DNA of 64,000 bases from Virgisporangium aurantiacum (GTDB taxonomy: Bacteria > Actinomycetota > Actinomycetes > Mycobacteriales > Micromonosporaceae). The position numbers and the translations under genes were made by a program. Positions 1 through 64,000 of the stretch are shown piece after piece. Below the pieces are notes generated by a model, which had not been told where the DNA came from, ran no database searches, and saw only the letters and a program-made list of their open reading frames with translations. The DNA is taken from NCBI RefSeq assembly GCF_016863635.1, contig NZ_BOPG01000009.1, forward strand, positions 124,001 through 188,000. Reading direction: 5' to 3'. The number at the start of each line of letters is the position of its first letter. Position 1 is the stretch's first letter.

Positions 1-11
1 GGCTGATCCGG

Positions 12-26
12 CCGCCCGTCGGGCGG
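12..26. terminator. Small hairpin after the DUF2516 gene
   Basis: CCGCCC and GGGCGG pair around a GTC loop. It lies 24 bases beyond the stop of the minus-strand gene that ends at 50 and could terminate it. There is no clear T-run, so this is only a plausible terminator. Nothing else is visible in bases 1-49. Confidence 0.4.
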
Positions 27-49
27 AGGTGGCCAGCGAAAATCAGAAG

Positions 50-364
50 TCACCAGGAAGACGGTCCATCCGCGGCGTCGCGCAGTGCGGGACGCACGTC
101 GAGTAGGTAAACGGCCGCGACAGTGAGCGCGATGAACCCCAGCAGGCTGAGCGCCGACAGCGAGAGCACCGTGACGAACAGCGCGCCGCCGGTCATCACC
201 AGCCACAGCCCCTTGGACAGGGTGCCGATCGCCCCGAACGAGTCGGAGCGCTGGGTGAGACAGTTGATGAACGCGAACGCCTCGATGATGAGCGCCACCA
301 CGAGAAGTGCGTAGTCGATCGAGGAGCGCACGTCCATGTAGAACAGCGGGGCGGCATCAACCAT
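50..364 (-). CDS. DUF2516 family small membrane protein
   Basis: A 104-residue protein with hydrophobic segments at roughly residues 15-33, 49-70 and 73-92. The pattern FxNCLTQRxDxF after the first segment fits the DUF2516 family (Rv0476 type). Function is unknown. The ATG at 364 is chosen because the protein then starts MVDAAPLF just before the first membrane segment. A longer GTG start at 382 is possible but lies inside a hairpin. It is the third gene of the order XRE regulator, HbhA-like, DUF2516, the same order as Rv0474-Rv0476 in Mycobacterium tuberculosis. That conserved order is the main support for the assignment. Confidence 0.8.
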   Translation of the reverse strand: MVDAAPLFYMDVRSSIDYALLVVALIIEAFAFINCLTQRSDSFGAIGTLSKGLWLVMTGGALFVTVLSLSALSLLGFIALTVAAVYLLDVRPALRDAADGPSSW

Positions 365-374
365 GTACAGAAGC

Positions 375-427
375 TTAGGCACCCGTCCCCCCGGTTTGCC
401 CAACAGGCCGGAGGAACGGGTGCCTAG
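375..427 (-). terminator. Inverted repeat between the HbhA-like gene and the DUF2516 gene
   Basis: TTAGGCACCCGT (375-386) pairs with ACGGGTGCCTAG (416-427), a stem of about 11 bp with a loop near 30 nt. It sits directly after the stop of the HbhA-like gene (438) and before the DUF2516 start. It may end or attenuate transcription between the two genes. Its loop is long for an intrinsic terminator. Confidence 0.45.
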
Positions 428-437
428 GTGTTATTTG

Positions 438-914
438 TTACTGCTTGACGGCCGCGGGACGGGTCTTCTTGACCGCCTTGGCCGGGCTCTTGCCGGTGCC
501 CGGGCCGCCGGCGGCGGTGGCACCGGTGGTGGTGGCCGGAGCCGGCTCGCCGTCTTCCGCGACGACCGACGGCACCACGTCACCGGCCGGCTCGAGCTCC
601 TTGTACGGGCCACCGACGACCTTCTCGCCCCGGGCGACCAGGTCGTTGTAGACCGCGACGGCCTGGGTGCGCAGCACCTCGGCGTTGCGCAGGGCCGCGT
701 CGCGCAGCTTGTCGACGTCGACGCGCCGGGCGGGCTCGGCCACCACGTTGGTGACGGCGTCGGCGACGACCGGGCGCAGGGCCACGACACGGCCGCCGAG
801 CTCAACCGCCTTCGCCGGCAGCAGACGCAGCTGCTGGTAGGCCAGGTCGCCGGCACCGGCGGCCGCGTAGAGCGGGTTCGGGTAGCGACGGGTGTTAGCT
901 GACTGGGTCGACAT
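438..914 (-). CDS. HbhA-like (heparin-binding hemagglutinin-type) helical protein with Lys/Ala/Pro tail
   Basis: A 158-residue protein. Residues 1-110 are rich in Ala, Arg, Leu and Val and should form long helices, without a signal peptide. From about residue 115 it turns into a Pro/Ala/Thr/Lys tail with a basic AKAVKKTR patch. This is the plan of mycobacterial HbhA (Rv0475), an adhesin whose Lys-rich tail binds sulfated glycans and which also affects lipid inclusions and septation. Here the tail is short and only moderately basic, so adhesin activity is not assured. The start has a strong GGAGGAG site inside the upstream XRE gene, with which it overlaps by 20 bases, so the two are probably translated from one message. 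Order of genes supports orthology more than sequence does. Confidence 0.7.
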   Translation of the reverse strand: MSTQSANTRRYPNPLYAAAGAGDLAYQQLRLLPAKAVELGGRVVALRPVVADAVTNVVAEPARRVDVDKLRDAALRNAEVLRTQAVAVYNDLVARGEKVVGGPYKELEPAGDVVPSVVAEDGEPAPATTTGATAAGGPGTGKSPAKAVKKTRPAAVKQ

Positions 915-1296
915 CCGTGTTCTCCTCCTTCGACCGGGCGTTCTCCCGGCGGAATGTTTCGTATATCTGGGTCAACGACTGCTTCTGCGCCACGGTGAGA
1001 TCGGGATCTGTGGCGATCGCCGCGAGCACGCCCGGGTTGTCCTTCGTGTCGAGCAACCCGGCCTTGAGGTACATGGCGGGCGTGGAGACCCGCAGCGCGT
1101 GGGCGAGCTGGGCGAGCACCTCGGCGCTCGGTTTGCGCAGCCCACGTTCGATCTGGCTGAGGTAAGGATTGGAGACGCCGGCCTGCTGGGCCAGCTGCCG
1201 CAACGAGATCCGCGCGTTGCGGCGAAGGTCGCGGATGAACCCGCCGACATCGCGCGGAGTTTCGCCCGGTTCCGGCTTCTCCGTCTCGTCACTCAC
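895..1296 (-). CDS. XRE-family helix-turn-helix regulator (Rv0474-type)
   Basis: A 133-residue DNA-binding protein. The helix-turn-helix lies at about residues 20-75, with the typical run LRQLAQQAGVSNPYLSQIERG. The C-terminal part is acidic and probably helical. A GTG at 1296 is used because the HTH family normally starts a few residues before the domain. The longer frame would need a TTG at 1332 inside a repeat-rich promoter region. It heads the XRE/HbhA/DUF2516 operon and is the obvious candidate to control it. Three GCTAGC palindromes just upstream may be its binding sites. Confidence 0.85.
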   Translation of the reverse strand: MSDETEKPEPGETPRDVGGFIRDLRRNARISLRQLAQQAGVSNPYLSQIERGLRKPSAEVLAQLAHALRVSTPAMYLKAGLLDTKDNPGVLAAIATDPDLTVAQKQSLTQIYETFRRENARSKEENTDVDPVS

Positions 1297-1304
1297 GCCA
1301 CCGA

Positions 1305-1346
1305 CGCTAGCTCGCGGTGCTAGCTCTTGCAAGCAAAACGCTAGCT
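1305..1346. promoter_or_regulatory. Three GCTAGC palindromes plus a CTTGCAAG palindrome upstream of the XRE gene
   Basis: GCTAGC occurs at 1306-1311, 1319-1324 and 1340-1345. The outer copies extend to CGCTAGCT. A further palindrome CTTGCAAG lies between the second and third copies. The repeats cover the promoter and start region of the XRE gene and end just before the asparaginase stop at 1360. CTAG-containing hexamers should be rare in such GC-rich DNA, so three in 40 bases is unlikely to be chance. An autoregulatory operator is inferred. Confidence 0.5.
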
Positions 1347-1359
1347 ACCGTTAAAGACG

Positions 1360-2274
1360 TCACAGGACGGAGCGGACAACCCCCACCGTATCGCCCCCGC
1401 CGAGCACCGGCTCGGCCGGCGTCGGCGCGTCGAGGCCGAGCTTCGAAAAAGCCCATGAGAGGACGGGCATCAGCGCGCGCTTCGCACCGTCGTCGATCTT
1501 CATCGCGACGGCACCTACGCCCGGGACGGCCACCGCCTGCACGCCCTCGGCCCCGCCCTTGGCCAGCAGCCCCGGTACGGCGCGCATCAGCACCGTGTCG
1601 TACGCCTGGGCGTCGGTGCCGGACACGTACTCGGGGTGCGCCCGCATCGCGTCGGCGACCCGGTCACCGGTCTCCACCAGCCGGCGGTAGGAGTCGGCGA
1701 GGGAACGCAGCGACAGCGCCAGCACCGGCGCACCGCACCCGTCGACGCCCACCCCACCGGCCGGCTCGCCGGCCAGCTCTTCGACGGTCTCCTGGATCGT
1801 GACCTGCAGCGGGTGCGTCGGCTCCCAGTAACCGTCGACCGGCCAGCCGGCCGCGACACAGGTGACCAGCATCGCGGCGTGCTTGCCGGAGCAGTTGTTG
1901 CTGGCCCGGCTGAACTCGCCGCACGGATCGCTCAACGGCGTCGTCGCCGGGCACCGCAGCCGCGTCTCGGGCAGCCCGGCGCGCTCCAGCATCGCGCGCG
2001 CCGCGTCCACGTGAAATCGCTCACCACGGTGACTGGCCGCCGCCAGCGCGAGTTCGGCGGCGCTGGCCGGCTCGAACCCGGCGCGCAGCATCCCGGCGGC
2101 CTGGAGCGGCTTGTTGGACGAGCGCGGGAACACCGGCGCCGTGATGTCGCCGACCGACGCGACCACCGCGCCCGCGGCATCGAGCACCGCGACCGACCCG
2201 TGATGCCAGCTCTCGACGAACCCCGACCGGAGGACCTCGGCGACGAGTTCGCCGCCCTGGTACGCGTCAGCCAC
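1360..2274 (-). CDS. L-asparaginase (asparaginase II, PF06089 type)
   Basis: A 304-residue enzyme expected to hydrolyse asparagine to aspartate and ammonia in the cytosol (no signal peptide). The family is recognised from the start GGELVAEVLRSGFVESWHHGS, PVFPRSSNKPLQA, the stretch RASNNCSGKHAAML and the VDGCGAPVLALS segment. Its length is close to the family norm. The GTG start at 2274 overlaps the end of the BKACE gene by 8 bases, so it is probably the last gene of the Fur-ygfZ-BKACE-asparaginase operon. Pairing with a BKACE enzyme hints at an amino-acid or beta-keto acid breakdown role, but the link is not proven. Confidence 0.88.
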   Translation of the reverse strand: MADAYQGGELVAEVLRSGFVESWHHGSVAVLDAAGAVVASVGDITAPVFPRSSNKPLQAAGMLRAGFEPASAAELALAAASHRGERFHVDAARAMLERAGLPETRLRCPATTPLSDPCGEFSRASNNCSGKHAAMLVTCVAAGWPVDGYWEPTHPLQVTIQETVEELAGEPAGGVGVDGCGAPVLALSLRSLADSYRRLVETGDRVADAMRAHPEYVSGTDAQAYDTVLMRAVPGLLAKGGAEGVQAVAVPGVGAVAMKIDDGAKRALMPVLSWAFSKLGLDAPTPAEPVLGGGDTVGVVRSVL

Positions 2275-3100
2275 GTGCGATTCCGAGCAGGCGACGGGCG
2301 TCGGCCGGAGCCATCGGCGGGCGCTGGGCCAACCGGGCGAAGCTGGCGGCCCGCGCCACGAGTTGGGCGTTGCTCTCCACCGGCTGGCTGCGGGCGTAGG
2401 TGACGGTGTCCTCCATGCCGACCCGCAGGTGCCCGCCGGCCGCGAGCGAGGCCATCAGCACCGGGAGCGTGGTGCGTCCGATGCCGGTGGCCGAGAACGT
2501 GGTGCCCTCGGGCAGGTTGGTGAGAGCGGCCTTGCAGGCCACGAGCGCCTCGACGGTGCCCGGCATGCCACCGGGCACGCCCATCACGAAGTCGACGTGC
2601 ACGTGCCCGCCGGCCGGCAGCCCGTACTTGTTGAGCAGGCGCTCCAGCGCGGCCAGGTGGCCCAGGTCGAAGATCTCGTACTCGGGCACGATGCCCTTGC
2701 TCTGCATGCGGGTGTGCAACTCGACGATGAACGCCCAGCGGTTCATGAACACGTCGTCGCCGAAGTTGACCGTGCCCATCGTGCAGGAGGCCATGTCGGG
2801 CGCGGCGTCGAGCACGGCGAGGCGGTGCTCCTCCGGGTCGGTGACCGCGCCGCCGGAGGACAGCTGCACGATCAGCCCGGTGCCCTCGCGGATCGCCCTC
2901 GTCGTCTCCTTGAGGCGGCCGAGGTCGAGCGTCGGCTTCGCCTCGTCGTCGCGGATGTGGATGTGGATGACGCTGGCGCCCACCGCCTCGCACTCCTTGG
3001 CGGCGACGACCAGCTCGTCGAGCGTGACCGGCAGGGCCGGCGCGTCACGCTTGCTGACTTCCGCGCCGGTGGGCGCGACGGTGATCAAGGTGGTTGCCAT
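2267..3100 (-). CDS. 3-keto-5-aminohexanoate cleavage protein family (BKACE)
   Basis: A 277-residue member of the BKACE family (PF05853), zinc-dependent enzymes that cleave beta-keto acids with acetyl-CoA. The N-terminal APTGAEVSKRDAPALP, the metal-binding HIHIRD and HVHVDFVMG motifs and the late LRVGMEDT segment are all family marks. Substrates vary widely inside the family, from 3-keto-5-aminohexanoate of lysine fermentation to dehydrocarnitine, and the sequence does not tell which applies. It starts with an ATG that overlaps the ygfZ stop as ATGA and runs 8 bases into the asparaginase gene, so translational coupling on both sides is likely. Confidence 0.88.
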   Translation of the reverse strand: MATTLITVAPTGAEVSKRDAPALPVTLDELVVAAKECEAVGASVIHIHIRDDEAKPTLDLGRLKETTRAIREGTGLIVQLSSGGAVTDPEEHRLAVLDAAPDMASCTMGTVNFGDDVFMNRWAFIVELHTRMQSKGIVPEYEIFDLGHLAALERLLNKYGLPAGGHVHVDFVMGVPGGMPGTVEALVACKAALTNLPEGTTFSATGIGRTTLPVLMASLAAGGHLRVGMEDTVTYARSQPVESNAQLVARAASFARLAQRPPMAPADARRLLGIARG

Positions 3101-4173
3101 CAGCTGTCAATCTGCGCCGTCGACTCGCCGATGCGCAACTGCGCGTCGTCCTTGACGTTGTTCTTGACCAGCGCGAGCGCGACCTGGCCGAGCTCGTGGT
3201 GCCGCACGGCGGTGCCGACAAACCCGACCGCGCGCTCGTTCAGCGTGATCGGCGTGCCCGGGGCCGGCAGCTCGTCGGTGGCGATCCCGTCGAGATGCAG
3301 CAGCACCAGCTTGCGCGGCGGACGGCCGAGGTGGTGCACCCGGGCCACCGTCTCCTGACCCCGGTAGCAGCCCTTCTCCAGGTGCACGGCCGGCGCGGTG
3401 AACCCGGCCTCGGCCGGCAGGGTGCGGTGATCGGTCTCGAACCCGTAGCGCGGACGCCTGGCCGCCACGCGCACGGCCTCGTAGGCCCAGAGCCCCGCCC
3501 GCGGAATGTCGATCCGGTCCTTCTCGGCACGCGGGACGAGCAGGTCGGCGCCGTTCCCGACCCGTCGCACCCAGCCCGCGCCGAACTTCGCCACTGTTGC
3601 TGATTTGTCGCCGAGAGAGGCGACGCGGTAGATCGTCGACGGGCGCGGCGGCTGGGTGCCCTGTGCGAACTTCGCGCCGGGAACGTCGAGGGTGTCGGGT
3701 TCGTCGAGCTCCTCGTCGACGCCGAGGGACTTGAGCGCGTCGTCGGTACCGGGGCCGACCAGCGACAGCACCGCCCAGTCGGCGGTCACGTCGACCGGCT
3801 CGACCCGCATCATGAACCGCATCCGCTCCAGGTACACCAGCAGGTCACCGTTGCCCGGCTCGGTGTCGAGCCAGGTGGTGGTGCCGTCGTCGGTGACCAT
3901 CGCGTGGTGCTCGACATGGCCGTGCGGCGAGAGCACGAGCAGTTCGGTGCCCTGGCCCGGCCGCAGCTTCTCCAGGTGCTGGGTGGTGAGGCTGTGCAGC
4001 CAGGAGAGCCGGTCGTCGCCGGGCACCGCGATGACGGTGCGGTGCGACCGGTCGACCAGGCCCACGCCCTCTTCGAGGAGGCGCTGTTCGCGGACCGGGT
4101 CGCCGTAGTGGGCGACCGCCCCCGCGTCACGGCTGGCCGGATCGAGGGCGGCAATGTCGATCGCGGTGCTCAT
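3100..4173 (-). CDS. ygfZ: YgfZ/GcvT-type folate-binding Fe-S cluster repair protein
   Basis: A 357-residue protein with the GcvT-like fold. The YgfZ signature KGCYRGQE is at residues 267-274, with its conserved cysteine present. YgfZ proteins help tetrahydrofolate-dependent assembly or repair of Fe-S clusters in the cytosol. Actinobacterial members (Rv0811c) sit next to pabC and near nitrobindin and mshD, as here. The gene lies 4 bases after the Fur-family gene and overlaps the BKACE start, which indicates an operon. A Fur-type regulator upstream of an Fe-S maintenance gene is a sensible pairing. Confidence 0.9.
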   Translation of the reverse strand: MSTAIDIAALDPASRDAGAVAHYGDPVREQRLLEEGVGLVDRSHRTVIAVPGDDRLSWLHSLTTQHLEKLRPGQGTELLVLSPHGHVEHHAMVTDDGTTTWLDTEPGNGDLLVYLERMRFMMRVEPVDVTADWAVLSLVGPGTDDALKSLGVDEELDEPDTLDVPGAKFAQGTQPPRPSTIYRVASLGDKSATVAKFGAGWVRRVGNGADLLVPRAEKDRIDIPRAGLWAYEAVRVAARRPRYGFETDHRTLPAEAGFTAPAVHLEKGCYRGQETVARVHHLGRPPRKLVLLHLDGIATDELPAPGTPITLNERAVGFVGTAVRHHELGQVALALVKNNVKDDAQLRIGESTAQIDS

Positions 4174-4177
4174 CCCG

Positions 4178-4597
4178 CTATCCTCCCGCGCAACTCTTGC
4201 ACTTGCCGAAGAACGAGACGTGGCCCACGTCGAGCTGGAAGCCGCGGTCGTCCTTCAGCCGCGCGGACACCTCGTCGAGGGCGCTGGGCTGCACCTCGTC
4301 GATGCGGCCGCAGCCCCGGCAGACCAGGTGCACGTGCTGCTCCTCGAGCGCGGCATGGTAGGTCGGCGCGCCGTGCGAGAGGTGGGTGTGCGTGACCAGC
4401 CCGATGTCCTCCAGCAGTTCCAGCGTGCGGTAGACGGTGGAGATATTGACGCCGGCGGCGGTCTCGGCGACCTTGCAGTGCACCTGGTCAGGGGTGGCGT
4501 GCCCCAGGTCGTAGACCGCTTCCAGGACGAGTTGACGCTGCGCGGTCAGGCGGAGACCACGTTCGCGTAGCACTTGAGCCAAAGTGTCCGAAGCCAC
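4178..4597 (-). CDS. Fur-family metal-responsive repressor
   Basis: A 139-residue regulator with an N-terminal winged helix (LTAQRQLVLEAV, ISTVYRTLELLEDIGLV) and a C-terminal dimerisation domain. The metal residues are visible in EQHVHLVCRGCG and the terminal CKSC pair, so both the His-rich site and the structural zinc Cys4 site appear intact. The GTG at 4597 is preferred over the ATG at 4618, which lies inside an inverted repeat. Whether it senses iron, zinc or peroxide cannot be read from sequence. It leads the ygfZ operon (gap 4 bases) and is divergent from pabC, so the region 4598-4759 probably holds its operator. Confidence 0.88.
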   Translation of the reverse strand: MASDTLAQVLRERGLRLTAQRQLVLEAVYDLGHATPDQVHCKVAETAAGVNISTVYRTLELLEDIGLVTHTHLSHGAPTYHAALEEQHVHLVCRGCGRIDEVQPSALDEVSARLKDDRGFQLDVGHVSFFGKCKSCAGG

Positions 4598-4608
4598 CCT
4601 GCAATAAT

Positions 4609-4722
4609 GCGCTCGCATCCGCGAGCGCGGGCCTTGGGGCCTCTGAGGCGCCGCCTTCCCTCGTCGCTCCAGTCGCTGCGCTCCCTGCGCTCCTCAGTCC
4701 AGGCAGCGCCGGCCCCAAGGCC
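4609..4722. repeat. Nested inverted repeats between fur and pabC
   Basis: GCGCTCGC (4609-4616) pairs with GCGAGCGC (4621-4628). Immediately after, GGCCTTGGGGCC (4630-4641) pairs perfectly with GGCCCCAAGGCC (4711-4722) across 69 bases. The enclosed stretch is rich in CGCTCC and GCTGCGCTCC words. The unit looks like a repetitive extragenic element rather than a simple promoter. Confidence 0.5.
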
Positions 4723-4759
4723 GCCGATGGTATTCCTCGGTGGTTAGGCTGCTGGACTT

Positions 4760-5599
4760 GTGACTGTCGTAGCCGTCCTGGGTCGTGGCGTGGTCCCGGC
4801 CGACACCCCGGTGCTCCGCGCCGACGACCTCGCCGCCGTCCGTGGCGACGGCGTTTTCGAGACGATCCACCTGCGCTCCGGGTCGCTGTGGCAGCTCGAC
4901 GCGCACCTCGACCGGATGGCCCGGTCCGCCGAGCTGCTGGAGATCGCGCTGCCGGCGCGGTCGGCGCTGGCGGGCCTGGCGGCCGAGGCGATCGCCGAGT
5001 GGCCGCGGGACGCCGAGGGCGCGCTCCGGCTGGCCTGCTCGCGCGGGACGGAGTCGGGCGGACCGCCCACGGTGTGGGTGACCCTCACCGGGATCAAGCC
5101 GGGGCAGCTGCGCGGACGCCGCGAGGGGGTCGCGGTCCGCACGCTGTCGCTGGGTTATCCGGTCGACGCGCGCAGCGCCCTTCCGGCGCTGCTCGCCGGC
5201 GCCAAGACCCTGTCGTACGCGGTGAACATGGCGTGCCAGCGCTGGGCGGCGGCCGAAGGGGCCGACGACGTGCTCTGGGTCTCCGGTGACGGGTACGCGC
5301 TGGAGGGGCCGACGTCGACGCTGGTCTGGCTCACCGACGGCGTCCTCTGCACGGTGCCACCGGCCTCGACCGGTATCCTCGCCGGCACCACCGCCGCCTA
5401 CCTGCTGGCGAACGCCGGCGAACTCGGCTGGACCGCCACCGAGCGGCTGGTGCGCCCGGCCGACCTGCACACCGCCGACGGTGTCTGGCTCACCTCGTCG
5501 GTACGCGGGCCGGCCGAGATCCGCGCGCTGGACGGCGTCCCCCTGGGCCCGAGCCCCGAAACCGCCCGGATCGCGAAGCTTCTCGGTTTTCCCCTCTGA
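4760..5599 (+). CDS. pabC: Aminodeoxychorismate lyase-like class IV aminotransferase
   Basis: A 279-residue PLP enzyme of fold type IV. The catalytic lysine is expected at K149 in GAKTLSYAVNM, and the phosphate-binding stretch ALEGPTSTLVW follows. 4-Amino-4-deoxychorismate lyase releases pyruvate to give p-aminobenzoate for folate, and the position next to the folate-binding ygfZ (as Rv0811c/Rv0812) supports that role. Branched-chain or D-amino acid aminotransferases share the fold, so the exact reaction is not certain. The GTG start at 4760 is divergent from the Fur operon. Confidence 0.78.
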   Translation: MTVVAVLGRGVVPADTPVLRADDLAAVRGDGVFETIHLRSGSLWQLDAHLDRMARSAELLEIALPARSALAGLAAEAIAEWPRDAEGALRLACSRGTESGGPPTVWVTLTGIKPGQLRGRREGVAVRTLSLGYPVDARSALPALLAGAKTLSYAVNMACQRWAAAEGADDVLWVSGDGYALEGPTSTLVWLTDGVLCTVPPASTGILAGTTAAYLLANAGELGWTATERLVRPADLHTADGVWLTSSVRGPAEIRALDGVPLGPSPETARIAKLLGFPL

Positions 5600-5629
5600 C
5601 CCAACCCCGGCCGCCCCGGCGGCGTGTAG

Positions 5630-6148
5630 ATGGGTGTGGATCGGGACGGCGATTTCCGCGAGTTCGTGCTGCAGCGCGGCCATGCGCTGTCCCGGGTCGC
5701 GTTCCTGCTGACCGGTGACCACCAGCTCGCCGAGGATCTGGTGCAGATCGCGCTGGCCCGCGCCGCGGCCCGGTGGCCCCGCCTGGTGGCCGGCGGCGAC
5801 CCGGAGCCGTACGTCCGCCGGATCATGGTCAACGAGCGCACGACCTGGTGGCGCCGCCGCCGGTACGAGAGTGTCGGCCGGGCCGACTGCGTGTCGGTGA
5901 CCGTCGGCGAACACCCGACCGGCGTCGACGAGACCGAACAGGTCAACCGGCGGCTCGTGCTGGTTCAGGCGCTCAACCGGTTGTCGGCGCGGCAGCGCGC
6001 CGTCGTGGTGCTGCGCTACTACGTCGACCTCACGGTCGAGGAGACAGCGCAGGCGCTGGGCTGCTCCGCGGGAACGGTGAAGAGCACCACGTCGGATGCG
6101 TTGTCCCGGCTGCGGGCCACCGCGGCCGACCTCGGGAAGGTGACGTGA
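5630..6148 (+). CDS. SigE-family ECF sigma factor
   Basis: A 172-residue sigma factor. Region 2 is seen at residues 10-75 (GHALSRVAFLLTGDHQLAEDLVQIALARAA) and region 4 at 110-165 (LSARQRAVVVLRYYVDLTVEETAQALGCSAGTVKS). This matches the SigE-like ECF group common in Streptomyces and Micromonosporaceae. The stop codon overlaps the start of the next gene as TGATG, so the membrane protein downstream is co-translated and is the likely anti-sigma or output. The start has only a weak ribosome site; a GTG at 5636 is an alternative. Confidence 0.87.
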   Translation: MGVDRDGDFREFVLQRGHALSRVAFLLTGDHQLAEDLVQIALARAAARWPRLVAGGDPEPYVRRIMVNERTTWWRRRRYESVGRADCVSVTVGEHPTGVDETEQVNRRLVLVQALNRLSARQRAVVVLRYYVDLTVEETAQALGCSAGTVKSTTSDALSRLRATAADLGKVT

Positions 6149-7257
6149 TGGTGCGTGAGCTGCTCGACGACCTGGCCCGTGACGTCCCCGACTACTCGAA
6201 CCCGGACCGGGCGCTGGCCGCGGCCCGCGCGTCCCGGCGCCGCCGGACGGGTGGCGGCGCCGCCCTCGTGGCCACGGCGCTCGCCCTGGCCGCGGCCGTC
6301 ACCTGGGCGCCGGTCGGCGGTCCCGGCCCGGACTGGCCGCCGTTCCCGGGCCGGTCGGAGCCGGTCCTGGCGTCGGCGCCGATGCTGGCCGACCTGCCCA
6401 CCGCGGCGGTCGGTCCGGCCCGGCTGGCGTACCGGTTGAACTGCCGGACGCCGTGCAGCCGCATGGTGCTCCAGATGGAGTGGGGCGGCCTCGAGTACAG
6501 CCTCGACCACCTCGGCGACCTGGGCGTGCCGTCGCTGTCGCCGAACGGCGAACTGCTGGTGGCGCCGTTCAGCGGGGATGGCGGGTACAAGGTCCGTGAC
6601 CTGCGGAGCGACGAACCGCCGACGCCGTTCGAACCGCGGCTTGGAGCGGGCCTGTGGTCGCCGATGACCTGGTCGCCCGACAACCGCTGGCTGGTCATGT
6701 GGGGTCCGCGGGGGAATGGCAGGTCCGAGTACGCCCGCGTCGACCTGCGCGATCTCACGATCGTCACCTACCAGCCGCCCGCCGACCTGTACGCGTGCGC
6801 CGTCCTGCCCAGCGGCGAACTCCTCCTCGCCCCCAGCACCGCGTGGACGGAGCAGCAACCGCTGCAGTTGGCCGATCCGGCCACGGGCGACGTGCGTCCG
6901 CTGCTGACCGTGGACTCCCGCGCGATGTTGCAGCCGGGGTTGTCGATCCAGCACGACCCGACCAGCCCGGCCCTCCTGTCGACGGACGGCATGTTGGGGC
7001 TGATCGTGCGGAACGCGGATCGACGGGCCCTCGCGCTGCTGGAGTTCAACCTGGCCTCCGGCGCCCTGATCGACGCCAAGAGCATTCCCTACGAGATGGG
7101 CTGGGAGCCGGTCGCGTACGGCGGAACCGGGCTACACATGGTGACCCGGAAACCGGTTCGGGCCGGCGTTCTCGCCCCGGACGGGCACTCCGTCACGACC
7201 CCCGAACTGCCGGCGCCGACGCAGGTGCTCGTGCCGGGAGGCCGCACCTGGTACTGA
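6148..7257 (+). CDS. Membrane-anchored beta-propeller-like protein, partner of the ECF sigma
   Basis: A 369-residue protein, with a cytosolic N-terminus of about 36 residues (MVRELLDDLARDVPDY), one membrane segment at about 36-55 and a large extracytoplasmic part. Repeated SPNGELL, SPDNRWLVMWG, LPSGELLLAP and DPATGDVRPL units suggest a WD40/TolB-like propeller. The gene overlaps the sigma stop by one base. The N-terminal cytosolic piece is where an anti-sigma contact would be, but no zinc-finger HxxxCxxC motif is present. I infer a sensor or anti-sigma role. Confidence 0.65.
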   Translation: MVRELLDDLARDVPDYSNPDRALAAARASRRRRTGGGAALVATALALAAAVTWAPVGGPGPDWPPFPGRSEPVLASAPMLADLPTAAVGPARLAYRLNCRTPCSRMVLQMEWGGLEYSLDHLGDLGVPSLSPNGELLVAPFSGDGGYKVRDLRSDEPPTPFEPRLGAGLWSPMTWSPDNRWLVMWGPRGNGRSEYARVDLRDLTIVTYQPPADLYACAVLPSGELLLAPSTAWTEQQPLQLADPATGDVRPLLTVDSRAMLQPGLSIQHDPTSPALLSTDGMLGLIVRNADRRALALLEFNLASGALIDAKSIPYEMGWEPVAYGGTGLHMVTRKPVRAGVLAPDGHSVTTPELPAPTQVLVPGGRTWY

Positions 7258-7286
7258 AGCGGGGACGTTCAGTTGATTGTCATCGA

Positions 7287-7298
7287 TTTCATTCGAAA
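7287..7298. promoter_or_regulatory. TTTC-N4-GAAA inverted repeat upstream of the esterase
   Basis: TTTCATTCGAAA sits 44 bases before the ATG of the secreted esterase, in an AT-richer patch. Short TTTC/GAAA palindromes are used by LacI-type xylan and cellulose regulators in actinobacteria. No regulator gene of that kind lies nearby, so this is weak. Confidence 0.25.
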
Positions 7299-7341
7299 CT
7301 CATACTGGCCGCCCAATTCACCCCCTTCGATTGGTGTCGGT

Positions 7342-8436
7342 ATGGCGCTCCGGAAATCCATCCTGTACGCGTTCCTCGCTGTGCTCGTCTCGGCGCTCGG
7401 CTTCGTGGTGGCTCAGCAGCCCGCTTCGCCGGCCGCGGCACCCGCCAAGGTGATGGCCCTCGGCGACTCGATCACCGCCGCGCCCGGCTGCTGGCGGGCC
7501 TACCTGTGGCAGCAACTGCAGGCCGCCGGCTACACGAACACCGACTTCGTGGGCACCGCCCGCGGCGACGGCTGCGGCTTCACCTACGACGACAACCACG
7601 AGGGTCACAGCGGCTTCCTCGCCACCGGCATCGCCAGCCAGAACCAGTTGCCGCCGTGGCTGGCGGCCACCAACCCGGACATCGTGATCATGCACCTGGG
7701 CACCAACGACATGTGGGGCGGCCAGACGCCGGTGAGCACCGTGCTGGGCGCCTACACCACGCTCGTCAACCAGATGCGGGCCAACAACCCGAACATGAAG
7801 ATCATCGTGGCCCAGATCCTGCCGATGGGTCCGCCCGCGTGCACCGCCTGCACGCAGGCCGTGGTCAACCTGAACGCCGCGATTCCCGGCTGGGCCAACG
7901 GCCTGACCACCAGCCAGTCGCCGATCGTCGTGGTCGACCAGTGGACCGGGTTCAACATCACCACCGACACCGGTGACGGCGTCCACCCGAACGACGCCGG
8001 CTTCCGGAAGATGGCCGCCAAGTACTACACCCCGCTCACTCGCCTGCTCGACGGCATCGCCCCGCCCGGGCCGTCGGGAAGCCCGTCCTCCAGCCGACCC
8101 TCGGTGTCGCCGTCGACCTCGCAGCCGCCGACCGGCCGGTGCACGCCGACGTACAAGGTCGCCGGCCAGTGGCAGGGCGGCTTCCAGGGTGAGGTCGCGG
8201 TCCGCAACGACACGACCGGCACCACCTCGACCTGGACCGTGACGATCCGCTACGCCAACGGACAGCAGGTCACCCAGTCGTGGGGCACGACCCTGACCCA
8301 GTCCGGAACGACGGTGACCGCCCGGCCCGCCGGCTGGAACGCGTCGCTGGCACCGGGCGCCACCGCCACCTTCGGCTTCCTCGCCTCGTGGACCGGGTCG
8401 AACGGCACGCCGGAGGTGACCTGCACCGTCGCCTGA
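7342..8436 (+). CDS. Secreted SGNH/GDSL esterase with C-terminal CBM2
   Basis: A 364-residue exported enzyme. Signal peptide at residues 1-33 (LYAFLAVLVSALGF, then PAAAPA). The SGNH hydrolase domain spans about 36-245: block I GDSIT with Ser43, the TND segment near 121-123, and the D-x-x-H pair Asp212/His215 in DGVHPND. A Pro/Ser linker (246-272) leads to a family 2 carbohydrate-binding module (about 275-364, from CTPTYKVAGQW to EVTCTV). This plan fits carbohydrate (acetylxylan-type, CE3-like) esterases acting on plant polysaccharide outside the cell. The ATG at 7342 is chosen because the signal peptide begins there. Confidence 0.88.
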   Translation: MALRKSILYAFLAVLVSALGFVVAQQPASPAAAPAKVMALGDSITAAPGCWRAYLWQQLQAAGYTNTDFVGTARGDGCGFTYDDNHEGHSGFLATGIASQNQLPPWLAATNPDIVIMHLGTNDMWGGQTPVSTVLGAYTTLVNQMRANNPNMKIIVAQILPMGPPACTACTQAVVNLNAAIPGWANGLTTSQSPIVVVDQWTGFNITTDTGDGVHPNDAGFRKMAAKYYTPLTRLLDGIAPPGPSGSPSSSRPSVSPSTSQPPTGRCTPTYKVAGQWQGGFQGEVAVRNDTTGTTSTWTVTIRYANGQQVTQSWGTTLTQSGTTVTARPAGWNASLAPGATATFGFLASWTGSNGTPEVTCTVA

Positions 8437-8452
8437 GCCCCGTAGCGAAAAG

Positions 8453-8491
8453 GGCAGCGCCCGGGATCCAGATCGGATCCCGGGCGCTGCC
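8453..8491. terminator. Perfect 17-bp bidirectional terminator
   Basis: The arm 8453-8469 (GGCAGCGCCCGGGATCC) pairs fully with 8475-8491 around a 5-base loop. It lies between the convergent esterase (ends 8436) and subtilisin (ends 8505) genes, with an A-run on one side and TGAATTTC on the other, so it can serve both. Confidence 0.9.
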
Positions 8492-8504
8492 TGAATTTCA
8501 GTGC

Positions 8505-11500
8505 TTACACACCACCTGCCAGGCTGGGGCAGGCCACGAACGGCTTCAGCGAGAAGTCGAGCACCTCGGCGAAGCCGGCCTGAACCACGTGCCGCTTGAC
8601 CTGGGAACGCCAACCGTCCTTGGACACGATGACGTCGTAGCGGCCCTTCGGCAGCCAGATCGCGTACGTACCGTCGGTCTTCGTGCGCAACGGGTACGAG
8701 ATCTCCGGGTTCGACGACAGCCCGATCTCGATCTGGGCCTGCAGCGGTACCGCGCCGGCGCAGCCCTGGCCGGTCACCGTTCCGCTGATCTTGCCCCAGT
8801 TCGCCGGCGGCAGGACGTGCATCTTGACGCCCACCGACGCGACCGGGTACGGGCTGTTCACCCGGACACCGAGCTGCGCGGAGTAGTCACCCGGCTGGGT
8901 CACCCCGGCGGCCGTGGTGGCCGCGAGCGTCAGCTTCACCGTGCGGCTGGCGCCCGGTGCGAGGGTGAACGTCTGCGGGTCCTCCGACAGCCACGGAACC
9001 TCGCTGGATTCGAAGCAGTTCTCGAGGTCACCGAGGTGTTCCGCGGTCGCGCTGGCGATGTTGCCCGACTCGAAGCCACCGATCTTGTAGAAACCGCACG
9101 CGCCCGCGGCGCGGTAGGTCGCCACGTTGGCGTTCGGCAGCGTGGCCCAGCTGTTGGAGGCCGGGTCGTACGAGATCGTCCCGTTGGTCAGCGTGCTGCG
9201 ACCGTCGGTGACGCCACCCGCGATCACCAGCTGGCCACCGGCCGCGGCGTCGGCCGCCGCCCAGCGGTCCTCCGGCATCGTGGCGATGGGCGACCACGAG
9301 TTGGCGCCCGCGTCGTACGCGAAGCCGTCGGTGAAGGTCACCTCGCCGTTGAGACCACCGGCGCAGTAACCCTTGCCGCTGATGCCACCGCACGAGATCC
9401 ACGACACCGGGTGCGGGTACGCCGCGACCTCGGTGAACCCGCTCGCCGGGTCGAAGAGCACCGTGTCACCGGTGGTGTCGCAGTCGCTGGTGGTGCAGCC
9501 ACCGACCAGCAGGACCTTTCCGTCGACGACCGCGGCGCCACCGGCCGCGACCGGCGACGGGTTCTGCGCCGACGCCGTGCTCCACGTGTTGGCCGCCGGG
9601 TCGAACACGTCGACGCTCGCCACCGGGTCACCGGCGACGCTCCAGCCACCGAACACGTACAGCTTGCCGTCGACGGCCGCCGCCTGCGGCTTCTCCCGGG
9701 CGGTCGGCAGGTCGGGCAGCTCGGCCCACGCGCCTTCCGCCGGGTCGTACACGAAGGCGTTGGTCATGGCGGCGGTGCTCGCACCACCGACGGCGTAGAC
9801 CTTGCCGTCGAGCCACGCGGCCGCCTGGTCGGCGCCCGCGGCGGGCTGGTTGTCGATCGGCGTCCAGGCGTCGGCCACCCACGGCTGGTTCTGCGGCTGG
9901 CTGATCGGCCTCGGCGCGTTCGGGTTGAACCGGCCCGGCGACATGCCGCCGGGGATCGCGATCCGCTGCAGGGCCGCGCCCTGCTTGGCCTTCAGGATCT
10001 CGAACCCGCCGTCCCGCTCGAACAGTTCGACCTGCGCGGGGGCGTTACCGGTGTTGCGGACCGTGATGTTGAAGTTCCGGGTCTGCCCGAGCGTCTGGTA
10101 GCTCTCGACCGCGGTCGGCGTCACGGTGACGCGCGCGGCGCCCAGGGCGAAGTCCGCCCGGACGGTCGAGTTGGCCACCACGGCCACCGACTTCGACGTG
10201 GCCGCGTAGCCCGTCTTCGTCGCGGTGAACGAGTGCGCCCCGGTGAGGCTGGAGAACAGGAAGTAGAACCCGTCCGGGATGTTCGGGTCGTCCGGCGTCG
10301 CCACCGAGACGCCCTGCTCCGTCGGCCGCTCGTCGCTGGCGACGACGACGCCGGTGAGCGCACCGCCGGTCAGCGAGTCGGTCGTGAAGCCGGCCACCAG
10401 GCCACCCGGCAGCGGCTCGCACGCGTCGTTGAGGACGCGCACGTTGTCGACCTGCCACCACCAGTCGAACGTGCCGAAGTAGTGGAACCGGAGCTTGACG
10501 TTGGCCTGGTTGGCGGCCGCCGGCAGCGGAACCGTCTCCACCTTGGGCCCGCGCCGGCTGTCCACCTGGTGGTACGCGTTGGTCCAGGTGGTACCGCCGT
10601 CGACGGACACGTCGACGTCCGTGAAGTCCTCGCTGCCGAGGTCACGGAAATCGCTGTTGAACGTGAGCACCGGTGCCGAGACGCCGGTGAGGTTCACCGT
10701 CGGCGTGATCAGGTCGGTGTCGGTCGTGGTGCCGGCACCGGCCTCGTCGCTGTCGCCGTCGGCGAAGTTGCCCTCGCCACCGGTCAGGTTGCCGTCGCCG
10801 CCCGGGTCGTTGAACTCCCACTGGGCGCCGCCGGCGTTGCGCTTGACCGTCGACCAGCCGGCCGGGATCGTCGGCGCGTCGAACGTCTCGGACAGGAAGG
10901 TGTCCTTGCCGTAGCCCGGCGCGGTGCAGGCCGCGGCCACCGTCAGCGTGATGTCCTTCGTGACCGGCGTGCTGCCGACCACCACCTGGACGGTGCTGGC
11001 GGTGTAGCCCGGGTACACGGCGGTCGCCGTCACGTCGTACGTGGCGCCGGCCGGAACCGTGAACGAGTAGGCACCGGTGATCGGGTTGCTGAAGATCGCG
11101 CCGATCGGGCTGTTGGCCACCGTCAGCTTGGCGTAGAGACCCCAGCCGTGGCCGGAGCCGTCGAGCACGCGTCCGCTGACCGTCACCGACGGCGTCGCCG
11201 ACAACGCGAAGTTCGTCGTCACGACCGCGCCCTCGGAGACGTTGACCGTCACCGACTTCGTGCCGTAGCCGTACTTCGACGCGGTGATGGTGTGCTCGCC
11301 GACCGGCAGGTTCAGCGAGTACCGGCCGTCGGAGCCGGTCACCGCGGTGGCGTCGCCGCTGGCGACCGTGGCCGCCGCGATGGGTGCGCCGGTCGCCGCG
11401 TCGGTCACCGTGCCGACCACGCGCCCGTTCGGGCCGCGCGGCGAGTTGACGACGGCCTGGTACGCGTCGACGCGGCCCTCACCGAAGTTGTTGTTGTCGT

Positions 11501-12944
11501 CGACCGTGCCGCCACAGCCGAGCGAGTTCACGTCGCGGGCGGTGTCGTCGAGGATCTGGCGGGTCGCCGCGATGTTGTTCTTCAGGGCCGGCGCCGCCGA
11601 CCACATCAGCGCGACCGTGCCGGCCACGTGCGGTGCGGCCATCGAGGTTCCGGTGAACGCCGCGTAGCCGCCGCCGTCGATGCTCGACCGCACGCTCACG
11701 GCCGGGCCCGAGATGTTCGGCTTCAGCTGGGTGCCGTTGCCCCGGCTGGAGTTGTTGTAGATGTTGTTGTTGATGTCGTAGCCGCCGACGCTGTACGAGT
11801 TGTCGTAGTCGCCGGGCGAGCCGGCGGTGCCACAGGCCGGGCCCGCGTTGCCGCTCGCGAAGATCGGCATGATGCCGGCGCTCGTCCACCCGTTCACGAT
11901 GTCGAGGTACCAGTCGTCGTGGGAGTTGCCGCCCCACGAGTTGTTCACGATGTCGGGACGCAGTTCCGGCCGCGGGTTGTTCCCGTTGAGGTCGGTCGGT
12001 GCGGTGATGAACTGGCCGGAGCCGAGCAGCGCCTCTTCGGAGCAGAAGTTGGTCTCGCAGCCCCGGGCGGTCATCCACTTCGCGCCGGGCGCGACGCCGA
12101 CCTGGTTCCCGGCTCCGTCGTCACCGACCATCGTGCCCATCGTGTGCGTGCCGTGATCGGTGTCGTCACACGGCGCCAGCGACGGGTTGCCGCAGCTGTG
12201 CGACGGGTCCCACCAGTTGTAGTTGTGGTCGAAGGTGCCGTTGCCGAGGTTGCCCCGGTACTTGCCGACCAGCGCCGGGTGGTCGTAGTCGACCCCGCCG
12301 TCGATGCTGCCGACGACGACGCCCTCACCCCGGACGTTGAAGTCGGTCCACACCTGCGGGGCGTTGATGTTCGTGACGCCCCACTCGGCGGCCATCGTCG
12401 CCGGTCCGCCGTCGACCTTCGCGGTCGGCTCGATCATCGGCACCGACTTCGGCGCCGTGATCTTCTTGACCTCGGACCGGGCGGCGACCGCGTCGAGCAC
12501 GCTCCGGTCGCCGGTCACCGCGACGACGTTGGAGATCCAGTACGGCGTGAACTGGACGTTGTTCTTGGTGAGCAGCGCCGTCAGGCCGGCCTGGCTGCGG
12601 GTGGCCGTCGAGGTCAGCTGCTGGTAGACGTGCTGGGTCTTGGCGACCTTCGCGCTGATGCCGGCCGCGCCGGAAAGCTCCGCCTTCTCGTTCAGGACCA
12701 CCATGAACCGGGCGGTGCCGTTCTTCGCCAGCTCGTCGAGTACCTGCTTGTCGATGCTGGCCGTGGCCGCGGCGGCCGGTGAGGCGACGACCGCGACCGT
12801 CATGACACTCGTGACGAGCGCCGTTCCGGCGGCGGCGAACCGCCGGAGTCGCGACCCCCGCCGCGCGTCCGGCTGTCCCCTGCCGGCGCCGGCCGCGGCT
12901 GGGCCGCGTGGCAGGCTGCCCGGCCTGCCCGTTGCGAACTGCAT
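8505..12944 (-). CDS. Large secreted S8 (subtilisin-like) peptidase with carboxypeptidase-regulatory and Kelch repeats
   Basis: A 1479-residue exported protease. A long Arg-rich signal peptide covers about 1-62, followed by an I9-type propeptide to about 180. The catalytic triad is Asp215 (SIDGGVDYDHP), His264 (DHGTHTMG) and Ser434 (GTSMAAPHVAG), with the oxyanion Asn366 (ASGNAGP). Two carboxypeptidase-regulatory-like folds, a jelly-roll/MAM-like module, another such fold, about six Kelch units (for example DGKVYAVGG, DGKLYVFGG, DGKVLLVGG) and a final regulatory-like domain follow. Start at ATG 12944 has a strong GGGGAGG site; the longer frame to 13169 does not. It probably digests extracellular protein, with the Kelch propeller for substrate or surface contact. 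Confidence 0.93.
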   Translation of the reverse strand: MQFATGRPGSLPRGPAAAGAGRGQPDARRGSRLRRFAAAGTALVTSVMTVAVVASPAAAATASIDKQVLDELAKNGTARFMVVLNEKAELSGAAGISAKVAKTQHVYQQLTSTATRSQAGLTALLTKNNVQFTPYWISNVVAVTGDRSVLDAVAARSEVKKITAPKSVPMIEPTAKVDGGPATMAAEWGVTNINAPQVWTDFNVRGEGVVVGSIDGGVDYDHPALVGKYRGNLGNGTFDHNYNWWDPSHSCGNPSLAPCDDTDHGTHTMGTMVGDDGAGNQVGVAPGAKWMTARGCETNFCSEEALLGSGQFITAPTDLNGNNPRPELRPDIVNNSWGGNSHDDWYLDIVNGWTSAGIMPIFASGNAGPACGTAGSPGDYDNSYSVGGYDINNNIYNNSSRGNGTQLKPNISGPAVSVRSSIDGGGYAAFTGTSMAAPHVAGTVALMWSAAPALKNNIAATRQILDDTARDVNSLGCGGTVDDNNNFGEGRVDAYQAVVNSPRGPNGRVVGTVTDAATGAPIAAATVASGDATAVTGSDGRYSLNLPVGEHTITASKYGYGTKSVTVNVSEGAVVTTNFALSATPSVTVSGRVLDGSGHGWGLYAKLTVANSPIGAIFSNPITGAYSFTVPAGATYDVTATAVYPGYTASTVQVVVGSTPVTKDITLTVAAACTAPGYGKDTFLSETFDAPTIPAGWSTVKRNAGGAQWEFNDPGGDGNLTGGEGNFADGDSDEAGAGTTTDTDLITPTVNLTGVSAPVLTFNSDFRDLGSEDFTDVDVSVDGGTTWTNAYHQVDSRRGPKVETVPLPAAANQANVKLRFHYFGTFDWWWQVDNVRVLNDACEPLPGGLVAGFTTDSLTGGALTGVVVASDERPTEQGVSVATPDDPNIPDGFYFLFSSLTGAHSFTATKTGYAATSKSVAVVANSTVRADFALGAARVTVTPTAVESYQTLGQTRNFNITVRNTGNAPAQVELFERDGGFEILKAKQGAALQRIAIPGGMSPGRFNPNAPRPISQPQNQPWVADAWTPIDNQPAAGADQAAAWLDGKVYAVGGASTAAMTNAFVYDPAEGAWAELPDLPTAREKPQAAAVDGKLYVFGGWSVAGDPVASVDVFDPAANTWSTASAQNPSPVAAGGAAVVDGKVLLVGGCTTSDCDTTGDTVLFDPASGFTEVAAYPHPVSWISCGGISGKGYCAGGLNGEVTFTDGFAYDAGANSWSPIATMPEDRWAAADAAAGGQLVIAGGVTDGRSTLTNGTISYDPASNSWATLPNANVATYRAAGACGFYKIGGFESGNIASATAEHLGDLENCFESSEVPWLSEDPQTFTLAPGASRTVKLTLAATTAAGVTQPGDYSAQLGVRVNSPYPVASVGVKMHVLPPANWGKISGTVTGQGCAGAVPLQAQIEIGLSSNPEISYPLRTKTDGTYAIWLPKGRYDVIVSKDGWRSQVKRHVVQAGFAEVLDFSLKPFVACPSLAGGV

Positions 12945-12960
12945 GCTTCCTCCCCTGGGG

Positions 12961-13001
12961 TCTCCGCGCCGGGATTTCCGAATCCGCGGAGAACTTCGGA
13001 A
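12961..13001. promoter_or_regulatory. Inverted repeats in the leader region of the S8 protease
   Basis: TCTCCGCG (12961-12968) pairs with CGCGGAGA (12985-12992), and TTCCGAA (12976-12982) pairs with TTCGGAA (12995-13001). The two interlock just upstream of the ribosome site, so they could be alternative RNA stems or an operator. The rest of the divergent gap to 13238 contains several GGGC-rich words but no clear promoter. Confidence 0.35.
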
Positions 13002-13238
13002 CGGCCCGATTACACCGAGTCGTCCCTGACCGACATGTTCCTGGCGAGGTAGATAGCGATCAATGGCGCCCGATGGGCAGTTCGATGGCACGAATCGGGC
13101 GGCACCCTGTCCGGGCGAACCCTTTCTGTCCGCGACACGGGCGCGCAAGGGTTGCCAATAGATCATCAAAAGGGTTGGCTGTCATTGGCGAACGTCGAAT
13201 TGAGGTTCATCAACGGGGCGGCAGGGCGGGTGGTGCTC

Positions 13239-13736
13239 ATGACAGCAGCGAGCCTCGAGGAGGTCACCGGCTTCGGGCTGCCCCTGCTGGTGTGCGTGTC
13301 ACCCGATCCGGGCGTGCGCGAACGGGTCGCCCGTCAGCTCGACGGCGGCGGCATCGTGCTCATGTGTCCCGACCTCGACGCGTTGCGCGCCATGCTCACC
13401 GGCACGGCCCGGGAGCCGGTGCTGCCCGGCCTCGCGACGCGCGACGAGGAGCCGTCGCTGGTCATCGACATCGACGACCACGAGGTGCGGTGGCAGGGCG
13501 CGGCGCTGCCGCTCACCCGGCTGGAAATCGAACTGATGGTGCAGTTGGGCAGCGACCCGGTGCGGGTGTGGCCGTACGAACGGCTGTTCAGCACCGTCTG
13601 GGGCGGCGCCTACCTGGGCGACAACTCGATCCTGCACTCCGCCGTGAAACGGCTGCGGCGCAAGCTGCGCGACGCCGGCGGCGGCCTCTCCATCGATACC
13701 GTCCGCGGAGTCGGCTACCGCCTGGTGACGCCGTAG
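13239..13736 (+). CDS. Orphan OmpR-type winged-helix regulator
   Basis: A 165-residue protein with a receiver-like N-terminal half (LPLLVCVSPDPGVRERVARQL) that lacks an obvious phospho-acceptor aspartate, and a Trans_reg_C winged helix at about 70-165 (LTRLEIELMVQLGSDPVRVWPYERL, SILHSAVKRLRRKL, IDTVRGVGYRLV). No histidine kinase is adjacent. The ATG at 13239 has a GGCAGGGCGGG upstream; longer TTG/GTG starts back to 13152 are open. It is divergent from the S8 protease gene and may control it. Confidence 0.75.
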   Translation: MTAASLEEVTGFGLPLLVCVSPDPGVRERVARQLDGGGIVLMCPDLDALRAMLTGTAREPVLPGLATRDEEPSLVIDIDDHEVRWQGAALPLTRLEIELMVQLGSDPVRVWPYERLFSTVWGGAYLGDNSILHSAVKRLRRKLRDAGGGLSIDTVRGVGYRLVTP

Positions 13737-13757
13737 CTCCGGCCGCGGCCCGAGAAC

Positions 13758-14330
13758 TCAGCCGCCGACGCGCTCCAACCGCGCGCTCAGGTGCGACTGC
13801 AGCGGCTGGCCCATCGCGGCCAACTCGATCACGTAGGCGAGCGCACCCTCGACGATGCCGTAGAGCCGGTGCGCACCGGCCACCGGCTTGGCCGTCGGCG
13901 TACGCACGACCGCGTCGGTGGCCATCTCGATCTTCAAGCCGTCGATCGTGCCGAAGTACAGCTCCATCACGCCGGTGGGCTCGGTGATGAGCACCTCGAT
14001 CTCGTCGGAGTTCTCCCGCGCCCGCCACCAGCCGACCTCGCGCGCGGCCGGCCGCACCGGCTTGTCCTCGTCGTCGAGGATCCAGGTGCGCGACTCGTAG
14101 GCGAGGAACGGACGCCCGTCGTGGCTGAACCGCACCTCCTGCGCGTAGGTGAAGTCGTCGATCGTCGGGTACCCGCCGCGGCCCCGGCCGCGCCACAGGC
14201 CCACGTAGGGCAGCAGCCCCAGCAGCGCCGGGTGCAGATCGGGCCCGTGCCGCAGGTCGTGGGTCTCCTCGTACGGGTACGGGTCGACGGGCGCGACACC
14301 CTCCCACGGCGGACGGTCGATGCTCACCAT
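13758..14330 (-). CDS. Nitrobindin-type (FABP-like) heme-binding protein
   Basis: A 190-residue cytosolic beta-barrel protein of the nitrobindin/THAP4 family. The cap motif GxWRGxGxGxYPTI appears as GLWRGRGRGGYPTID, and the late ELAAMGQP contains the region of the heme ligand; family members bind ferric heme and turn peroxynitrite into nitrate. This matches Rv0813c in the conserved neighbourhood with ygfZ, pabC, sseC and glnR. ATG 14330 has GAGGG ahead of it. Its start overlaps the stop of a 34-residue membrane peptide gene by 7 bases. Confidence 0.85.
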   Translation of the reverse strand: MVSIDRPPWEGVAPVDPYPYEETHDLRHGPDLHPALLGLLPYVGLWRGRGRGGYPTIDDFTYAQEVRFSHDGRPFLAYESRTWILDDEDKPVRPAAREVGWWRARENSDEIEVLITEPTGVMELYFGTIDGLKIEMATDAVVRTPTAKPVAGAHRLYGIVEGALAYVIELAAMGQPLQSHLSARLERVGG

Positions 14331-14428
14331 TTCCCTCTCGACAGGCGGACAGCCAAGTAGACCAGACTTCCGGCCAGCGCTCCGAAGCCCGCGACGAGCA
14401 GGAGCACGAACCCGACGACGGTCCACAT
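14324..14428 (-). CDS. 34-residue single-span membrane peptide
   Basis: Hand translation gives a 34-residue peptide starting MWTVVGFVLLLVAG, with a hydrophobic helix over residues 3-27 and a basic end (RLSRGKW). AGGATCG lies 7-13 bases before the ATG. The stop overlaps the ATG of the nitrobindin gene, so the pair should be translationally coupled. No family recognised. A role in placing or modulating nitrobindin at the membrane is a guess. Confidence 0.6.
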   Translation of the reverse strand: MWTVVGFVLLLVAGFGALAGSLVYLAVRLSRGKW

Positions 14429-14452
14429 CGGAAACGATCCTAATCTGGGTTG

Positions 14453-14815
14453 ATGACTCGCACCCTGGTCGTCAAGGTCACCGCCGGCACCGACGCGCCG
14501 GAGCGCTGCTCACAGGCGTTCACCGTCGCCGCCACCGCGGCCGCCGCCGGGGTGCCCGTGTCGCTGTGGCTCACCGGCGAGTCGGCCTGGTTCGCGCTGC
14601 CGGGCCGGGCCGCCGAATTCACCCTTCCGCACGCGGCGCCGCTGCCCGACCTGCTGGCGGCGATCCTGGCGGCCGGCTCGGTGACGCTGTGCACCCAGTG
14701 CGCCGCCCGCCGCGACATCACGCCCGCCGACGTCATCGCCGGCGTGCGCATCGCCGGCGCGGCCGTGTTCGTCGAGGAGATCACCGCCGAGAACGCGCAG
14801 GCGTTGGTCTACTGA
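14453..14815 (+). CDS. DsrE-family protein
   Basis: A 120-residue small cytosolic protein of the DsrE/DsrF-like fold. LVVKVTAGTDAPERCSQAFTVAATAAAAGVPVSLWLTGES is the usual first beta-alpha-beta, and VTLCTQCAARRDIT carries two cysteines where related proteins hold the persulfide-carrying Cys. A link to sulfur relay is reasonable given the sulfurtransferase genes at 15.7-16.9 kb. The ATG at 14453 follows a TTG that gives a one-residue longer form. It is divergent from the nitrobindin pair. Confidence 0.78.
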   Translation: MTRTLVVKVTAGTDAPERCSQAFTVAATAAAAGVPVSLWLTGESAWFALPGRAAEFTLPHAAPLPDLLAAILAAGSVTLCTQCAARRDITPADVIAGVRIAGAAVFVEEITAENAQALVY

Positions 14816-14821
14816 GCCTCT

Positions 14822-15613
14822 TCATTGGCACCCGCTCGCCGCCGTCACCTGCACGTTCTCGGCGCGCAGCCGCACCGCGTACCCGACCCCGCCGGCCGTG
14901 AACACGAGCAGGTCCTCCCGCTTCACGATCGGCTCCACGCCGGCGGGCAGGGCGCCGGCCAACGGCCCCGAAGGCCTCGGCGCGCTCACGGTGATCGCGC
15001 TCAGTTCGCTCCTGGACGCACACCGCACGGCGAACGACGCCTGCCCGGCGCCCGCGACGCCGAGCCGGGCGAGCAGGTCGGCCGCGCTGGGCGGGCTGCC
15101 CGCGGCGGGTGGCTGCGGCAGCGTGCCGCCGCGGATCCGGCACCCGGTGTCGGCGGTGAACCGCGCCTCGCCCGGTGCCACGACCGAGCCGGTCACCCGC
15201 ACGTAGAAACCCGCGTCGGCCCGCAGTTCGTGGAGGTCGCCGCCGCGCCGCACCAGCGCGTCCCAGTCGCGCGGAAGGGCGGCGGCCACCCGGTCGACCA
15301 GGTCGCCCTCGGTGCCCGGCGTGACGAAGACGGTGGCGACCCGGTGGTACCGCTCGCCCGTCCGGTTGCCGGCGTCGCAGGCCGACTCCGTCCGCTCGTA
15401 ACCACCGACACCGACGACCGCCCGGGGCCCGGCCGCGGCCGTGACCACCGCGGCGACCGCCCGGTCGACGGTGGGCAGCGCCTCGACGATCGTGGTCTGC
15501 TCGCGAACGGTGGGCTCACCGTTACGCGCCGACCAGGTGCCGGCCGCGACCAGGAAGATGGCCCACAGCACGGCGCCGATCGTGATCCACAGGCGCGGCT
15601 TCCGAAGTTTCAC
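14822..15613 (-). CDS. Membrane-anchored protein of unknown function
   Basis: A 263-residue protein. A basic start (VKLRKPRLW) and one membrane helix at about 9-27 place the remainder outside the cell. The external part is Ala/Arg/Asp-rich with no motif I recognise; two cysteines (near ESACDAGN and DTGCRIRG) and another pair toward the end could form disulfides. GTG 15613 is chosen because it falls just before the membrane helix. The gene ends 7 bases from the convergent DsrE stop. Confidence 0.6.
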   Translation of the reverse strand: MKLRKPRLWITIGAVLWAIFLVAAGTWSARNGEPTVREQTTIVEALPTVDRAVAAVVTAAAGPRAVVGVGGYERTESACDAGNRTGERYHRVATVFVTPGTEGDLVDRVAAALPRDWDALVRRGGDLHELRADAGFYVRVTGSVVAPGEARFTADTGCRIRGGTLPQPPAAGSPPSAADLLARLGVAGAGQASFAVRCASRSELSAITVSAPRPSGPLAGALPAGVEPIVKREDLLVFTAGGVGYAVRLRAENVQVTAASGCQ

Positions 15614-15630
15614 GGCCGCAACTATGCCAG

Positions 15631-15662
15631 GGCGCCCGTCACCCCACGGGGTGACGGGCGCC
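15631..15662. terminator. Perfect 15-bp hairpin after sseC
   Basis: GGCGCCCGTCACCCC (15631-15645) pairs fully with 15648-15662 around an AC loop. It follows the minus-strand sulfur genes (end 15688) and would separate them from the next minus-strand gene at 15613. Confidence 0.8.
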
Positions 15663-15687
15663 GTTTGGCTTCCGTGGGCCGCCTGTC

Positions 15688-15999
15688 TCAGGCGACCGCG
15701 AGCGCGACCTCGTTGACGCCGCGGTCGGCGGCGACGGTGGTGCCGCCGTTGCCCTGCCGGCTGAGCGCGCGCAGCGTCCACGTGCCGGGCGCGGCGAAGA
15801 ACCGGAACTGGCCGGCGGCCGAGGTGACGACCTCCGCCGTGAACTCGCCGCTGGCGTCGAGCAGCCGCACGTAGGCGCCGCCGACCGGGGTGTCACCGGC
15901 CTGCACGACGCCGGTGATCACGGTCTCCTTCTCGACGTCGACCGACGCCGGCAGCGGGGCGGCCTGGTCGGGCGCGCCGCATCCGTCCTGAGTGGTCAT
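15688..15999 (-). CDS. sseC: DUF1416 family protein (SseC type)
   Basis: A 103-residue protein matching the DUF1416 family, named SseC in Mycobacterium (Rv0814c). After a Cys-containing start (MTTQDGCGAP), the rest is a carboxypeptidase-regulatory-like beta fold (GVVQAGDTPVGGAYVRLLDASGEF, SAAGQFRFFAAPGTWTLRAL). Its biochemical role is not settled; it is always found beside thiosulfate sulfurtransferase genes. It starts 5 bases after the sulfurtransferase stop, so it shares the same message and leader peptide control. Confidence 0.88.
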   Translation of the reverse strand: MTTQDGCGAPDQAAPLPASVDVEKETVITGVVQAGDTPVGGAYVRLLDASGEFTAEVVTSAAGQFRFFAAPGTWTLRALSRQGNGGTTVAADRGVNEVALAVA

Positions 16000-16004
16000 G
16001 GTGA

Positions 16005-16853
16005 TCACGCCTTCCCGGGCTCGTCGCCGACGGCAACCGGGACGCCCACCAGCGAGCCGTACTCGGTCCACGATCCGTCGTAGTTCTTCACGCTCTGGTG
16101 TCCCAGCAGCTCCTTCAGCACGAACCACGTGTGCGAGGAGCGCTCGCCGATGCGGCAGTACGCGATCGTGTCCTTGCTGTCGTCGAGACCGGCCTCGCCG
16201 TAGATCTTGCGCAGCTCGTCGTCGGACTTGAACGTGCCGTCTTCGTTGGCCGCCTTGCTCCACGGCACCGACAGCGCGGTGGGCACGTGGCCGGGGCGCT
16301 GCGCCTGCTCCTGCGGGAGGTGGGCCGGCGCGAGGAGGCGGCCGGCGTACTCGTCGGGCGAGCGCACGTCGACGAGGTTCTGCACGCCGATGGACTTCAC
16401 GACGTCGTCGCGGAAGGCGCGGATCGACAGGTCCTGCTGCTGCGCGGTGTAGCTGGTGGCCGGCCGGTTCGGAACGTCCTTGGTGTAGGGGCGGTTGTCG
16501 AGCTCCCACTTCTTGCGGCCGCCGTCGAGCAGCTTGACGTCGCCGTGCCCGTACAGCTTGAAGTACCAGTAGGCGTACGCGGCGAACCAGTTGTTGTTGC
16601 CGCCGTACAGCACCACGGTGTCGTCGTTGCCGATGCCCTTGCGGCTCAGCAACGCCTCGAACTGCTCCTTGTTGACGAAGTCGCGGCGGACCTGGTCCTG
16701 CAGCTCGGTCTTCCAGTCGATCTTCACGGCGCCCTGGATGTGGCCACCGTCGTAGGCGGTGGTGTCCTCGTCGACCTCGACGAACACCACGTTTCCGGCA
16801 TTGAGGTTCTTCTCGGCCCAATCGGCCGTGACCAGAACGTCTTCCCGACTCAT
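16005..16853 (-). CDS. Thiosulfate sulfurtransferase (rhodanese, CysA2/SseA group)
   Basis: A 282-residue two-domain rhodanese. The N-terminal inactive domain has VVLYGGNNNWFAAYAYWYFKLYGH; the catalytic domain has VDVRSPDEYAG and the active loop CRIGERS with Cys233. It moves sulfane sulfur from thiosulfate to an acceptor such as cyanide or a thiol. The CRIGERSSHTWFVL segment is that of mycobacterial CysA2/CysA3. The start has GGGAGAGAC upstream. A 24-residue cysteine-rich leader peptide gene and a hairpin precede it, pointing to control by cysteine supply. Confidence 0.92.
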   Translation of the reverse strand: MSREDVLVTADWAEKNLNAGNVVFVEVDEDTTAYDGGHIQGAVKIDWKTELQDQVRRDFVNKEQFEALLSRKGIGNDDTVVLYGGNNNWFAAYAYWYFKLYGHGDVKLLDGGRKKWELDNRPYTKDVPNRPATSYTAQQQDLSIRAFRDDVVKSIGVQNLVDVRSPDEYAGRLLAPAHLPQEQAQRPGHVPTALSVPWSKAANEDGTFKSDDELRKIYGEAGLDDSKDTIAYCRIGERSSHTWFVLKELLGHQSVKNYDGSWTEYGSLVGVPVAVGDEPGKA

Positions 16854-16951
16854 GCTGTCTCTCCCTGATGCGGCGGTAGTGCGATGACGTGCCGCGCGGC
16901 CCGGAGCAACACCCGGCCGCGCATGGCGATGCGCTGTGGCGATACGGGTGA

Positions 16952-17001
16952 TGACGGCGGCTAGCCGCTTTTCGGAGTGCCCGAAACGTCAGCCGTCGTC
17001 A
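16952..17001 (-). promoter_or_regulatory. Attenuator-like hairpin after the Cys leader peptide
   Basis: 16991-17001 pairs with 16952-16962 (TGACGACGGCT with AGCCGCCGTCA on the message, one A-C mismatch). The 5-prime arm contains the leader peptide stop codon, so a ribosome finishing the peptide would open the hairpin while one stalled at the cysteine codons would not. A second palindrome, GCGGCTAGCCGC, overlaps the distal arm. Confidence 0.5.
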
Positions 17002-17073
17002 GTGACGGCAACACAGGCAGGAGCCCACGCGGCACAGGTCGACCACGCGGCGTTTGGTGAGCAGCATGCTCAT
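16999..17073 (-). CDS. 24-residue cysteine-rich leader peptide upstream of the sulfurtransferase
   Basis: Hand translation gives a 24-residue peptide beginning MSMLLTKRRVVDLCRVG and ending SCLCCRH. It holds four Cys codons, two of them adjacent. Basic RR-V-DL cores with terminal cysteines are seen in actinobacterial leader peptides ahead of sulfur genes, and cysteine-responsive upstream ORFs of this kind are described in mycobacteria. The peptide ends 145 bases before the sulfurtransferase start, with a hairpin at its stop codon. Too short for routine gene calling. Confidence 0.8.
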   Translation of the reverse strand: MSMLLTKRRVVDLCRVGSCLCCRH

Positions 17074-17081
17074 AGCGGAGA

Positions 17082-17109
17082 AGCCTAGCATCGCGACCGC
17101 CCGTGACAA
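17082..17109 (-). promoter_or_regulatory. Promoter of the sulfur operon, nearly leaderless
   Basis: On the minus strand TTGTCA (17109-17104) and TAGGCT (17087-17082) form -35 and -10 boxes with a 16-base spacer. The -10 ends 8 bases before the ATG of the leader peptide, and no ribosome site is visible, so the transcript probably begins at or within a couple of bases of that ATG. Confidence 0.6.
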
Positions 17110-17158
17110 TCGGCCACGAGACCCCGGTCACCCTGCCCATTAGTGGCTGGACACGGCG

Positions 17159-17920
17159 TCAGCTGACGAGCTCGACGTTCGCGGCCGTGGCCGTCACCCG
17201 CACGCCGTTGGCGTCGGTCTCGATGTTCTGGATCGTCAGCGTGTACGGCATCTTCGGCGTCCGGATCGTGGCGGTCAGCCGGTTCTTGATGGTGTTCAGG
17301 AGCGACTGGGCGGCGCGGGGCAGTTCGACGCCCTCGGCCTGGATGTCGCTCAGCTTCAGGTTCACCTTGCCCTCGGCTACCGTGATCGTGCCCTTGGCGA
17401 CGAGCTTGGTGTTGTAGCCGGCCAGCGCGATCGGCAGGCGCAGCTCGACGTTGTTGTTGGTGACCTTCACCTCGAGCTGCGCCGGGTCGAACGGCACCGG
17501 CAGGTTGGCCAGCGTGATCAGCGACCGGACGGTGTCCCAGCTCATCGTGGCGGTGCCGCTGATCTTGCTCGCGGTGACCGGACCGCGGCCGTTGAGCAGG
17601 TCGCTCGCCGCCGCCTTCACGTCGGTGGCCACGATCGTCATGGTCTCGAGCTTGATGTCGTCGCTCTGCGGCTTGTCGGCGGTGATCGTGATGCGCTCGT
17701 AGTTGCCGCCCAGCACCTGGGTGAGGAACGGGAACCCGCCGATCTCGACCTTCGGCTCGCTCGCCGTGGTGGCGCCGTTGTTCTTCAACTCGATGGCGGC
17801 CTGCTCCGCGAGCTTGTCCTCCGCGACGCCGGCGCCGACACGGTCGGCGACGATCACGAGGCCCAGCAGCAGGACCAGCATGACCAGCAGCGCGATGCCG
17901 ATCTTGCGTCCTCGTCCCAC
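17159..17920 (-). CDS. lmeA: LmeA-like DUF2993 phospholipid-binding protein
   Basis: A 253-residue exported, membrane-anchored protein. The N-terminal basic stretch and a helix at about 7-27 form a signal anchor; a DUF2993 beta-rich domain follows (VGAGVAEDKLAEQAAIELKNN, VEIGGFPFLTQVLGGNYERI). In Mycobacterium LmeA (Rv0817c) acts in the periplasm and helps elongate the mannan of lipoglycans. The GTG at 17920 is preferred to that at 17935 because GAGGGG lies 7 bases ahead of it. Same neighbourhood as Rv0814c-Rv0819, which strengthens orthology. Confidence 0.82.
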   Translation of the reverse strand: MGRGRKIGIALLVMLVLLLGLVIVADRVGAGVAEDKLAEQAAIELKNNGATTASEPKVEIGGFPFLTQVLGGNYERITITADKPQSDDIKLETMTIVATDVKAAASDLLNGRGPVTASKISGTATMSWDTVRSLITLANLPVPFDPAQLEVKVTNNNVELRLPIALAGYNTKLVAKGTITVAEGKVNLKLSDIQAEGVELPRAAQSLLNTIKNRLTATIRTPKMPYTLTIQNIETDANGVRVTATAANVELVS

Positions 17921-17950
17921 AGCCTGACCCCTCACCTTGAATCGTCAAAC

Positions 17951-17970
17951 GGCGGGCCGATCGGCCCGCC
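17951..17970. terminator. 20-bp perfect palindrome between two minus-strand genes
   Basis: GGCGGGCCGATCGGCCCGCC is fully self-complementary. It lies after the membrane protein gene (ends 18004) and 31 bases before lmeA. A terminator is likely; an operator for lmeA is the alternative. Confidence 0.6.
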
Positions 17971-18003
17971 GGTGCGTTACCCAGAGGTCAAAAGTTACAA
18001 CCC

Positions 18004-18918
18004 TCACGCCAGGATCAGCTTGGCCACGTAGGCCACCGGGGCGGCGAGAGCGAACGCCGTCAGCGGGCCCTGCATGTGGCGCACCAGCCACCAGGACGGC
18101 ACCGCACCGGCCAGTCGCCGCCCGGCGTCCGCGTAGTTCACCGACAGGTCGATCATCAGCGCGATCACCGCCGCGGCCAGGCCGGCGAAAGCGGTCGGAA
18201 GCGTCTGCAACCCGTCCAGAAGGTAGCCCACCAGGCCCGCGACGCCGGTACCGACCATCGCGCCGACGATCACGCCGATCCCGCCCCGGGGCACCGCCGG
18301 CGCGACCCGCAGGATCGGCGCGGCCAGATCGGTGAGGTGCGCGACGAGCAGCGCCGCGCCCGCGCCGACCACGCAGGCGCTGATCACCTGCGTGCCCAGC
18401 GGCACCCGGCTGAGCACGATCAGAGTCGCGTATGCGACCACGCCGAGGACGACCATCAGACTGGACCCGAGCGACTCGGTGACCCGCACCCGTCCGGCCG
18501 GGCGCAGCAACTGCCCGATCACGGCCAGCACGAACCCGCCCGCGGTGACGTACGCCATCGGCGCCAGCGACGGGGGTCGCTCGGTCAACGCGAACCAGTC
18601 GGCCCCGATGGCCACCAGGAAACCGACCAGGCCGACCACCTTCGGCGCCGGCGGCTGGGCGGCGATCGTCCAGACCACGACAAACAGCACCTGGACGCCG
18701 AAGACGACCAGGGCGAACGCCTGGTGGTCGAACTGGACGCCCACGGCCAGCGCGAGCGTCAGCAACCCGGCGAGCCCGACCACACCGAGCGAGACCAGCC
18801 GCCGCACCGGCGCCTGGACGAGCGGACGGTCGTCGCCCTCCCCCGCGTCCGGGCCGGGCAGGTCGTCGGGGTCGAGGGCGGCATAGCCGTCGTCGGCGCG
18901 TAGTTCGGACGGTGGCAC
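18004..18918 (-). CDS. Multi-span membrane protein, unknown function
   Basis: A 304-residue protein with an acidic cytosolic start of about 40 residues ([17 protein letters not shown]) and seven or eight hydrophobic spans between residue 45 and the end. No transport or enzyme motif recognised. The GTG at 18918 is the first reasonable start; the ribosome site is weak. It is divergent from glnR and may share that promoter region. Confidence 0.65.
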
Positions 18919-19117
18919 GCACCGATGGTGCCAGACCCTCGTGATCTTGAACACCGGGCCGCGAACGGATTGGAACGAACTACCGAAACAGAAAGGTCGG
19001 GCTCTGCACTATCCTCTACGTCAGAACGAGCGAGCACGTGGCCCGCTCCCGCCACCCGTCATTGACGCCGGGCCGATCGAACAGACCCGCCCAAACTCCC
19101 GGGGACGGAGGTGTCGC

Positions 19118-19819
19118 GTGGAAATTCTCATGCTGACGACTCGGGCCGATGCACCGTCGGTGCTCGCCGCCCTCGACCTGCTGCCACACACCGTGCGGAC
19201 CGCACCGCGAGACGTCCGCACGCTCATGAACGGCCCCACGCCCGACGCCGTGATGGTCGACGCCCGCACCGAACTGGCCGAGGCCAGGTCCACCTGCCGC
19301 ATGCTGCGGGCCACCGGGCTCGGCGTGCCGCTGGTGGCGGTCGTCACCGAGGCGGGGCTGGTGGCCCTGCACACCGACTGGGGCGTCGACGACGTTCTGC
19401 TCGCCACCGCGGGTCCGGCCGAGGTCGAGGCCCGCCTGCGTCTCGCGGTCGGCCGGCTCAACGCCGCCACCGCCAGCACCAGCGGGTTGATCAAGGCCGG
19501 CGAGCTGACCATCGATCCCGACACCTACGCCGCCAAGCTCAAGGGCCGCCCGCTCGACCTCACCTACAAGGAGTTCGAGCTGCTCAAGTTCCTCGCCCAG
19601 CACCCCGGCCGGGTCTTCACCCGCGACCAGCTGCTGCGCGAGGTCTGGGGCTACGACTACTTCGGCGGCACCCGCACCGTCGACGTCCACGTGCGGCGGC
19701 TGCGGGCCAAGCTCGGCTCGGAGTACGAGTCGATGATCGGCACCGTCCGCCAGGTGGGCTACAAGTTCGTGGTCCCGCCCACGCGCGCCCTGCCTGATTC
19801 GGAGCCCGCACGGGTATAA
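19118..19819 (+). CDS. glnR: GlnR-type orphan response regulator of nitrogen metabolism
   Basis: A 233-residue OmpR-family regulator. The atypical receiver is at 1-115, with [22 protein letters not shown] typical of GlnR, which works without phosphorylation of the aspartate. The winged helix is at about 130-225 ([53 protein letters not shown]). GlnR activates or represses ammonium, nitrate and amino-acid genes. GTG 19118 has GGAGG six bases ahead. mshD begins 8 bases downstream, as in Rv0818-Rv0819. Confidence 0.88.
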
Positions 19820-19827
19820 CTGCCGGG

Positions 19828-20700
19828 GTGGAGGTAACGCACGCCGACCGGTTGACCCCTGACCAGCTCACCGCTGTGGCGGAACTCACCGCCGAAGCGG
19901 AGGCGGTCGACGGCACGCCGCCGCTGTCCGAACAGACCGTGCTCAGGCTCGCGCTTCCCGGCGTCCACCTGCTCCTGAACGGCGGCCGGGACGGTTACGC
20001 GCACCTCGACCACGACGGCGCGGCCGAACTGATCATCGCGCCGCACCGGCGCGGGCACGGCCTCGGCCGGGCGCTGGTGCGGGCGGCGGTGGCCGCCGCC
20101 GATCCTGCCGGCGGCCGGCTGGAGGTGTGGTCGCACGGCGATCATCCGGCGGCGGCGGCGCTCGCGCGGGAATTCGGGTTTGCGCGGACGCGCGTGCTGC
20201 ACCGGTTGCGTCGGCCGCTCTCGGCCGCGTTTCCGCCGGTAGAGCTTCCGGACGGGGTGAGCATCCGCACGTTCGTGCCGGGCGACGACGACGAGGCGTG
20301 GCTGCGGGTCAACGCGCGGGCCTTCGCCACGCACCCCGAACAGGGCCGGATGACGCTCGCCGACCTGCGACAGCGGATGGCCGAGCCGTGGTTCGACCCG
20401 TCGGGGTTCCTGCTCGCCGTGCGCGGGTCCACGATTCTGGGTTTTCACTGGACGAAGATCCACCCGGACGGGCTGGGCGAGATCTACGTGCTCGGCGTCG
20501 ACCCGTCCGCGGCCGACCTCCGGCTCGGGCGGCCGCTCGCGATCGCCGGCCTGGTGTCGCTGCGCGACCGGGGCGTCGAGACCGCGATGCTCTACGTCGA
20601 CGAGTCGAACCCGCGGGCGATGAGGCTGTACGACAAGCTCGGGTTCACACCATGGTCGTCCGACGTAACCTACCTGCGCACTGGCGGCGCTTCAGGGTGA
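19828..20700 (+). CDS. mshD: Mycothiol synthase (acetyltransferase)
   Basis: A 290-residue enzyme with two tandem GNAT domains (about 1-135 and 145-290). It acetylates Cys-GlcN-Ins with acetyl-CoA in the last step of mycothiol synthesis. HRRGHGLGRALV is the CoA loop of the first domain; ESNPRAMRLYDKLGFTPWSSDVTY closes the second, as in MshD. GTG start 19828. It follows glnR closely and overlaps the convergent membrane protein gene by 56 bases. Confidence 0.9.
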   Translation: MEVTHADRLTPDQLTAVAELTAEAEAVDGTPPLSEQTVLRLALPGVHLLLNGGRDGYAHLDHDGAAELIIAPHRRGHGLGRALVRAAVAAADPAGGRLEVWSHGDHPAAAALAREFGFARTRVLHRLRRPLSAAFPPVELPDGVSIRTFVPGDDDEAWLRVNARAFATHPEQGRMTLADLRQRMAEPWFDPSGFLLAVRGSTILGFHWTKIHPDGLGEIYVLGVDPSAADLRLGRPLAIAGLVSLRDRGVETAMLYVDESNPRAMRLYDKLGFTPWSSDVTYLRTGGASG

Positions 20701-21199
20701 GCTCGCGGTGGTCGAGCACGGCGAGCACCGGGTACAGCACCCCGCACGCGAAGAGCCACAGCAGCACGCGCTGCCGCGCGTCGTCGACCACGCCGATCAC
20801 CGGTAGGGGCGCCAGGGCCATCAGCACGGCCATCCCGCCGACGTGGTGCGGCCGGCCGCCGCCCGTCGCGAGGCCGTAGCCGAGCAGCACCGCCGCGCCC
20901 ACCACGGCCGTGACCAGCACCGGCGGCGTCCAGACGGTGTCGATCACCAGGGCGGCGATGAGCAGGCCGCTGGCGAGGATGCCGCCGTGGGTGAGCCGGC
21001 CCGGCCGGATGTTCGGGAAGGTGCGCGCGTAGTAGCGCCCGGCGAGGCTGTGCATCCGGGCCGAGCCGACCACCGCCACGAGCCAGACGACCCAGCGGAC
21101 CGGCCACGGCATGGGCACGACCGTGACGGTGGCGGTGGTCAGCAGGAGAAGGCCTCCGGGCGCCCAGCGGAGACCCTGCCAGTACCACATGTACCGCAT
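20645..21199 (-). CDS. Small multi-span membrane protein, unknown function
   Basis: A 184-residue protein with about five hydrophobic segments (LLLLTTATVTVVPM, WVVWLVAVVG, ILASGLLIAALVI, LVTAVVGAAVLLGYGL, VLLWLFACGVLYPVLAVL) and a basic C-terminus. No family recognised. ATG at 21199 or 21190. Its last 56 bases run antisense into the end of mshD, and its start overlaps an inverted repeat that may be an operator. Confidence 0.6.
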   Translation of the reverse strand: MRYMWYWQGLRWAPGGLLLLTTATVTVVPMPWPVRWVVWLVAVVGSARMHSLAGRYYARTFPNIRPGRLTHGGILASGLLIAALVIDTVWTPPVLVTAVVGAAVLLGYGLATGGGRPHHVGGMAVLMALAPLPVIGVVDDARQRVLLWLFACGVLYPVLAVLDHRELTLKRRQCAGRLRRTTMV

Positions 21200-21222
21200 A
21201 TCGACAAAAATACCCGATATGC
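21196..21222. promoter_or_regulatory. GCATATCG/CGATATGC inverted repeat at the start of the membrane protein gene
   Basis: Eight-base arms 21196-21203 and 21215-21222 are separated by an AT-rich ACAAAAATACC. The arms match perfectly and stand out in this GC-rich region. The site covers the start codon and upstream region of the gene at 20645-21199, so a repressor site is likely. Confidence 0.45.
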
Positions 21223-21235
21223 CGGGATTGCCCCG

Positions 21236-22054
21236 CTAACCGGGGACGATCAGCGTGCCGTTCCCGTCTTCGGTGAACTCGACCCGCGGTTGGACCGGCG
21301 TGGCGGCGTCGCGGGCCTCGGCCGCGTCGAGCACCGCGGCGATCGTGTGGTGGTCGCCGATCTGGCGCAGCGTCGACCGGGTCGGCGGCAGCATCGGCAG
21401 CGACTCGTCGAACAGGTCCGACGGCGTGGCCCAGCGGATCAGCGCCGCCTCGCCGCCGACGTCACGGGTGCGCTGGCCGGCCGGCAGGACGGCGACGAAG
21501 AAGTAGGTGTCGTAACGGCGCGGCTCGAACTCCGGCGTCACCCAACGCGACCACGGCGCGAGCAGGTCGGTGCGGGGCACCAGGCCACGCCCGGCGAGCA
21601 TCTCGGCGAACCCGATGCTGCGGTCGATCAGCGCGACCCGGGCCGCCTCCCAGTCGTCACCGCTGACGTCGCCGACCACGGAGGCCGGATCGGGACCGGC
21701 GAGCAGCACGCCGGACTCCTCGAACACCTCGCGCACGGCGGCGCACAGCACGGCCTTGGCGGCCGCCTCGTCGAGCCCGAGCCGGGCCGCCCACGCCGAT
21801 GGGGGCGGACCCGCCCAATCCAGCTCGACGGTGAAGTCGCGCGCGTCGACGGCACCGCCGGGAAAGGCGTACATGCCGGCGGCGAAGGCCATCGTGGTCA
21901 CGCGGCGGATCGCGAACACCTCGTAGCCGGCCTCGGCCGGCCGCACCAGGACGACCGTGCTCGCCAGGCGCGCCTCGACCGGCTGCTGCTCCCCGGCCGC
22001 AAACTGCCGCGCCTGCTCGACCATGCGCCCGGGCAGCGGAAATTCCAGATCCAC
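21236..22054 (-). CDS. Nudix hydrolase (NUDT19-like)
   Basis: A 272-residue Nudix protein. The Nudix helix is split by a long insertion: YAFPGGAVDARDF, then about 30 residues later CAAVREVFEESGVLL with the REVxEExG residues intact. This arrangement is that of NUDT7/NUDT19-like hydrolases, several of which act on CoA derivatives. The substrate here is unknown. It begins 9 bases after the LuxR-type gene and probably shares its transcript. Confidence 0.85.
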   Translation of the reverse strand: MDLEFPLPGRMVEQARQFAAGEQQPVEARLASTVVLVRPAEAGYEVFAIRRVTTMAFAAGMYAFPGGAVDARDFTVELDWAGPPPSAWAARLGLDEAAAKAVLCAAVREVFEESGVLLAGPDPASVVGDVSGDDWEAARVALIDRSIGFAEMLAGRGLVPRTDLLAPWSRWVTPEFEPRRYDTYFFVAVLPAGQRTRDVGGEAALIRWATPSDLFDESLPMLPPTRSTLRQIGDHHTIAAVLDAAEARDAATPVQPRVEFTEDGNGTLIVPG

Positions 22055-22063
22055 CCAGCGATC

Positions 22064-22699
22064 TTAGATAAGCCCGTGCCGCAGTGCGTAGGCGACAGCG
22101 TGCGAGCGGTTGCGCAGGTGCAGCCGGCTCGTGATGTCGTGGAGGATGTTCTTGATCGTGCGCTGCGAGTACGACAGTTTCGTGGCGATCTCGGCGGTGT
22201 CGAGGCCGTCGGCCACCAACCGGAGCACCTCGATCTCGCGCTCGGCGAGCCCGCCGAACGTGAGGCCGCGGGGCCACAGCACCTGGCGTTGCAGCTTGCC
22301 CACCTGGCTGAGCAGCCGGCCGAGCAGGTCGGGCGGCAGGGCGCCGTCGCCGGCCGCCGCGGCCCGCACCACCTGCACGAGCTTGTCGGGGCTGGCCTCG
22401 GCGCGGCGCACCACGCCGGCCACCCCGGCCTCGACGGCCGCCACCAGATCGGAGTCGTCGAGTTCGGCGACCACGAGCACCAGCCGGGCGCCGAGGCGCT
22501 GCAACGAACGCAGCGTGCGCAGCGTCGGTTCGGCCACGCGGTCCGCAACGACCAGCGCGACGGTGGTGCGCCCGGGATCGGGCGCGTCGATGACGCGAAC
22601 CTCGGAGCGCGGGCGAAGCTGCGTGGCCAGCCCGGCGCGGAGAATCGGATCGTCGGCGTGAATGTAGACGGTGAACTGGTCCATGGTCGTAACGGTCAT
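22064..22699 (-). CDS. LuxR/NarL-type regulator with receiver-like N-terminus
   Basis: A 211-residue regulator. The first 120 residues resemble a receiver (FTVYIHADDPILRAGLATQL), but the expected phospho-aspartate position is in ALVVADRV, followed by no clear acidic pocket, so it may be phosphorylation-independent. The LuxR HTH is at about 145-211 (LAEREIEVLRLVADGLDTAEIATKLSYSQRTIKNILHDI). GGAAGG precedes the ATG. No kinase adjacent. It may control the Nudix gene it shares an operon with. Confidence 0.82.
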   Translation of the reverse strand: MTVTTMDQFTVYIHADDPILRAGLATQLRPRSEVRVIDAPDPGRTTVALVVADRVAEPTLRTLRSLQRLGARLVLVVAELDDSDLVAAVEAGVAGVVRRAEASPDKLVQVVRAAAAGDGALPPDLLGRLLSQVGKLQRQVLWPRGLTFGGLAEREIEVLRLVADGLDTAEIATKLSYSQRTIKNILHDITSRLHLRNRSHAVAYALRHGLI

Positions 22700-22783
22700 G
22701 AAGGGTGCCTTCCGGGGTCAGTACGTCAACCCTGACCGGGCTGCCTCAGCGCACGCTCAACATGGGCTCAACGGCTGCCCGAT

Positions 22784-22800
22784 GGGGCGTTTAGCGCCCC
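22784..22800. other. Short GC-rich palindrome before the Gfo/Idh gene
   Basis: GGGGCG and CGCCCC flank TTTAG, followed by TATACC. It lies in the divergent gap between the LuxR-type and Gfo/Idh genes and could be an operator. Nothing else notable in that gap (22700-22857). Confidence 0.25.
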
Positions 22801-22857
22801 TATACCTGCCCCACGCAGGCCAGGCCCGACTGGTTCGAGATCCGCTAGCGTTTGGGC

Positions 22858-23829
22858 ATGACCGATCCCATCCGCTGGGGAATCCTGGCGACCGGCGGCA
22901 TCGCCGCCACGTTCGTCACCGATCTGAAGTTCCTTCCGGACGCCGAGGTGGTGGCCGTCGGATCCCGCAGCGACGAGGCCGCCGAGGCGTTCGCCGGCAC
23001 GCATGGGATCCCGCGGGCGTACGGATCGTGGCAGGGACTTGTCGACGATCCGGACGTCGATGTTGTATACGTGGCCACCCCACACTCCGCCCACGTGGCC
23101 GCCACATCGACGGTCCTCAACGCGGGTAAGGCGGCGTTGACCGAAAAGCCGATCGCGCTCGACCTCGCCGGTGCGACGACGCTCGTCGAACTGTCCCGGG
23201 TCCGCCAGGTATTCCTGATGGAGGCCATGTGGACGCGCTTCATCCCGGCCGTCCGCCACGCCCTGGACCTGGTCCGCGACGGCGCGATCGGGCGCGTCAC
23301 CAGCGTCCACTCCGACTTCGGTTTTCCCGCGCCCGACGACCCGACCCACCGTCTGCACGCCAAGGCGCTGGGCGGCGGCGCCACGCTCGACGTGGGAATC
23401 TATCCGGTGACGATCGCGCACCTGTTCCTCGGCCCGCCCGACGAGATCCGGGCCTGGGCAGACCTCGGCCCGCAGGAGACCGACCGCAACACGGCGATGG
23501 TGTTCGGGTACGCGTCGGGTGCGGTGGCAACGTTGACGTGCTCGCTGGTCGGCCAGACTCCGACCATCGCGGTGATCAGCGGATCGGAAGGCTTCATCGA
23601 GCTACCGGCGAAGTTCTTCATGACCCGCCAGGTGATCCTGCACCGCGGCGACTCCGTCGAGGTACGAGACTTCCCGGTGGACGGTACGGGCTACCACCTG
23701 GAGGCGGCCGAAGTCCACGATTGTCTTCGCGCCGGCCTGGTCGAAAGCCCGGTAATGCCGCACGCCGAAACGCTGTCCGTCCTGACGACGCTGGACCGCG
23801 TACGCGCCGAGATCGGCGTGACGTACTAG
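22858..23829 (+). CDS. Gfo/Idh/MocA-family oxidoreductase
   Basis: A 323-residue NAD(P)-dependent dehydrogenase. The N-terminal Rossmann fold opens with IRWGILATGGIAATFV, and the conserved EKPIAL motif with its catalytic Lys is at about residue 97. The C-terminal alpha/beta domain has GGGATLDVGIYPVTIAH, the family's G-x-x-D-x-G-x-Y region. Substrates are sugars, polyols or bile pigments across the family; nothing nearby narrows this. The ATG at 22858 is used; a TTG 6 bases upstream is possible. Confidence 0.88.
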   Translation: MTDPIRWGILATGGIAATFVTDLKFLPDAEVVAVGSRSDEAAEAFAGTHGIPRAYGSWQGLVDDPDVDVVYVATPHSAHVAATSTVLNAGKAALTEKPIALDLAGATTLVELSRVRQVFLMEAMWTRFIPAVRHALDLVRDGAIGRVTSVHSDFGFPAPDDPTHRLHAKALGGGATLDVGIYPVTIAHLFLGPPDEIRAWADLGPQETDRNTAMVFGYASGAVATLTCSLVGQTPTIAVISGSEGFIELPAKFFMTRQVILHRGDSVEVRDFPVDGTGYHLEAAEVHDCLRAGLVESPVMPHAETLSVLTTLDRVRAEIGVTY

Positions 23830-23836
23830 CCTCTCG

Positions 23837-23892
23837 GCGCGATCTTGGACTCCTCGCGGTGCTCCAGGCCCTTCAGGAGTCCAAGATCGCGC
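23837..23892. terminator. 18-bp perfect inverted repeat between convergent genes
   Basis: GCGCGATCTTGGACTCCT (23837-23854) pairs fully with 23875-23892 around 20 bases. It serves the Gfo/Idh gene (ends 23829) and the long oxidoreductase gene (ends 23899). The core TCCAAGATCGCG also occurs at 47539-47550, so it may be a dispersed element. Confidence 0.75.
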
Positions 23893-23898
23893 GGGTGA

Positions 23899-26800
23899 TC
23901 AGCTGACGTGCGCCAGGCGGGGCTGCCAGTAGCGGTCGTCGTGGGGCGGCTCGTAGCCGCCGCGATCGTAAGCGCTCCGCTGGTAGCCACCGCGGTCGTA
24001 GCCGCCCTGGGGGTAGCCGCCGCGGTCGCCGGCCCGGTCGTAGCCACCGCCGTCGTAGCCGCCCTGGGAGTAGCCCCCGCGGTCATGGCCACTCGGGGGG
24101 TAGCCCCCGCGGTCGTGGCCGCCCTGGCCGTAGCCGCCACGGTCTTGGCCGCCCTGGGGGGCGTAGCCGCCGCGGTCATGGCCGCCCTGGCCGTAGCTGC
24201 CACGGTCTTGCCCACCCTGGGCGTAGCCGCCGCGGTCGCCGGCCCGGTCGTAACCGCTCTGGCCGTAGCCGCCCTGGCCGTAATCGTCGCGGTCGTAGCC
24301 ACCTTGGCCCTGGCCACCCTGGCCGTAACCGCCACGGTCATAGCCGCCGCGGTCATGGCCAGCGCGGTCGTAGCCACCGTGATCGCCGGCCCGGTCGTGG
24401 CCGCCGCGGTCATGACCACCCTGGCCATAGCCACCGCGGTCGTAGCCGCCCTGTTCGTAGCCGCCGCGGTCGTAGCCATTGCGGTCATAGCCGCCACGGT
24501 CGTAGCCGCCACGGTCGTAGCCGCCACGGTCATCGCCGGCCTGGCCGTAGCCACCCTGGCTGTGGCCACCACGGTCGTAACCGCCGCGGCCATCGCCAGC
24601 CTGGCCGTAACCACTCTGGCCGTACCCACCCTGGCCCTGGCCACCCTGGCCCTGGCCACCCTGGCCGTAACCGCCCTGGCTGTAGGCACCACGGTCGTGG
24701 CCACCGCGGTCGTAACCGCCGCGGTCATCGCCGGCCTGGCCGTAGCCACCCTGGCCGTGGCCAGCCTGGCTGTAGGCGCCACGGTCGTGGCCGTTGCGGT
24801 CGTGACCGCCGCGGTCATCGCCTTGGCCGTACCCACCCTGGCCGTAGCCGGCCTGGCCGTAGGCGCCGCTGTCGTAGCCGTTGCGGTCATAGCCGCCGCG
24901 GTCATCGGCGGCCTGGCCGTAGCCACTGTGGCCTTGACCGCCGTGGTCGTAGCCGCCTTGGCCAGCCTGGCTGTAGCCCCGGTTGTAGCCGCCGGACTCG
25001 TAGTTCTGGTAGCCGGGACCGTGGCCCGCCTGGTCGTAGCCCTCGTAGGGGCTTCGTTCGGGGCCGGCGCCGATGGCCAGTTGCGGACGGGCGCTTGCCG
25101 GTCGGTCGTACTCCGACTGGCCGTAGCCCGGCGTGGCGTACGCCGCACTGCCGAAGCCGGCGCCGAAGCCGGGTCCGGACGTCGGGCCGTAGCCCGAACC
25201 GGCCGCCGGGCCGTTGGCCGACCGGGGCGGCGGGCCGAAGCCGCGCGTCTTGCCGTACTGGTACTCCTGCACCAGCGGGTGCCCACTGTCTGCCCGGATC
25301 GCCGGCAGGTTGCCGGTCTCGTCGGTGCCACGCATGTAGGTGACGTCGGGGCCGGTGTTGGCGTACCGCTCTTCGTAGCCCGGGTCGTAGGGCGCCGGGC
25401 CGTAGCCACGCTCGAAGTCGGGTTGGCCGTAGCCCTGTTCATAGCCCTGGGCGTAGGCGGCCCGCTCGTACATCGGGTCGTAGCCGGCGTGGTTGTATGT
25501 CGCCTCGTAGCCGGCGCGGTCGTACGCCGCGTCGTATCCGGCCTGGCCGTAACCGGCGTAGGCCGGCTCGGGGCCGTACGCGGGCTCCGGGCCGTAGCCG
25601 GGCTCGGGTCCGCCGTAGTTTGCCGACGACGGCAGCGCGAACTGGCCCGGGATCGGTGCCGGCTCGGGCGCCGCACCGAGGGCCAGCCGCACGGGGGGAG
25701 CCTCCAGCGGACCGACACCGGGCGACACCGGAGCCGGCAACGGCGGGAGCACGGTGACCGACGGCTCGTCGAGCCGCATCATGCGGGCCGTGTTCGTGAA
25801 CAGCCGCGGCGCGTTGACCGCGACGGAGCCGATCAGCTTCCCCTTGCGCGTGTACGTGGCCAGCACGCCGCTCTTCGCCGGGTCCTTCTTGCCCGGGCGC
25901 AGTTCGTGCACCTCGATGTCTGCCTTCGGGTCTACCTCACCGCAGACCTCGATGCGCAGGCCGCCCTGGTGCGTCCAGAAGCGCGGCAGGATCGAGACGG
26001 CCGGGACCGGCCGTCCGCCCGCCATCAGCGCGCGAGCCGCGCCGATGCCCTGTTCCTGCGCGGCGATCCACTGGCCGACCTTCTGCGGCTTGCCGTTGCC
26101 ACGCGGGTTGGGCCACCGGGCGATCGAACCGCAGGCCACCACCCCGTCGACGGCGTCGCCGTTGGTGTCCAGCACGCGCAGCGACGCGTCACAGAGGACG
26201 CCGTCGCTCGTGTCGATGCCGGTGCCGTCGAGCCACGTCAGGTCGGGGCGCTCGCCCATGGTGCCGACGACGATGTCGGCGTCGACCGTCGACCCGTCCT
26301 TCAGCGTCAGGTGCCACTGGTTCCGGTTGTACTCCAGGCCGGTCACCCGGCCACCGGACGCGATCTCGATGCCGTGCCGCTTGTGCGAGGCGGCGACCAT
26401 GTGGCCGATCACGCTGCCCACCGCGCGTCCCATCACGAACGGACGGGGTTCGATGATGACGGCCTGGCGGGCCATGTCCTTCACCGCGCAGGCGACCTCG
26501 CACCCGGTGACCCCGCCGCCGACGACGGCCACCCGCTTGACGGTGCGCAGGTCACGCCGCAGGTTCCAGGCGGCCTGCAGCCCGCTGATCACGTGCATGC
26601 CGGGCTGGTCGTCGGGCCAGTCGTTGGGGACGACGGCGCGGGCGCCGGTCGCGACCACCAGGCCGTCGAAGAAGATCGACTCACCGGTGTGCGCCTCGAC
26701 GACCCGGCGCTCCAGGTCACAGGACACCGCGCGGCGGCCGAGCCGCCAGATGACGTCGAGGTCGGGATCGAGCGGCGTGATGACGTCGCTCGGGCGCTTC

Positions 26801-26979
26801 TGCCCGGACAGGATGCCCTTGGAGCACGCCGGCCGGTCGTAGTGACCCTCGGGCTCGTCGCCCATCACCACGATCTCGCCGGCAAAGCCCATCCGGCGCA
26901 GTTCCGTGGCGCACGACAGGCCGGACGCGCCGGAGCCGACGATCAGGATCCGGTCACGCACGTCGAAGTCGACGTACAT
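23899..26979 (-). CDS. Ferredoxin reductase-like FAD/NAD(P) oxidoreductase with a 570-residue Gly/Tyr low-complexity tail
   Basis: A 1026-residue protein. Residues 8-405 form a Pyr_redox_2 ferredoxin reductase: FAD site ILIVGSGASGLSC, the HYDRPACSKGIL segment, NAD site VAVVGGGVTGCEVA, the TMGERPDLTW region and GVVACGSIARW. A Pro-rich linker runs from about 410 to 450. From about 454 to the end the chain is nearly all Gly, Tyr, Gln, Asp, Arg, His, Ser and Asn, in short units such as GGYDRGGY and GYGQGG, like the condensate-forming tails of FUS or hnRNP proteins. Typical reductases are about 400 residues. It begins 3 bases after the membrane heme-ferredoxin gene, which should supply its electron partner. 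Confidence 0.88.
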   Translation of the reverse strand: MYVDFDVRDRILIVGSGASGLSCATELRRMGFAGEIVVMGDEPEGHYDRPACSKGILSGQKRPSDVITPLDPDLDVIWRLGRRAVSCDLERRVVEAHTGESIFFDGLVVATGARAVVPNDWPDDQPGMHVISGLQAAWNLRRDLRTVKRVAVVGGGVTGCEVACAVKDMARQAVIIEPRPFVMGRAVGSVIGHMVAASHKRHGIEIASGGRVTGLEYNRNQWHLTLKDGSTVDADIVVGTMGERPDLTWLDGTGIDTSDGVLCDASLRVLDTNGDAVDGVVACGSIARWPNPRGNGKPQKVGQWIAAQEQGIGAARALMAGGRPVPAVSILPRFWTHQGGLRIEVCGEVDPKADIEVHELRPGKKDPAKSGVLATYTRKGKLIGSVAVNAPRLFTNTARMMRLDEPSVTVLPPLPAPVSPGVGPLEAPPVRLALGAAPEPAPIPGQFALPSSANYGGPEPGYGPEPAYGPEPAYAGYGQAGYDAAYDRAGYEATYNHAGYDPMYERAAYAQGYEQGYGQPDFERGYGPAPYDPGYEERYANTGPDVTYMRGTDETGNLPAIRADSGHPLVQEYQYGKTRGFGPPPRSANGPAAGSGYGPTSGPGFGAGFGSAAYATPGYGQSEYDRPASARPQLAIGAGPERSPYEGYDQAGHGPGYQNYESGGYNRGYSQAGQGGYDHGGQGHSGYGQAADDRGGYDRNGYDSGAYGQAGYGQGGYGQGDDRGGHDRNGHDRGAYSQAGHGQGGYGQAGDDRGGYDRGGHDRGAYSQGGYGQGGQGQGGQGQGGYGQSGYGQAGDGRGGYDRGGHSQGGYGQAGDDRGGYDRGGYDRGGYDRNGYDRGGYEQGGYDRGGYGQGGHDRGGHDRAGDHGGYDRAGHDRGGYDRGGYGQGGQGQGGYDRDDYGQGGYGQSGYDRAGDRGGYAQGGQDRGSYGQGGHDRGGYAPQGGQDRGGYGQGGHDRGGYPPSGHDRGGYSQGGYDGGGYDRAGDRGGYPQGGYDRGGYQRSAYDRGGYEPPHDDRYWQPRLAHVS
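23920..25620 (-). repeat. Degenerate coding repeats of the Gly/Tyr tail
   Basis: About 1.7 kb made of imperfect 12-24 base units encoding G-Y-D-R-G-G, G-Y-G-Q-G-G, G-H-D-R-G-G and G-A-Y-S-Q blocks. The densest part is 23920-24990. Unit order is irregular, as expected from repeated slippage and unequal exchange. The opposite strand is free of stops for thousands of bases, which is a by-product. Confidence 0.85.
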
Positions 26980-26982
26980 AGA

Positions 26983-27855
26983 TCAACGCCTCCCGTTGCG
27001 GTGGTACGTGTGGTCGCTCGGCGGCCAGTTGCGCGGCGCCGGGCTCACCGGCGGATCGGTCGGCGCAACCAGGCGCAGCGGAATCGACCGCGGGTCACCG
27101 CCGCCGCTGTGGCTGAGCGCGATCGCGCGGGCCGGGCAGGCGCGGGCCGCCGCGATGGCCGCCTCGAGCTTGTCCTCGTCGACGATCGCGTGGTACGCGA
27201 GCCCACCGTCGTTGCGCAGCGCGAAAAGCTCGGGAGCCTCCTGTTCGCAGAAACCGAACCGGGCGCAGTAGACCGGGTTGACCTCGATGGTCGCCGTGCG
27301 GTTGTTCCGCCGGCCGACGAACCGGTTCTTGAACGCCTTGGCGCCGTTGCCGGTGAGCCAGAGGACCATCACCGCGAGCCAGGGCAGCACCACGACGATG
27401 GCGACCCAGGTGTAGCCGGTCTCCGCACCGGAGATCAGGATGTGCCCCGTCATCGCGGTGTAGGCACCGAACACGGTGCCGTGCAGCGCCCGCCACCGGT
27501 GGAAGCCCAGCTTCTTCTGGATCCCGATGGATGCCGCCACCGCGATCATGACCTCCATCGCGAGGACGCCCGCACCGATGCCCCAGGGGTCGATGTCGTT
27601 GGTGAACGGCACCACCACGTCGATGAGCTCGACGGTGCCGGTCGTCGGCGTCAGCTGGGAGAAGCCGTGCACGACCGCGAGCGTCAGGCCCAGGGTCGCC
27701 AGGAGACCGTGGATGGTCAGCATCGTGGTGTGCTTCATCTTCGTCATCGCCCAGCCGCGCGACAGTGCGAGGCCGGCCAGCAGCGCGAGCCACAGCAGCG
27801 ACGCCGAGGCGAACCCGAGCGTGGCCGCCAGGTAGTGAATTGGATCGATGTCCAT
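26983..27855 (-). CDS. Membrane heme protein fused to a 3Fe-4S-type ferredoxin domain
   Basis: A 290-residue protein. About six membrane spans occupy residues 5-175, with histidines placed as heme b ligands: MLTIHGLLATLG with VVHGFSQL, and FHRWRALHGTVFGAYTAMTGHIL, like ferric-reductase-like or cytochrome b-type domains. Residues about 195-255 are a cytosolic ferredoxin with CARFGFC (C-x5-C) and ACPARAI, the pattern of P450-type 3Fe-4S ferredoxins. A proline-rich tail ends the chain. With the reductase next door it would form a short electron path NAD(P)H, FAD, Fe-S, heme across the membrane. The final electron acceptor is unknown. Confidence 0.8.
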   Translation of the reverse strand: MDIDPIHYLAATLGFASASLLWLALLAGLALSRGWAMTKMKHTTMLTIHGLLATLGLTLAVVHGFSQLTPTTGTVELIDVVVPFTNDIDPWGIGAGVLAMEVMIAVAASIGIQKKLGFHRWRALHGTVFGAYTAMTGHILISGAETGYTWVAIVVVLPWLAVMVLWLTGNGAKAFKNRFVGRRNNRTATIEVNPVYCARFGFCEQEAPELFALRNDGGLAYHAIVDEDKLEAAIAAARACPARAIALSHSGGGDPRSIPLRLVAPTDPPVSPAPRNWPPSDHTYHRNGRR

Positions 27856-27876
27856 CTGTCTGCGATGTCCCCTGGA

Positions 27877-28596
27877 TCAGACGGTGCCGCGAAGGCCTCG
27901 AACGACACCGGCAATGCCTATGGCACCGGTCACGGCAAAGAACGCGATCATCATCAACGGCTGTTTCTTGAAGCCTTCCGCCCGATCGTTGCCCTTCGCC
28001 ACGACGGGCGGGGGCATGGCGCCCATGTCGACCTCGTTGGTGCTCTCCAGCAACGACATGTGCCGGTGCACGAAGAGCTCGCACTGCTTGGCGAAGTCGC
28101 GCATCAGGGGGTTGCGGCTGAAGGCGCGCACCTGGGCGATGGCGCCGTACACCACGCCGTGCGCGAACCGGAGGCGTTGCGCGAACAACTCGTCCATCTT
28201 CTTGCCGCTCGCGCCCCTGATCTCGTCCATCCACCCCTGCTGCTGGAGACTCGCCGCAGAGGGCAGTGGGTGGCCGAATCGCGCGGCGACCCGGGTGACG
28301 TCGTCGTCGAGCACCCGGTGGTCGGCGGCGATCAGCTTGCCGACCTCCTTCGTCCGCTTGCTGAGGCCCTTCTGCTCGGCCAGTTCACCCATCGGGATCT
28401 CCCAGAGTCCGGCCTGCTTGACCTTGTCCAGGAACACCATGTCGGCTTCATCGAAGTCGGCGGTGCTGGCGTTATCCGGGAGGACGAAACTCTTCGGAGC
28501 ATCTTCGTCGCCAGGTTCGGCCTGTGCCGGCGAGGCACCGAGAACGAGGCCGGCGCTGATCAGTCCCAGCGCGACGACGGCGAGGATGCGCTTCAC
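27877..28596 (-). CDS. Secreted DUF4142 protein with C-terminal membrane anchor
   Basis: A 239-residue protein. Signal peptide at 1-26 (VVALGLISAGLVLGASPAQA). A DUF4142 four-helix, ferritin-like domain follows (TADFDEADMVFLDKVKQAGLWEIPMGELAEQKG, KLIAADHRVLDDDV), then a membrane helix near the end (PLMMIAFFAVTGAIGIAGVV). GTG 28596 has GGAGG five bases ahead and overlaps the anti-sigma stop. Family function is unknown; some members have been linked to envelope stress. Its extracytoplasmic place makes it a candidate partner of the membrane heme protein. Confidence 0.8.
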   Translation of the reverse strand: MKRILAVVALGLISAGLVLGASPAQAEPGDEDAPKSFVLPDNASTADFDEADMVFLDKVKQAGLWEIPMGELAEQKGLSKRTKEVGKLIAADHRVLDDDVTRVAARFGHPLPSAASLQQQGWMDEIRGASGKKMDELFAQRLRFAHGVVYGAIAQVRAFSRNPLMRDFAKQCELFVHRHMSLLESTNEVDMGAMPPPVVAKGNDRAEGFKKQPLMMIAFFAVTGAIGIAGVVRGLRGTV

Positions 28597-28772
28597 GACG
28601 CCTCCGAGTACGCGTACATGGTGGTTGTCATCAGGTGCACGATTTGAGAGAGCCATTCCAGTTCGGCCGGGCAGGTGGGGCAGTTGTCCAGGTGACCGAC
28701 GAAGTCGTCCGCGTCGTCGCGATCCAGCGAACCAATGGCGTACGCGGCCACATCGACGTGAACGGATGTCAT
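28593..28772 (-). CDS. 59-residue soluble zinc-finger anti-sigma factor
   Basis: Hand translation gives a 59-residue protein beginning MTSVHVDVAAYAIGSLD. It contains HLDNCPTC, the H-x3-C-x2-C zinc motif of the anti-sigma (ZAS/zf-HC2) domain, and no membrane segment. Its ATG overlaps the sigma stop as ATGA and its TGA overlaps the GTG of the DUF4142 gene, so it is locked into one operon. ZAS proteins of this type bind region 2/4 of the sigma and often release it on thiol oxidation. Short enough to be missed by gene callers. Confidence 0.82.
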   Translation of the reverse strand: MTSVHVDVAAYAIGSLDRDDADDFVGHLDNCPTCPAELEWLSQIVHLMTTTMYAYSEAS

Positions 28773-29350
28773 TTGATCACACCCTGCTGTTCCAACTCGG
28801 CGCGCAGCATGCGCAGCGCACGGTAGACGCGGGACTTGATCGTTCCGACCGGCACGTTGAGCCTGGCCGCGGCCTGCTCGCCGTTGCCGCCGCGGAAGTA
28901 CATCTCGAAGAGCACCTCGCGATGCGCCGGTCCGATCGAACGCAGCGCCCGCTGCACGGCCACCGACGACGTGATCCGCTCGATCTCGTCGGGCGCCGGC
29001 AGGGTCGCGAGGACGGCGTCGTCAACCTCGGTCGGGCGAGCCTTCCGCCGCCGGTGGTTGTCGATGACGATCCGGCGGGCCACCGCCACGAGCCAGGGCC
29101 GCAGTGACGTGCCCTCCTCGATGTGCAGCTTGTCGGCGTTGCGCCAGGCCCGCACCAGCGTCTCCTGGACAACGTCCTCGGCCTTGTGCCGGTCGCCTCC
29201 GGTAAGACCGAGCGTGAAGGCCAGCAGTGGGCCGGCGTGCTCGGCGTACAGCGATCGGATCAGCTCATCCCGGTCACGCGGGGTGCGCGTCGCGGGCTCG
29301 ATGGTGGCCACCGCTGAGACTGACAAGATCGCCTCCTCTCGTCGCGTCAT
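28769..29350 (-). CDS. ECF sigma factor heading the redox operon
   Basis: A 193-residue sigma factor. Region 2 lies at about 30-95 (LIRSLYAEHAGPLLAFTLGLTGGDRHKAEDVVQETLVRAWRN) and region 4 at about 130-190 (ALRSIGPAHREVLFEMYFRGGNGEQAAARLNVPVGTIKSRVYRALRML). The ATG at 29350 is preceded by GACGGACGACG; an upstream ATG at 29416 would add 22 residues. It is the first gene of the set sigma, anti-sigma, DUF4142, heme-ferredoxin, reductase, all overlapping or within 21 bases. Self-transcription of the operon under redox stress is the natural inference. Confidence 0.87.
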   Translation of the reverse strand: MTRREEAILSVSAVATIEPATRTPRDRDELIRSLYAEHAGPLLAFTLGLTGGDRHKAEDVVQETLVRAWRNADKLHIEEGTSLRPWLVAVARRIVIDNHRRRKARPTEVDDAVLATLPAPDEIERITSSVAVQRALRSIGPAHREVLFEMYFRGGNGEQAAARLNVPVGTIKSRVYRALRMLRAELEQQGVIK

Positions 29351-29483
29351 GTTCGTCGTCCGTCGAACGTCGTCGAATCGCGCTCGTCGAACCTTTCCGT
29401 GAAATGGATACGCCACTTCTGAGGGACAAATCGGACTGCTGTGTCGAACTTAAGACAGGGAAAAGCGCCCGTTGACGCCGAAA

Positions 29484-29507
29484 GCCCGGCTCCGCTCGGA
29501 GCCGGGC
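29484..29507 (-). terminator. Terminator between the COG4315 gene and the sigma gene
   Basis: GCCCGGCTCC pairs perfectly with GGAGCCGGGC around GCTC. It lies 135 bases past the stop of the minus-strand COG4315 gene. The rest of the gap 29351-29641 shows no gene; the sigma operon promoter should lie in 29351-29480 but I could not pick it out. Confidence 0.7.
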
Positions 29508-29641
29508 CTTCCATAACTTTGAGTCACTTAAGAATGGACGCTGTGCAACTTGCACCGGAACCGCCCTGCGACCCCGTTTGTCGCACCCCCGGTGTGATCA
29601 GGCGTGTTACGTGCCCGTTAACCTGGTTGATTCGGCGACGA

Positions 29642-30319
29642 TCATCCCTGCGGTGCGACCGCTCCCGCCGGGAGACAGCTCACGTTCCGTTGACCGGTCG
29701 ACTGCACGACCCACCACGAATTGTTGACCGCCTGGCCCTTCCACTTGGCCGGGCCGTTGTCGCCGATGAACCGGTACAGCGGCCAGCCGCCGATGGTCGC
29801 CTGGCGCCCGCCGTCGGGCCGCTCGATCGCGCCGACCTTGGCCGGGTCGATGCCGATGACCGTCGGGGTGCCGTCGACCAGGATCGGCAGCCAGGAGCGC
29901 AGACACGCGTCGTAGCACGTGGACGCCGGCGGGTTCGCGGTGTCGAGGTCGAAGCGGTAGGTGGTCCAGCCCGCGCTGTCGACCACCACGTTGCCCATCT
30001 TGCTGATGTCCTTGCCGGTCAGCGACGTGGTCTTGAAACCGACGGGCGTGGCGCCGGCCGACGCCGAACCGGGGGCCGGCGGTGGCGTGGACGCAGCCGG
30101 CGCGCCGTACCCGTCACCGCCGCCGGCGTTGTAGGCGGGTCCGTTCGGCGACGACGACGCCGACGGCTCGGCCGCGGAGACCGCGCCGGCCGCCTTCGCC
30201 TCACCGCGGCCGGATCCACCGCCCAAGCGGGCGTGTACGAGGTAGACGGTCAGGAGCACAGCGCCCAGCAGTACAAGTGCCAGGAATCCACGCCTCTGCA
30301 TTACACCGGCGGAATTCAT
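29642..30319 (-). CDS. Secreted COG4315 (PF03640 repeat) protein
   Basis: A 225-residue exported protein. Signal or anchor helix at about 10-30 (FLALVLLGAVLLTVYLV), then a Gly/Ser/Ala/Pro linker to about 90, then two PF03640 repeats with the Y-x-[FWY]-x-x-D mark: TYRFDLDTANPPASTCYDACLRSWLPI and LYRFIGDNGPAKWKGQ. The Cys pair in STCYDAC is typical. Function is unknown, but such secreted repeats often neighbour DUF4142 and redox genes. It lies upstream of the sigma-led redox operon on the same strand and may be a target of it. Confidence 0.8.
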   Translation of the reverse strand: MNSAGVMQRRGFLALVLLGAVLLTVYLVHARLGGGSGRGEAKAAGAVSAAEPSASSSPNGPAYNAGGGDGYGAPAASTPPPAPGSASAGATPVGFKTTSLTGKDISKMGNVVVDSAGWTTYRFDLDTANPPASTCYDACLRSWLPILVDGTPTVIGIDPAKVGAIERPDGGRQATIGGWPLYRFIGDNGPAKWKGQAVNNSWWVVQSTGQRNVSCLPAGAVAPQG

Positions 30320-30411
30320 GCCCGTCTCCTCATTATTCTCGGCCCGGGCTGGTCGACTTGAGGTACGCGCTGGTGGGCGGCGTAGTTCCCGTCATAGTCA
30401 AACTGTCGTCG

Positions 30412-32490
30412 CTAGGAGTTCCCGGCCGGCTCCGCGGGTGCCGCCAGCCGCCGCAGGGCCGCCCGCACCACGTCGGGCTTGGTGGTGTACCAGAGCGGCG
30501 GCAGCGAGTCACGCAGGTAGGTGGCGTACCCACGCGGGGCGGCCAGCCGCGAGTCGAGGACGGCCACCGCGCCCTTGTCGGTGCGCGAGCGGATCAACCG
30601 ACCGACCCCCTGCGCCAGCCGGACCGCCGCGATCGGCACGCTGATCGCGGCGAAGCCCGAGCCGCCGTGGGCGTCGACGGCCGCCGATCGCGCGGCCGCC
30701 AGCGGCTCGTCGGGACGCGGGAACGGCAGCCGGTCGATGACGACCAGCTGGCAGGCGTCACCGGGTACGTCGACGCCCTGCCAGAGCGACATGACGCCGA
30801 ACAGGCAGCTCTCCCGCTCGTCTCGGAACCGCCGGACCAGGATCGGCAACGCCTCCTCACCCTGCAACAGCACCGTGAGGCCGGTGCGGGCGCGCACCAC
30901 CTCGGCCGCCCGCTCGGCGGCGCGCCGGGACGAGAACAGCCCCAGCGTGCGGCCACCCAGCGCGGAGACCAGGTCAACCAGTTCGTCGGCGGCGGCGTCG
31001 GACAGCCCGGACTGCGTGGGACGGGGCAGGTGCGCGGCGACGTAGAGGATGCCCTGCTTCGGATAGTCGAACGGCGACCCGACGTCGAGCGAGCTCCACG
31101 GTGGGGCGTCGGCGGCCTTGCCCTCGTCGTTGCCGGCCCCGCCGGCCGGGTCGCGCAGGCCCAGGCTGCGGGCGATGGTGTCGAACCGGCCGCCGAGCGC
31201 GAGCGTGGCCGACGTGGCGACCACGGTGCGGTCGGGATACAGGTGCGACGCGAGGGTTCCGGCGACGGACAGCGGCGCGACCACCACCGCCTTCCGCCCG
31301 CGGTCGTCGCGGTCGATCCAGGCGACGTCGTGATCGGCCTCGGCCAGCAACCGCTGTGCGGTGTCGGACAGCTCGGCCAGGCCCGTCTTCGCCTGCTGCT
31401 TGCGCACCGGATCGGAGTCGTCGGCCTTCGTGTCGCCGATCGCGTCGAACCCGCGGCGGGCCGCCGAGTCGAGCAGCGTGAGCGCGTCGCGCAGGGCCGG
31501 TGGCAGGCCGGTGGTGATGCGCCCCGGCGCCGCCTCGACGAGACCGATCGCGAGCATGTCGGCCGCCTCCGACAGCGCGTCGTGGTCGTCGGCGCCGATC
31601 TGGCTGCGGGCCCGACGGGCGGTGCGCTCGACGGCGTCGGGCGTCAGCTCGGCCTGCGCCGCCGAGGAGACGCGGTCGGCCAGCTCGTGCGCCTCGTCGA
31701 TCACCAGCAGCCGGTGCGGCGGCACGATGTGGCGGTTGGCCAGCATGTCGAAGGCCAGCAGGCTGTGGTTGGTGACCACGATGTCGGCCTCCCGGGCCCG
31801 CACCCGGGACGCCTCGGCGAAGCATTCGGTGCCGAACGGGCAACGCTGGGCGCCGACGCACTCCCGCGCCGGCATCGACACCTGTCGCCACGCGGTGTCG
31901 TCGACGCCGGGGTCGAGCTCGTCGCGGTCACCCGTCTCCGTTTCCAGCGCCCATTCCCGGAGCCGACCGATCTGCTTGGCCAGCCGGCCGGCGGCGCCCA
32001 GCCACTTCACGCCGCCGCTACCGCCCTGCCCGGACCCGGCGTCGAACAGTCCGTCGGGCTCCTCCTCGGTGCTGTCGTCCAGCTTCGCCAGGCACAGGTA
32101 GTGGTGGCGGCCCTTCAGCACGGCGAAGGAGGGGCGCCGGCCGAGGAACGGCTCGGCCGCGTCGGCCAGCCGCGGCAGGTCGTGGTCGATGAGCTGGGAC
32201 TGCAGCGCGAGCGTGGCCGTCGAGACGACGACCGGACCGTCGACCAGCAGGGACGGGACGAGGTAGGCCAGCGACTTTCCCGTGCCCGTGCCCGCCTGTA
32301 CCAGCAGGTGCCGATCGGACCGCTCGGCGTCGGCGATCGCCTCGGCCATCGCCCGTTGACCCGGCCGGTCGGCGCCACCGGGCACGGCACCCACCGCTGC
32401 GGCCAACAGGTTGGCGAGCGTGGTGTCGGATCGACGGGGCCGGACGGTGGTCGGTTTGGATTTGACGGGAGCGGCGGTCACGTCAGGCAC
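30412..32490 (-). CDS. dinG: DinG/XPD-family ATP-dependent DNA helicase
   Basis: A 692-residue superfamily 2 helicase. Walker A is QAGTGTGKSLAYL near residue 65, the DEAH box is DEAHEL, and the C-terminal motif with GVDVPGDACQLVVIDRLPFPRP and QGVGRLIRSRTDKG closes the RecA2 domain. Cysteines in CVGAQRCPFGTEC sit where XPD/DinG proteins bind a 4Fe-4S cluster. These 5-to-3-prime helicases act on R-loops, G-quadruplexes and stalled forks. GTG 32490 has GGGAG upstream; nearby GTG codons are alternatives. Two DnaA boxes lie just upstream. Confidence 0.88.
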   Translation of the reverse strand: MPDVTAAPVKSKPTTVRPRRSDTTLANLLAAAVGAVPGGADRPGQRAMAEAIADAERSDRHLLVQAGTGTGKSLAYLVPSLLVDGPVVVSTATLALQSQLIDHDLPRLADAAEPFLGRRPSFAVLKGRHHYLCLAKLDDSTEEEPDGLFDAGSGQGGSGGVKWLGAAGRLAKQIGRLREWALETETGDRDELDPGVDDTAWRQVSMPARECVGAQRCPFGTECFAEASRVRAREADIVVTNHSLLAFDMLANRHIVPPHRLLVIDEAHELADRVSSAAQAELTPDAVERTARRARSQIGADDHDALSEAADMLAIGLVEAAPGRITTGLPPALRDALTLLDSAARRGFDAIGDTKADDSDPVRKQQAKTGLAELSDTAQRLLAEADHDVAWIDRDDRGRKAVVVAPLSVAGTLASHLYPDRTVVATSATLALGGRFDTIARSLGLRDPAGGAGNDEGKAADAPPWSSLDVGSPFDYPKQGILYVAAHLPRPTQSGLSDAAADELVDLVSALGGRTLGLFSSRRAAERAAEVVRARTGLTVLLQGEEALPILVRRFRDERESCLFGVMSLWQGVDVPGDACQLVVIDRLPFPRPDEPLAAARSAAVDAHGGSGFAAISVPIAAVRLAQGVGRLIRSRTDKGAVAVLDSRLAAPRGYATYLRDSLPPLWYTTKPDVVRAALRRLAAPAEPAGNS

Positions 32491-32519
32491 CGTACCGGCT
32501 CCCACCGACAGGAAATCGT

Positions 32520-32548
32520 TTATCCACAGGCGACACACGTTATCCACA
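32520..32548. promoter_or_regulatory. Two consensus DnaA boxes in direct repeat
   Basis: TTATCCACA occurs at 32520-32528 and 32540-32548, both exact matches to the DnaA consensus, 20 bases apart in the same orientation and both followed by GG. They lie in the divergent region between dinG and the antitoxin-like gene. No dnaA or dnaN gene is near, so this is not oriC. DnaA control of dinG or a titration site is possible. Confidence 0.65.
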
Positions 32549-32613
32549 GGCCCGGGATTCCGGGTTGCGCGCGGCGGTGTGGCGGGCTGATCGTACTTGG
32601 CATGGCCTTCGCG

Positions 32614-32619
32614 TATGAT
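32614..32619 (+). promoter_or_regulatory. -10 box of a probably leaderless antitoxin transcript
   Basis: TATGAT lies 6 bases before the ATG at 32626, the right distance for transcription to begin on the start codon. No ribosome site is present. The -35 region (around TCGTAC) is poor. Confidence 0.45.
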
Positions 32620-32625
32620 CCAGGT

Positions 32626-32841
32626 ATGACCAAACGGGTAACCGTCAGCCTTCCCGATGATGTTGCCGCCTACCTCTACACCGCCCCCAACGCCTCCGCC
32701 GTCGTGGCCGACGCCTTACGGGCACATATGAACCGGGCCGTCGCCACCGAGGCGGTGCTGCGGGCGGTCGGGTTCGAGGTCACCGCCGCCGGCCGGGAAC
32801 GCGTCCGCGGCACGTTGTCGGCGCTCGGCGCCGCGGAGTGA
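32626..32841 (+). CDS. Antitoxin-like ribbon-helix-helix protein
   Basis: A 71-residue protein. KRVTVSLPDDVAAYLYTAPNASAVVADALRAHM is a typical ribbon-helix-helix: one beta strand then two helices. The C-terminal part (AVGFEVTAAGRERVRGTLSALG) would contact a toxin. It is followed 76 bases later by a PIN-like gene, which fits a VapBC-type pair. The start is set at 32626 because of the -10 box just before it. Confidence 0.72.
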   Translation: MTKRVTVSLPDDVAAYLYTAPNASAVVADALRAHMNRAVATEAVLRAVGFEVTAAGRERVRGTLSALGAAE

Positions 32842-32917
32842 CCGAGCACTTGTGCGAGGGCACCATTCAGCAGAGCCCTCCCGGCCAGGGCGGCTCACCA
32901 CGAAGTGGGGAGCCGGC

Positions 32918-33352
32918 ATGACCGTCACGGCCGGCGGCATCGGCCGTCTCGGCGTGGTGCTCGACCAGGCCGGGATGGTGTCGTTCGCCCGGGGTGACTC
33001 GCGGGTGGCCGAACTCATCGTCGAGACGGCGGCGCAGCACCTCTTCGTCGGGGTGCCCGCCGTGGCGCTCCTCGCCGCGCACGCCACCGTCCGCGGCGAG
33101 GAGGCCGCCCGCGCCCGGCTCGGTCTGCTCACCGCGCTGCCGGCGGTCCGGGTGCTTCCGCTCACCGAGGTCGAGGCGGCGGGCGTGGCGAACCTGCCGG
33201 CCGCCGGCGACCTCGACGACGACCCCGGCCGCGCGCACGCCGCCTGGGCGGCCGAGACCCATCGCGCCTACTACGCCACCACCGATGCCCGGTCCGCACC
33301 CGGTCGCCTGCCGCCGGGCCAGATCGTCGACCTCGCCGCCGGTCCGGCATGA
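32918..33352 (+). CDS. PIN-like toxin candidate
   Basis: A 144-residue protein. GVVLDQAGMVSFARGDSRVAELI matches the first PIN motif (one Asp), VPAVALLAAHATVRG the middle, and DPGRAHAAWAAETHRAYYATTDA the end with Asp and Thr-Thr. Some acidic residues expected of an active VapC RNase are replaced, so activity is uncertain. ATG 32918 has GGGGAG ahead. The gap from the antitoxin-like gene is longer than in most VapBC pairs. Confidence 0.6.
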   Translation: MTVTAGGIGRLGVVLDQAGMVSFARGDSRVAELIVETAAQHLFVGVPAVALLAAHATVRGEEAARARLGLLTALPAVRVLPLTEVEAAGVANLPAAGDLDDDPGRAHAAWAAETHRAYYATTDARSAPGRLPPGQIVDLAAGPA

Positions 33353-33369
33353 CGCCCGAAGGAGAGCCC

Positions 33370-33861
33370 ATGCGGGTGACGTACCGCAAGTACGACGGGT
33401 CGCTGCACTGGAACCACACCGCGGTCCGGCTCGGCGAAGACGGGTACGGGGTGTGGGTCGGCATCGGCGGCGACGTTCCGATGTTCCGGGGCGCCGACGA
33501 CCAGGGTCCGCCGAAGACGCCGTTCGTCATCCTGATGCCCCGGGACGCGTGGTGGACGGCCTCGTTCAACGCCGAACCCCACCGCACCGAGATCTACTGC
33601 GACATCACCACCGTGCCGCAGTGGCCGAGCACCGACGAGGTGACCATGATCGACCTCGACCTCGACGTGCGTCGCCGTCGGTGGGGCGCCGTCGAACTTC
33701 TCGACGAGGACGAGTTCGCCGCGCACCGCGTCAAGTACGACTACCCAGCCGACGTGGTGGCGGCCGCGGAGGCGTCGTTCGCCTGGCTCGCGACGGCGGT
33801 GCGCAACCGGACGGAGCCGTTCGACGTCGCGTCGCACGAGTGGCTCGCCCGGATCGGTTAG
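33370..33861 (+). CDS. DUF402 domain protein
   Basis: A 163-residue protein of the FomD/DUF402 barrel family (PF04167). RVTYRKYDGSLHWNHTAVRLGEDGYGVWV at the start and EIYCDITTVPQWPSTDEVTMIDLDLDVRR with LDEDEF carry the acidic cluster that in FomD-like proteins binds metal and hydrolyses nucleotide esters or phosphates. The ATG at 33370 follows AAGGAGAGCCC and is preferred to the one overlapping the previous stop. Substrate unknown. Confidence 0.8.
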   Translation: MRVTYRKYDGSLHWNHTAVRLGEDGYGVWVGIGGDVPMFRGADDQGPPKTPFVILMPRDAWWTASFNAEPHRTEIYCDITTVPQWPSTDEVTMIDLDLDVRRRRWGAVELLDEDEFAAHRVKYDYPADVVAAAEASFAWLATAVRNRTEPFDVASHEWLARIG

Positions 33862-33922
33862 GGCGGTGAGCCTCGTCGATCAGGGAACGCGATGACCAGG
33901 GGTCGTCGGTAGGCTTGCGGGC

Positions 33923-35689
33923 ATGACTCAGCCGCCGGCGTCGCACCAGGGTGGGCCACCCTCGCCCGAGTCTCCGTGGGAGCGTCCGGCCAGCGGGCCT
34001 TCGTCCGGGCCACCGTCGGCCGGGCCGGCCTCGGGCGCGCCGTTCCCGGGTGAACACACGGGCGGCCAGCCGTACCCGGGCGCGCCAGCGTCGGGGCAGC
34101 CATACCCCGGAGCACCGGCATCGGGCCAGCCGTACCCCGGGGCACCGGCGTCGGGGCAGCCATACCCGGGCGCACCGGCGTCCGGCCAGCCCTACCCCGG
34201 GGCACCGGCGTCCGGCCAGCCCTACCCCGGGGCACCGGCATCGGGCCAGCCGTACCCCGGTGCGCCCGCGTCGGGGCAGCCTGGGTCGGCGACCGGCGTC
34301 GTGCCGCAGATGGCGGGGCCGGCGTTCGACACCGCGGCACAGGCCTGGGCGGCCGCGCCGCCGCCACCCAAGTCGATGCAGTGGAAGCGGCTGTTGCAGC
34401 TGATCAGCCTCTGCGCGTTCGTCGGGTTGTGCGGGTTGGCGCTGCTGATCATCGTCGGCGTCAATATTGGGGCGGCGGCGCTCGCGGTCGGCATTGTCAG
34501 CGCCGTGATTCCGGTGCCGTTGCTGGTCTACGCGTTCCTGTGGCTCGACCGGTACGAGCCCGAGCCGGTAAAGTACTTGGCCTTCTGCTTCGCGTGGGGC
34601 GCCTGCGTCGCGACGTTCGTGGCGTACCTGGTCAATACGGGCGTCGCCATTCTGCTGGACCGCAACGACCTGTCGGAGCACTTCGTGACGGTGGTGGGCG
34701 CGCCGTTCATCGAGGAGATCATGAAGTTCGCCGGCCCGCTGCTGCTGTTCTGGCGGCGCCGGCGGGCGTTCTCCGGCACGATCGATTCGATCGTCTACTG
34801 CGGCCTCTCGGCCACCGGCTTCGCGTTCGCCGAGAACATTTTGTACCTGGGCGGGCTCGGTTACGCCCAGAACGCCGAGGAGGGTGGTGCGCTCGGCGGC
34901 GCGCAGGGCGTCGTCGTGCTGTTCTTCGCCCGGATTCTGATGAGCGGGTTCGCCCATCCGCTGTTCACCTCGATGTCGGCGATCGGGCTCGGCCTCGCGG
35001 TGCGGTCGCCGTCGAAGACGGTGCGGATCCTGGCCCCGATCGCCGGCCTGCTCGCCGCGATGATCCTGCACGGGGCGTGGAACGGCATGTCGGTGCTGGT
35101 GCAGACCACCGAGGAGCCGCTGATCTTCCTCTACGGCTACTTCGCCGTGATGATCCCGATCTTCCTCGGCATGGTCGGCTACTCGCTGTGGCTGCGGGCC
35201 GCGGAGGGCCGCCTCGCCGAGCGCATCCTGCCCGAATACGTGCGGGCCGGCTGGCTGTCGCCACCGGAGGTGGCCACGCTCGTCACGATCGGGCGGCGGC
35301 TGTCGGCCCGGCAGTGGGCGAAACGGGTGGCCGGGCCGGAGGGCGCCAAGGCGATGAACGCCTACCAGTTCGACCTCACCCGGCTCGCGTTCCTGCGCGA
35401 CCGCATGCACCGCGGCCTCGGAACCAGGCCGAATGAGATCAACGCCACGGTCGCCGAGGAGCGGCGGCTGCTGGAGTCGATCATGGCGTACCGGCGGGTG
35501 TTCACCGGACGCGATCCGGCCGCGCCGCAGGCGATGTGGGACGGCTACCAGTACCACGTCGCGTTCCCGGACGGCGTGGTGCGTGCGGTGGCGTCACCCG
35601 AGCAACCCGTCGTGCCGGTGCCGGTGCGGCTGGCGCCGATGGCACCGCCGCCGATACCCGGGTACGGGGGGTACCCGACCTACAGGTAG
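33923..35689 (+). CDS. PrsW-family intramembrane protease with a Pro/Gly repeat N-terminus
   Basis: A 588-residue membrane protein. Residues 1-135 are disordered and Pro/Gly/Ser-rich, with seven exact copies of the 10-residue unit PYPGAPASGQ. Eight or so membrane spans follow, with the PrsW glutamates in FIEEIMKFAGPLLLF, the SATGFAFAENILYLG motif and histidines in FAHPLFTSMSA and MILHGAWNG. PrsW-type proteases cleave anti-sigma factors or other membrane proteins. The C-terminal 130 residues are cytosolic. Start ATG 33923. The stop overlaps the convergent GroES-like gene by 10 bases. Confidence 0.85.
   Translation: MTQPPASHQGGPPSPESPWERPASGPSSGPPSAGPASGAPFPGEHTGGQPYPGAPASGQPYPGAPASGQPYPGAPASGQPYPGAPASGQPYPGAPASGQPYPGAPASGQPYPGAPASGQPGSATGVVPQMAGPAFDTAAQAWAAAPPPPKSMQWKRLLQLISLCAFVGLCGLALLIIVGVNIGAAALAVGIVSAVIPVPLLVYAFLWLDRYEPEPVKYLAFCFAWGACVATFVAYLVNTGVAILLDRNDLSEHFVTVVGAPFIEEIMKFAGPLLLFWRRRRAFSGTIDSIVYCGLSATGFAFAENILYLGGLGYAQNAEEGGALGGAQGVVVLFFARILMSGFAHPLFTSMSAIGLGLAVRSPSKTVRILAPIAGLLAAMILHGAWNGMSVLVQTTEEPLIFLYGYFAVMIPIFLGMVGYSLWLRAAEGRLAERILPEYVRAGWLSPPEVATLVTIGRRLSARQWAKRVAGPEGAKAMNAYQFDLTRLAFLRDRMHRGLGTRPNEINATVAEERRLLESIMAYRRVFTGRDPAAPQAMWDGYQYHVAFPDGVVRAVASPEQPVVPVPVRLAPMAPPPIPGYGGYPTYR
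34069..34281 (+). repeat. Seven 30-bp tandem repeats inside the PrsW gene
   Basis: Each unit encodes PYPGAPASGQ. Copies differ at third positions (for example GCGTCGGGG against GCATCGGGC), so selection holds the peptide rather than the DNA. The unit number is likely to vary between strains. Confidence 0.85.
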
Positions 35690-36021
35690 AGCCCGGTGGA
35701 GTCGTTCTCGACCCGGCGGGCCGCCACGGCGTGCACGTCGCGCTCGCGGAGCAGGATGTAGTCGCGGCCGTGCAACTCGACCTCGGAGCGCTCGTCCGGG
35801 TCGAAGAGCACGCGGTCGCCCGACACGACCATGCGGACGTTCGGACCGACCCCGACCGCCGTGGCCCACGACAACCGCTTGCCGACCGACGCGGTCGCCG
35901 GGATGACGATTCCCGCCGACGAGCGGCGCTCGCCCTCGGCGCCTTCGAGACGGACCAGAATTCGGTCGTGGAGAAGGCGGATCGGAAGTCCGTCTTCGCC
36001 GGATTCGTCAGGGTGACTCAC
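35680..36021 (-). CDS. GroES-like (Cpn10) co-chaperonin paralogue
   Basis: A 113-residue protein with the Cpn10 fold: IRLLHDRILVRLEGAEGERRSSAGIVIPATA holds the start and mobile loop, then VGVGPNVRMVVSGDRVLFDPDERSEVELHGRDYILLRERDVHAV. There is no groEL beside it and it is longer at both ends than a standard GroES, so it is a second, specialised copy. GTG start 36021 has a weak ribosome site. It is divergent from the AI-2E family gene. Confidence 0.82.
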   Translation of the reverse strand: MSHPDESGEDGLPIRLLHDRILVRLEGAEGERRSSAGIVIPATASVGKRLSWATAVGVGPNVRMVVSGDRVLFDPDERSEVELHGRDYILLRERDVHAVAARRVENDSTGLYL

Positions 36022-36102
36022 GGCAGTGACGGTACACCGCCGCCTTTCGTTGGCACGCTACGGTGAACGCGGCGAGAATCCGCAGGTCTTAAGGGGTTTG
36101 AG

Positions 36103-37398
36103 TTGGGCCGGTTGCAGCAAGTGGGGTCAAGCCTCCGTCGCGTCTACTCCGCGACCCGGGCGACCATGCGCGCACGCGAGCAGGAGGCCACCGTGGAATC
36201 GCTCGGGGGCCCGGAGATCGTCGCCAAGCAGGGCATCGAGGAGCCGGAAGACGACGGCATCCGCACCGAGCCGCCCATCGCGACGGCGCCGTCCGTCTCC
36301 AGCCGCGACGACTCCGAGGTACCGAAGGAACTCCGGATCGCCGCCGCCTACTCGTGGCGGCTGATCATCCTGGCCGCCGCCCTGGTCTGTGTCGTCTACA
36401 TGCTCGGCCGGCTGTCGCACGTCGTGATCCCGCTGGCGATCGCGTTGCTGCTGTCGGCGCTGCTCTCGCCGCCGGTGCGGTTCCTGCGGAACCGGGCGAA
36501 GTTCCCGCCGTCGCTGGCCGCCGGAGTGGTCCTGGTCGCGGGCCTGCTCGCGGTGATCGGCACGCTGACGCTGGTGGTGACGCAGATCGTCGACAAGTTC
36601 GACGAACTGGCCAAGAACGCCGCCGAAGGCGCGGAGCAGGTGCGCGACTGGCTGCAGGACGGCCCGCTGAACCTCGACACCGAGCAGATCGACAACGGGA
36701 TCAACACCGCCACGGGCTGGCTCACCGACAACCAGGACCGGTTCGTCAGCACCGCCCAGTCCACCGCCACGGCGACCATCGAGGCGCTGGCCGCGTTCTT
36801 CCTGGTGCTGTTCTCGACGTTCTTCTTCATGCGCGACGGCGACAAGATCTGGCGCTTCCTGGTACGCATCTTCCCGAAGCAGGCCGAGGAGCAGGTCCAC
36901 GACGCGGGCATCGCCGCCTGGGCGACGCTCGGCGCCTACGTGCGCGCCACCGTGCTGGTCGCCTTCATCGACGCCCTCGGCATCGGCATCGGGCTGTACT
37001 TCCTGGACGTCAGCCTGTATATCCCCCTGGCCGCGCTCGTGTTCCTGTTCGCGTTCGTGCCGATCATCGGCGCGACCCTCTCCGGGGTGATCGCGGTGCT
37101 GGTCACGCTCGTTGAGCAGGGGCCGTTGCCGGCGCTCATCGCGTTGATCATCGTGATCGCGGTGCAGCAGCTCGAAGGCCACGTCCTGCAGCCGTTGATC
37201 ATGGGGCGCGCAGTGGCGATCCATCCGCTGGCGGTGATCGTCGGCATCGCGGCCGGCGTGATCCTGGCCGGCATCACGGGTGCGCTCGTCGCCGTGCCGA
37301 TCATCGCCGTGCTGAACACGGCGGTGCGGTTCCTGGTCCTCAAGCGTCGGGAGGCGCCGCCCGACTCGGTGGTCGTGGCCTCGGAAGCACCCAGCTGA
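36103..37398 (+). CDS. AI-2E family transporter (PF01594)
   Basis: A 431-residue membrane protein. An acidic cytosolic N-terminus of about 80 residues is followed by eight predicted spans. Family marks are IPLAIALLLSALLSPPVRFL, FFLVLFSTFFFMRDGDKIW, and the closing PLIMGRAVAIHPLAVIVGIAAGVILAGITGALVAVPIIAVL. Members export small molecules such as autoinducer-2 or act as Na+/H+ antiporters. Start TTG 36103 has AAGGGG upstream; ATG 36163 is an alternative. Confidence 0.85.
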   Translation: MGRLQQVGSSLRRVYSATRATMRAREQEATVESLGGPEIVAKQGIEEPEDDGIRTEPPIATAPSVSSRDDSEVPKELRIAAAYSWRLIILAAALVCVVYMLGRLSHVVIPLAIALLLSALLSPPVRFLRNRAKFPPSLAAGVVLVAGLLAVIGTLTLVVTQIVDKFDELAKNAAEGAEQVRDWLQDGPLNLDTEQIDNGINTATGWLTDNQDRFVSTAQSTATATIEALAAFFLVLFSTFFFMRDGDKIWRFLVRIFPKQAEEQVHDAGIAAWATLGAYVRATVLVAFIDALGIGIGLYFLDVSLYIPLAALVFLFAFVPIIGATLSGVIAVLVTLVEQGPLPALIALIIVIAVQQLEGHVLQPLIMGRAVAIHPLAVIVGIAAGVILAGITGALVAVPIIAVLNTAVRFLVLKRREAPPDSVVVASEAPS

Positions 37399-37450
37399 GT
37401 GTCGGTTCCGGGACCCTACGGACCGGCACCGGATGGATACGCTGTCGGTC

Positions 37451-37840
37451 ATGGCCGATGAGTCCATCGTTGAATTCCGCTGGGACGGTTTCGAACCCAG
37501 CGACCCCGACGCCGACGAGGCGCTGTACCGACTGAAGCAGGAAGGCGCCGACGCGGCCATCCCGGCCGGTCCCGCACACGGATTCGCGGTGGTGCCGATC
37601 ATCCTCGGCGCCGTCGCGGTGGTCGCGCTGGCCAAGGCCGTGAAGAGCTTCCTCAACGACATGAAGCCCGGCATGGTGATCGATGCCCGCGAGGAACAGA
37701 TCAAGATCACAAAAGACAAGTCCCTGGGACGCGGCACCGTGCTGTTCATCAACAAGGACGGCTCGACGCGGCTGGAGAACCCGAACTCGGAGAAGCTCAC
37801 CGAGCTGATCAAGAGCGCCGTGAGCGGGCTGAAGGGATGA
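37451..37840 (+). CDS. Single-span small protein, EACC1-like by layout
   Basis: A 129-residue protein. An acidic N-terminal part (ESIVEFRWDGFEPSDPDADEALYRL) is followed by one hydrophobic helix near 48-67 (VVPIILGAVAVVALAKAVKSF) and a beta-rich C-terminus (GTVLFINKDGSTRLENPNSEKLTELIKSAV). The layout, with a central helix and a final DG-x-S strand and helix, resembles the effector-associated constant component EACC1 of bacterial conflict systems; the match is by eye only. Its stop overlaps the ATG of the peptidase gene (ATGA). ATG 37451 chosen over 37433. Confidence 0.6.
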   Translation: MADESIVEFRWDGFEPSDPDADEALYRLKQEGADAAIPAGPAHGFAVVPIILGAVAVVALAKAVKSFLNDMKPGMVIDAREEQIKITKDKSLGRGTVLFINKDGSTRLENPNSEKLTELIKSAVSGLKG

Positions 37841-39651
37841 CCACCCCAGCGGTCGCCGAAGCGGCTCTGACCCGCTATCCGGAGCCCGACCGGCGACCGC
37901 TGCAGGTGTTCGCGTTCGACCCGATGGTGGCCCGGCTCTCGGGCCAGGAGACCACGACGATCTCGGTGCCGTACGAGCCGTTGCGGCCCGGCCCGAGCGG
38001 CGAACTGATCCAGGTCATCGACTACGACAGCGCGACCGGCTGCTACTACGAGCCGGTCGACCTCGACGATCCGCGGGTGCTGCTGCTCGACGGCCTGCAC
38101 CCCAGCGAACGCGACCCGCGCTTCCACCAGCAGATGGTCTACGCGGTCACCAGTGCCCTGCTGGAGAATTTCGAGCGGGCGCTCGGGCGGCGGTTCCGGT
38201 GGCGCGGCGACAAGCGGCTACGGGCATTCCCGCACGCGTTCCGCGGTCGCAACGCGATGTTCGACCCCGACATGGACGGCACGCTGCAGTTCGGGTACTT
38301 CCGCGCCGACGAGAAGAACCCGGGCCGCAACCTGCCGGGGCAGACCGTGTTCACCTGCCTCTCGCACGACATCATCGTGCACGAGGCGACCCATGCCCTG
38401 GTGCACCGGCTGCGCGAGCGGTACAAGGAGCCCACGAACCTCGACGTCTACGCGTTCCACGAGGGATTCGCCGACGCGGTGGCGCTGTTCCAGCACTTCA
38501 CGCTGCCCGACATCGTCGACCGGTACATCCAGCAGAACCGCACCGACCTCACCACCAACACGCCGCTGGTGGAACTGGCCGAGCAGTTCGGCGAGGGCAG
38601 CGGCATGGGCCAGGCATTGCGCAGCGCGATCGGCCAGCCGCCCGACCCGGCGCTGATCAACCGCACGTTCGAGCCGCACCGGCGGGGATCGATCCTGGTC
38701 GCGGCGATCTTCGACGGGTTCTTCACCGCGTACCAGACCGCGATCGCCGACCTGTTGCGCATCGCCACGGCTGGCTCCGGCGTCCTGCCGAAGGGTGCCC
38801 TGCACCCCGACCTGGTCCGCCGGGTCTCGGCCGAGGCGCGCACGGCCGCGCAGCGGATCCTCACCATGTGCATCCGGTCGTTCCAGTACCTGCCGCCGGT
38901 CGACGTCACGTTCAGCGACTTCCTGCGGTCGATCGTCACCGCCGACCGCGACCTGTACCCGTCCGACGAAGACGGCCTGCGCGCCGCGCTCATCGAGGGC
39001 TTCCGGCGCCGCGGCATCTACCCGTCGGCGGTGTCGTCGCTGGCCGACGAGGCGCTGTCATGGCCCGACGCGGCCGACCTCGGGCTGCCGCCGATCGACC
39101 GCGACGTGATCAACGCGCTGGTGCTCGACACGGCCGTCGGTTTCCGCGAGCGGCGCGGCGAGGCGCAGGCCACCACCACCCGTCCGGTGTTCGACCCGGC
39201 CTGGGCGGCGGCGAAACTGCACCAGTACGCGCTGGCCAACCTGAAGAAGCTGGGGCTCGCCGGGCCGGGAAAGATCAAGGTCGACGGGTTCCACGCGGCG
39301 TTCCGGCACGGCGCCAACGGCCAGCTGCGGGTCGACGTCGCCGTGCGGTACCTGCACAGCGCGCCGGTCGACGTGCAGCAGAAGTTCAGCTCCGCGCTGG
39401 GCGGGGTGCCGCTGCGCGGCGGCGCCACCGTCGTCGCCGACGCGACCGGCCGGGTGCGGCACGTCATCACGAAGGCCGTCCCCACCGATCCGACCGCGAC
39501 CGACGCGACCGACGCCGGGGTGGCCCGGCTGGTGGCGACGCGCCAGTGGGTCGCCCAGTTCGACGGCCACGACCTGCTCGTCCCCTGGGTCGAGACCGGG
39601 TCACGGGTGACCCAGTCGCTCAACTTCGCCCGTATCGACAGCGCAGTCTAG
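37837..39651 (+). CDS. Gluzincin-type zinc peptidase
   Basis: A 604-residue cytosolic protein with no signal peptide. The zinc motif HEATH is at residues 182-186 and a third ligand candidate Glu209 lies in FHEGFADAVALFQH, 26 residues on, the layout of gluzincin metallopeptidases. The remainder (250-604) is mostly helical, with FSDFLRSIVTADRDLYPSDEDGLRAALIEGFRRRGIYP and a C-terminal beta region. No close named family. It is translationally coupled to the small one-span protein and followed 12 bases later by an MBL-fold gene. Confidence 0.75.
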   Translation: MTTPAVAEAALTRYPEPDRRPLQVFAFDPMVARLSGQETTTISVPYEPLRPGPSGELIQVIDYDSATGCYYEPVDLDDPRVLLLDGLHPSERDPRFHQQMVYAVTSALLENFERALGRRFRWRGDKRLRAFPHAFRGRNAMFDPDMDGTLQFGYFRADEKNPGRNLPGQTVFTCLSHDIIVHEATHALVHRLRERYKEPTNLDVYAFHEGFADAVALFQHFTLPDIVDRYIQQNRTDLTTNTPLVELAEQFGEGSGMGQALRSAIGQPPDPALINRTFEPHRRGSILVAAIFDGFFTAYQTAIADLLRIATAGSGVLPKGALHPDLVRRVSAEARTAAQRILTMCIRSFQYLPPVDVTFSDFLRSIVTADRDLYPSDEDGLRAALIEGFRRRGIYPSAVSSLADEALSWPDAADLGLPPIDRDVINALVLDTAVGFRERRGEAQATTTRPVFDPAWAAAKLHQYALANLKKLGLAGPGKIKVDGFHAAFRHGANGQLRVDVAVRYLHSAPVDVQQKFSSALGGVPLRGGATVVADATGRVRHVITKAVPTDPTATDATDAGVARLVATRQWVAQFDGHDLLVPWVETGSRVTQSLNFARIDSAV

Positions 39652-39663
39652 GAGGGGTGTGCC

Positions 39664-40857
39664 GTGACCGCGACCGTCCGGATGTACAACGTCGGTTTCG
39701 GTGACGCGTTCCTCGTGACGGTGCCGAAGCGCGGACGGCCGTGGCGGATGCTGGTCGACTGCGGCGTCCACATGCACGGCGCGAGCACGCACGACCTCGA
39801 CTCGATCGTCGAGGACATCATCGCGACGATCGCGGCCGACTCCGACAGCCGCGCCCGCCTCGACGTCGTGGTCGCGACCCACCGCCACCGCGACCACATC
39901 GCCGGGTTCGACAACGAGCGGTGGCACGACGTCGAGGTCGGCGAGGTGTGGCTGCCGTGGGTCGAGGATCCGGAGGACGAGGACGCGGTGAACCTGCGCA
40001 ACCGCCAGCAGGCCGCCGCGCTCAGCCTGCACGGGCACTTCGCCACCGGCGGCGAGGACGACCGGGCCGCGTTCGTGATGAACTCGCTCAGCAACGACGA
40101 CGCGATGTGGGTGCTGCAGAACGGATTCGCCGGCCGGCCGAAGCGCCGCTACGTCTCGGCGCAGGGCGCGAAGGCGCACCCGCTGCCCGGGGTGCGCGGC
40201 GGCTGCGTCTACTTCCTCGGGCCGCCCCGCGATCCGCGCGACCTCGCCGTCATGGATCCGCCGAAGAACCAGCGCTGGTTGCGGGCGGGCGAACTGAGCA
40301 CCCCGGCCACCGGCGCCGACCTCTTCCCCGGTTATGCGGTGTCGGCAGACGACTTCAAGCGCCGGTACGAGCACCTGGCGGTCGACGACAAGCTGCGGGA
40401 ATCGTTCAAGGAGGAACCGGTCGACACGCTGACCGCGGCGTCACTGCTCGACCGGGCCGTCAACAACACCAGCGTGATCTTCCTGCTGCAGGTCGGCGAC
40501 GCCCTACTCCTCTTCCCCGGCGACGCCCAGTGGGGCGCCTGGCGGCCGCTGCTCGACGACGCCGACGTGCGGTCGCTGCTCGGCCGCACCACGCTGTACA
40601 AGATCAGCCATCACGGCAGCCACAACGGCACGCCGGTGGAGGTGGCCGACGAGGTGCTCCGCGACGTCACCTCGCTGTTGTCCGTTCGTCCGATCGACCG
40701 GTGGGCGCACATCCCGAAGAAGGAACTGGTCGACGCGCTGCTGAAGGCGCCCCGCCAGGTCGTCTCCTCGATCGAGGACGCGGCCGCCGCCCCGACCGTC
40801 GAGGGGGTTCGCTGCCACCCGCGCGGCCTGTGGAAAGAGGTAACGGTCGTCACCTAG
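39664..40857 (+). CDS. ComEC-type metallo-beta-lactamase fold hydrolase
   Basis: A 397-residue soluble MBL-fold protein. The motif HRHRDH (residues 73-78) holds the metal ligands; LLFPGDAQWGAW supplies the bridging Asp and KISHHGSHNGTP a further His, as in the ComEC/Rec2-like branch. Such domains cut DNA or phosphoesters, and free-standing ones occur in bacterial defence loci. GTG 39664 has AGGAGGGG just upstream. It ends on the same CTAG as the convergent phosphate transporter. Confidence 0.82.
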   Translation: MTATVRMYNVGFGDAFLVTVPKRGRPWRMLVDCGVHMHGASTHDLDSIVEDIIATIAADSDSRARLDVVVATHRHRDHIAGFDNERWHDVEVGEVWLPWVEDPEDEDAVNLRNRQQAAALSLHGHFATGGEDDRAAFVMNSLSNDDAMWVLQNGFAGRPKRRYVSAQGAKAHPLPGVRGGCVYFLGPPRDPRDLAVMDPPKNQRWLRAGELSTPATGADLFPGYAVSADDFKRRYEHLAVDDKLRESFKEEPVDTLTAASLLDRAVNNTSVIFLLQVGDALLLFPGDAQWGAWRPLLDDADVRSLLGRTTLYKISHHGSHNGTPVEVADEVLRDVTSLLSVRPIDRWAHIPKKELVDALLKAPRQVVSSIEDAAAAPTVEGVRCHPRGLWKEVTVVT

Positions 40858-41867
40858 TTGAACAGCGGGTGGGTGATCAGGTAGGCGAGGCAGGCGAACA
40901 TGGCGGCGCCGGGAAACGTCAGGATCCACGCGCCGACGATGTTGCCGGCGACGCCCCACCGCACCGCTCGCAACCGCTTCGTCGCACCCACCCCCATGAT
41001 CGACGACGTGATCGTGTGGGTGGTGGAGATCGGGGCGTGCAGCACGAGCGAGTTGAAGTACAGCACGGAGCTCGCGACCGTCTCCGCGGCGAAGCCCTCG
41101 GCCGGGCCGAGGTCGATCACCTTGCGCCCGAGGGTCCGGATGATCCGCCAGCCACCGGCGTAGGTGCCCAGCGCCAGCACCGTCGCCGACGTGATGAACA
41201 CCCACCACGGGATGTGCTTCTGGTCGTCCTGGAAGCCGCCGACGTACAGGGCCAGCGCGATGATGCCCATGGTCTTGGCGGCGTCCTGCATGCCGTGCCC
41301 GACCGACATCGCGAACGCCGAGAAGCTCTGCAGGATCCGGAAGCCACGGTTCAGCTTGCCCGGGTTGCGTTTCCGCACGATCCACAGCAGCGCCAGCATG
41401 ACGATGAAGCCGAGGATCAGACCGACGACCGGCGAGACCACCATCGGCACCAGGACCTTCTTGGTGATGACGTCCCAGTGCACCTTGCCGAGGCCGGCGA
41501 ACAGGGCCGCACCGACCAGCCCACCGAACAACGCGTGCGACGACGAGGACGGCAGCCCGAAGTACCAGGTGATCAGGTTCCAGATGATGGCGCCGACGAC
41601 GCCGGCGAACACCACGCCGAGGTACGCGAGGCTCTGGCCCTCCGGCGGGCTCACCAGCCCGCCGCCGACCGTCTCGGCGACGCCGTGCCCGAAGTAGGCG
41701 CCGAGCAGGTTGCCGACGGCGGCCAGGGCCAGCGCGGCCCGCGGGGTCAGCGCACGGGTCGACACCGAGGTCGCGATCGCGTTCGCCGCGTCGTGGAAGC
41801 CGTTGGTGTAGTCGAATGCGATGGCCACCGCGATCACTGCGATGACCCCGATGAGCTCAGCGCTCAC
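40854..41867 (-). CDS. pit: PiT-family low-affinity inorganic phosphate transporter
   Basis: A 337-residue membrane protein with about ten spans. The two PiT signatures are present: FDYTNGFHDAANAIATSVSTRAL near the start and the second half motif GVGATKRLRAVRWGVAGNIVGAWILTFPGA. It imports phosphate with cations. The DUF47 gene lies 73 bases upstream, the usual partner. Its promoter region carries PHO-box-like repeats, so induction at low phosphate is expected. Confidence 0.92.
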   Translation of the reverse strand: MSAELIGVIAVIAVAIAFDYTNGFHDAANAIATSVSTRALTPRAALALAAVGNLLGAYFGHGVAETVGGGLVSPPEGQSLAYLGVVFAGVVGAIIWNLITWYFGLPSSSSHALFGGLVGAALFAGLGKVHWDVITKKVLVPMVVSPVVGLILGFIVMLALLWIVRKRNPGKLNRGFRILQSFSAFAMSVGHGMQDAAKTMGIIALALYVGGFQDDQKHIPWWVFITSATVLALGTYAGGWRIIRTLGRKVIDLGPAEGFAAETVASSVLYFNSLVLHAPISTTHTITSSIMGVGATKRLRAVRWGVAGNIVGAWILTFPGAAMFACLAYLITHPLFN

Positions 41868-41940
41868 GCGATCGCTCCGCTTCGCTCCGCGATGCGTTCG
41901 CGACGCACTGAGCTAATGGTTCGCTCGCACAAGTGCTCGC

Positions 41941-42567
41941 TCACGACTCCTTGACCGCGATCGTCTCGACGGTGTTGGACACGTGCTCGAACGCGTCGCA
42001 CGCCGCCTCGAGCTCGTCGGCGACTTCCTTCATCTTCATGACGGTCAGCGCGTCGTACTCGCCGGAGAACAGCCGCACGAGCAGCATGCGGTAGGCCCGG
42101 TCGCCCTCGTTCTCCAGCCGGTTGCACTCGACCCAGTAGTCCTTGAGGCCCTTCATCGCCTTCAGCCCCGGCAGCGACTTCGCCGTCAGCCGGGCCTGCT
42201 GGTCGAGGATCGCCACCATCTCGTGCATCTCGCGGGGCAGCGACGGCAGGCTGGTCAACCCGTACAGGTACAGCAGGCTGCCGACCGCTTCGAGGTGGTC
42301 CACCACGTCGTCGAGCTGGGAGCCGAGCTGGTAGATGTCCTCCCGGTCGAACGGGGTGACGAAGCTCGAGTTGATGCGGTTGTACAGCTCGTGGGTGAGC
42401 GCGTCGTTGTCGTGCTCGACCTCGACCAGCCGCTCGCTCACCGACTGCACGTCGGCCTTGGGCATCGCCAGTTCGGTGAGCAACTCGGTGCCGCGGACGA
42501 TGTTCTCGGCGGCCTTGGTGAAGAACTCGTAGAACGAGTCGTCATTGGGACGGAGTCTCAGGCGCAC
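41941..42567 (-). CDS. DUF47 (PhoU-like) Pit accessory protein
   Basis: A 208-residue all-helical protein of the PhoU-like DUF47 family. RPNDDSFYEFFTKAAENIVRGTELLTEL, EHDNDALTHELYNRINSSFVTPFDREDIYQLGSQLDDVVDHLEA and LENEGDRAYRMLLVRLF are typical, and the E/D-x-x-x-D clusters bind metal. It regulates the Pit transporter encoded next. GTG 42567 (GAGGTGG five bases ahead) is preferred to GTG 42576. The gap to pit (41868-41940) is filled by CGCTCCGC-type short repeats. Confidence 0.9.
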   Translation of the reverse strand: MRLRLRPNDDSFYEFFTKAAENIVRGTELLTELAMPKADVQSVSERLVEVEHDNDALTHELYNRINSSFVTPFDREDIYQLGSQLDDVVDHLEAVGSLLYLYGLTSLPSLPREMHEMVAILDQQARLTAKSLPGLKAMKGLKDYWVECNRLENEGDRAYRMLLVRLFSGEYDALTVMKMKEVADELEAACDAFEHVSNTVETIAVKES

Positions 42568-42688
42568 GGCGGCCACCTCGTATGTACTGCGCCGAATGCG
42601 GCGGCGGGCGATCTTCCGGGCCTCACTGTACGTTCACGCGAATCCTTTCGCTGTTCGCCCCTTCCCGGTCGCTAGCTGGCCATTCTCT

Positions 42689-42717
42689 GTTCACTTCGTG
42701 TTCACCTGAGCGGTCAC
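42689..42717. promoter_or_regulatory. PHO-box-like direct repeats upstream of the DUF47-pit operon
   Basis: GTTCACT (42689) and GTTCACC (42700) are spaced exactly 11 bases, followed by a poorer third unit ending GGTCAC (42712-42717). A further GTTCAC is at 42632-42637. Repeats of GTTCACC-N4 are the PhoP operator of Streptomyces. The only gene that can use this promoter is the DUF47-pit pair. Confidence 0.65.
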
Positions 42718-42737
42718 TTCTAGGGCTTTTGTGCCAT

Positions 42738-43598
42738 TCAGCGGTGCGCCGGACGGCCGCGCAGGAACCGGCGCAGCGCGCCGACCTCCCGGGCGCCGAC
42801 GAGATCCGTGCCGGCGTCGTGCAACTCCCGCCAGAACGCCTGCCGCACCGCGCGGCGCGTCTCCGGGACGCCGAAGATGCGCACCCGCTTGCCCTCGGCG
42901 TGCGCCTGGCGGACCAGGGTCGTGAGCACATGGCGTTCCTCCGCGGGCATCTCCTCCCGGCCGTCCCACCCGAACCGCCACGCGACGTGCTCCCCCACCA
43001 GCGGCACCGACGAGGTGGCCACCCGCCGGTCGACGTCGGCGAGCGTGCCCTCGCCGAAGTAGAGGCGGTTGTGGCGGGCGTCGAGGATCGCGCGGGGCGC
43101 GGCGGCGAGCGCGACCAGCACCGGTCCCGGCTGCACCGTGCCGGCGACGCACCGGCTCAGCATGTCGGTGTAGCCGGCCAGTTCGTCGTCCAGCACGTCG
43201 ACGACGTGCGACGGCGCGACGCCCTCGGCCGCCTCGAGCACGACGGTGAACGGCTGGAAGCGGGCGTCGTCGCCGTACACCCGGCCCTTGGCGCGGACGC
43301 GGGCGTGCAACGGGTCGAGCACCAGCCGGCTGAGCGGCTCGCCCGTGTCGACGACGTGGATGCGCCCGCGCGGTCCGACCTGGACACCGACCGACAGGCC
43401 GGCGCAGCCGTACCGCAGCGCGCGACCGAGCGGGTTGCGGCACCCGTCGAACCGGCTGGCATGGGCGCGCGGATGGTAGCTGCGTTCCCGGCGCACGACC
43501 GAGGTCGCGGCGGCCGTCGACACGCTGAGGGCGGCGAGGCCGGCCACGACCGCCGTCGCGGTGAACCCGTCGACGATCGAAGGCGAACTGCCCGACAT
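42738..43598 (-). CDS. PI-PLC/GDPD-like (AIM6-type) protein with lost catalytic residues
   Basis: A 286-residue protein with an N-terminal membrane or signal segment (TAVVAGLAALSVSTAAATSVV). The fold follows AIM6-like PI-PLC proteins: PRAHASRF, PLGRALRYGCAGLSVGVQV, LVLDPLHARVRAKGRVYGDDARFQPFTVVLE, and the closing GKRVRIFGVPETRRAVRQAFWRELHDAGTDLV. In active relatives the first blocks read HNDY, SVEADV and VAHD; here all have changed, so catalysis is unlikely. A binding or regulatory role is inferred. It lies downstream of no clear partner. Confidence 0.75.
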   Translation of the reverse strand: MSGSSPSIVDGFTATAVVAGLAALSVSTAAATSVVRRERSYHPRAHASRFDGCRNPLGRALRYGCAGLSVGVQVGPRGRIHVVDTGEPLSRLVLDPLHARVRAKGRVYGDDARFQPFTVVLEAAEGVAPSHVVDVLDDELAGYTDMLSRCVAGTVQPGPVLVALAAAPRAILDARHNRLYFGEGTLADVDRRVATSSVPLVGEHVAWRFGWDGREEMPAEERHVLTTLVRQAHAEGKRVRIFGVPETRRAVRQAFWRELHDAGTDLVGAREVGALRRFLRGRPAHR

Positions 43599-43676
43599 GT
43601 AGTGATTCTGACTTAATGTCCGAATGAACGGCCCGGAGACGCGTCACAAATTGGCCGCGTCTACCGTCCATTCGGG

Positions 43677-44627
43677 ATGACGTCGACCGGGGGGCCTGTC
43701 GTGACCGAGGTTTTCGAGGAGCACCGGGACCACCTCATCGGGGTCGCCTACCGGATGCTGGGCAGCCGGGCCGAGGCCGAGGACGCGGTGCAGGAGGCCT
43801 ACCTGCGCTACGCCGGCACCGACCGGGCCGAGATCCGCGACCTGCGCGGCTGGCTGACCACGACGACCGGCCGGATCTGCCTCGACGTGCTGCGGTCGGC
43901 CCGGGTGCGCCGCGAGGCGTACGTCGGGCCGTGGCTGCCCGAGCCGATCGTGGAACGGCTGCCGGAGTCGGGGAACCCGTCGCCCGAGGACGTCGCGGTG
44001 CGGGCCGACGAGGTGACGTTCGCGCTCCTCGTGGTCCTGGAGACGTTGACGCCCGAGCAGCGCGTCGCGTTCGTGCTGCACGACGTGTTCGCCGTGCCGT
44101 TCGACGAGATCGCGGCGATGCTCGGGGTCAGCGGCGCGGCCGCCCGGCAACTCGCCACCCGGGCCCGCCGGGCCGTCACCGAGGGTCGCCCGCGCCACAC
44201 CGCGACGCTCGCCGAGCAACGCCGGGTGGCCGACGCGTTCCTCGCCGCGGTGAGCGGTGGCGACCTGGACGCACTGCTCGCCCTGCTCGCGCCCGACGTC
44301 ATCGCGGTCGGCGACGGTGGCGGGGTGGTCTCGGCGGGCCTGCGCGCGGTCGAGGGCTCCGACAAGGTGGCCCGGTTCGTGTTCGGCATCTTCGAGAAGA
44401 CCGCCCGGACGGGATCGATGCGCGCCGAGCCCGTGCTGGTCAACGGATCGCTGGGCTTCCTGCTGGAGTTCGGCGAACCGCCGCAGCGGCTCGTCTCGAC
44501 GTTCGCGATCGCCGACGGTCGCATCACCGCCCTGTTCGACCAGCTCAACCCGGCCAAGCTCACGCGCGTACCCGCCGTGGACCCGGCGCGGAACGTGCTA
44601 CCCGGGGACCTCGGGGCCGCGCTCTAG
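43677..44627 (+). CDS. ECF41/SigJ-type sigma factor with SnoaL-like C-terminal domain
   Basis: A 316-residue sigma factor. Region 2 (HLIGVAYRMLGSRAEAEDAVQEAYLRY) and region 4 (LTPEQRVAFVLHDVFAVPFDEIAAMLGVSGAAARQLATRARRAV) are followed at about 190-300 by a SnoaL/NTF2-like domain that acts as built-in control. ECF41 marks are visible: WLPEP after region 2, DGGGVV and NPAKL in the extension. ECF41 sigmas normally sit beside a carboxymuconolactone decarboxylase or oxidoreductase gene, and none is here. The gene overlaps the LigD gene by 30 bases tail to tail. Confidence 0.88.
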   Translation: MTSTGGPVVTEVFEEHRDHLIGVAYRMLGSRAEAEDAVQEAYLRYAGTDRAEIRDLRGWLTTTTGRICLDVLRSARVRREAYVGPWLPEPIVERLPESGNPSPEDVAVRADEVTFALLVVLETLTPEQRVAFVLHDVFAVPFDEIAAMLGVSGAAARQLATRARRAVTEGRPRHTATLAEQRRVADAFLAAVSGGDLDALLALLAPDVIAVGDGGGVVSAGLRAVEGSDKVARFVFGIFEKTARTGSMRAEPVLVNGSLGFLLEFGEPPQRLVSTFAIADGRITALFDQLNPAKLTRVPAVDPARNVLPGDLGAAL

Positions 44628-45500
44628 CAGCGGCGCCAGCAGGTCGCCCCAGTCGTCGACCCGGTCCAGTACGGCGGGTGCGGTCAGGTCCGTCGCCACG
44701 ACGTGCCCGGCCTCGACCTCGTTCCAGGTCAGCGGCGCGCTGACCGTCGGCATCGGCTGGGCGCGCAGCGAGTACGGGGCCACCGTGGTCTTGGCCGCCG
44801 CGTTCTGGCTCCAGTCGATGAAGACCTTGCCAGGGCGCAGGCTCTTCGTCATCCGGGCGGTGATCAGCCGCCCGTGCGCGGCGGCCAATTCCTCGGCCAC
44901 CCGCTTGGCGTAGCCGCTGACCTCCTCCGACGTCTGGTTGCCCGACACCGGGCAGCACAACTGCATGCCCTTCTTGCCCGACGTCTTGGGATACGCGTCG
45001 ATCCCGTCGAGCGCCAGCCGCTCGCGCATCAGGCAGGCGACCTCGCAGCACTCGGCCAGGCCGGCGGGCGGCCCCGGGTCGAGGTCGACGACCAGCAGGT
45101 CGGGCCCGGCCGCGTCGACCTTCCACTGTGGAGTGTGCAGTTCCAGCGCGGCAAGGTTGGCCAGCCACACGAGCGTCGGCAGGTCGTCGCAGACGACGAA
45201 GTCGATGGTCTCGCGGTCGACCTTGGTCGAGCCGGGCACCGGCAGCGTCGCCAACCGCACCCAGTCGGGGGTGCCGCCCGGCCGGTTCTTCTCGAAGAAG
45301 TTGACGCCGTCGACGCCGTTCGGATACCGGATCCGGGTCAGCGCCCGGTCCCGCAGATGCGGCAGGAGATGCGGCGAGATCCGCGTGTAGTAGTCGATGA
45401 TCTCGCCCTTGGTGAACCCGGCCGCCGGGTACAGCACCTTCTGCAGGTTCGACAGTTCGAGTTCCACCTCGTCGACCCGCACGCGAACCCGGTCATTCAT
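44598..45500 (-). CDS. ligD: LigD-type polymerase/primase domain protein for end joining
   Basis: A 300-residue stand-alone PolDom. LSNLQKVLYPAAGFTKGEIIDYYTRI starts the domain, DLLVVDLDPG carries the catalytic D-x-D, and KTSGKKGMQL and PYSLRAQPMPTVSAPLTWNEV are family marks. It adds nucleotides at breaks during Ku-dependent end joining. The ligase activity is on a separate gene, with which it overlaps by 8 bases, whereas many bacteria fuse the two. Confidence 0.9.
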   Translation of the reverse strand: MNDRVRVRVDEVELELSNLQKVLYPAAGFTKGEIIDYYTRISPHLLPHLRDRALTRIRYPNGVDGVNFFEKNRPGGTPDWVRLATLPVPGSTKVDRETIDFVVCDDLPTLVWLANLAALELHTPQWKVDAAGPDLLVVDLDPGPPAGLAECCEVACLMRERLALDGIDAYPKTSGKKGMQLCCPVSGNQTSEEVSGYAKRVAEELAAAHGRLITARMTKSLRPGKVFIDWSQNAAAKTTVAPYSLRAQPMPTVSAPLTWNEVEAGHVVATDLTAPAVLDRVDDWGDLLAPLLERGPEVPG

Positions 45501-46440
45501 CGAACACCTCGTCGGGGGCCTTGTCGGTGCGCAGACGCAGGAAGCGGGGGAAGCGCAACCGGAGATCGGCCGTACGCTCGGAGAACTTCAACTCCACCAC
45601 GATCTCCGGCCGTACCCACACGGCGCCGCGCGAATCCTCCCGTGGCAGGTCGGCGGCGAACGGTGACGACGGCGAGATCAGCGGCCCGAGCACGGCGAGC
45701 AGTTCCCGCTCCGAGGCCGCCGAGATCCCGCCGCCCACCCGTCCGCGGAACTCCAGGCCGTTCGGCCCGGGGACGCCCACCAGCAGCGCGCCCAGCGCCC
45801 GCGCTCCCGGCCGGTAGCCGCCGACCACGAGGTCGCCGGTGCGCTCGAGCTTCACCTTGATCCAGTCCGGGCTGCGCGTACCGGGCCGGTAGAGCGAGGT
45901 GCGCCGCTTGGCGACCACGCCCTCCAGCGTGTACTCGCGGGCGGCGGACACGGTGGCGCCGCCGTCGTCGAACGAGGGCGGCGCCAGCCAGTGGTCCGAC
46001 ACCAGGCCGAGGTCGGCCAGCAGCGCCCGCCGCTCCGTGTAGGGCCGTCCGCACACCTCGACGCCGTCGAGAGCGAGCACGTCGAAGATCAGATAGGTGA
46101 CGGGGAGGGAGCGCGCCAATCGCGCCGCGCGCCCCGCGTCGCGGACATGCATGCGCTCCGCGAGCGAGCGGAACGACGGCCGGCCCTTCTCGTCGAGCAC
46201 CGCCACCTCGCCGTCGAGCACGGCGTCGCGCCCCACCGCGGCACCGAGCCCGGCCAGTTCCGGATACGCGACGGTGATCTCCGGCCCGCGCCGGGCGAAC
46301 AGCCGCAGGGATCCGTCGGAGATCTGCGCGATTGCGCGCACGCCGTCCCATTTGAACTCATACGCCCATCCGCCGCCGACCGGCAATTGTCCGGCCGTGG
46401 CGAGCATTGGCTGATAGGGCGTGCCGGGCACGCCGTCCAC
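45493..46440 (-). CDS. ATP-dependent DNA ligase (LigD ligase-domain type)
   Basis: A 315-residue ligase. The adenylation lysine is in EFKWDGVRAI (K-x-D-G), with VLDGEVAVLDEKGRPSF, YLIFDVLALDG, EGVVAKRR and DWIKVKLERTGDLVVGGYRPG as motifs III-V and the link to the OB-fold. It seals double-strand breaks with Ku and the PolDom protein. GTG 46440 is set because family members start close to MLA; the longer frame is arginine-rich noise. Divergent from ku. Confidence 0.9.
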   Translation of the reverse strand: MDGVPGTPYQPMLATAGQLPVGGGWAYEFKWDGVRAIAQISDGSLRLFARRGPEITVAYPELAGLGAAVGRDAVLDGEVAVLDEKGRPSFRSLAERMHVRDAGRAARLARSLPVTYLIFDVLALDGVEVCGRPYTERRALLADLGLVSDHWLAPPSFDDGGATVSAAREYTLEGVVAKRRTSLYRPGTRSPDWIKVKLERTGDLVVGGYRPGARALGALLVGVPGPNGLEFRGRVGGGISAASERELLAVLGPLISPSSPFAADLPREDSRGAVWVRPEIVVELKFSERTADLRLRFPRFLRLRTDKAPDEVFDE

Positions 46441-46522
46441 GATAGATCGCCCATAGGCCTCGCATCCTGGGGAAACGGATGGGATTCTGGGTCGGGGGAA
46501 GAGCCGGTGGAGGGAGTTCGGG

Positions 46523-47500
46523 GTGCGGGCGATCTGGAAGGGCGCGGTCTCCTTCGGGCTCGTGTCGATCTCCGTGAAGCTGTACTCGGCCACGGAGGAG
46601 AAGGACATCCGGTTCCATCAGGTGCACCGCACCGACGGCGGCCGCATCAAGTACAAGCGCACCTGCTCGGTCTGCGGCGAGGAGGTGTCGTACGACGACA
46701 TCGCCAAGGGCTACGACCTGGGCGGCGGCGAGATCATCGTGCTCACCGACGACGACTTCGCCGATCTTCCGCTCACGAGCAGCCGGGCGATCGACGTGCT
46801 GGAGTTCGTGCCGGCCGAGCAGGTCGACCCGATCTACTACAACAAGTCCTACTTCCTGGAGCCCGACAAGACGGCCGCCAAGCCGTACGTGCTGCTCCGC
46901 GACGCGCTGGAGCGCACCGACCGGGTGGCCGTGGTCAAGGTCGCGCTGCGCCAGCGTGAACAGTTGGCGACGCTGCGCGTGCGCGACGGCGTGATGGTGC
47001 TCAACACCATGCTGTGGCCCGACGAGGTGCGCAAACCCAACTTCGAGTTCCTCGGCGACGACATCGAGGCTCGCCCGGCCGAGTTGGCGATGGCCGGCTC
47101 GCTGATCGAGTCGATGGCCGGCGACTTCGAGCCCGACCAGTACTCCGACAACTACCGCGAGGCGTTGCAGGAGGTCATCGACGCCAAGGCGGCCGGGCGC
47201 GAGGTGGTGCAACCGGAGGAGGCCGAGGCGCCACCGTCGGCGGCGGTCGATCTGATGGCCGCGCTGCGGGCGTCCGTCGAACGCGCGCGGACCGCGCGCG
47301 GTGAGGGCGGCGACGACGGGACGACGCCGATCAGCGCCGCGAAGTCGGCCCAGAAGGCGGCCGCTCCGAAGGCCGCCGCACCCAAGGCCGCTCCGGCGAA
47401 GAAGGCACCCGCGAAGAAGGCCGCACCCGCGAAGAAGGCGACCGCCGACGCCGCGGAGAAGCCCGCCAAGAAGACGACCCGGGCTCGGAAGTCTGCGTGA
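46523..47500 (+). CDS. ku: Ku homologue for non-homologous end joining
   Basis: A 325-residue Ku. RAIWKGAVSFGLVSISVKLYSATEEKDIRFHQVHR is the standard start; TCSVCGEEVSYDDIAKGYDL and ALEVIDAKAAG-like helices follow. Residues 270-325 form a tail of alternating Ala-Lys-Pro repeats (AAPKAAPAKKAPAKKA) like those that tether DNA in some actinobacterial Ku proteins. GTG start 46523, 82 bases from the divergent ligase start. Ku binds ends and recruits the two LigD functions. Confidence 0.93.
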   Translation: MRAIWKGAVSFGLVSISVKLYSATEEKDIRFHQVHRTDGGRIKYKRTCSVCGEEVSYDDIAKGYDLGGGEIIVLTDDDFADLPLTSSRAIDVLEFVPAEQVDPIYYNKSYFLEPDKTAAKPYVLLRDALERTDRVAVVKVALRQREQLATLRVRDGVMVLNTMLWPDEVRKPNFEFLGDDIEARPAELAMAGSLIESMAGDFEPDQYSDNYREALQEVIDAKAAGREVVQPEEAEAPPSAAVDLMAALRASVERARTARGEGGDDGTTPISAAKSAQKAAAPKAAAPKAAPAKKAPAKKAAPAKKATADAAEKPAKKTTRARKSA

Positions 47501-47538
47501 ACTCACGGCATTTTCGCGGCTGAGGGTGGCCGGATCGC

Positions 47539-47581
47539 TCCAAGATCGCGGATATGTTTGGGGCGTTGATCCGAGACGCCC
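47539..47581. repeat. Repeat word and hairpin between ku and the next gene
   Basis: TCCAAGATCGCG (47539-47550) repeats the core of the terminator at 23837-23892. GGGCGT (47561-47566) pairs with ACGCCC (47576-47581). The hairpin may terminate ku. No gene in 47501-47596. Confidence 0.4.
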
Positions 47582-47596
47582 ACAGGAGTTCAGACG

Positions 47597-48565
47597 ATGG
47601 AGCCGGCAGTACGTTTGGCACGATCGGCAACGATCGCCTGCCGGCTCGTCGAGGCGCTCGCGCGGGGTGCCGTCCCGGGTGCCGGCAGCGCCGACAACCA
47701 GCTTGCCGAGGGTGTGGTCGGCTTCACCCAGCTCGATCCGGCGCAGCTCACGGCGACCCGGCGCGCCATCCTCGGCAGCACCCGGCTCCGCGAGAACCTC
47801 GTCACCGCCGCCGTCGGCTGGGCCGAGGCGATCGACGAGGCCCTGCTCGCCGGCCGCGTGCTGCCGCCGGAACTGGAGACGATGGTGGATGGCGTCGGGC
47901 CGTCGTCGCTCGACCCGCTGTCCGCACAGGTCTTCGCCCGCATCAGCACGGAGTCGCCGGCCGGCCGCAACCACCGCCGGTTGCTGCTGTTCGCCGGTGC
48001 GGGCGCGGTGGCGGTGGCGCTCGTCGCGTGGCTGGTGGTCCGCTCGTTCGGTCCGGAGTCCAGCGAGCTGCCGTTCAGCGCGGCCGGATTCTCACCGGCC
48101 TGCGACGGCATGATGTTCCCCGACGCACCGGCCTACAAGGGTGGCGCGCCGCACCCGACGGTCGTCTTCACCACCGACTACAACCAGCAGCTCAGCGGCA
48201 AGTGGAGCACGGTGCAGGCGATCTACGACGAGCAGAATCCGTTCTCCGACGCGTGGACGTCGAGCAACCCGGCCGTGATCCAGGCGGTGGCGTGCATCAC
48301 CATCGACGGCGACCCGCACGAACCGGTCAGCCAGTGCCCCTACAGCAACCGGTCCCGGCCCGGGCCGACCACGCTCCCGATGTTCCGGGGCGAGTTCACG
48401 ATCACCCTGTACGAGGCCCGCACCGGCCGGCGCATCCACCAGGCCCACATCTCCGGCGAAGTCATGAAATGCCCCAAGATGGTCCCGGTCGACGCGACCC
48501 ACGTGTTCACGACGCCCAGCCCCCAGCAGTACCTCGACGCGATCGGCCGTTTCGTCGACGGCTGA
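47597..48565 (+). CDS. Single-span membrane protein of unknown function
   Basis: A 322-residue protein. A helical cytosolic part (1-135) is followed by a membrane span at about 136-155 (LLLFAGAGAVAVALVAWLVV) and an extracytoplasmic domain with several cysteines (FSPACDGMM, AVACITIDG, VSQCPYSN, EVMKCPKM) that could pair. AGGAG precedes the ATG. The N-terminal VRLARSATIACRLVEALARG resembles no family I know. It may act with the antiporter 18 bases downstream. Confidence 0.65.
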   Translation: MEPAVRLARSATIACRLVEALARGAVPGAGSADNQLAEGVVGFTQLDPAQLTATRRAILGSTRLRENLVTAAVGWAEAIDEALLAGRVLPPELETMVDGVGPSSLDPLSAQVFARISTESPAGRNHRRLLLFAGAGAVAVALVAWLVVRSFGPESSELPFSAAGFSPACDGMMFPDAPAYKGGAPHPTVVFTTDYNQQLSGKWSTVQAIYDEQNPFSDAWTSSNPAVIQAVACITIDGDPHEPVSQCPYSNRSRPGPTTLPMFRGEFTITLYEARTGRRIHQAHISGEVMKCPKMVPVDATHVFTTPSPQQYLDAIGRFVDG

Positions 48566-48583
48566 GTGGGGACGAAGTAACCC

Positions 48584-49819
48584 GTGGATCTGGTCTTCGC
48601 GATCGCGGGTGTCGCGGCGCTGCTCGCCGGGCTGTTGCCGCGCCTGCTGGAGGGACGCCCGCTGTCGCTGCCGGTCGCGTTTCTCGGGCTGGGCATGCTC
48701 GTGTTCGCGTTGCCGCTCGACCTGCCCGTCCCCGATCCGCTGGTGCACGTCGAACTGACCGAGCACCTCGCCGAGGTGTGCGTGATCGTCGCGCTCATGG
48801 GTGCCGGGCTCAAGCTCGACCGTCCCGTCGGCTGGCGCCGCTGGTCGTCGACCTGGCGGCTGCTCGCCGTCGCGATGCCGGTGACCATCGCCGGCACCGC
48901 TGTCCTCGGTTGGTGGTGGGCCGGCCTGGCGCCGGCGGCCGCGCTGCTGCTGGGCTCGGCGCTGGCACCCACCGACCCGGTGCTCGCCTCCGACGTCCAG
49001 GTCGGCGAGCCCACCGAGGACGAGGACTCCGAAGACGAGGTGCGGTTCGCGCTGACCTCGGAGGCCGGGCTGAACGACGCGCTGGCCTTCCCGTTCGTCT
49101 ACCTGGCGATCACGGTGGCGGCGCACGAGAGCCTGCTGAAATGGGTGGCCGTCGACGTCGTCTACAAGCTCGCGGTCGGCCTGCTGCTTGGGCTGGGCAC
49201 CGGGTGGCTGCTCGGCAAGCTGTTCTTCCGCGCGACCAAGGACGCCGTACGCCTGGCCAGGCACGCCGAGGGCTTCGTGGCGCTGGCGGTGACGTTCTTC
49301 GCGTACGGCGTCACCGAACTGGCCGGCGGATACGGGTTCCTGGCGGTGTTCGTGTGCGCGGTGTCGATCCGGTCCTCGGAGCGGAGCCACAGCTACCACC
49401 AGGTGCTGCACGATTTCGCCGAGCAGATCGAGCGGCTGCTCACCGTCCTGTTGCTGCTACTGCTCGGCGGCGCCGTGGTGAACGGGTTGCTGTCGGCGCT
49501 GACGTGGCGCGCGGCGGTGGTGGGGCTGGTGCTGCTGTTCGGGCTGCGTCCGCTGGTGGCCTGGCTGTCGCTGCGCGGGTCACCGAGCACGAAGGGCGAA
49601 CACCTGGTGATCGCGTTCTTCGGGATCCGCGGGATCGGCTCGTTCTACTACCTGGCGTACGCGACCGCGGCGGTCTCGTTCCCGCAGGCCGAGGAGTTGT
49701 GGGCGCTGGTGGGGTTCGTGGTGATCGTCTCGGTGGTGGTGCACGGCGTGTCGGCCACGCCGGTCATGGCACGGCTCGACCGCCGCCACGAACGGACGCC
49801 CGATCAGTCGGTCGCGTAG
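48584..49819 (+). CDS. CPA1-type cation:proton antiporter
   Basis: A 411-residue membrane protein with about 12 spans. SALAPTDPVLASDVQVG and LTSEAGLNDALAFPFVYLAI carry the acidic residues of the Na+(K+)/H+ exchange site (ND pair), as in NhaP/CPA1 carriers. ALAVTFFAYGVTELAGGYGFLAVFV and FFGIRGIGSFYYLAYA are further family marks. GTG 48584. It is 18 bases after the previous gene and overlaps the convergent gene by 16 bases. Confidence 0.88.
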   Translation: MDLVFAIAGVAALLAGLLPRLLEGRPLSLPVAFLGLGMLVFALPLDLPVPDPLVHVELTEHLAEVCVIVALMGAGLKLDRPVGWRRWSSTWRLLAVAMPVTIAGTAVLGWWWAGLAPAAALLLGSALAPTDPVLASDVQVGEPTEDEDSEDEVRFALTSEAGLNDALAFPFVYLAITVAAHESLLKWVAVDVVYKLAVGLLLGLGTGWLLGKLFFRATKDAVRLARHAEGFVALAVTFFAYGVTELAGGYGFLAVFVCAVSIRSSERSHSYHQVLHDFAEQIERLLTVLLLLLLGGAVVNGLLSALTWRAAVVGLVLLFGLRPLVAWLSLRGSPSTKGEHLVIAFFGIRGIGSFYYLAYATAAVSFPQAEELWALVGFVVIVSVVVHGVSATPVMARLDRRHERTPDQSVA

Positions 49820-50454
49820 TAGCTGAAGAACGCGGTGCGGGAGGCCTGGTCGTACCAGACCTTGGCGCCGGTCGCCGTGTCGAGGTCCGCGCTCCGCTGC
49901 CAGGCCGCGTTCGCCGGGGCGAACTGCTGAAGATCATCGGGGACGTCGGGAGCGTCGGCCGGCGTCCACCGGAGCCCGCGCAGCGCCTCGGCGCGCTCCG
50001 GGGTCAACTGGGCGAAGCCCTCGTAGACCGTGCCGAGTGTGGCGATCTGCGGGCAGGTGTGCGGCACCGAGTCGCGGAAGTGGTAGTGGACGGCGACCAC
50101 GCCGCTGGGGCCCGCACTCGGGCTGGCGCTGCCGTCGCCGGGTGCGCCGCTGGCGCTGGGGCTCCCGCTGGCGCTGGCGCTTGCGCTGCCACTCGCGGCG
50201 CCGCTCGGGTTGCCGTTCCCCAGTGCGGGGATCAGCGAGCCGACCCGGCGCACGTCCTCCTGAACGGCGCTGACGTACGGCGGCCGCGGCTCGCAGCCGG
50301 TGAGGCCGAGCAGGTTCGCGGCGAGCACGGCCCCTCCGCCGCAGATCACCGTCGCCAGCAGCAGAACGGCGACGGTCAACAGCACCGCCCGCTTCGTACG
50401 ACGGGCGGTGCCGGGAGGGAACAGGGCGCCGGACACCCCAACGACAATAGCCAT
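49804..50454 (-). CDS. Single-span membrane protein with Ser/Ala/Gly-rich linker, unknown function
   Basis: A 216-residue protein. A membrane helix at about 23-48 (AVLLTVAVLLLATVICGGGAVLAANLLG) is followed by a domain with two cysteine-bearing pieces (GCEPRPPYVSAVQEDVRRVGSL and HTCPQIATLG) split by a run of SASASGSPSASG repeats. No family recognised. Ribosome site at ATG 50454 is weak. Located between the antiporter and the MFS pump. Confidence 0.6.
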   Translation of the reverse strand: MAIVVGVSGALFPPGTARRTKRAVLLTVAVLLLATVICGGGAVLAANLLGLTGCEPRPPYVSAVQEDVRRVGSLIPALGNGNPSGAASGSASASASGSPSASGAPGDGSASPSAGPSGVVAVHYHFRDSVPHTCPQIATLGTVYEGFAQLTPERAEALRGLRWTPADAPDVPDDLQQFAPANAAWQRSADLDTATGAKVWYDQASRTAFFSYYATD

Positions 50455-50479
50455 CGCGTCGGAGTGCCCGGCGAACCCC

Positions 50480-52051
50480 CTAAACGACCGCGGAAGCCTC
50501 GGCCTTCGCGGCAGCCAGTTCGGCCTCGGCCGCTTCCTCTTCCTCGCTGCGCGGCTTGTCCGCCTCCGGCGCCGGCCGGGCACCGGCCAGCTCGTGGTTG
50601 GGCAGGAGCAGGCTCAGCACCACGGCCACCAGCGTGACCAGCGCGGCGGTGAGGAACACCGGGTGCAGTGCCGCGGTGAAGCCCTCCTGGATCATCTCCC
50701 GCACCTGGTCGGGCATGGCCAGGATCTTCGACGGTTCGTTGATCGAGATCGAGCCGCCGCTGCCGCCCGAGGGCAGTTCGGCCGCGAGCCGGTTGTTCAG
50801 CAGCGCGCCGAGCACGGCCACGCCGAGGGCGCCGCCCAGCGAACGGGCGAACGTCGCCGTCGAGGTGCCGGCGCCCATGTCGCGCATCTCGAGCTTGCTC
50901 TGCACCGCCAGCACCAGCGGCTGCATCGCCATGCCGAGCCCCATGCCCATCACGGCCATGTAGATGAACGCCTGCCACAGCGGTGTGTCGACGTGCAGCC
51001 CGACGAACAGCGCCAACCCGGCCGCCATCAGCGCCGTACCGGCCACCGGGAACCACTTGTAGCGGCCGATCGAGCTGATGACGCGTCCCGCGATCACCGA
51101 GGCACCGATGATGCCGACCATCATCGGCAGCATCAGGAGACCCGACTCGGTCGGCGTCGCGCCCTTGACGATCTGCAGGTACAGCGGCACGAAGATGATC
51201 GAGCCGAACATCGCGAACCCGAGCACCATCGTGGCGCCGGTGGCCAGCGAGAACGACCGGCCGCGGAACAGCCGCAGCGGCAGGATCGGCTCCGACGCCC
51301 GCGTCTCGACCACGATGAAACCGGCCAGCAGCACGGCGGCGGCCACGAACAGTGAGATGATCGTCGCCGAACCCCACGCGTACTCGGTGCCGCCCCACGA
51401 GAGGCCGAGCAGCAGCGAGCTGACGCCGCTCACCAGGAGCAGCGCGCCCCACCAGTCGATCTTGTGCTCACGCCGGTGCACCGGCAGCAACCGCAGCACC
51501 ACCGCGCACAGCGCGATCGCGACCACGCCCAGCGGCAGGTTGATGTAGAAGATCCAGCGCCAGTCGTGCTCGGCGAAGTAGCCGCCGGCCAGCGGGCCCA
51601 CCACCGACGACAGGCCGAACACCGCGCCGAAGAGGCCCTGGTAACGGCCGCGCTCGCGGGGCGGAACGGCGTCCGAAATGATCGTGAACGCCATCGTCAT
51701 CAGGCCGCCGGCGCCCAGGCCCTGAATGCCGCGGAAGATGATCAGTTGGGTCATGTCCTGGGAGAACCCGGCGAGCGCCGAGCCGATCAGGAACGTCGTG
51801 AGCGCGAACAACTGGACGGGGCGGCGGCCGTAGAGGTCGCTGATCTTCCCGTACAGCGGCGTCGAAGCGGTCGAGGCGAGCAGGTAGGCCGTCACCACCC
51901 ACGAGTAGTGCTCGATGCCGCCGAGCTCACCGACGATCGTCGGCAGCGCCGTGCCCACGATGGTCTGGTCGAGCGCGGCCAGCAGCATGCCGGTCATCAG
52001 ACCCGCCATGAGCAGCCCTAACTGCCGGCGGCTCAACGTGGTGGTCACCAT
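50480..52051 (-). CDS. MFS multidrug efflux pump (DHA2, 14-span type)
   Basis: A 523-residue transporter with 14 predicted spans. [19 protein letters not shown] is the motif D1 of DHA2 pumps, [14 protein letters not shown] is MFS motif A, and [51 protein letters not shown] is motif C and its surroundings. Efflux of drugs or a secondary metabolite by proton antiport. It starts 3 bases after the MarR stop, so the two form an operon. An acidic, Ala/Glu-rich tail ends the chain. Confidence 0.92.
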
Positions 52052-52054
52052 GTC

Positions 52055-52513
52055 TTACTTCCCCTCGTCGTGACTTGCCATGGCCTCGTTGAACCGCTTC
52101 ATGAGGCGGGCGAACTCGGTTCGCTCGTCCTCGGTCCAGTCGGCCAGCATCGTGCGCAGCCACTCCTGGAAACGCGCACGCTTACGGTTGAAGAGATCAG
52201 TTCCAGCATCCGACGCCGCGATGAGGCTCGCCCGGCGATCGGCCGGATCCGGCGTGCGGACCACCAGGCCGGCCGCCTCCAGCGCGGCGATCTGCCGGCT
52301 CACCACCGACAGGTCGACCACCATGTCGGTGGCCAGCGTCGACAACCGGGCCGGGCCGTCGGCCACGAGCCGGTGGAGCAGCTGGAAGGCCGCCCGGTCG
52401 AGCGCGGGACCGTCGGGATCGGCCCGCTTGCTCTGGACCCGCATCATGCGACGCATGAACTGACCGAGTTCACGGCTGATCGCCGCGTACTCATCAGATT
52501 CCCGGCCGCTCAT
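52055..52513 (-). CDS. MarR-family repressor
   Basis: A 152-residue winged-helix regulator. Dimer helices at both ends flank LSTLATDMVVDLSVVSRQIAALEAAGLVVRTPDPADRRASLIAAS, the wing with the family D-x-R-x-x mark. GAGGAG lies 7 bases before the ATG. It is the first gene of the marR-MFS operon and should repress it until a ligand binds. A perfect palindrome 25 bases upstream of its start is its probable operator. Confidence 0.92.
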   Translation of the reverse strand: MSGRESDEYAAISRELGQFMRRMMRVQSKRADPDGPALDRAAFQLLHRLVADGPARLSTLATDMVVDLSVVSRQIAALEAAGLVVRTPDPADRRASLIAASDAGTDLFNRKRARFQEWLRTMLADWTEDERTEFARLMKRFNEAMASHDEGK

Positions 52514-52537
52514 GCGCGTCTCCTCGTCTCATATACT

Positions 52538-52552
52538 TGCTTGACACAAGCA
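52538..52552. promoter_or_regulatory. Palindromic MarR operator
   Basis: TGCTTG-ACA-CAAGCA is a perfect 6+3+6 palindrome next to a TATATG -10-like box on the minus strand. It lies between the marR start and the divergent methyltransferase gene, so it may control both. Confidence 0.7.
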
Positions 52553-52607
52553 TCCAACCGCAACCACCGATCGGCAACGGGATTTAGATCACGTACCCGG
52601 TTGTCGG

Positions 52608-53471
52608 ATGGGCGACCACGCTCAGCGGAGTGGGTTTGCCGGGCTTGAGAATGGCCGGGTGATTCCCGAACCACTCGCCCGTACGCCGTTCGCCCAGCTT
52701 GATGACGTTCCGCAGCCGATGTTGGCCCTGCTGATCGGCGCACTGGAGTCGATGGCGACGAACCCGGAGATCCAGCGGGTCCGGCGGGTCGCGTGGGACG
52801 CGATGGGCCCGATCTCCGGCCGGCGCCTGCTCGACGCGGGGTGCGGCACCGGCGAGGTCGCCCGCGAACTGGCCGAGGCCGGCGCCGACGTGGTGGCGCT
52901 GGACCACTCGACCGCCACCGTGGCCGCGGCCGCCGACCGGCACGACGGCAGCCCGGTGCGGTACATCAACGGTGACGTCGCCGCGCTCGACTTTCCCGAC
53001 GCCTCGTTCGACGGCGTGCGCTGCGAACGGGTGCTGCAGCACGTCGACGACCCCGACCGGGCCATCGCCGAACTCGTCCGGGTCACCCGGCCGGGCGGGC
53101 GGGTCTGCGTGGTCGACACCGACTGGGAGTCCGTCGCCGTCGACGGCCTGCCGGCCGATCTCATCGACGCGGTGCGCGCCTACTTCACGGGCCGCTGGCA
53201 GCAGCACCACCTGGGCATGGGCCGCACCCTGCGGCGCCGGCTGGTGCGGGCCGGGCTGCGGGACGTCATCGCGATCCCGGTGGTCTGCTACTTCACCCAC
53301 CCGTCGCAGGTCGGCCACGTCCTACCGATGTTCAACCCGACGGTCCCCCCGGAAGCCGACGTGGTACCCCCCGACGTCCGCGACGCCTGGTTCAACGCCA
53401 TCGATCACGCCGGCGACCGCGACGAGTTCCTCGCGGTGCTGACGATCTGGGTGGCCCGCGGCTGCCGCTGA
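52608..53471 (+). CDS. Class I SAM-dependent methyltransferase
   Basis: A 287-residue enzyme. LLDAGCGTGEVARELAEAGADVVALDHS is motif I and the acidic strand end; GDVAALDFPDASFDGVRCERVLQHVDDPDRAIAELVRVTRPGGRVCVVDTDWES covers motifs II-III. This is the methyltransf_11 type, which methylates small molecules such as quinones or natural products. The ATG at 52608 is the first; a GTG further in is possible. Its divergent position from marR suggests its substrate could be the pump's cargo, but this is a guess. Confidence 0.85.
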   Translation: MGDHAQRSGFAGLENGRVIPEPLARTPFAQLDDVPQPMLALLIGALESMATNPEIQRVRRVAWDAMGPISGRRLLDAGCGTGEVARELAEAGADVVALDHSTATVAAAADRHDGSPVRYINGDVAALDFPDASFDGVRCERVLQHVDDPDRAIAELVRVTRPGGRVCVVDTDWESVAVDGLPADLIDAVRAYFTGRWQQHHLGMGRTLRRRLVRAGLRDVIAIPVVCYFTHPSQVGHVLPMFNPTVPPEADVVPPDVRDAWFNAIDHAGDRDEFLAVLTIWVARGCR

Positions 53472-53530
53472 TCGGTCCGGGTTGTCCTGGCGACATGGTC
53501 GATGGCCGGTCGGTCCTTGATCGGATATAG

Positions 53531-56401
53531 ATGATCATGCGCAGGCCACGGGGGGCGGATGCTGTGTCGCGATCGGTGATGTTCGGGCTTCTGGGTCCGG
53601 TCCAGGCGTTCGTGGACGGTGTCGCGGTCCCGGTCGCGGGTCCACGTTCGCAGGCTCTGCTGGCCGCGCTGTTGCTGGAGCGCGACGGGGTGTTGCCGGT
53701 GGACCGGCTGATCGATCTCGTGTGGGGTGACGAGGCGCCGGCCAGCGCCCGGGTACAGGTGCAGAACAGGGTGGCCGGACTGCGTCGCCTGCTGCGCGAC
53801 GTCGACAGCGATGCCGGTGGTCTCATCCAGACCCAGGGCAGCGGGTACCGCCTGCGGCTGCCGGCCGATCGGGGACAGCTCGACGTGGACGTCTTCGAGC
53901 AGCAGGTGCGGGAGGCCGAGCGGCACGCCGTCAGCGGTTCGGACGAGACGGCGGTGAAGCTGCTCGGCGATGCCCTGTCGCTGTGGCGGGGCCCGGCGTT
54001 GGACGGTCTCGAATCGCCCGCCATCGCGGCCGCCGCCCAGCGGTTGAACGAGCGCCGCACGACCGTCCGGCTCCGCTGGGCGGAGATGGAGATCAAGCTC
54101 GGCCGGGCCGTGGAGGTGGTGGGTGAGCTGGCCGAGTTGAGCGCGCAGGATCCCTGGCACGAGAAGCTCGCCGGCCAGTTGATGACCGCCCTGTACCTGT
54201 CGGACCGGCGGCGTGACGCGTTGCGCGTCTTCGACCAGGTCAGGCAGCGGTTGGCCGACGAACTCGGTCTCGATCCCGGGCCGGAACTGTCCTGCCTGCG
54301 CGATCGCATCCTGCGAAACGACCCGGTATTGGCCACGGCGATCGCCACCGCGGTCGCCCCCGCGGTGGTGGAACCGCGCGGCGCGCCGACGGTGCCCCGC
54401 CAGTTGCCCGGTGCTTTCGCGGTGCTCGCCGGCCGGGTGGAACAGCTGCGTCGGCTCGACGCCCTGCTGTCTCCGGACGGCGACCCCGCGCGGGCGGCGG
54501 TCGCCGTGATCGAGGGTCCGGCCGGGATCGGCAAGACGACGCTGGCCGTTCACTGGGCCAACCGGGTGGTGGAACACTTCGGCGATGGTCAGTTCTACGT
54601 GAACCTCCGGGGCTTCAGCCCGGACCGGGCCCCGATGAGTGCCGCGGAGGCCGTTCGCGGGTTGCTCGAATCGCTGCAGGTGCCGGCACAACGCATCCCG
54701 GACGGCTTCGACGCCCGGATCGGCATGTACCGCAGCCTCCTGGCTGACAAGCGGGCGCTGATCGTCCTGGACAACGCCCGGGACGTGGCGCAGGTCCGTC
54801 CGTTGCTGCCCGGCACGTCGCGGTGCGTGACGGTGGTCACCAGCCGCGATCGGCTGTTCGGCCTGGTCGTGACCGACGCCGTCCACCTGTTGAGCCTCGG
54901 TGTGTTGTCGGCCGCCGAGGCGCATGAGCTGTTCACCCGCCGGGTCGGCCCGGACCGGGTCACGGCCGAACCGGAGGCGGCGCAGATGATCATGACGCGC
55001 TGCGCCGGCCTGCCGCTGGCCCTGGCGGTCGTCGCGGCCCGGGTCGCCGCCCACCCCGAGTTCCCGCTCTCCGTGCTCGCGGACGAGCTGTGCGGGTCCC
55101 CCGGTGGTCTGGACAGCCTGCGCGGCGCCGATCCGGCCAGCGACGTGCGGACCGTCTTCTCCTGGTCGTACGCGCGGGTCGGTGCGCCGGCGGCCAGCCT
55201 GTTCCGGCTGCTCGGCCTGCATCCGGGCCCGGACATCGGCGTCGCCGCGGCGGCCAGCCTCGCCGGCACCGACGAGCGGGTCGCGCGGCGGCTGCTCGCC
55301 GAGCTGGCCGACGTCAACCTGGTCACCGAGCACCTCGCGGGTCGGTACACATTGCACGATCTGCTGCGGGCGTACGCGGTCGAGCAGGCACACGCGATCG
55401 ACGACGCCGCGCACCGGCGCGCGGCCGTGCACCGGATGCTCGACCACTACCTGCGCACCGCGCACGCGGCGGCCGTCCTGCGGGACCCGCACCGGATGGA
55501 CCCGAACAGCCTGGCCACGGCCGCACCGGACGTCTCGCCGGAAAGCCTCGCCGACGGCGACCGCGCGCTGGCCTGGCTCACCGTCGAACAACCCGTGCTG
55601 CTCGCCGCCGTCGCCATGGCCGCGCGGGCCGGCTTCGACACGCATGCCTGGCAGCTCGCCTGGACCATCACGCAGTTCCTGAACCGGCAGGGCCGCTGGG
55701 ACGACCTGATCGCCATCCAGCACGTCGCCCTGGCGGCGGCACGGCGATCGGACGACCGGGCCGGGCAGGCACACGCCCACCGCGGTCTCGCCGTGGCCCA
55801 CCTCGGGCGCGGCGGCCTGGAGCAGGCACGCGGCCACTACCGGAGCGCACTGGACCTGTTCGGCGCGCTGGGCGACCACGCCAGTCAGGGATACGCCCAC
55901 CTCGGCATCAACATCGCCTACGACCGGGAGGGGCGCCTGGACGACGCGTTGCGCCACGCGCGGCACGCTCTCGACCTGTTCCGGACCGCGGGCAACCCGG
56001 CCGACGTGGCGAAGGCGCTCAACGGGATCGGTTGGCTGTCCGCGCAGATCGGCGACGAGCGAACGGCGGTGACCTACTGCCGCGAGGCGCTCGCCATCCA
56101 CCTGGAGACCGGCGACCGGTGGGGTGCCGCCCACACCTGGGACAGCCTCGGCTACGCCGAGCACCGCCTCGGCAATCACGCCGCCGCCGTCGACTGCTAC
56201 GAACACGCCCTCGACCTGTTCCGGCAGACCGGCGAGAGTTTCTACACCGCCACCGCCACCGCTCACCTGGGCGACGCCCGGCACGCGCACGGCGACACCG
56301 ATGGCGCCCGCCGGGCCTGGCACGAGGCGTTGAAGATCCTCGACCGGCTCGGCCACCCCGACGCCGTCGAGGTCCGCGCCAAACTCGACCGCCCGGCCTA
56401 G
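53531..56401 (+). CDS. AfsR/SARP-family regulator (BTAD, NB-ARC, TPR)
   Basis: A 956-residue regulator. An OmpR-like DNA-binding domain (FGLLGPVQAFVDG, QALLAALLLERDGVLPVDRLIDLVWGDEAP) and the BTAD (to about 255) form the SARP unit. The NB-ARC ATPase has P-loop GPAGIGKTT and the RNBS-like LIVLDNARDVAQV and TSRDRLFGLVV. TPR repeats at about 730-940 (GWLSAQIGDERTAVTYCREALAIH) sense partners. AfsR-type proteins activate secondary metabolite clusters. A GTG at 53564 with GGGGGGCGG is a likely alternative start. The nearest possible targets are the ABC exporter and Cys-rich peptide, and it shares its last CTAG with the exporter gene. Confidence 0.9.
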   Translation: MIMRRPRGADAVSRSVMFGLLGPVQAFVDGVAVPVAGPRSQALLAALLLERDGVLPVDRLIDLVWGDEAPASARVQVQNRVAGLRRLLRDVDSDAGGLIQTQGSGYRLRLPADRGQLDVDVFEQQVREAERHAVSGSDETAVKLLGDALSLWRGPALDGLESPAIAAAAQRLNERRTTVRLRWAEMEIKLGRAVEVVGELAELSAQDPWHEKLAGQLMTALYLSDRRRDALRVFDQVRQRLADELGLDPGPELSCLRDRILRNDPVLATAIATAVAPAVVEPRGAPTVPRQLPGAFAVLAGRVEQLRRLDALLSPDGDPARAAVAVIEGPAGIGKTTLAVHWANRVVEHFGDGQFYVNLRGFSPDRAPMSAAEAVRGLLESLQVPAQRIPDGFDARIGMYRSLLADKRALIVLDNARDVAQVRPLLPGTSRCVTVVTSRDRLFGLVVTDAVHLLSLGVLSAAEAHELFTRRVGPDRVTAEPEAAQMIMTRCAGLPLALAVVAARVAAHPEFPLSVLADELCGSPGGLDSLRGADPASDVRTVFSWSYARVGAPAASLFRLLGLHPGPDIGVAAAASLAGTDERVARRLLAELADVNLVTEHLAGRYTLHDLLRAYAVEQAHAIDDAAHRRAAVHRMLDHYLRTAHAAAVLRDPHRMDPNSLATAAPDVSPESLADGDRALAWLTVEQPVLLAAVAMAARAGFDTHAWQLAWTITQFLNRQGRWDDLIAIQHVALAAARRSDDRAGQAHAHRGLAVAHLGRGGLEQARGHYRSALDLFGALGDHASQGYAHLGINIAYDREGRLDDALRHARHALDLFRTAGNPADVAKALNGIGWLSAQIGDERTAVTYCREALAIHLETGDRWGAAHTWDSLGYAEHRLGNHAAAVDCYEHALDLFRQTGESFYTATATAHLGDARHAHGDTDGARRAWHEALKILDRLGHPDAVEVRAKLDRPA

Positions 56402-58185
56402 GCGACGGGCTCGTCGGCGAGGTACCCGGCGGCCTGTGCGGTGAACAGCCGGGCGTAGGTGCCGTCTGCCGCCATCAGGCTGGCGTGGGTACCCTGTTCG
56501 GCCACCCGACCGTCGGCCAGTACCACGATGAGATCGGCGTGCCGAACGGCGCTGAGGCGGTGCGAGACGAGCACGCTGGTCCGACCGACCCGGTAGCGGC
56601 GCAGGTCGGCGTACAGCGCCTGCTCGGCCTCCGCGTCCAGACCGGTGCTGGGCTCGTCGAGGATCACCAGCTCGGCGTCGCGGCGCAGGTAGGCGCGGGC
56701 CAGCGCGACGCGCTGCCACTGGCCTCCGGACAGCAGCACCCCCGCCGATTCATCGTCCGCATCGAAGAAGGCCCGGCTCAGCATCGTGTCGTAGCCGCGG
56801 GGCAACGCCGCGAGGGTCTGGTCGATGCCCGCCATCCGCGCCGCGGAACGGACGCGCGACCGGTCGCCGAGCGCAGTCGTGTCGGCGACCGCGATGTTCT
56901 CCGCCGCGGTGAAGTCGTAGGCGACGCAGTCCTGGAACACCGTGGTCACGCGTCCACGCAATTTCTCGACGTCGATCTCCCGGTAGTCGGTGCCGTCCCA
57001 CCGGACCGAGCCGCGCTGCGGGTCGTAGAACCGGCACAGCAGCTTCACCAGCGTCGACTTGCCGGACCCGTTGAGGCCCACGAGGGCCACCTCCGCGCCG
57101 TGCGGCAGGAACAGGTCGACGCCACGCAGCACCCACGGATGCGACGCGTCGTAGCGGAACCACACGTCGCGCAGGGTGATACCGCCGCGCAGCGGTCGCG
57201 CCGGCAGCGGGCGGGCGGGTGACGGCAGGTCGGGCCCGGCGGTCACGACGGCTTCGAACTGGCCGAACAGCAGCAGCGACTCGTAGACCGAGCCGACCAG
57301 CCCGACCATGCCGGCGATTCCGAGCTGTACGCCGGCAACAGCGGCGATGAAGACGGCGATGTCACCGACGCTGCCGCCACCGGCCGACCGGGCCACCACC
57401 CACACCAGGCCGGCACCGGCCACCCCCGCCGACAGGGCGCTGAGACACGTCTCGATCCGCAGCTCCCAGCCGTCGAGGCGGCGCTCGGCCGCGTTGGCCG
57501 ACCGCACCTCCGTCAGCAGCCGCCCGCGGAGGAACTCACCGAGCCCGAACAGGCGCACCTCCTTGGCGGCGCCGACGTTGGTGAGCAACCCGGCGTAGAA
57601 GATCTGCCGGCGTCGCAGCGGGCTCAACCCCACCTCCAGCCCGGCGCGGCGGCGGCGCAGCAGCACCTCGGCCACCACCGCCGGCACGGCGGAGGCGAGC
57701 ACGATGCCGGCCATGGCCGGATAGGCCACGGCGAGGGTGGCGACGAAGCCGGCCACGGTGGTGCCGGCCTGTGCGATGGCGACGACGGGCAGGACCAGCT
57801 GGCCGGCGGCGCCCTGTCCGGCGGTCTGCGCCACCCGCAGCCGATCGTGGAAGCGCGGATCCTCGAACGGACCCAACCCCAGCGACCGGTTGACGGCGGC
57901 GAAGAGCCGGTCGCTGCAGGCAAGCTCGATCTGACGGCGCAGTTCGGCATCGAGGTACCGGTCGAGGTGCGACAGGGTGGCCGTCAGCAGCCCGACGACC
58001 GCCAAACCGGTCGCCAGGCCGATCAGCACACCGCGGTCGCCGTCCGGCCGGCTCAACTCGTCGATCACCAGCTTGGTCAGCCAGGCGGCGAGCACCGGCC
58101 ACCCACCGGAGAGCACCGCCAACGTGAAGCTACCCAGCAGGACGTGGGGGCCGGCCCGCCAGACCAGCCCCCACGCCAGGCGCAT
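56398..58185 (-). CDS. ABC exporter (membrane domain fused to ATPase)
   Basis: A 595-residue half-transporter that should dimerise. Six spans cover residues 1-310; the ATPase follows with Walker A GLNGSGKST, signature LLSGGQWQRVALARAY and Walker B ELVILDEPSTGLD. There is no N-terminal C39 peptidase domain, so any leader would be removed elsewhere. ATG 58185 is 26 bases past the Cys-rich peptide stop and has a GGTGCGGTGG upstream; GTG starts at 58230 or 58260 would overlap that gene. Genomic position makes it the exporter of the Cys-rich peptide. Confidence 0.88.
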   Translation of the reverse strand: MRLAWGLVWRAGPHVLLGSFTLAVLSGGWPVLAAWLTKLVIDELSRPDGDRGVLIGLATGLAVVGLLTATLSHLDRYLDAELRRQIELACSDRLFAAVNRSLGLGPFEDPRFHDRLRVAQTAGQGAAGQLVLPVVAIAQAGTTVAGFVATLAVAYPAMAGIVLASAVPAVVAEVLLRRRRAGLEVGLSPLRRRQIFYAGLLTNVGAAKEVRLFGLGEFLRGRLLTEVRSANAAERRLDGWELRIETCLSALSAGVAGAGLVWVVARSAGGGSVGDIAVFIAAVAGVQLGIAGMVGLVGSVYESLLLFGQFEAVVTAGPDLPSPARPLPARPLRGGITLRDVWFRYDASHPWVLRGVDLFLPHGAEVALVGLNGSGKSTLVKLLCRFYDPQRGSVRWDGTDYREIDVEKLRGRVTTVFQDCVAYDFTAAENIAVADTTALGDRSRVRSAARMAGIDQTLAALPRGYDTMLSRAFFDADDESAGVLLSGGQWQRVALARAYLRRDAELVILDEPSTGLDAEAEQALYADLRRYRVGRTSVLVSHRLSAVRHADLIVVLADGRVAEQGTHASLMAADGTYARLFTAQAAGYLADEPVA

Positions 58186-58211
58186 GCGCCGCCACCGCAC
58201 CCCGGTCGGAG

Positions 58212-58436
58212 TCAGCAGCAGTCGTAGCACTGAACGGCGCAGCGCCTGTCGTTCGAGCACCAGCGGTACTTCGTCGTGTGGTCGCCGGAGCTGCTCTGGT
58301 AGCAGAAGTAGAGGCAGCTGCCCGACTGGCCGATGTTGCGACCGGGACAGATGGCCGCCGAGGCGGTCGTGGCCGGTAGCAGCTTGGCCAGCATCCGGTC
58401 GCCGATCGCGTTGAGCGCCGTGCGCGGGTTGAACAT
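58212..58436 (-). CDS. 74-residue Cys-rich exported peptide precursor
   Basis: A 74-residue peptide. Residues 1-27 are helical and amphipathic (NAIGDRMLAKLLP, then TTASA), leader-like. The rest holds eight cysteines in the last 46 residues, ending CYDCC, with SGSCLYFCYQ in the middle. A strong GAGGAGG sits four bases before the ATG, and an ABC exporter gene follows directly. No radical SAM, lanthionine or other maturation enzyme is adjacent, so disulfide bonding after export is the simplest idea. No named family recognised. Confidence 0.8.
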   Translation of the reverse strand: MFNPRTALNAIGDRMLAKLLPATTASAAICPGRNIGQSGSCLYFCYQSSSGDHTTKYRWCSNDRRCAVQCYDCC

Positions 58437-58506
58437 GGGGCCTCCTCGGGTTCGCCGTCGTCCCCGCCGGGTCGGTGGCGAGGCGCGGCGAAGCATGACA
58501 CCGCGG

Positions 58507-58546
58507 CTCACGGGCGGGTCATAGGTTGGCCATAGATTGATCATGC
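58507..58546 (-). promoter_or_regulatory. Four 11-bp-spaced heptamers upstream of the Cys-rich peptide gene
   Basis: On the minus strand GCATGAT, CTATGGC, CTATGAC and CCGTGAG start exactly 11 bases apart (top-strand left ends 58540, 58529, 58518, 58507). SARP regulators bind heptamer repeats with this period near the -35 region. The last heptamer is followed 8 bases later by a TCATGCT that could be the -10. The AfsR-like gene is 2 kb away. Confidence 0.5.
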
Positions 58547-58580
58547 GGACGGCCAGATCACGACCGCATGGACGCCGAGA

Positions 58581-58615
58581 AAGGCCCCGACCGGCGGTGT
58601 GCCGGTCGGGGCCTT
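58581..58615 (-). terminator. Terminator of the tRNA gene
   Basis: AAGGCCCCGACCGGC (58581-58595) pairs with 58601-58615 around GGTGT, 15 bp without mismatch, ending in TTTCT on the minus strand. It lies 5 bases after the tRNA. Confidence 0.92.
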
Positions 58616-58620
58616 CGCTG

Positions 58621-58694
58621 AGCCTCCTGACGGAATCGAACCGTCGACCTACGCATTACGAGTGCGTCGCTCTGTCCGACTGAGCTAAGGAGGC
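58621..58694 (-). tRNA. tRNA-Thr(CGT)
   Basis: A 74-nt cloverleaf on the minus strand: acceptor GCCTCCT with AGGAGGC, D arm GCTC/GAGC, anticodon arm ACGCA/TGCGT with loop CTCGTAA (anticodon CGT, reading ACG), T arm GACGG-TTCGATT-CCGTC, discriminator T. CCA is not encoded. A strong terminator follows. Confidence 0.96.
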
Positions 58695-58771
58695 AACAGT
58701 CCAATAGTCTACTGGACTCCTGCCGGGCTTGGTCGAGGGGTTTACCGTCACGCGGCGGTACGGTCTGGGAC

Positions 58772-60586
58772 GTGACTGAGCCCGTCCCGGAAGAAGCCAC
58801 CGACAAGGCCGAACCTGCGAGCGTGGGCCCGCTTACGGCGGGCGCCGACCAGAGCCTCGCCGGTGCCGCGACCGGCGGTGGCCACGCTCCGGCGCCCGAC
58901 GCGGGTGAGCGGCCCGGCCGGCCCAAGGACCTGACGCCCGAGCAGATCGGGTACACGCGGCGGGCACCGGTGCCGTGGCTCAGCCCGGGACTGCTGGCCG
59001 GCACCGCGGTGCGGGTGGTGCTGGCCGAACTGTTCGGCGCCTACCTCGACAAGCGCGAGTTGCAGAGCGGCCTGCCCGCGAAACTCTACGACGAGGATGG
59101 CGCCGACGAGCTGTGGCTCGACTACGTGGCCGACCTCGGCGACGGCTTCGACGCCACGTACTCGATCGCGTACCTGCTCGCCCAGCCGTCGTTGCACGTC
59201 GGCGGCCACGAGCTTCCGCGCGGTGGCGTGGTGGTGATGGGCGGCGATCAGGTCTACCCGACCGCGAGCGGACGCCAGTACCAGGACCGGTTCGAGGGGC
59301 CGTACCGGTCGGCGCTGCCCGAGGTTCCACCCGGCGAGAAGGCGCCGTCGCTGTACGCGCTGCCCGGCAACCACGACTGGTACGACGGGCTCACCGCGTT
59401 CCTGCGGCTGTTCGCCCGCACCGAGGCCAGCCACGTGGGTGCCTGGGAGACGCGCCAGCAGCGGTCGTACTTCGCGTTGCGGCTGCCGCACCGGTGGTGG
59501 CTGCTCGCGATCGACGTCCAGTTCGGGGCGTACCTCGACGAGCCGCAGATGGCCTACTTCCGCACCGTGGCCAAGGAGATCCGGCCCGGCGACCGGGTGA
59601 TCCTCTGCCCGCCGAAGCCGGACTGGGTCGAGGCCGAGCACGCGGCGTCGGCGTACGACACGATCGACTACTTCATCCGCAAGATCCTGCGGCCGCGCGG
59701 GGCCGACATCCGGGTGATGCTCGCCGGCGACCTGCACCACTACGCCCGCTACTCGGGCCCGGACCGGGAGCTGATCACCTGCGGTGGCGGCGGTGCCTAT
59801 CTGTACCCGACGCACCGGCTCCCCGCGGAGCTGACCGTGCCGCCGGCACAGACCCGGGTGCGCAACGCCAGTCCCAAAGCGGTTTACGAACGGCGGGCCA
59901 CATTTCCCACCACGGCGACCTCGCGGCGGTTCGCGGCCGGCATCTTCGCCCGGCTACCGCAGCGCAACTTCGGCTTCGTGACGATGATCGGTCTGGTGCA
60001 CCTGCTGCTCATGCTGGGCTACAGCAACGCGATGCAGCGGATCGGCAACGGGGTGACGCAGAGCCTGGTGACGATCCCGCTGGTCGCGATGATCGTGGTG
60101 GTGCTCGGCGCGACGATGGCATTCGCGATGCCGTCGAACGGCGAGGCGCGGGGGCTGAAACACTGGCTGCTCGGCAGCGGTCACGGGCTGGCGCACCTGG
60201 CGCTCGGCTTCGGCGGCGCGCGGTTGTGGCTCGAACTTCCGTTCTACGACCACCCTTTTCCGGTTCCGCTGCTGGCCGCGCTGGTGATCTACCTGCCGCC
60301 GGCGATGCTGGTGTCGAGCCAGTTGGTGGGCCTGTACCTGCTGGTGGCGAGCGGGTTCGACGTCAACGTCAACGAGCTGTTCGCGGCGCAGGGGATCTTC
60401 GACGCGAAGTCGTTCCTGCGGATCCACATCGACCGCGACGGGTCGCTGACGATCTACCCGATCGGGGTCGACCGCGTGGGCCGGGCGTGGCGGGCGAACC
60501 CGTCGGCGGCGCCGCACGCGCCGTGGATCGAGCCCGACCGGAAGATCGAGTGCCACCTGGCGGACGGGCCGATCCGGATCTCCTAG
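58772..60586 (+). CDS. Metallophosphoesterase with C-terminal membrane domain
   Basis: A 604-residue protein. The calcineurin-like domain has DLGDGFDAT (motif I region), GGDQVYP, LPGNHDWYDG and AGDLHHYARY, the D-x-H/GDxx/GNHD/GDxHHY residues that hold two metals. After about residue 380 comes a membrane domain of four or five spans (GLVHLLLMLGY, LVTIPLVAMIVVVLGATMAF) and a final soluble part. The substrate is unknown. GTG 58772. It is divergent from the tRNA gene and ends on the same CTAG as the convergent ricT-type gene. Confidence 0.85.
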   Translation: MTEPVPEEATDKAEPASVGPLTAGADQSLAGAATGGGHAPAPDAGERPGRPKDLTPEQIGYTRRAPVPWLSPGLLAGTAVRVVLAELFGAYLDKRELQSGLPAKLYDEDGADELWLDYVADLGDGFDATYSIAYLLAQPSLHVGGHELPRGGVVVMGGDQVYPTASGRQYQDRFEGPYRSALPEVPPGEKAPSLYALPGNHDWYDGLTAFLRLFARTEASHVGAWETRQQRSYFALRLPHRWWLLAIDVQFGAYLDEPQMAYFRTVAKEIRPGDRVILCPPKPDWVEAEHAASAYDTIDYFIRKILRPRGADIRVMLAGDLHHYARYSGPDRELITCGGGGAYLYPTHRLPAELTVPPAQTRVRNASPKAVYERRATFPTTATSRRFAAGIFARLPQRNFGFVTMIGLVHLLLMLGYSNAMQRIGNGVTQSLVTIPLVAMIVVVLGATMAFAMPSNGEARGLKHWLLGSGHGLAHLALGFGGARLWLELPFYDHPFPVPLLAALVIYLPPAMLVSSQLVGLYLLVASGFDVNVNELFAAQGIFDAKSFLRIHIDRDGSLTIYPIGVDRVGRAWRANPSAAPHAPWIEPDRKIECHLADGPIRIS

Positions 60587-61416
60587 TTGTACTTTTCGTC
60601 GTGCGACTTGCGAGGGCCGCACACGCTCGCCCGGCTGCACGCGCAGCGGGAGCCGTCGGCGTCCATGCGGACGATCACCGCGTCGCGCGGCACCGAATGG
60701 CCGACCACGCGCCCGTCGCCCTCGGGCGTGGAGACCCGGGTGCCGACGGTCGGAGCGACCGCCTGGAACTGCTGGTACAGCGGGTGCTCGTACTTGAGGC
60801 AGCACATGAGCCGGCCGCACGCGCCCGAGATGCGCAGCGGGTTGAGCGGCAGGTCCTGGTCTTTGGCCATGCGGATGGTCACCGGCTCGAAGTCGGTGAG
60901 GAACGTGGCGCAGCACAGGTCGCGCCCGCAGGAGCCGATTCCGCCCTGAACGCGGGCGGAGTCGCGGGCACTCAGCTGCCGGAGCTCGACCCGGCAGTGC
61001 AGGGTCGCGCCGAGGTCGCGCACCAGCGACCGGAAGTCGACGCGGTGCGGCGCGGTGAAGTAGATCGTGGTGCGCGGGCCCTGGCCGGCGCCGGTGTCGA
61101 GCACGTGGTCGATCGCGACGACCTTCATCGGCAGGTCGTGCTCGCGGATCAGCTTCTTCGCGGCGACCTTCGCCTCGGCCTTGCGCTTGCGCAGGGTCTC
61201 GTCGCGGCGCAGGTCGTCGTCGGTGGCCAGGCCGAGCAGGCGCGGCGGATCACCGGCGTCGTCGACCCACTGCGCCGCCCAGACGCACTCGGCGACCTCG
61301 GGCCCGTCGTCGGTGGGGATCAGCACCTTGTCGCCCACGTCGGGACGGAACTCGCCCGGGTCGAAATAGTAAAGACGCCCGTACCGGTTGAAGCTCACCG
61401 CGCACAGCATCGCCAT
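60583..61416 (-). CDS. ricT: PSP1/RicT-family protein
   Basis: A 277-residue protein of the PSP1 C-terminal domain family. RYGRLYYFDPGEF opens the chain, and the cysteine motifs IGSCGRDLCCATFL and GACGRLMCCLKYE bind an Fe-S cluster in the RicA/F/T complex of Bacillus. RicT proteins act in RNA processing and phosphorelay control; the actinobacterial role is not known. There are additional C-terminal cysteines (RCACSRASVCG). ATG 61416 is chosen; a GTG at 61422 is possible. Confidence 0.88.
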   Translation of the reverse strand: MAMLCAVSFNRYGRLYYFDPGEFRPDVGDKVLIPTDDGPEVAECVWAAQWVDDAGDPPRLLGLATDDDLRRDETLRKRKAEAKVAAKKLIREHDLPMKVVAIDHVLDTGAGQGPRTTIYFTAPHRVDFRSLVRDLGATLHCRVELRQLSARDSARVQGGIGSCGRDLCCATFLTDFEPVTIRMAKDQDLPLNPLRISGACGRLMCCLKYEHPLYQQFQAVAPTVGTRVSTPEGDGRVVGHSVPRDAVIVRMDADGSRCACSRASVCGPRKSHDEKYN

Positions 61417-61582
61417 CGGCACACTCTATCCCGCCCTAACATCGGCCCAAGTGGTAGCAAATCGGGCGTATCCGTTTTTTCGGGTGCATCGTTGCTCATG
61501 CGGGGACGTCTGCGTAACTCCGTTCCGCCGCTTTTCGTTGGTGCCCTCGACCGCGCCGTTCAACGGACGAGGAGCCCCCTGC

Positions 61583-63289
61583 ATGAGCAACCCGCTGTCC
61601 CGATGGTTCCGGCACCCCGCGGAACTCGCACCCGCGCCGGCCGGGCCGCGCACCGCGCCGCGGACCGTGGCGACCTCGCGCGCCGCAGCCTCCCGGGCCG
61701 CGGCCAAGCCGCGGACCGTGGCGGCCTTGCGGGCCGCAGCCGCGCCGCGGACCTGGCGCGTCGGTTCGGCCGCGGTCGCGGTCGCGGCCATGGCGACGGC
61801 CGCCGCGCCGGGCCTGGCCGTCGCGCCGGCCACCGCTGCACCGGCCGATCCGGGACGCTGTGCGGGCTTCAGCGCCGCCGCAGCGGGTGACCTCGTGACG
61901 CTGCGCCTGCTCGACCTCCGCCCACTCGGGCTCGCCCTGCCGCCGGCGGTCGACCTGACGCTGGCCAGCAGCCGGGCCGGCTTCTCCGGCAGCGCCGGGC
62001 AGGCCGCCGCGCAGGGCCGTTACGCCGTCGGCAAGGTGTTCGGGTTCGCCCCGCCGACCGGTCCGCTCGACGCGACCGCGTACCGCCTCGCCCCACCCAG
62101 CGCCGAGCCGGTGGCCGTCAACCCGAGCCGCATCTCGCTCGGCCCGGCCCGCGCCGGCACCGGCAACCTGACCGCGCGCTCGGCGTACGAGACGCCCGGG
62201 CAGTGCGACCACGACGCCGGCGCCGATGCCGAGTCGACCGCGGCCCTGGCCGACGCCGCTGTGCTGCCCGGCCGGCGGACGCTGGTCGCGGCCGCCGACA
62301 ACCTCACCACCGGGACGCGCGCCGCGCTGGTCCGCCACCGGGGCAGCACCGGCGCCGAGGCGGTCAGCAACGGCGGACTCACCAACGTGGCGATCTTCGA
62401 GGCGCTCCGCGCCCGGGTGTTCAACCCCGTCTCGCTGCGGGTCGTGGCGACGGGTTCGGCCGCGACCTCGGTGGTCGACTACCAGTCGCCCATCGTCGCG
62501 CTCGACCTCCCCGACGGCCGCTCGGTGAAGCTCGACCAAGCCAACCGCTCGTTCGACTTCGCCATCCCGGGCCCGGGAACGCAGCCGATGCCGGGCATGC
62601 CGATGCTGCCCGAGAACACCCTCCCCGAACTGCTGAACGCCGTCCCCGGTGGCGCCTCGGCCGTGCCGGTGCTCGGCACGGTGCTGGAGAGCCTGAAGGG
62701 CGGCAACGACACCGGGGTGCCGGAGAGCGCCGGCTCCGCCTCGGCGCCCAGCGTGCCCGGACTGCCCGAGATGGCCGGCGTACCGGCGGTCGGCGGCCTG
62801 GTCGGAGGCGGTCGCCGGCTGGCGGCCACGCCGACGCAGACGTCGCTCGTCCTCCGGCTGACCGGCGGCGAGCTGGCCAAGGAGGTCACCGACTCGGGTG
62901 TGCACGCGAAGGCCATCTCGCTGCGGGTGAAGCTGCTCGCGGTGCGCGGCGAGGGCACCACCACGCTCGTCGACCTCGCGCTCGGCGTGCTCGAGGCCGC
63001 CGCCACCGCCCCGCCGGCACCCACCACCGAGGGCCGCGGCGACGGTGCCGGCCCGACCCGCGGCCACGACGGATACGGCGACGACGCCGGTGAGGAGCCC
63101 GTCGCCCCGCCGAGCGCGTCGGCCAGCACGCCGCCCCCGCACGGCGAAGAACCGACCGGTGGTGGCAGCCGCCTCCCGGTGACCGGAACCGCGCTGAGCG
63201 CCGCCATCGGCGCCGGCGTGGTGCTACTCCTGGTGGGCCGGTTCCTGCTGATCCTCGCCCGGCGCCGGGCCGACCCACCCATCGCCTGA
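61583..63289 (+). CDS. LPXTG-type surface protein, repeat-poor, Ala/Pro-rich
   Basis: A 568-residue exported protein. An unusually long N-terminal region of Ala/Arg/Thr-rich repeats (RTVATSRAAASRAAA) is followed by a signal helix near residues 60-80 (AVAVAAMATAAAPGLAVA). The external part is Ala/Val/Pro-rich. The C-terminus has LPVTG, a hydrophobic span (ALSAAIGAGVVLLLVGRFLLIL) and RRRADPPIA, a sortase cell-wall sorting signal. ATG 61583 has GAGGAG upstream. Function unknown; probably cell-wall linked. Confidence 0.78.
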   Translation: MSNPLSRWFRHPAELAPAPAGPRTAPRTVATSRAAASRAAAKPRTVAALRAAAAPRTWRVGSAAVAVAAMATAAAPGLAVAPATAAPADPGRCAGFSAAAAGDLVTLRLLDLRPLGLALPPAVDLTLASSRAGFSGSAGQAAAQGRYAVGKVFGFAPPTGPLDATAYRLAPPSAEPVAVNPSRISLGPARAGTGNLTARSAYETPGQCDHDAGADAESTAALADAAVLPGRRTLVAAADNLTTGTRAALVRHRGSTGAEAVSNGGLTNVAIFEALRARVFNPVSLRVVATGSAATSVVDYQSPIVALDLPDGRSVKLDQANRSFDFAIPGPGTQPMPGMPMLPENTLPELLNAVPGGASAVPVLGTVLESLKGGNDTGVPESAGSASAPSVPGLPEMAGVPAVGGLVGGGRRLAATPTQTSLVLRLTGGELAKEVTDSGVHAKAISLRVKLLAVRGEGTTTLVDLALGVLEAAATAPPAPTTEGRGDGAGPTRGHDGYGDDAGEEPVAPPSASASTPPPHGEEPTGGGSRLPVTGTALSAAIGAGVVLLLVGRFLLILARRRADPPIA

Positions 63290-63426
63290 CGCCGGAAGCC
63301 CGATGCAGACGCGGGCCGCCGCCTGCGCAGGAAGCGCCGCAACCGGCCGGCGGGCCGGCGCCCGCACAGGATGCGCCGGCGACCGCCCGCCGTGCGGCGC
63401 CCCTCGATCGCCCGTTGCCGCCGTGG

Positions 63427-64000
63427 TCAGACGGCGGCGCGGGTGGCGGTGCCGGTGCGGCCGACGGGGTCTGTCGACGGGCGGTACGGCAGGTCGGTCA
63501 GGCGGCCGGCCCACCGCTCAAGCACCTCTTCGGCTGCGCCGGCCTGCCGGTCGGCGACCGCCAGGACCACGGCACCGATCGTGGCAGCGGCCGGGCCGGA
63601 CCGGGCCGGGTCGCCCGGGCCGCCCGTGGCGGGCGCGCGGACCCGCACCGCCTCCATGGACCCGAGCGCCGTCGCCACCTCGGTGGCGAGGTCGCGCCGG
63701 GCCGACCGCATCCACCCGGCCACGTCGTCGAGGTAGGACGCGGTGGCGGCCAGCCGACCGGCCAGCCCCGGCGCGTCGGGCGCCACCTCGCTGCCCAGGT
63801 GGCCGCCGAGAGCCGTCCAGCGCTGGCCGAACGCGGCCGCGGAGTCGCCCTCCCACGTGGTGGCCGCGACGGCGGCGGCCAGGTCGGCCCGCTCGTCGAC
63901 GTACGCCTCCGCCCGCCCGCGGACCGCAGCACCGGCCGCCGTGACCTGCTCGGGCACCAGCGCACAGAACGCGTCGAGCACGTCGCCGGGCAGCGCGCCG
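63427..64000 (-). CDS. WXG100-like/ESX-type helical protein, 5-prime end outside the window
   Basis: The visible part is about 191 residues. A helical hairpin with ATTWEGDSAAAFGQRW carries a W-x-G motif, and a second helical part is Ala/Arg-rich (SYLDDVAGWMRSARRDLATEV), like actinobacterial ESX substrates or their fused domains. The frame stays open to the window edge, so the true start lies beyond base 64000; a GTG at 63981 is not necessarily the start. Bases 63290-63426 hold no gene. Confidence 0.55.
   Translation of the reverse strand, partial: GALPGDVLDAFCALVPEQVTAAGAAVRGRAEAYVDERADLAAAVAATTWEGDSAAAFGQRWTALGGHLGSEVAPDAPGLAGRLAATASYLDDVAGWMRSARRDLATEVATALGSMEAVRVRAPATGGPGDPARSGPAAATIGAVVLAVADRQAGAAEEVLERWAGRLTDLPYRPSTDPVGRTGTATRAAV

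Follow-up and report, generated by a model that had tools for sequence, protein, structure and literature searches.

Why would a bacterial ferredoxin reductase carry several hundred residues of Tyr/Gly-rich sequence? The question is raised by a minus-strand frame at 23899..26979 of the window, the whole 64,000-nucleotide stretch of DNA from the soil bacterium Virgisporangium aurantiacum analysed here. The frame is complete, running from ATG to TGA, and encodes a long-tailed ferredoxin reductase of 1026 aa plus stop. A sequence-only reading had described a normal-length reductase to about residue 405 with a Tyr/Arg/Gly tail of 570 residues. The frame is real, and Pfam, the AlphaFold model and composition bear out this two-part description; the tail, however, is 612–621 residues long. 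The new point is that the tail is an enlarged linker between the core and a conserved C-terminal tip and not a simple add-on.

Reductase core and its membrane neighbour

The FAD/NAD(H) ferredoxin reductase core occupies residues 1–411 (25747..26979, minus strand), as delimited by Pfam, solved relatives and the AlphaFold model, and is predicted to be folded to about residue 405. Pyr_redox_2 was matched at residues 10–311 and Reductase_C weakly at 334–401 (21.8 bits against a Pfam cut-off of 25), with nucleotide-binding motifs GSGASG at 15 and GGGVTG at 154. The FAD, NAD and C-terminal domains and the GxGxxG motifs of BphA4/FdR9-type enzymes were all present. A sequence search of solved structures identified 1d7y as a relative (E 2.5e-40); solved relatives include BphA4, TodA, FdR9 and putidaredoxin reductase, and the 14 solved sequences matching the core are 393–436 residues long. 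In its AlphaFold model, the short V. aliadipatigenens orthologue shows a BphA4-type fold according to Foldseek. Judged by sequence and predicted structure, the core is a BphA4-type ferredoxin reductase. The motif IIEPRP at 175 places an acidic residue after the second NAD strand, which agrees with NADH by the rule given in the available part of PMC7397466. NADH is the putative electron donor of the core.

Directly upstream, three bases apart, lies the gene of the predicted membrane partner (290 aa; 26983..27855, minus strand), which combines a ferric-reductase-like haem domain with a single-cluster ferredoxin domain. The match to Pfam Ferric_reduct reached 27.5 bits against a curated cut-off of 28. 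Putative ligands are H49, H63, H125 and H138 for haem and C197, C203 and C240 for the cluster. The haem histidine spacings of 14 (H49/H63) and 13 (H125/H138) are those of human NOX2, as given in the available part of PMC3591440. All four histidines and three cysteines were kept in 25 of 25 aligned partners. Of the 31 sequences prepared, six were in a wrong frame and were taken out; the 25 aligned comprise the window's own, those of V. ochraceum and P0007, and those from 22 of 28 loci.

Core matches at E 1e-60 or better were found in 33 of 250 family genomes, 36 matches in total, of which 30 were read with their loci, four weaker ones were added later and two extra ones in one genome were left out. 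All 30 of the loci examined for it had a relative of the partner gene upstream of the reductase gene and co-oriented with it, which upholds the earlier claim of an adjoining membrane-protein gene. Pfam scans of eight window proteins turned up no oxygenase; the conserved neighbour is the haem membrane protein.

Just past the reductase stop is a terminator-like 18-bp hairpin without a T run (23837..23892, minus strand; −46.7 kcal/mol, z −5.8), and a search for T-run terminators found none. Upstream of the partner, all on the minus strand, follow a DUF4142 protein (27877..28656; Pfam), an ECF sigma factor identified by family profile search (28769..29416) and an SCO0930-like lipoprotein with PF03640 repeats (29642..30319; 131 bits against an NCBIfam cut-off of 275). 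Between the sigma factor and DUF4142, overlapping the listed DUF4142 start, is a 59-aa frame with CPTCPAEL (28593..28772, minus strand; MTSVHVDV...CPTCPAELEW), which we take to be a likely minimal zinc-finger anti-sigma factor. The DUF4142, sigma factor and lipoprotein genes keep the same order and strand in both congeners; elsewhere among 21 loci this trio is otherwise arranged or absent. A 1579-aa open frame (23908–28647, plus strand), Ala/Val-rich over the tail, runs antisense to the reductase and partner and is most likely a shadow of the tail's G/Y/D/R codons.

Tail composition and the C-terminal tip

For the window protein, AlphaFold with an alignment of 29 sequences gave a model that was confident to about residue 405, and residues 415–1026 had pLDDT below 50 and no secondary structure. 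Charge-hydropathy analysis also predicted disorder. The tail holds 75 tyrosines versus 4 in the core. Its proximal linker (residues 412–640; 25060..25746, minus strand) is rich in Gly, Ala, Pro and Tyr and can be aligned with V. ochraceum, and its distal linker (residues 641–1013; 23941..25059, minus strand) is built of GGYDR/GGYGQ-type units with Y or H mostly every 5 residues. Residues 641–1026 are 36% G, 13% Y, 12% D, 10% Q and 10% R (139 G, 50 Y, 46 D, 39 Q and 38 R in the last 386 residues). Tandem Repeats Finder reported a 15-bp unit at 23946–24957 (66% matches) and a 30-bp unit at 23951–24961 (67% matches). The tail is thus a predicted-disordered chain of about 600 Tyr/Gly/Arg/Asp/Gln-rich residues.

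Aromatic residues in the distal part were spaced more evenly than in 1000 of 1000 shuffles, an evenness that stems partly from the repeat unit itself. In the proximal linker, 23% of shuffles were equally even, and in the L023 linker 47%. Third codon positions had appeared A/T-richer in the tail than in the core; after residue-type correction the excess was small (68 seen versus 58 expected of 369), and the point was dropped. Repeat-unit dN/dS within the tail (0.56 in the window, 0.34 in V. ochraceum) was set aside, the units having been chosen by protein pattern.

The protein closes with the tip DDRYWQPRLAHVS (residues 1014–1026; 23902..23940, minus strand), identical in V. ochraceum and of the motif class of short-linker relatives. 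The window protein ends in RYWQPRLAHVS, the metagenome relatives P0001 and P0002 (82% core identity) in WYWRPSLATVA and P0003 (63%) in RRLAVAR. At short-linker loci, the protein ends 13–50 residues past aligned residue 400, mostly with RRLAxVx-like peptides such as RRLAAVS, RRLSLVG, RRLASVA and NYLAAVG. A simple rule (L/F/Y/I at −5, V/A/T/I at −2) described 67 of 83 sequences. Of the 53 distinct last-seven peptides it covered 41, whereas 2000 shuffles averaged 1.5 such peptides and never exceeded 7; several of the 16 sequences outside the rule have the tip peptide displaced by one or two places. Three sequences were left out before this count: P0056, whose Arg-rich end suggests a frameshift, P0044, which duplicates L023, and och5, truncated by a contig end.

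Since tail-less relatives and long proteins end in one tip type, the tail is best described as a hugely grown linker between core and tip. The tail that the sequence-only reading saw as an addition is present, but it precedes a conserved tip which that reading missed. The frame is beyond chance on sequence grounds, given the tip type in common with tail-less relatives and the 13-residue end identical in V. ochraceum. Because 600 extra codons still lead in frame to the conserved tip, the whole frame, tail included, is very probably translated.

An order-wide search gave both partner and tip in 6 of 6 closer relatives. Where the adjoining partner reached 35% identity or more, with the match extending beyond the ferredoxin part, the reductase carried the tip in 34 of 36 loci (all except L020 and L038). 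It was found in 0 of 19 more distant reductases with a readable end, 10 of which adjoin a distant or partial partner (26–51% identity, two in the ferredoxin part only). The tip therefore marks a family branch and is no proof of partner binding. In one metagenome protein, P0007, partner and reductase are fused and the tip is missing, a pattern consistent with a partner-binding tip; the fusion may, however, stem from the loss of a stop codon or from an error in the sequence. Two other relatives, P0004 and P0005, have a short C-terminal end without the tip and carry 286 and 216 extra N-terminal residues, respectively, containing Pro and Tyr.

Two congeners were compared, V. ochraceum (95% core identity) and V. 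aliadipatigenens (72%). The V. ochraceum gene is divided by a contig break within the repeats: contig 137 ends with 298 residues of the tail, and a further 211 at the end of contig 136 close with the identical 13 residues DDRYWQPRLAHVS. Downstream of this end are a Gfo/Idh gene and a LuxR-type gene (86% and 96% identity to those in the window); the same neighbours in both genomes indicate that the two pieces form one locus. Distal tail identity was 55%, against 95% in the core, and composition stayed close: 13.1% Y, 9.7% R, 11.8% D and 10.2% Q in the window, and 15.2, 9.6, 13.1 and 9.1% in V. ochraceum. Our own Nei-Gojobori script gave dN/dS of 0.33 for the proximal tail (212 alignable codons, residues 406–620) versus 0.11 for the core. 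For each of four block sizes, the distal alignment scored above every one of 300 shuffles (541 against at most 540 with 20-residue blocks), which ruled out that the units of the two tails are fully reshuffled. Unit order is partly kept, so the matching composition partly reflects common descent. V. aliadipatigenens has the same gene pair with only 32 residues past residue 400; the long chain is therefore dispensable for keeping the pair, and any benefit of the linker would be an extra on top of the basic reaction.

Among all relatives, the stretch past residue 400 was as short as 13 and as long as 626 residues. In a tree built from 83 cores (P0056, P0044 and P0025, the last with an odd end, left out), Tyr-rich long linkers fell into two groups that lie apart. 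One is the Virgisporangium clade (10 rows with support of 100/99 and 0–17% Tyr among members), the other a clade with a Natronosporangium protein (11 rows with support of 100/100 and 1–13% Tyr). The long Tyr-rich linker is common to the window, V. ochraceum and the metagenome relatives at 82% and 63% core identity. The sequence-only reading had weighed a strain-specific tail, with relatives ending near residue 410. V. aliadipatigenens does end in this way, but V. ochraceum, the metagenome relatives and the second clade have long linkers. Its other expectation, conserved composition with variable length, was borne out by the close V. ochraceum shares and the varied linker lengths of relatives.

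Tyrosine contents of at least 8% were found in 9 of 15 linkers of at least 150 residues, 2 of 14 of 60–149 residues and 1 of 52 below 60 residues. Across these 81 sequences linker length and Tyr share correlated (Spearman 0.60), a descriptive trend and no independent test since the rows are related; the count omits P0056, P0044, P0025 and och5, as well as one row whose linker has at most 12 residues. Tyr-poor long linkers occur in P0010, P0050 and P0054 (about 1% Y or less). In a plasmid search, matches among the best 20 of 21 records covered at most 40% of the query and cores only.

Possible roles of the enlarged linker

We tentatively prefer, at rather less than even confidence, the reading that the chain between core and tip would cluster the reductase at its predicted membrane partner, in the manner of the sticky tails of some condensate-forming proteins. 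NADH would reduce the FAD core, as the motifs suggest, and the neighbouring membrane protein would receive the electron at its ferredoxin domain and its two haems, as suggested by its domains and conserved ligands. The tip may dock on some site, perhaps on the partner. The tyrosines, with arginine and glycine, could serve as closely spaced stickers holding many reductases together on the membrane, a role suggested by composition and by work on SSB. Clustering would raise the local enzyme concentration. It is placed at the partner because of the parallels with the head-linker-tip design of SSB and FtsZ. For this reading, the tail-less V. aliadipatigenens relative is a ready control within the genus, and the conserved tip gives a precise, testable handle on the enzyme's destination.

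Tip conservation, the V. ochraceum composition at 55% distal identity, the two Tyr-rich clades, predicted disorder, even distal aromatics, the proximal dN/dS of 0.33 (0.11 in the core), the partner gene in 30/30 loci, the ligands kept in 25/25 aligned partners and the role of the linker in SSB condensation were counted for clustering. Counted against it were the V. aliadipatigenens pair with its 32 residues, the Tyr-poor long linkers, the absence of aromatic evenness from the proximal linker and L023, the share of the repeat unit in the distal evenness, the common descent that partly explains the V. ochraceum composition, and the distant relatives beside a distant partner, which lack the tip in 10 of 10 cases. 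The short-orthologue model, in which the tip (pLDDT below 50) was not docked on its own core, was also counted against.

The main rival is a passive tether, in which the chain is a long flexible spacer giving the tip reach without self-association; we consider it possible but doubtful. The tip as the conserved element, the 13–626-residue range past residue 400 and the existence of Tyr-poor long linkers all agree with a tether. A spacer, however, needs no tyrosine, yet the share of linkers with at least 8% Y is 9/15 among those of at least 150 residues versus 1/52 among those below 60 (related rows), and V. ochraceum, though only 55% identical, has similar Tyr and Arg shares.

Repeat slippage would account for tail length without selection. 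Under neutral growth, slippage would have enlarged a tolerant linker, with selection only keeping the frame open for the tip. Runs of short units such as the YGQQG array in V. ochraceum, the short V. aliadipatigenens linker, the varied lengths among close relatives and the fast distal divergence (55% vs 95% in the core) are as such growth would leave them. We nevertheless regard it as unlikely in view of the dN/dS of 0.33 in the alignable proximal tail, the Tyr-rich linkers in two clades and the age of the tail, which is common to V. ochraceum and relatives at 82% core identity.

A redox sink, in which the 75 tail tyrosines (4 in the core) near the flavin act as sacrificial or hopping sites protecting the enzyme or cross-linking, would suit the predicted flavin/haem electron path next door but is very improbable, as a disordered chain allows no defined Tyr-Trp chain geometry and no known oxidant-handling enzyme was found among the eight Pfam-scanned window proteins.

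Similar tails occur on other proteins. The GGYDRGGY coding pattern was found in 7 of 250 family genomes, two matches being the Virgisporangium reductase genes. Three others, L044, L046 and L047, have tails ending in DWMDD, DWLDG and DWLDD, respectively; L044 (weakly) and L047, the two scanned with Pfam, have a carboxypeptidase-regulatory-like part followed by a hydrophobic stretch. The remaining matches were L045 and L048. In the window's own genome, L100 is a membrane-type protein with a Gly/Tyr tail ending in SEWQD. A search of that genome with the tail had matched only itself and suggested a unique tail; it overlooked L100 and so gives no support for uniqueness. A distal-tail search of 5.8 billion proteins (7988 candidates scored) gave 104 hits with E of 1e-5 or lower, some of them MltG/YceG and LCP proteins. 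Gly/Tyr chemistry thus turns up repeatedly on membrane proteins of actinobacteria. Tails of this type are not peculiar to the reductase, and a redox enzyme is an unusual carrier of them and not the sole one.

Several further low-complexity proteins were noted. L101 and L102 are membrane-type proteins with a Gly/Tyr tail ending in NDWPE and NWMDD, respectively; like L100 and L046, they have a putative carboxypeptidase-regulatory-like ectodomain. A PrsW-family intramembrane protease in the window (33923–35689, plus strand) is a membrane protein with seven low-complexity GQPYPGAPAS repeats near its N-terminus, and P0066 of Butyrivibrio starts with a ferredoxin domain and has a long GYDKDGYN-type repeat region.

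A wider version of the clustering reading, which we offer as speculation and consider distinctly unlikely, is a membrane redox condensate. The reductase tail and the similar Gly/Tyr tails of the same cell's membrane proteins would mix into a sticky layer gathering NADH-driven transmembrane electron transfer, with the short tips as address labels.

Comparison with known systems

By sequence and model, the reductase has an SSB-like head-linker-tip design, with a predicted-disordered linker and a conserved C-terminal peptide. It may work like SSB but is not an SSB, since Pfam matched no OB domain in it; its head is an oxidoreductase without a known nucleic-acid link. The SSB C-terminal tip is acidic, and the reductase tip is RRLAxV-like. 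The available parts of PMC12143593 and PMC11947617 describe in SSB a folded head, a Gly-rich disordered linker with aromatic and positive residues, and a conserved end peptide that binds partners. According to the former, Gly-rich stretches together with aromatic and positive residues of the linker set condensation in E. coli SSB, and the linker comprises residues 114–178 (PMC12143593); that of the reductase is about ten times as long. FtsZ likewise joins its core through a disordered C-terminal linker to a conserved peptide, which binds membrane anchors (PMC12747378, available part). Unlike FtsZ, the reductase has a core that does not form polymers, a linker of Tyr/Gly repeats and a tip whose partner is only putative.

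BphA4/FdR9-type reductases, as covered in the available part of PMC7397466, resemble the window protein in core sequence and fold. In contrast to them, the reductase adjoins no oxygenase; its neighbour is a haem membrane protein that carries a ferredoxin domain itself. With FUS-type low-complexity domains the tail shares Tyr/Gly/Gln composition with Arg-Gly units. FUS/FET proteins combine such domains with an RNA-recognition motif and a zinc finger; the window protein is a bacterial enzyme in which Pfam matched neither of these and no RNA-binding domain.

Our literature search found no bacterial ferredoxin reductase with a Tyr-rich low-complexity phase-separating tail. Literature on low-complexity sequence in Actinobacteria held nothing relevant to the reductase tail, and that on electron-transfer condensates and on Virgisporangium, in the portions available, had nothing on such a tail among the matches listed.

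The tails of actinobacterial MltG/YceG, LCP and CarboxypepD_reg proteins have the same kind of repeat chemistry. Several CarboxypepD_reg-type proteins also end in a short tip, there acidic with Trp. Those tails are on membrane proteins, presumably on the cytosolic side, whereas the chain described here belongs to a predicted soluble enzyme. If the tail clusters that enzyme, it would be a natural bacterial redox enzyme carrying its own condensate-forming chain.
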